Positions 1 to 5,452 of a DNA stretch of 5,452 nucleotides are shown one piece after another (within the stretch, counting starts at the first letter, position 1; every line of letters begins with the position of its first letter). The position numbers were made by a program, and so were the translations under genes. The notes under the pieces are model-generated. The model searched no databases. It saw only the letters and a list, made by a program, of their open reading frames with translations, and had not been told where the DNA came from. This DNA is from Actinomycetota bacterium. Lineage in GTDB: Bacteria; Actinomycetota; Actinomycetes; S36-B12; CAIYMF01. The stretch lies in contig WLOZ01000162.1 in the NCBI GenBank assembly GCA_009699025.1, forward strand, positions 1 through 5,452, written 5' to 3'.

Positions 1-12
1 TCGCGTCCGACT

Positions 13-1344
13 TCAGGCGATTTCAGCCACGCTGTCGACGAGTTGACGCAGAGTCGAGACCTCGAAGACGGCGGTGCTGAGCACCGCGTATTCGGAGACA
101 CGCGAGTCGCCGGTGTCCCACTCGTCAGCGGGCTCCGGATTGAACCAGTAGAGCCGTCGAGCGTCGTGCTGAAGCCTCGCAACCTCGGCGAGGGCAGGCT
201 CGCGGTCGTGCGACCGCGCGTCGCCCACGATGAGCACGGTTGTGCGTGGAGTCACCGCGGTGGGCCACTTTTCGAGAAATCCACGCAGCGCCCCTCGATA
301 GTCGCTGCGGCCATCGCCCACCACCAGGCCGCGACGGTCAAGGAGATGGCGGGGGTCGAGCACACCCGGACTCGACTCCAGAATCTCGGTAATCTCAACG
401 ATTCCGTCGACGAAGACGAAAGAGCGGACACGACTGAACTCCTGATGCACCGCGTGCAGGAGTGCGAGAGTGAAGGGCGCGAACTCTGCCGTTGACCCCG
501 ATACGTCGCACAGGACCACGAGCTCGGGACGGGTAGGTCGCCGTCGCCTCAGCGCGGGCGACAGCGGCACTCCGCCGGTGCCCATCGACGATCGGATCGT
601 GCGCCGCATGTCGAGCGTCCCGCGACCGCGACGCTTGCGCTGACCCAACCGCGATGCGAGCTGACGCGCCAACGGACGCAGGGCCAGTCGTAGCGAGGCG
701 AGTTGGTCGGGTCGAGCCCTCAGCAGGTCGATGTCGGCCAGATCACCCCGACGGCTCGGATCGACCGGCGCAGGCGTGACCATCATTCGCTCTGCCACCA
801 TGCGCTCGATGAGCTCGCGAATCTCCCGTATCGCCCGCTGGGCCTCGATTCCAGTCATCAGGCGTTCGAGTTCGCTCTGCTCACCTGCGCCAGCGAGGTA
901 GCGGCGATGGATCTCGGCGAGGTCCATTCGGCGGAGTACTCGCTGCGTGTGGTGCTCAACCGAGCGTCCCTGGTCAACGCCGGAGTGCTCATCGACGACC
1001 GAGTCGAAGTACTCCCTCACGGCCTCGATGTTCCCGTCGCGTAGCTCGTTGACGACATGATCAACATCGTCGCGGCCTTCGGAATCAGCTCCTGAGATGT
1101 CAGGCGGAGGGCCCTGGCGTACGTCCGCGCGCGCGGCCGGGAACACGGCGTCGAAGGCGCGGTCGAACTCGCGCAACCGAGCACCATCCTTGACGAGGGC
1201 CGAGCGTAGTGACACCCGAACCATCGCGCGCCGATCAACATCGACCTCCGCGAGCGCCCGAGTTGCGTCGAGCACCTCCCCCGTGGAGACGGGAACACCC
1301 GCTGCCCTCAGCCGCTCGGCGAGATCAACCACCGCAGCCACCAC
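13..1344 (-). CDS. CoxE-like von Willebrand factor A domain protein
   Basis: The 443-residue product looks like a VWA protein of the CoxE family. These proteins usually act in the cytoplasm with a MoxR-type AAA+ ATPase in maturation or metal insertion of partner enzymes such as CO-dehydrogenase/xanthine-dehydrogenase-type molybdoenzymes. Residues 1-70 form an Ala/Leu/Arg-rich helical start, followed by an acidic linker (about 75-130) and a helical, charged middle. A very basic stretch (235-275, RKRRGRG, then RRTIRSS and GTGGVP) is typical of the segment just before the VWA domain. The VWA domain runs from about 272. Its MIDAS motif is DVSGS (Asp280, Ser282, Ser284), with likely further metal residues at Ser347-Asp348 and Asp375 in GDARS. 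The start is GTG at 1344, followed by a second GTG; no ATG, GTG or TTG lies between it and the upstream in-frame stop, and no clear ribosome site is visible. No MoxR gene lies immediately upstream, so the real partner is unknown and may lie beyond position 1. Confidence 0.87.
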   Translation of the reverse strand: MVAAVVDLAERLRAAGVPVSTGEVLDATRALAEVDVDRRAMVRVSLRSALVKDGARLREFDRAFDAVFPAARADVRQGPPPDISGADSEGRDDVDHVVNELRDGNIEAVREYFDSVVDEHSGVDQGRSVEHHTQRVLRRMDLAEIHRRYLAGAGEQSELERLMTGIEAQRAIREIRELIERMVAERMMVTPAPVDPSRRGDLADIDLLRARPDQLASLRLALRPLARQLASRLGQRKRRGRGTLDMRRTIRSSMGTGGVPLSPALRRRRPTRPELVVLCDVSGSTAEFAPFTLALLHAVHQEFSRVRSFVFVDGIVEITEILESSPGVLDPRHLLDRRGLVVGDGRSDYRGALRGFLEKWPTAVTPRTTVLIVGDARSHDREPALAEVARLQHDARRLYWFNPEPADEWDTGDSRVSEYAVLSTAVFEVSTLRQLVDSVAEIA

Positions 1345-1442
1345 AGCGGGGGCGAGGGCCGAATGGCTGGACGTGGCGGTCTCCTTCGCTCTACTGTTCG
1401 TGGGCGCCGGGGTTCCTCGGCACGACTACCGCTTTCCATCGT

Positions 1443-1448
1443 GGAGGT
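1443..1448 (+). promoter_or_regulatory. Ribosome binding site deciding a GTG start
   Basis: GGAGGT lies six bases before GTG at 1455 and twelve before the in-frame ATG at 1461. The spacing favours GTG 1455 as the start. It also argues against the much longer in-frame extension back to 1209, which would run antisense through the 5' part of the VWA gene. The rest of the 110-bp divergent gap (1345-1454) shows no promoter pair that I can defend. Confidence 0.6.
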
Positions 1449-1454
1449 CAGGGC

Positions 1455-2039
1455 GTGGCGATGCAAGGCGGTCAAGATGGTGAGGCGCTCCTCGAACTCG
1501 GAATCTCGCTGCACCCCGAGCACGACCTCGCCCGGCATCGGCTCATGACGGTGTTGGCCAGCCGCCTCGGATACGCGTCGGTTGTTGTCCCCCGCGAATG
1601 TGCCAACGCCGATGAGCTCGCCGTCGACCTACGTTCCGTGGCCGCTGGCACGGTTGTCGAAGTCGACGATCCCACCGATGTGCACGTGGTTCGCGCTGCT
1701 CACCTCGACGCCATCCGCGTCGCTCGAGCCACCCTTGACGCAGCCGGCGACACTCGTCGCGTTGTCGTAGCTGTGCCGGTGGCGATCGGCCGAACCACGA
1801 ATGAGGCGGAGGCGCGCGCCTCGCGCGACAGTCGGTTTGTCGGCGATCAGCATCCCGAGCTCAGCGGCATCTTCGGAACCTTCGAGCAGGCGCAGCGACA
1901 GGTGATCGAGATCGCCGGGGCCGGCGGCGGGGCGCTGCGCGTGACGCTCGCCGATGACCCTGACATCGCCGACCTGATGGCTCAGGTGCGGGCCCTGGTC
2001 GTCGGGCCCACCGTTGTCCTCCATCGACAGGGGCCCTAG
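1455..2039 (+). CDS. Short luciferase-like monooxygenase (LLM)-related protein, function unknown
   Basis: From GTG 1455 the product is 194 residues. No enzyme can be named with confidence. Residues 14-46 (LELGISLHPEHDL, then LASRLGYASVVVP) resemble the first beta-alpha unit of luciferase-like flavin/F420 oxidoreductases, where an early helix ends in 'LGY/F-x-S-V'. Residues 102-165 (RRVVVAVPVAIGRT, EAEARA, then SGIFGTFEQAQRQVIEIAGAGGGALRVTL) resemble the C-terminal unit of the same family, which normally reads 'G-T-P-E-E-V ... G-A ... L'. Full-length LLM proteins are usually about 280-350 residues, so the middle of the barrel, including much of the substrate/cofactor region, appears to be missing. 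The frame is intact and ends 7 bp from the convergent regulator gene. It may be a degenerate paralogue kept as a small protein. Its neighbours do not reveal its role. Confidence 0.65.
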   Translation: MAMQGGQDGEALLELGISLHPEHDLARHRLMTVLASRLGYASVVVPRECANADELAVDLRSVAAGTVVEVDDPTDVHVVRAAHLDAIRVARATLDAAGDTRRVVVAVPVAIGRTTNEAEARASRDSRFVGDQHPELSGIFGTFEQAQRQVIEIAGAGGGALRVTLADDPDIADLMAQVRALVVGPTVVLHRQGP

Positions 2040-2046
2040 GCGGGCA

Positions 2047-2886
2047 TCAGGGGATTGGCAACCCCGGAGGGGTGGTGATCGAGCCATGCGCTAGGTCCTG
2101 GTCGATCGCTACGGCAGCGCGGCGCAACTGCTCGAGGAACTCGCCCGTGAGCGTCTCGAGCGGTACGCGGGCCGCATGGGCGCTGACGTTGACCGCCGCG
2201 ATCACCGCGCCATCGGCCGCGTGAATCGGCACGGCGACCGAGCGCACCCCCGTTTCGAGCTCCTGGTCCTGGAGAGCCCAGCCCCGCTCACGCACCACCG
2301 CAATCTCGGCCCCGATCGCGAGGGGGTCGGTGATGGTGCGGTCTGACAGCGGGTGGAACGCCGTCGTGGCGAGGTAGTGCGCGAGAGTCTCCTCGTCGAG
2401 CGACGCGAGCAGGACCCTGCCCATCGAGGTGCAGTGCGCCGGAAGCCGGGCCCCCACCGTGAGGCTAATCGTCATGATGCGGTTGGTGGCGGCACGGGCG
2501 ACGTACACGATGTCGGGCAGGTCGAGCACCGAGGCGCTGCACGACTCGTGCAGCCGATCGGCGAGATGCTCGAGGTGGTCCTGGGCCACCTTGGCCACCG
2601 TCGCCGATGACAGGTACGCGAACCCGAGTTCCAGCACCTTGGGCCGCAGGTAGAACAGTCGTCCGTCGCTGCCGACGTAGCCCAGCGCCTCCAGGGTGAG
2701 CAGGAACCGCCGGGCAGCCGCCCGGGTGAGCCCGGTCTCCCGGGCCACGTCTGACAGCGTGAGCCGTGGCCTATCTCGCGAGAAAGCGCGGATCACCGCG
2801 AGCCCTCGATCGAGTGACTGGACGAACTCCGGCGCGCGGGGGGCAGCCAGAGCGGGGGGAGCGGGGGGAGCGGGGGGAACGGGCAT
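2047..2886 (-). CDS. IclR-family regulator, PcaR/PcaU/PobR-type
   Basis: The 279-residue cytoplasmic DNA-binding protein probably controls the divergent dioxygenase operon and its own gene. Residues 20-75 form the winged helix-turn-helix: EFVQSLDRGLAVIRAF, then LTLSDVARETGLTRAAARRFLLTLEALGYV. The stretch DGRLFYLRPKVLELGFAYLSS (75-94) is characteristic of the aromatic-acid branch (PcaR, PcaU, PobR). The effector-binding IclR domain follows, with HCTSMGRVLLA (151-161), ERGWALQDQELETGVRSVAVPI (200-221) and a GAVIAAVNVS strand near 226-235. The ATG at 2886 is the only usable start because an in-frame TAA lies 9 bases upstream of it. No good ribosome site precedes it, so a leaderless or very short-leader message is possible. 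Residues 4-16 form an unusual Pro/Ala tract encoded by a 9-bp tandem repeat. Known relatives respond to beta-ketoadipate, protocatechuate or 4-hydroxybenzoate. The effector here (hydroquinone or a downstream acid such as beta-ketoadipate) is inference. Confidence 0.9.
   Translation of the reverse strand: MPVPPAPPAPPALAAPRAPEFVQSLDRGLAVIRAFSRDRPRLTLSDVARETGLTRAAARRFLLTLEALGYVGSDGRLFYLRPKVLELGFAYLSSATVAKVAQDHLEHLADRLHESCSASVLDLPDIVYVARAATNRIMTISLTVGARLPAHCTSMGRVLLASLDEETLAHYLATTAFHPLSDRTITDPLAIGAEIAVVRERGWALQDQELETGVRSVAVPIHAADGAVIAAVNVSAHAARVPLETLTGEFLEQLRRAAVAIDQDLAHGSITTPPGLPIP
2852..2878. repeat. Three perfect 9-bp tandem repeats in the regulator's 5' end
   Basis: The unit gcgggggga occurs three times without a mismatch (2852-2860, 2861-2869, 2870-2878). 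On the coding (minus) strand each unit adds Pro-Pro-Ala, giving the flexible PPAPPAPPA tract just before the DNA-binding domain. The unit is three codons long, so gain or loss of copies would keep the reading frame. Confidence 0.93.
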
Positions 2887-2906
2887 GGGATCGGTTTACC
2901 ACAAGT

Positions 2907-2940
2907 GTTCGCTGAGCGCACATACCTTCGCACTGCGAAC
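2907..2940. promoter_or_regulatory. Composite operator module 1 (regulator-proximal)
   Basis: Two 15-bp boxes are separated by 4 bp. Box A (2907-2921) is GTTCGCTGAGCGCAC, a near-palindrome. Box B (2926-2940) reads CTTCGCACTGCGAAC and contains the perfect 13-bp palindrome TTCGCA-C-TGCGAA (2927-2939). Box centres are 19 bp apart. Box A agrees at 12 of 15 positions with the PcaR/PobR-type operator GTTCGATAATCGCAC as I recall it from Pseudomonas. The module ends 20 bp before the regulator's start codon, so occupancy would be expected to block that gene's promoter. Binding by the adjacent IclR protein is inferred. Confidence 0.77.
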
Positions 2941-2981
2941 AGGTGGGTTCACCAGTTTTCGCGGTACATTCTGGATTGGGG

Positions 2982-3010
2982 TTGACGCGCGGGTGCCCGG
3001 GGTGTCGAAT
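2982..3010 (+). promoter_or_regulatory. Candidate sigma-70-type promoter for the dioxygenase operon
   Basis: TTGACG (2982-2987) is a good -35 hexamer. At a 17-bp spacer sits TCGAAT (3005-3010), a mediocre -10 matching four of six consensus bases. Transcription would begin near 3017, inside operator module 2, which fits repression by steric block. The -10 is weak, so an alternative promoter overlapping module 2 and activated by the regulator cannot be excluded. Confidence 0.4.
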
Positions 3011-3012
3011 AG

Positions 3013-3046
3013 GTTCACCCTGCGAACGCATGTTCGCTCAGCGCAC
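3013..3046. promoter_or_regulatory. Composite operator module 2 (operon-proximal)
   Basis: Box C (3013-3027) is GTTCACCCTGCGAAC and box D (3032-3046) is GTTCGCTCAGCGCAC, again with a 4-bp gap and 19 bp between centres. Box D differs from box A by one base. The whole module, reverse-complemented, matches module 1 at 27 of 34 positions. It ends 39 bp before the ATG of the dioxygenase small-subunit gene. It is the likely control site for the catabolic operon. Confidence 0.77.
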
Positions 3047-3074
3047 ACTTTGTGATCATTGACCACCGAGTTCC

Positions 3075-3080
3075 GAGGAG
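3075..3080 (+). promoter_or_regulatory. Ribosome binding site of the dioxygenase small-subunit gene
   Basis: GAGGAG lies five bases before ATG 3086. This supports ATG 3086 over an in-frame TTG at 3059, which has no ribosome site and would add nine residues unlike the family. Confidence 0.8.
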
Positions 3081-3085
3081 AACCC

Positions 3086-3613
3086 ATGGCCGGGCCGACC
3101 AACGTATCCGGAGCCGTCGAGGCCGCGTCGTACACGACCGTCTTCGGCTCACTCGCCGATTACACCAAGGGCGGGGTCGAACTCATCAACGACGACCCCC
3201 GGCACTACGCATTTTCCAATGTCTTCGAGGTGGCCAGCACCAGCAAGCCGTGGGAGCTTGTCGCCGTGGGCAAGAACATGGAGTACGTGCTCGAGGTGGT
3301 GCGCGCCGAGGGCACCAGCGAGTGGCGCACCGCGTCGCACGACCAGTTTGCGCTGTGCATGGACGGCTCCGTTGAGATCGAGTTCCGCACCCTCGCGAGC
3401 ACCGTCGCCGAGGGTGACGAGGGCTCGCGGGCGATTACGGGCGAGCCGGGCGAGCGCATGGGCCGCGTGGTGCTCTCCCACGGCCACCAGGGGCTTCTCC
3501 CCCGGGGAGCTGCGTACCGCATGAGCGCCGCGTCGGCGTCGGTCGTCCTCATTCAAACCATCGCCGGGCCCGACACCAAGTTCCGCTGGTCGGAGATCTG
3601 CCAGACCTCCTGA
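3086..3613 (+). CDS. pnpC: Hydroquinone 1,2-dioxygenase small subunit (HapC/PnpC-like)
   Basis: The 175-residue product (roughly 19 kDa) matches the size of the small subunit of the two-component hydroquinone dioxygenase (HapC of Pseudomonas fluorescens ACB, PnpC of Pseudomonas sp. WBC-3). With the large subunit it forms an alpha2beta2 enzyme that cleaves hydroquinone to 4-hydroxymuconic semialdehyde. The sequence has a cupin-like pattern of short beta strands: HDQFALCMDGSVEIEF (85-100) resembles a first cupin motif and GHQGLLPRGAAYRM (133-146) a second, but a full metal-ligand set is not evident. This agrees with the large subunit holding the iron. There is no signal peptide or membrane segment, so it is cytoplasmic. 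It is first in the operon, 72 bp before the large-subunit gene. Assignment rests on size, fold pattern and the strong identification of its partner. Recognition of this subunit alone is less secure. Confidence 0.82.
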   Translation: MAGPTNVSGAVEAASYTTVFGSLADYTKGGVELINDDPRHYAFSNVFEVASTSKPWELVAVGKNMEYVLEVVRAEGTSEWRTASHDQFALCMDGSVEIEFRTLASTVAEGDEGSRAITGEPGERMGRVVLSHGHQGLLPRGAAYRMSAASASVVLIQTIAGPDTKFRWSEICQTS

Positions 3614-3652
3614 CCCCTCCTGACCCCTCGCGACCCCAGACCCCAGACCCCA
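3607..3652. repeat. C-rich short tandem repeats between the two dioxygenase genes
   Basis: A 10-bp unit, ctcctgaccc, is repeated exactly at 3607-3616 and 3617-3626. The first copy includes the stop codon TGA of the small-subunit gene. A partial third copy follows. Then the 7-bp unit gacccca occurs three times perfectly (3632-3638, 3639-3645, 3646-3652). The transcript strand is very C-rich and G-poor here and forms no obvious hairpin, so it is not a rho-independent terminator. Confidence 0.88.
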
Positions 3653-3672
3653 GCCCGCGCACCAACCGTTCA

Positions 3673-3677
3673 AGGAG
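3673..3677 (+). promoter_or_regulatory. Ribosome binding site of the dioxygenase large-subunit gene
   Basis: AGGAG lies eight bases before ATG 3686, within a good purine-rich context (AAGGAGA). This gives the large-subunit gene its own initiation site rather than dependence on coupling across the 72-bp gap. Confidence 0.8.
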
Positions 3678-3685
3678 ACACCACA

Positions 3686-4672
3686 ATGAGCGTTGACGCC
3701 AGCACCCCCACCACCGCCTCGGAGCCCGGCGGCGAGGGCTACCGCACCTTCACCCTCGGCGAGTTCAGCTTCCGGCGTGACGAGTACTTCGCGTACATCG
3801 GCTGGCCCACCGGCAGCCACGTCATGAGCGTCGACGCCTTCCTGCGTGCCATGCAGCGCGACATCGCCTGGGACTTCTTCTACGGCATCGTCAACTTCGA
3901 CGGCATCTTCGGCACCATGAACCACTACGGCACCGTCGACCTCTTTGCCGGACGCTACAGCGACTCCTACCGTAAGGCCGAGCTCGACTACAGCGAGAAC
4001 ATTGAGTCGGGCATCATCCGCGAGCAGTTCAAGGCGATTCTTGACGACTGGACCAACGCCACCTTCGACCCCTTCGCCTCACCCCACGAGACCGGCCCCG
4101 CGTTCGGCGTCAAGAACGGCAACAACGTTGCGGCCATCACCCGGCGCCGCGTCGCCGCGGCCCGCATGGTCAACGTTCCGGGCGACGAGGAGCTGCGCAG
4201 CGACGAGAACGGCCATCCCGTCAATCGCATGTTCCGCGACGTGCCGCAGGATGAGCCGCTGGTCGAGGCCGAGCCCGGCTTTGAGCAGGAGGTTGCGGCC
4301 TTCAACCTCTACAGCTACCTGGCCCGCTCGCAGGTCACCTGGAACCCCTCGGTGGTCAGCGTGTGCAAGGACTCGCTCTTCTGCCCCACCACCGAGGAGT
4401 ACATCCTCCCTGTCATCCACGGCAACGACCGCGTCGAGTGGTTCCTCCAGCTCTCCGACCAGATCACCTGGGACGTCGAAGATCGCGACACCGGCGCCGT
4501 GCGTTCACGCGTGGTCATGAAGGCGGGCGACGTGTGCGCCATGCCCGCCGACATTCGGCACCAGGGCTACTCGCCTAAGCGCTCGATGCTGCTGGTGTGG
4601 GAGAACGGAAGCCCTGAGCTGCCCGAGCTCATCGCCAGTGGCAAGGCCCCGACTCACCCCGTCGAATTCTAA
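3686..4672 (+). CDS. pnpD: Hydroquinone 1,2-dioxygenase large (iron-binding) subunit (HapD/PnpD-like)
   Basis: The 328-residue product (roughly 37 kDa) fits the 38-kDa iron-binding subunit of HapCD/PnpCD, a non-heme Fe(II) ring-cleavage dioxygenase acting on hydroquinone. The decisive evidence is the metal site. The C-terminal cupin contains IHGNDRVEWF, placing His245, Asn247 and Glu251, and PADIRHQG places His292, 41 residues after the Glu. As recalled from the PnpCD structure, the iron ligands there are His256, Asn258, Glu262 and His303. The order and spacing are identical with an offset of 11 residues. The N-terminal half (about 20-140: FTLGEFSFRRDEYFAYIGW, then the FFYGIVNFDGIFGTMNHYGTVDLFAGRY region) carries aromatic clusters and no membrane segment. 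All ligands are present, so the enzyme should be active. The substrate range (plain versus substituted hydroquinones) cannot be read from the sequence. The gene ends 11 bp before the aldehyde dehydrogenase. Confidence 0.92.
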   Translation: MSVDASTPTTASEPGGEGYRTFTLGEFSFRRDEYFAYIGWPTGSHVMSVDAFLRAMQRDIAWDFFYGIVNFDGIFGTMNHYGTVDLFAGRYSDSYRKAELDYSENIESGIIREQFKAILDDWTNATFDPFASPHETGPAFGVKNGNNVAAITRRRVAAARMVNVPGDEELRSDENGHPVNRMFRDVPQDEPLVEAEPGFEQEVAAFNLYSYLARSQVTWNPSVVSVCKDSLFCPTTEEYILPVIHGNDRVEWFLQLSDQITWDVEDRDTGAVRSRVVMKAGDVCAMPADIRHQGYSPKRSMLLVWENGSPELPELIASGKAPTHPVEF

Positions 4673-4683
4673 AGTCGCCCCGG

Positions 4684-5452
4684 ATGTCGATGCCCACCCA
4701 GCTGTTCATCGATGGAGAGTTCACCGACGGTGTCGAGGGACGCACCATCGAGGTGTTCGATCCGCACGACGGAACCCTGATTGCCGAGGTAGCCGAGGCC
4801 ACTGAGGCCGATGTCGACCTCGCGGTTGCCGCGGCCAAGCGCGCCTATCCCGAGTGGAAGCTCATGGCGGCGAGCGACCGCGGGCGCCTCCTGCTGAGGC
4901 TGGCCGACGCCATTGAGGCCAACGCCGAGGAGCTCGCGCTGCTCGAGACCCGCGACACTGGCCACCCGCTGCGCGACTCGCGCGGCCTCGACGTGCCCCG
5001 CACCGCAGCGCAGTTCCGCTACTTCGGCGGCATGGCTGACAAGTACCTCGGGTCGGTAGTTCCCGTCGACCGTGGATTTCTCGACTACGTGGTGCGCGAG
5101 CCGCTCGGAGTGGTCGGCTCAATCGTGCCCTGGAACTTCCCACTGATGTTCGTGAGCTGGAAGATGGCCCCAGCACTCGCCGCCGGCAACTGCGTGGTGA
5201 TGAAGCCGTCGGAGCTCACCCCCCTCACCGCGCTGCGCGTGTCGGAACTGGCGGCCGAGGTTGGCTTCCCGAAGGGTGTCATCAACATGCTGCCGGGCTA
5301 CGGTCAGACGGCCGGGGCACGCTTGGTGAACCACCCGGATATCGCGAAGATCTCCTTCACGGGCTCCACGCCGGTCGGTCGCATGATTGCCTCGCAGGCG
5401 GCGGCCAACGGCACGCGCACCCACCTCGAGCTCGGTGGCAAGGGCGCCAACA
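4684..5452 (+). CDS. pnpE: Aldehyde dehydrogenase, probable 4-hydroxymuconic semialdehyde dehydrogenase (PnpE-like), partial
   Basis: The frame is open from ATG 4684 to the right edge, giving the first 256 residues of an NAD(P)-dependent aldehyde dehydrogenase that is normally about 480-500 long. Visible landmarks are VPWNFP with catalytic-site Asn151, VMKPSE with cofactor-binding Lys174, FTGSTPVG (225-232) of the Rossmann fold, and LELGGK with the general-base Glu249. The catalytic cysteine, expected some 30 residues later, lies outside the window. Family features fix the class but not the substrate. The role comes from position: it follows a hydroquinone dioxygenase by 11 bp, as in known clusters where this enzyme oxidises 4-hydroxymuconic semialdehyde to maleylacetate. 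No clear ribosome site precedes either ATG (4684 or the in-frame 4690), suggesting translational coupling to the upstream gene. The alternative is a generic betaine/benzaldehyde-type dehydrogenase recruited to the operon. Confidence 0.88.
   Translation, partial: MSMPTQLFIDGEFTDGVEGRTIEVFDPHDGTLIAEVAEATEADVDLAVAAAKRAYPEWKLMAASDRGRLLLRLADAIEANAEELALLETRDTGHPLRDSRGLDVPRTAAQFRYFGGMADKYLGSVVPVDRGFLDYVVREPLGVVGSIVPWNFPLMFVSWKMAPALAAGNCVVMKPSELTPLTALRVSELAAEVGFPKGVINMLPGYGQTAGARLVNHPDIAKISFTGSTPVGRMIASQAAANGTRTHLELGGKGAN

Follow-up and report, generated by a model that had tools for sequence, protein, structure and literature searches.

The gap between an IclR-type regulator gene and a divergently oriented hydroquinone dioxygenase operon holds four palindromic boxes that are real, exactly placed and not a product of chance. 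They lie within the 5,452-nucleotide stretch of DNA analysed here (the window), and are arranged as two modules of 34 bp, one beside each gene. Comparison with related gaps makes it very probable that the boxes serve the adjacent IclR-type regulator as operators, and it suggests that they represent ordinary IclR tandem operators which would have been doubled in one actinobacterial group, giving one for each divergent promoter. An autoregulating repressor of the PcaR type with two tetramer operators, one per gene, is the probable explanation of this arrangement.

Boxes and genes of the divergent gap

The regulator gene (2047–2886, minus strand) encodes an IclR-type protein of the PcaR/PcaU/PobR subfamily, which scores above the curated cut-off of TIGR02431 (327.9 bits against 284.75), carries PF09339 and PF01614, and matches the TtgV sequence with an E value of 2.9e-11. 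Three 9-bp repeats (GAGCGGGGG) at 2850–2876, in the N-terminal coding region of this gene, give a proline-rich tail. On the plus strand, the other side of the gap is occupied by the genes for the small subunit of hydroquinone dioxygenase (3086–3613), the large subunit of hydroquinone 1,2-dioxygenase (3686–4672; PF18191, E 2.2e-51) and an aldehyde dehydrogenase cut by the window end (4684–5451; PF00171). The small-subunit ORF has no Pfam or NCBIfam match and is assigned by its position and conservation beside the large subunit. Further away, a small ORF (1455–2039, plus strand), likewise with neither a Pfam nor an NCBIfam match, has relatives located ahead of the dioxygenase genes in numerous loci, including Nocardioides and Streptomyces loci in which no such regulator was found (L008, L010 and L037), and is a candidate unnamed member of hydroquinone clusters. 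A CoxE-like VWA protein (PF05762) is encoded at 13–1344 on the minus strand and is conserved in this neighbourhood in relatives.

Module 1, on the regulator side, consists of the outer box A (2907–2921) and the inner box B (2926–2940), while module 2 consists of the inner box C (3013–3027), which lies over the start point predicted for the dioxygenase operon, and the outer box D (3032–3046); none of the boxes is assigned to a strand. Each box matches GTTCGCNNNGCGAAC at 11 of 12 positions, and these are the four best scores anywhere in the window. All four agree with GTTCGC-N3-GCGAAC at 11 of 12 positions, and contain 6, 6, 5 and 6 palindromic pairs (of 7) in boxes A to D, respectively. The pattern GTNCG-N5-CGNAC is fully fitted by boxes A and D, with one change each in boxes B and C. 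The sequence-only reading of this DNA had proposed these box coordinates, together with a geometry of 4 bp inside each pair and 19 bp between centres, a 27/34 match of module 1 to the reverse complement of module 2, and a module-to-module distance of 106 bp close to ten helical turns; all of these were reproduced, the distance corresponding to 10.10 turns at 10.5 bp. Its distinction between A-type and B-type boxes is not borne out by their identical 11/12 scores against GTTCGCNNNGCGAAC, which make all four equal members of one consensus.

The boxes also stand clear of what shuffled sequence yields. The best inverted 34-mer in 500 dinucleotide shuffles of the gap reaches at most 23/34, compared with the observed 27, and 1000 shuffles of positions 2838–3110 produce zero box pairs at 19-bp spacing with a score sum of at least 18/24. 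In a comparison with the three-box PcaU/PobR arrangement, in which a third half-site stands in direct repeat outside the palindrome, each module presents four alternating half-sites, and box B has a weak left half in the relatives.

The gap had further been described as a large inverted repeat with one module beside each gene. The placement of one module per gene stands, whereas the inversion is not conserved: in ten relatives, the two modules match at 20–23 of 34 positions when inverted (mean 21.7) and at 18–24 of 34 when aligned directly (mean 21.1). The largest difference between inverted and direct match is that of the window itself (27 versus 22 of 34). In addition, the single modules are self-symmetric, at 24/34 and 20/34 in the window and at 16–28/34 in the relatives. 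Because the modules of the relatives match about as well directly as when inverted and are themselves self-symmetric, the mirror inversion has no separate support, and it was rejected as the essential feature. It is also highly improbable that the inverted repeat serves as an RNA hairpin or terminator. Its arms of 38 nt are 82% complementary, but 72 nt lie between them, the dioxygenase message is predicted to include just one arm, and no terminator-like site was found in the window; what recurs is palindromic boxes with fixed spacing, and the inversion of one module relative to the other is not conspicuous.

Conservation of the modules and the predicted promoters

A scan for the large subunit yielded 37 loci, and genomes in which it was detected numbered 13 of 166 in one actinobacterial order, 7 of 396 drawn from the phylum and 8 of 394 drawn from the class, the three samples overlapping. 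Thirteen complete gaps were compared (the window, L001, L002, L051, L004, L005, L006, L009, L048, L049, L050, L044 and L066). Left out were L003, which lies at a contig start and was replaced by L051 of the same genome; L007 and L046, whose positions and boxes are as in L006; L038–L043, which are the same places as L001–L005 and L009; L045, replaced by L066 of the same genome; L047, with only 66 bases upstream; and L075 and L076, which carry partial regulators at contig ends.

Both modules are present in 11 of the 13 gaps, one at each gene, and the module 1 pair is found at 19-bp spacing in all 13. Conservation in relatives, which the sequence-only reading had named as a check, thus extends to the box spacing and to the module at each gene, and not to the inversion. 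L044 and L066 keep the regulator-side module, the TTGAC element and the operon, and lack the operon-side module; in L045, whose contig starts inside the gap, module 1 is visible and module 2 is absent. Among box pairs with a score sum of at least 18/24 and spacings of 12–44 bp in the 13 gaps, 24 are spaced by 19 bp and the next most frequent class holds 5, at 30 bp; none is spaced by 15–18 or 20–22 bp. In two close pairs of gaps the modules are identical at 30–34 of 34 positions, and the DNA between them is identical in 42 of 62 and 51 of 92 columns.

A tree built from 18 large-subunit rows places the window with L001–L003 (100/97). L008 from Nocardioides and L037 from Streptomyces, which have no regulator match and no module, are nested among the two-module rows (87/91 for a six-row fork), and this nesting indicates that loss of the control region or gene transfer has probably happened. 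L006 and L007 agree in gene positions, in identities and in the sequence of the gap, and their MAGs carry the labels Ilumatobacteraceae and Nanopelagicales, respectively, which is a sign of misbinning. A search of viral contigs gave no further gaps, and a plasmid search returned 20 records, every one below 80% identity.

The modules co-occur with the regulator. No module was found upstream of the small-subunit gene in any of 29 loci without an IclR match, where 300 bases were scanned (244 for L034). This control started from 35 loci, of which L003, L045, L047 and L054 were dropped because their contigs end within 23–160 bases, and L040 and L059 as repeats. Six dioxygenase gaps from more distant loci have an IclR gene next to them; five of these carry a single module (L018, L052, L053, L056 and L058), and L014, in which the IclR neighbour is present, has no 19-bp module. 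Among regulators of the order with no dioxygenase found in the locus, L064 keeps module 1 at the regulator, L072 has one box, and L073 and L074 have no module. A phylum-wide search returned at least 41 matches to the subfamily regulator, in 27 of 396 genomes, and 29 of these matches were scanned as new loci (L077–L105). With a threshold sum of 17/24 or more, one 19-bp module is present in 12 of the 29 and none in 17; three of the 12 coincide with L058, L056 and L053 above, and in one, L098, a pair spaced by 20 bp scores higher. Two modules 80–130 bp apart occur in none of the 29. L082 and L084 are subfamily regulators beside a lipoprotein-like gene, with the module at that gene. In L082, whose divergent gene is thus a different one, a single box stands on the regulator side at a distance of 91 bp from the module, which is 8.67 turns and off phase.

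The modules also hold defined positions relative to the predicted promoters. The predicted −35 element of the dioxygenase operon, TTGACG (2982–2987, plus strand), retains TTGAC in all 11 two-module gaps, and a predicted −10 element, TCGAAT (3005–3010, plus strand), follows after a 17-bp spacer. The start of the −35 element lies 30–32 bp upstream of box C in 11 of 11 two-module gaps, and TTGAC lies 29–34 bp upstream of the corresponding box in 5 of 5 more distant single-module gaps. This distance puts box C over the expected start point, which we infer to be at about 3017. Position 5 of box C is A or T instead of G in all 11 gaps, as if this base were constrained by initiation. On the regulator side, a weak −10-like element, TAAACC (2893–2898, minus strand), lies 6 nt before the ATG as a predicted leaderless promoter. 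In 14 gaps (the 13 and L064), box A is 19–23 nt away from an in-frame regulator start, and some of these gaps hold a second in-frame start. TANNNT precedes such a start by 6–7 nt in 10 of the 14, compared with a mean of 0.35 and a maximum of 4 of 14 in letter shuffles of the same stretches; the remaining four, including the window, have TANNNN only (L051 was read by hand). The regulator message is probably leaderless, with box A of module 1 over its −35 region. A consensus promoter scan of the window gave no site at its threshold for either gene, and the assignment of promoters of the sigma-70 type therefore rests on comparison.

Helical phase and the proposed regulation

The distances between the two modules in the 11 gaps are 83, 83, 84, 84, 93, 93, 94, 106, 114, 125 and 128 bp, with a resultant of 0.81 at a period of 10.5 bp; the peak is broad (0.83 at 10.75 and 0.81 at 11.0). 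Against a null in which the best period of 10.2–10.8 is taken and distances are drawn evenly from 80–130 bp, a range chosen after the data had been seen, the phase has p values of 0.00015 for all 11 gaps, 0.005 for the 8 distinct distances and 0.034 for 6 clusters. As the window had suggested the idea, it was left out of a second test, which gave 0.0003, 0.0097 and 0.06 (five clusters), respectively. Six hand-chosen tree contrasts gave a p value of about 0.04, and between the sister rows L004 and L005 the distance changes by 11 bp, one turn. By comparison, no phase is seen when module 1 or module 2 is measured against the start of the small-subunit gene (resultants of 0.30 and 0.34). There is modest reason to think that the module distance changes mostly by whole helical turns. 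The earlier proposal that both modules lie on one face of the DNA is supported by phase that is kept across relatives although the distance varies from 83 to 128 bp, which supplies what a loop would need. The distance from module 1 to the −35 element is phased as well (resultant 0.75), since module 2 is locked to the dioxygenase promoter, and phase alone thus cannot separate a loop from activation in phase with the promoter.

In the repressor model that we prefer, each 34-bp module would be the site of one regulator tetramer, bound as two dimers 19 bp apart on the same face. Module 2 would cover the start point of the dioxygenase operon and block RNA polymerase, and module 1 would limit regulator synthesis by covering the −35 region of the promoter from which the regulator itself is expressed, a probably leaderless one. 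Release may be brought about by the pathway aromatic or an intermediate, namely hydroquinone, maleylacetate or β-ketoadipate. We infer binding, repression, effector and looping from the layout of the gaps; repression and autoregulation are likely. Because the modules keep helical phase over 83–128 bp, two bound tetramers could touch and thereby close a loop around the dioxygenase promoter. Such a loop is a tentative proposal. Several observations count against the repressor model as a whole: L044 and L066 keep regulator and operon without module 2, the lone box of L082 is off phase, a module is missing from L014 and from 17 of the 29 subfamily regulators scanned elsewhere in the phylum, and the subfamily has activators among its members. 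The fuller version of this proposal may be ventured with like reserve: a loop of 8–12 turns would hold the hydroquinone promoter inside and the regulator's leaderless promoter at its edge, a promoter that ancestrally had a single module having gained the second one in one actinobacterial group, with the phase kept by selection.

The same modules could act as two independent tetramer operators that form no loop, their phase reflecting shared descent and few independent spacing changes, and this has close to an even chance of being correct. The distances fall into about six independent classes, for which the p value is 0.034 (0.06 without the window, 0.04 by contrasts), and single modules are found elsewhere, with module 1 alone in L044, L066 and L064. 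Set against this, other distances measured in these gaps vary with no phase, and the difference between the sisters L004 and L005 is 11 bp, one turn. In the manner of PcaU and PobR, which are activators of the subfamily, module 1 might be an upstream site from which the regulator activates the dioxygenase promoter, phased with RNA polymerase, and module 2 might have a tuning or repressing role. Although the phased distance from module 1 to the −35 element would suit such activation, as would L044 and L045, in which module 1 lies 50 bp from the −35 element with no module 2, we regard it as unlikely: module 1 keeps a distance of 19–23 bp to the regulator start as compared with 50–96 bp to the −35 element, and the five more distant operons carry only the module near the operon start.

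Relation to known operators

If the loop is real, it would be the first evidence, as far as the literature was searched, that duplicated tandem operators of the IclR family can be joined by a loop, and its confirmation would add looping to the modes of this large family. The gaps offer a natural and testable case of a bacterial control region whose spacing seems to change in steps of a whole helical turn. Furthermore, likely operators and promoters are now marked for the hydroquinone pathway of uncultured actinobacteria, for use in regulon prediction and sensors. Among the literature matches listed, a scope with subscription papers mostly outside it, no report of looping in the IclR family was found. 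The searches likewise found no literature joining a hydroquinone dioxygenase with an IclR regulator, the match concerning a LysR-type regulator, and none linking Nanopelagicales with hydroquinone.

GalR, LacI and AraC are looping repressors that use a pair of operators sharing one face of the DNA, separated by several turns, around a promoter. They belong to other protein families, and looping in the window is a proposal. The operator sequence of TtgV differs from the window boxes, and TtgV is not of the PcaR type. It is similar to the present regulator in being an IclR-family protein, solved on its operator (PDB 2XRO) and cited as binding as a tetramer in PMC8222616. The same source lists the operator of Corynebacterium glutamicum PcaR, also an actinobacterial PcaR-type regulator, as GTTCGC-N3-GCGAAC (PMC8222616, Table 1), the consensus to which the window boxes conform; there, PcaR is listed for the use of 4-hydroxybenzoate and protocatechuate, with no hydroquinone dioxygenase.

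The sequence-only reading had regarded the pairing of boxes as unusually elaborate. However, Suvorova and Gelfand (2021; PMC8222616) predicted tandem palindromes 18–22 bp apart for 94 orthologous groups, with weaker spacing peaks at about three and four turns, and read them as tetramer sites. Together with the PcaR consensus, these 94 groups make the 34-bp module an ordinary one, sharing with the IclR-family tandem sites both the consensus class GTNCG-N5-CGNAC and the 19 bp between the centres of its two palindromes. The window gap differs from them in a second whole module 8–12 turns away, one per divergent promoter, of which no mention was found in the parts of that source consulted. Thus the module itself is known, and the variant part is the second module, which supplies one for each divergent promoter and lies in helical phase with the first.
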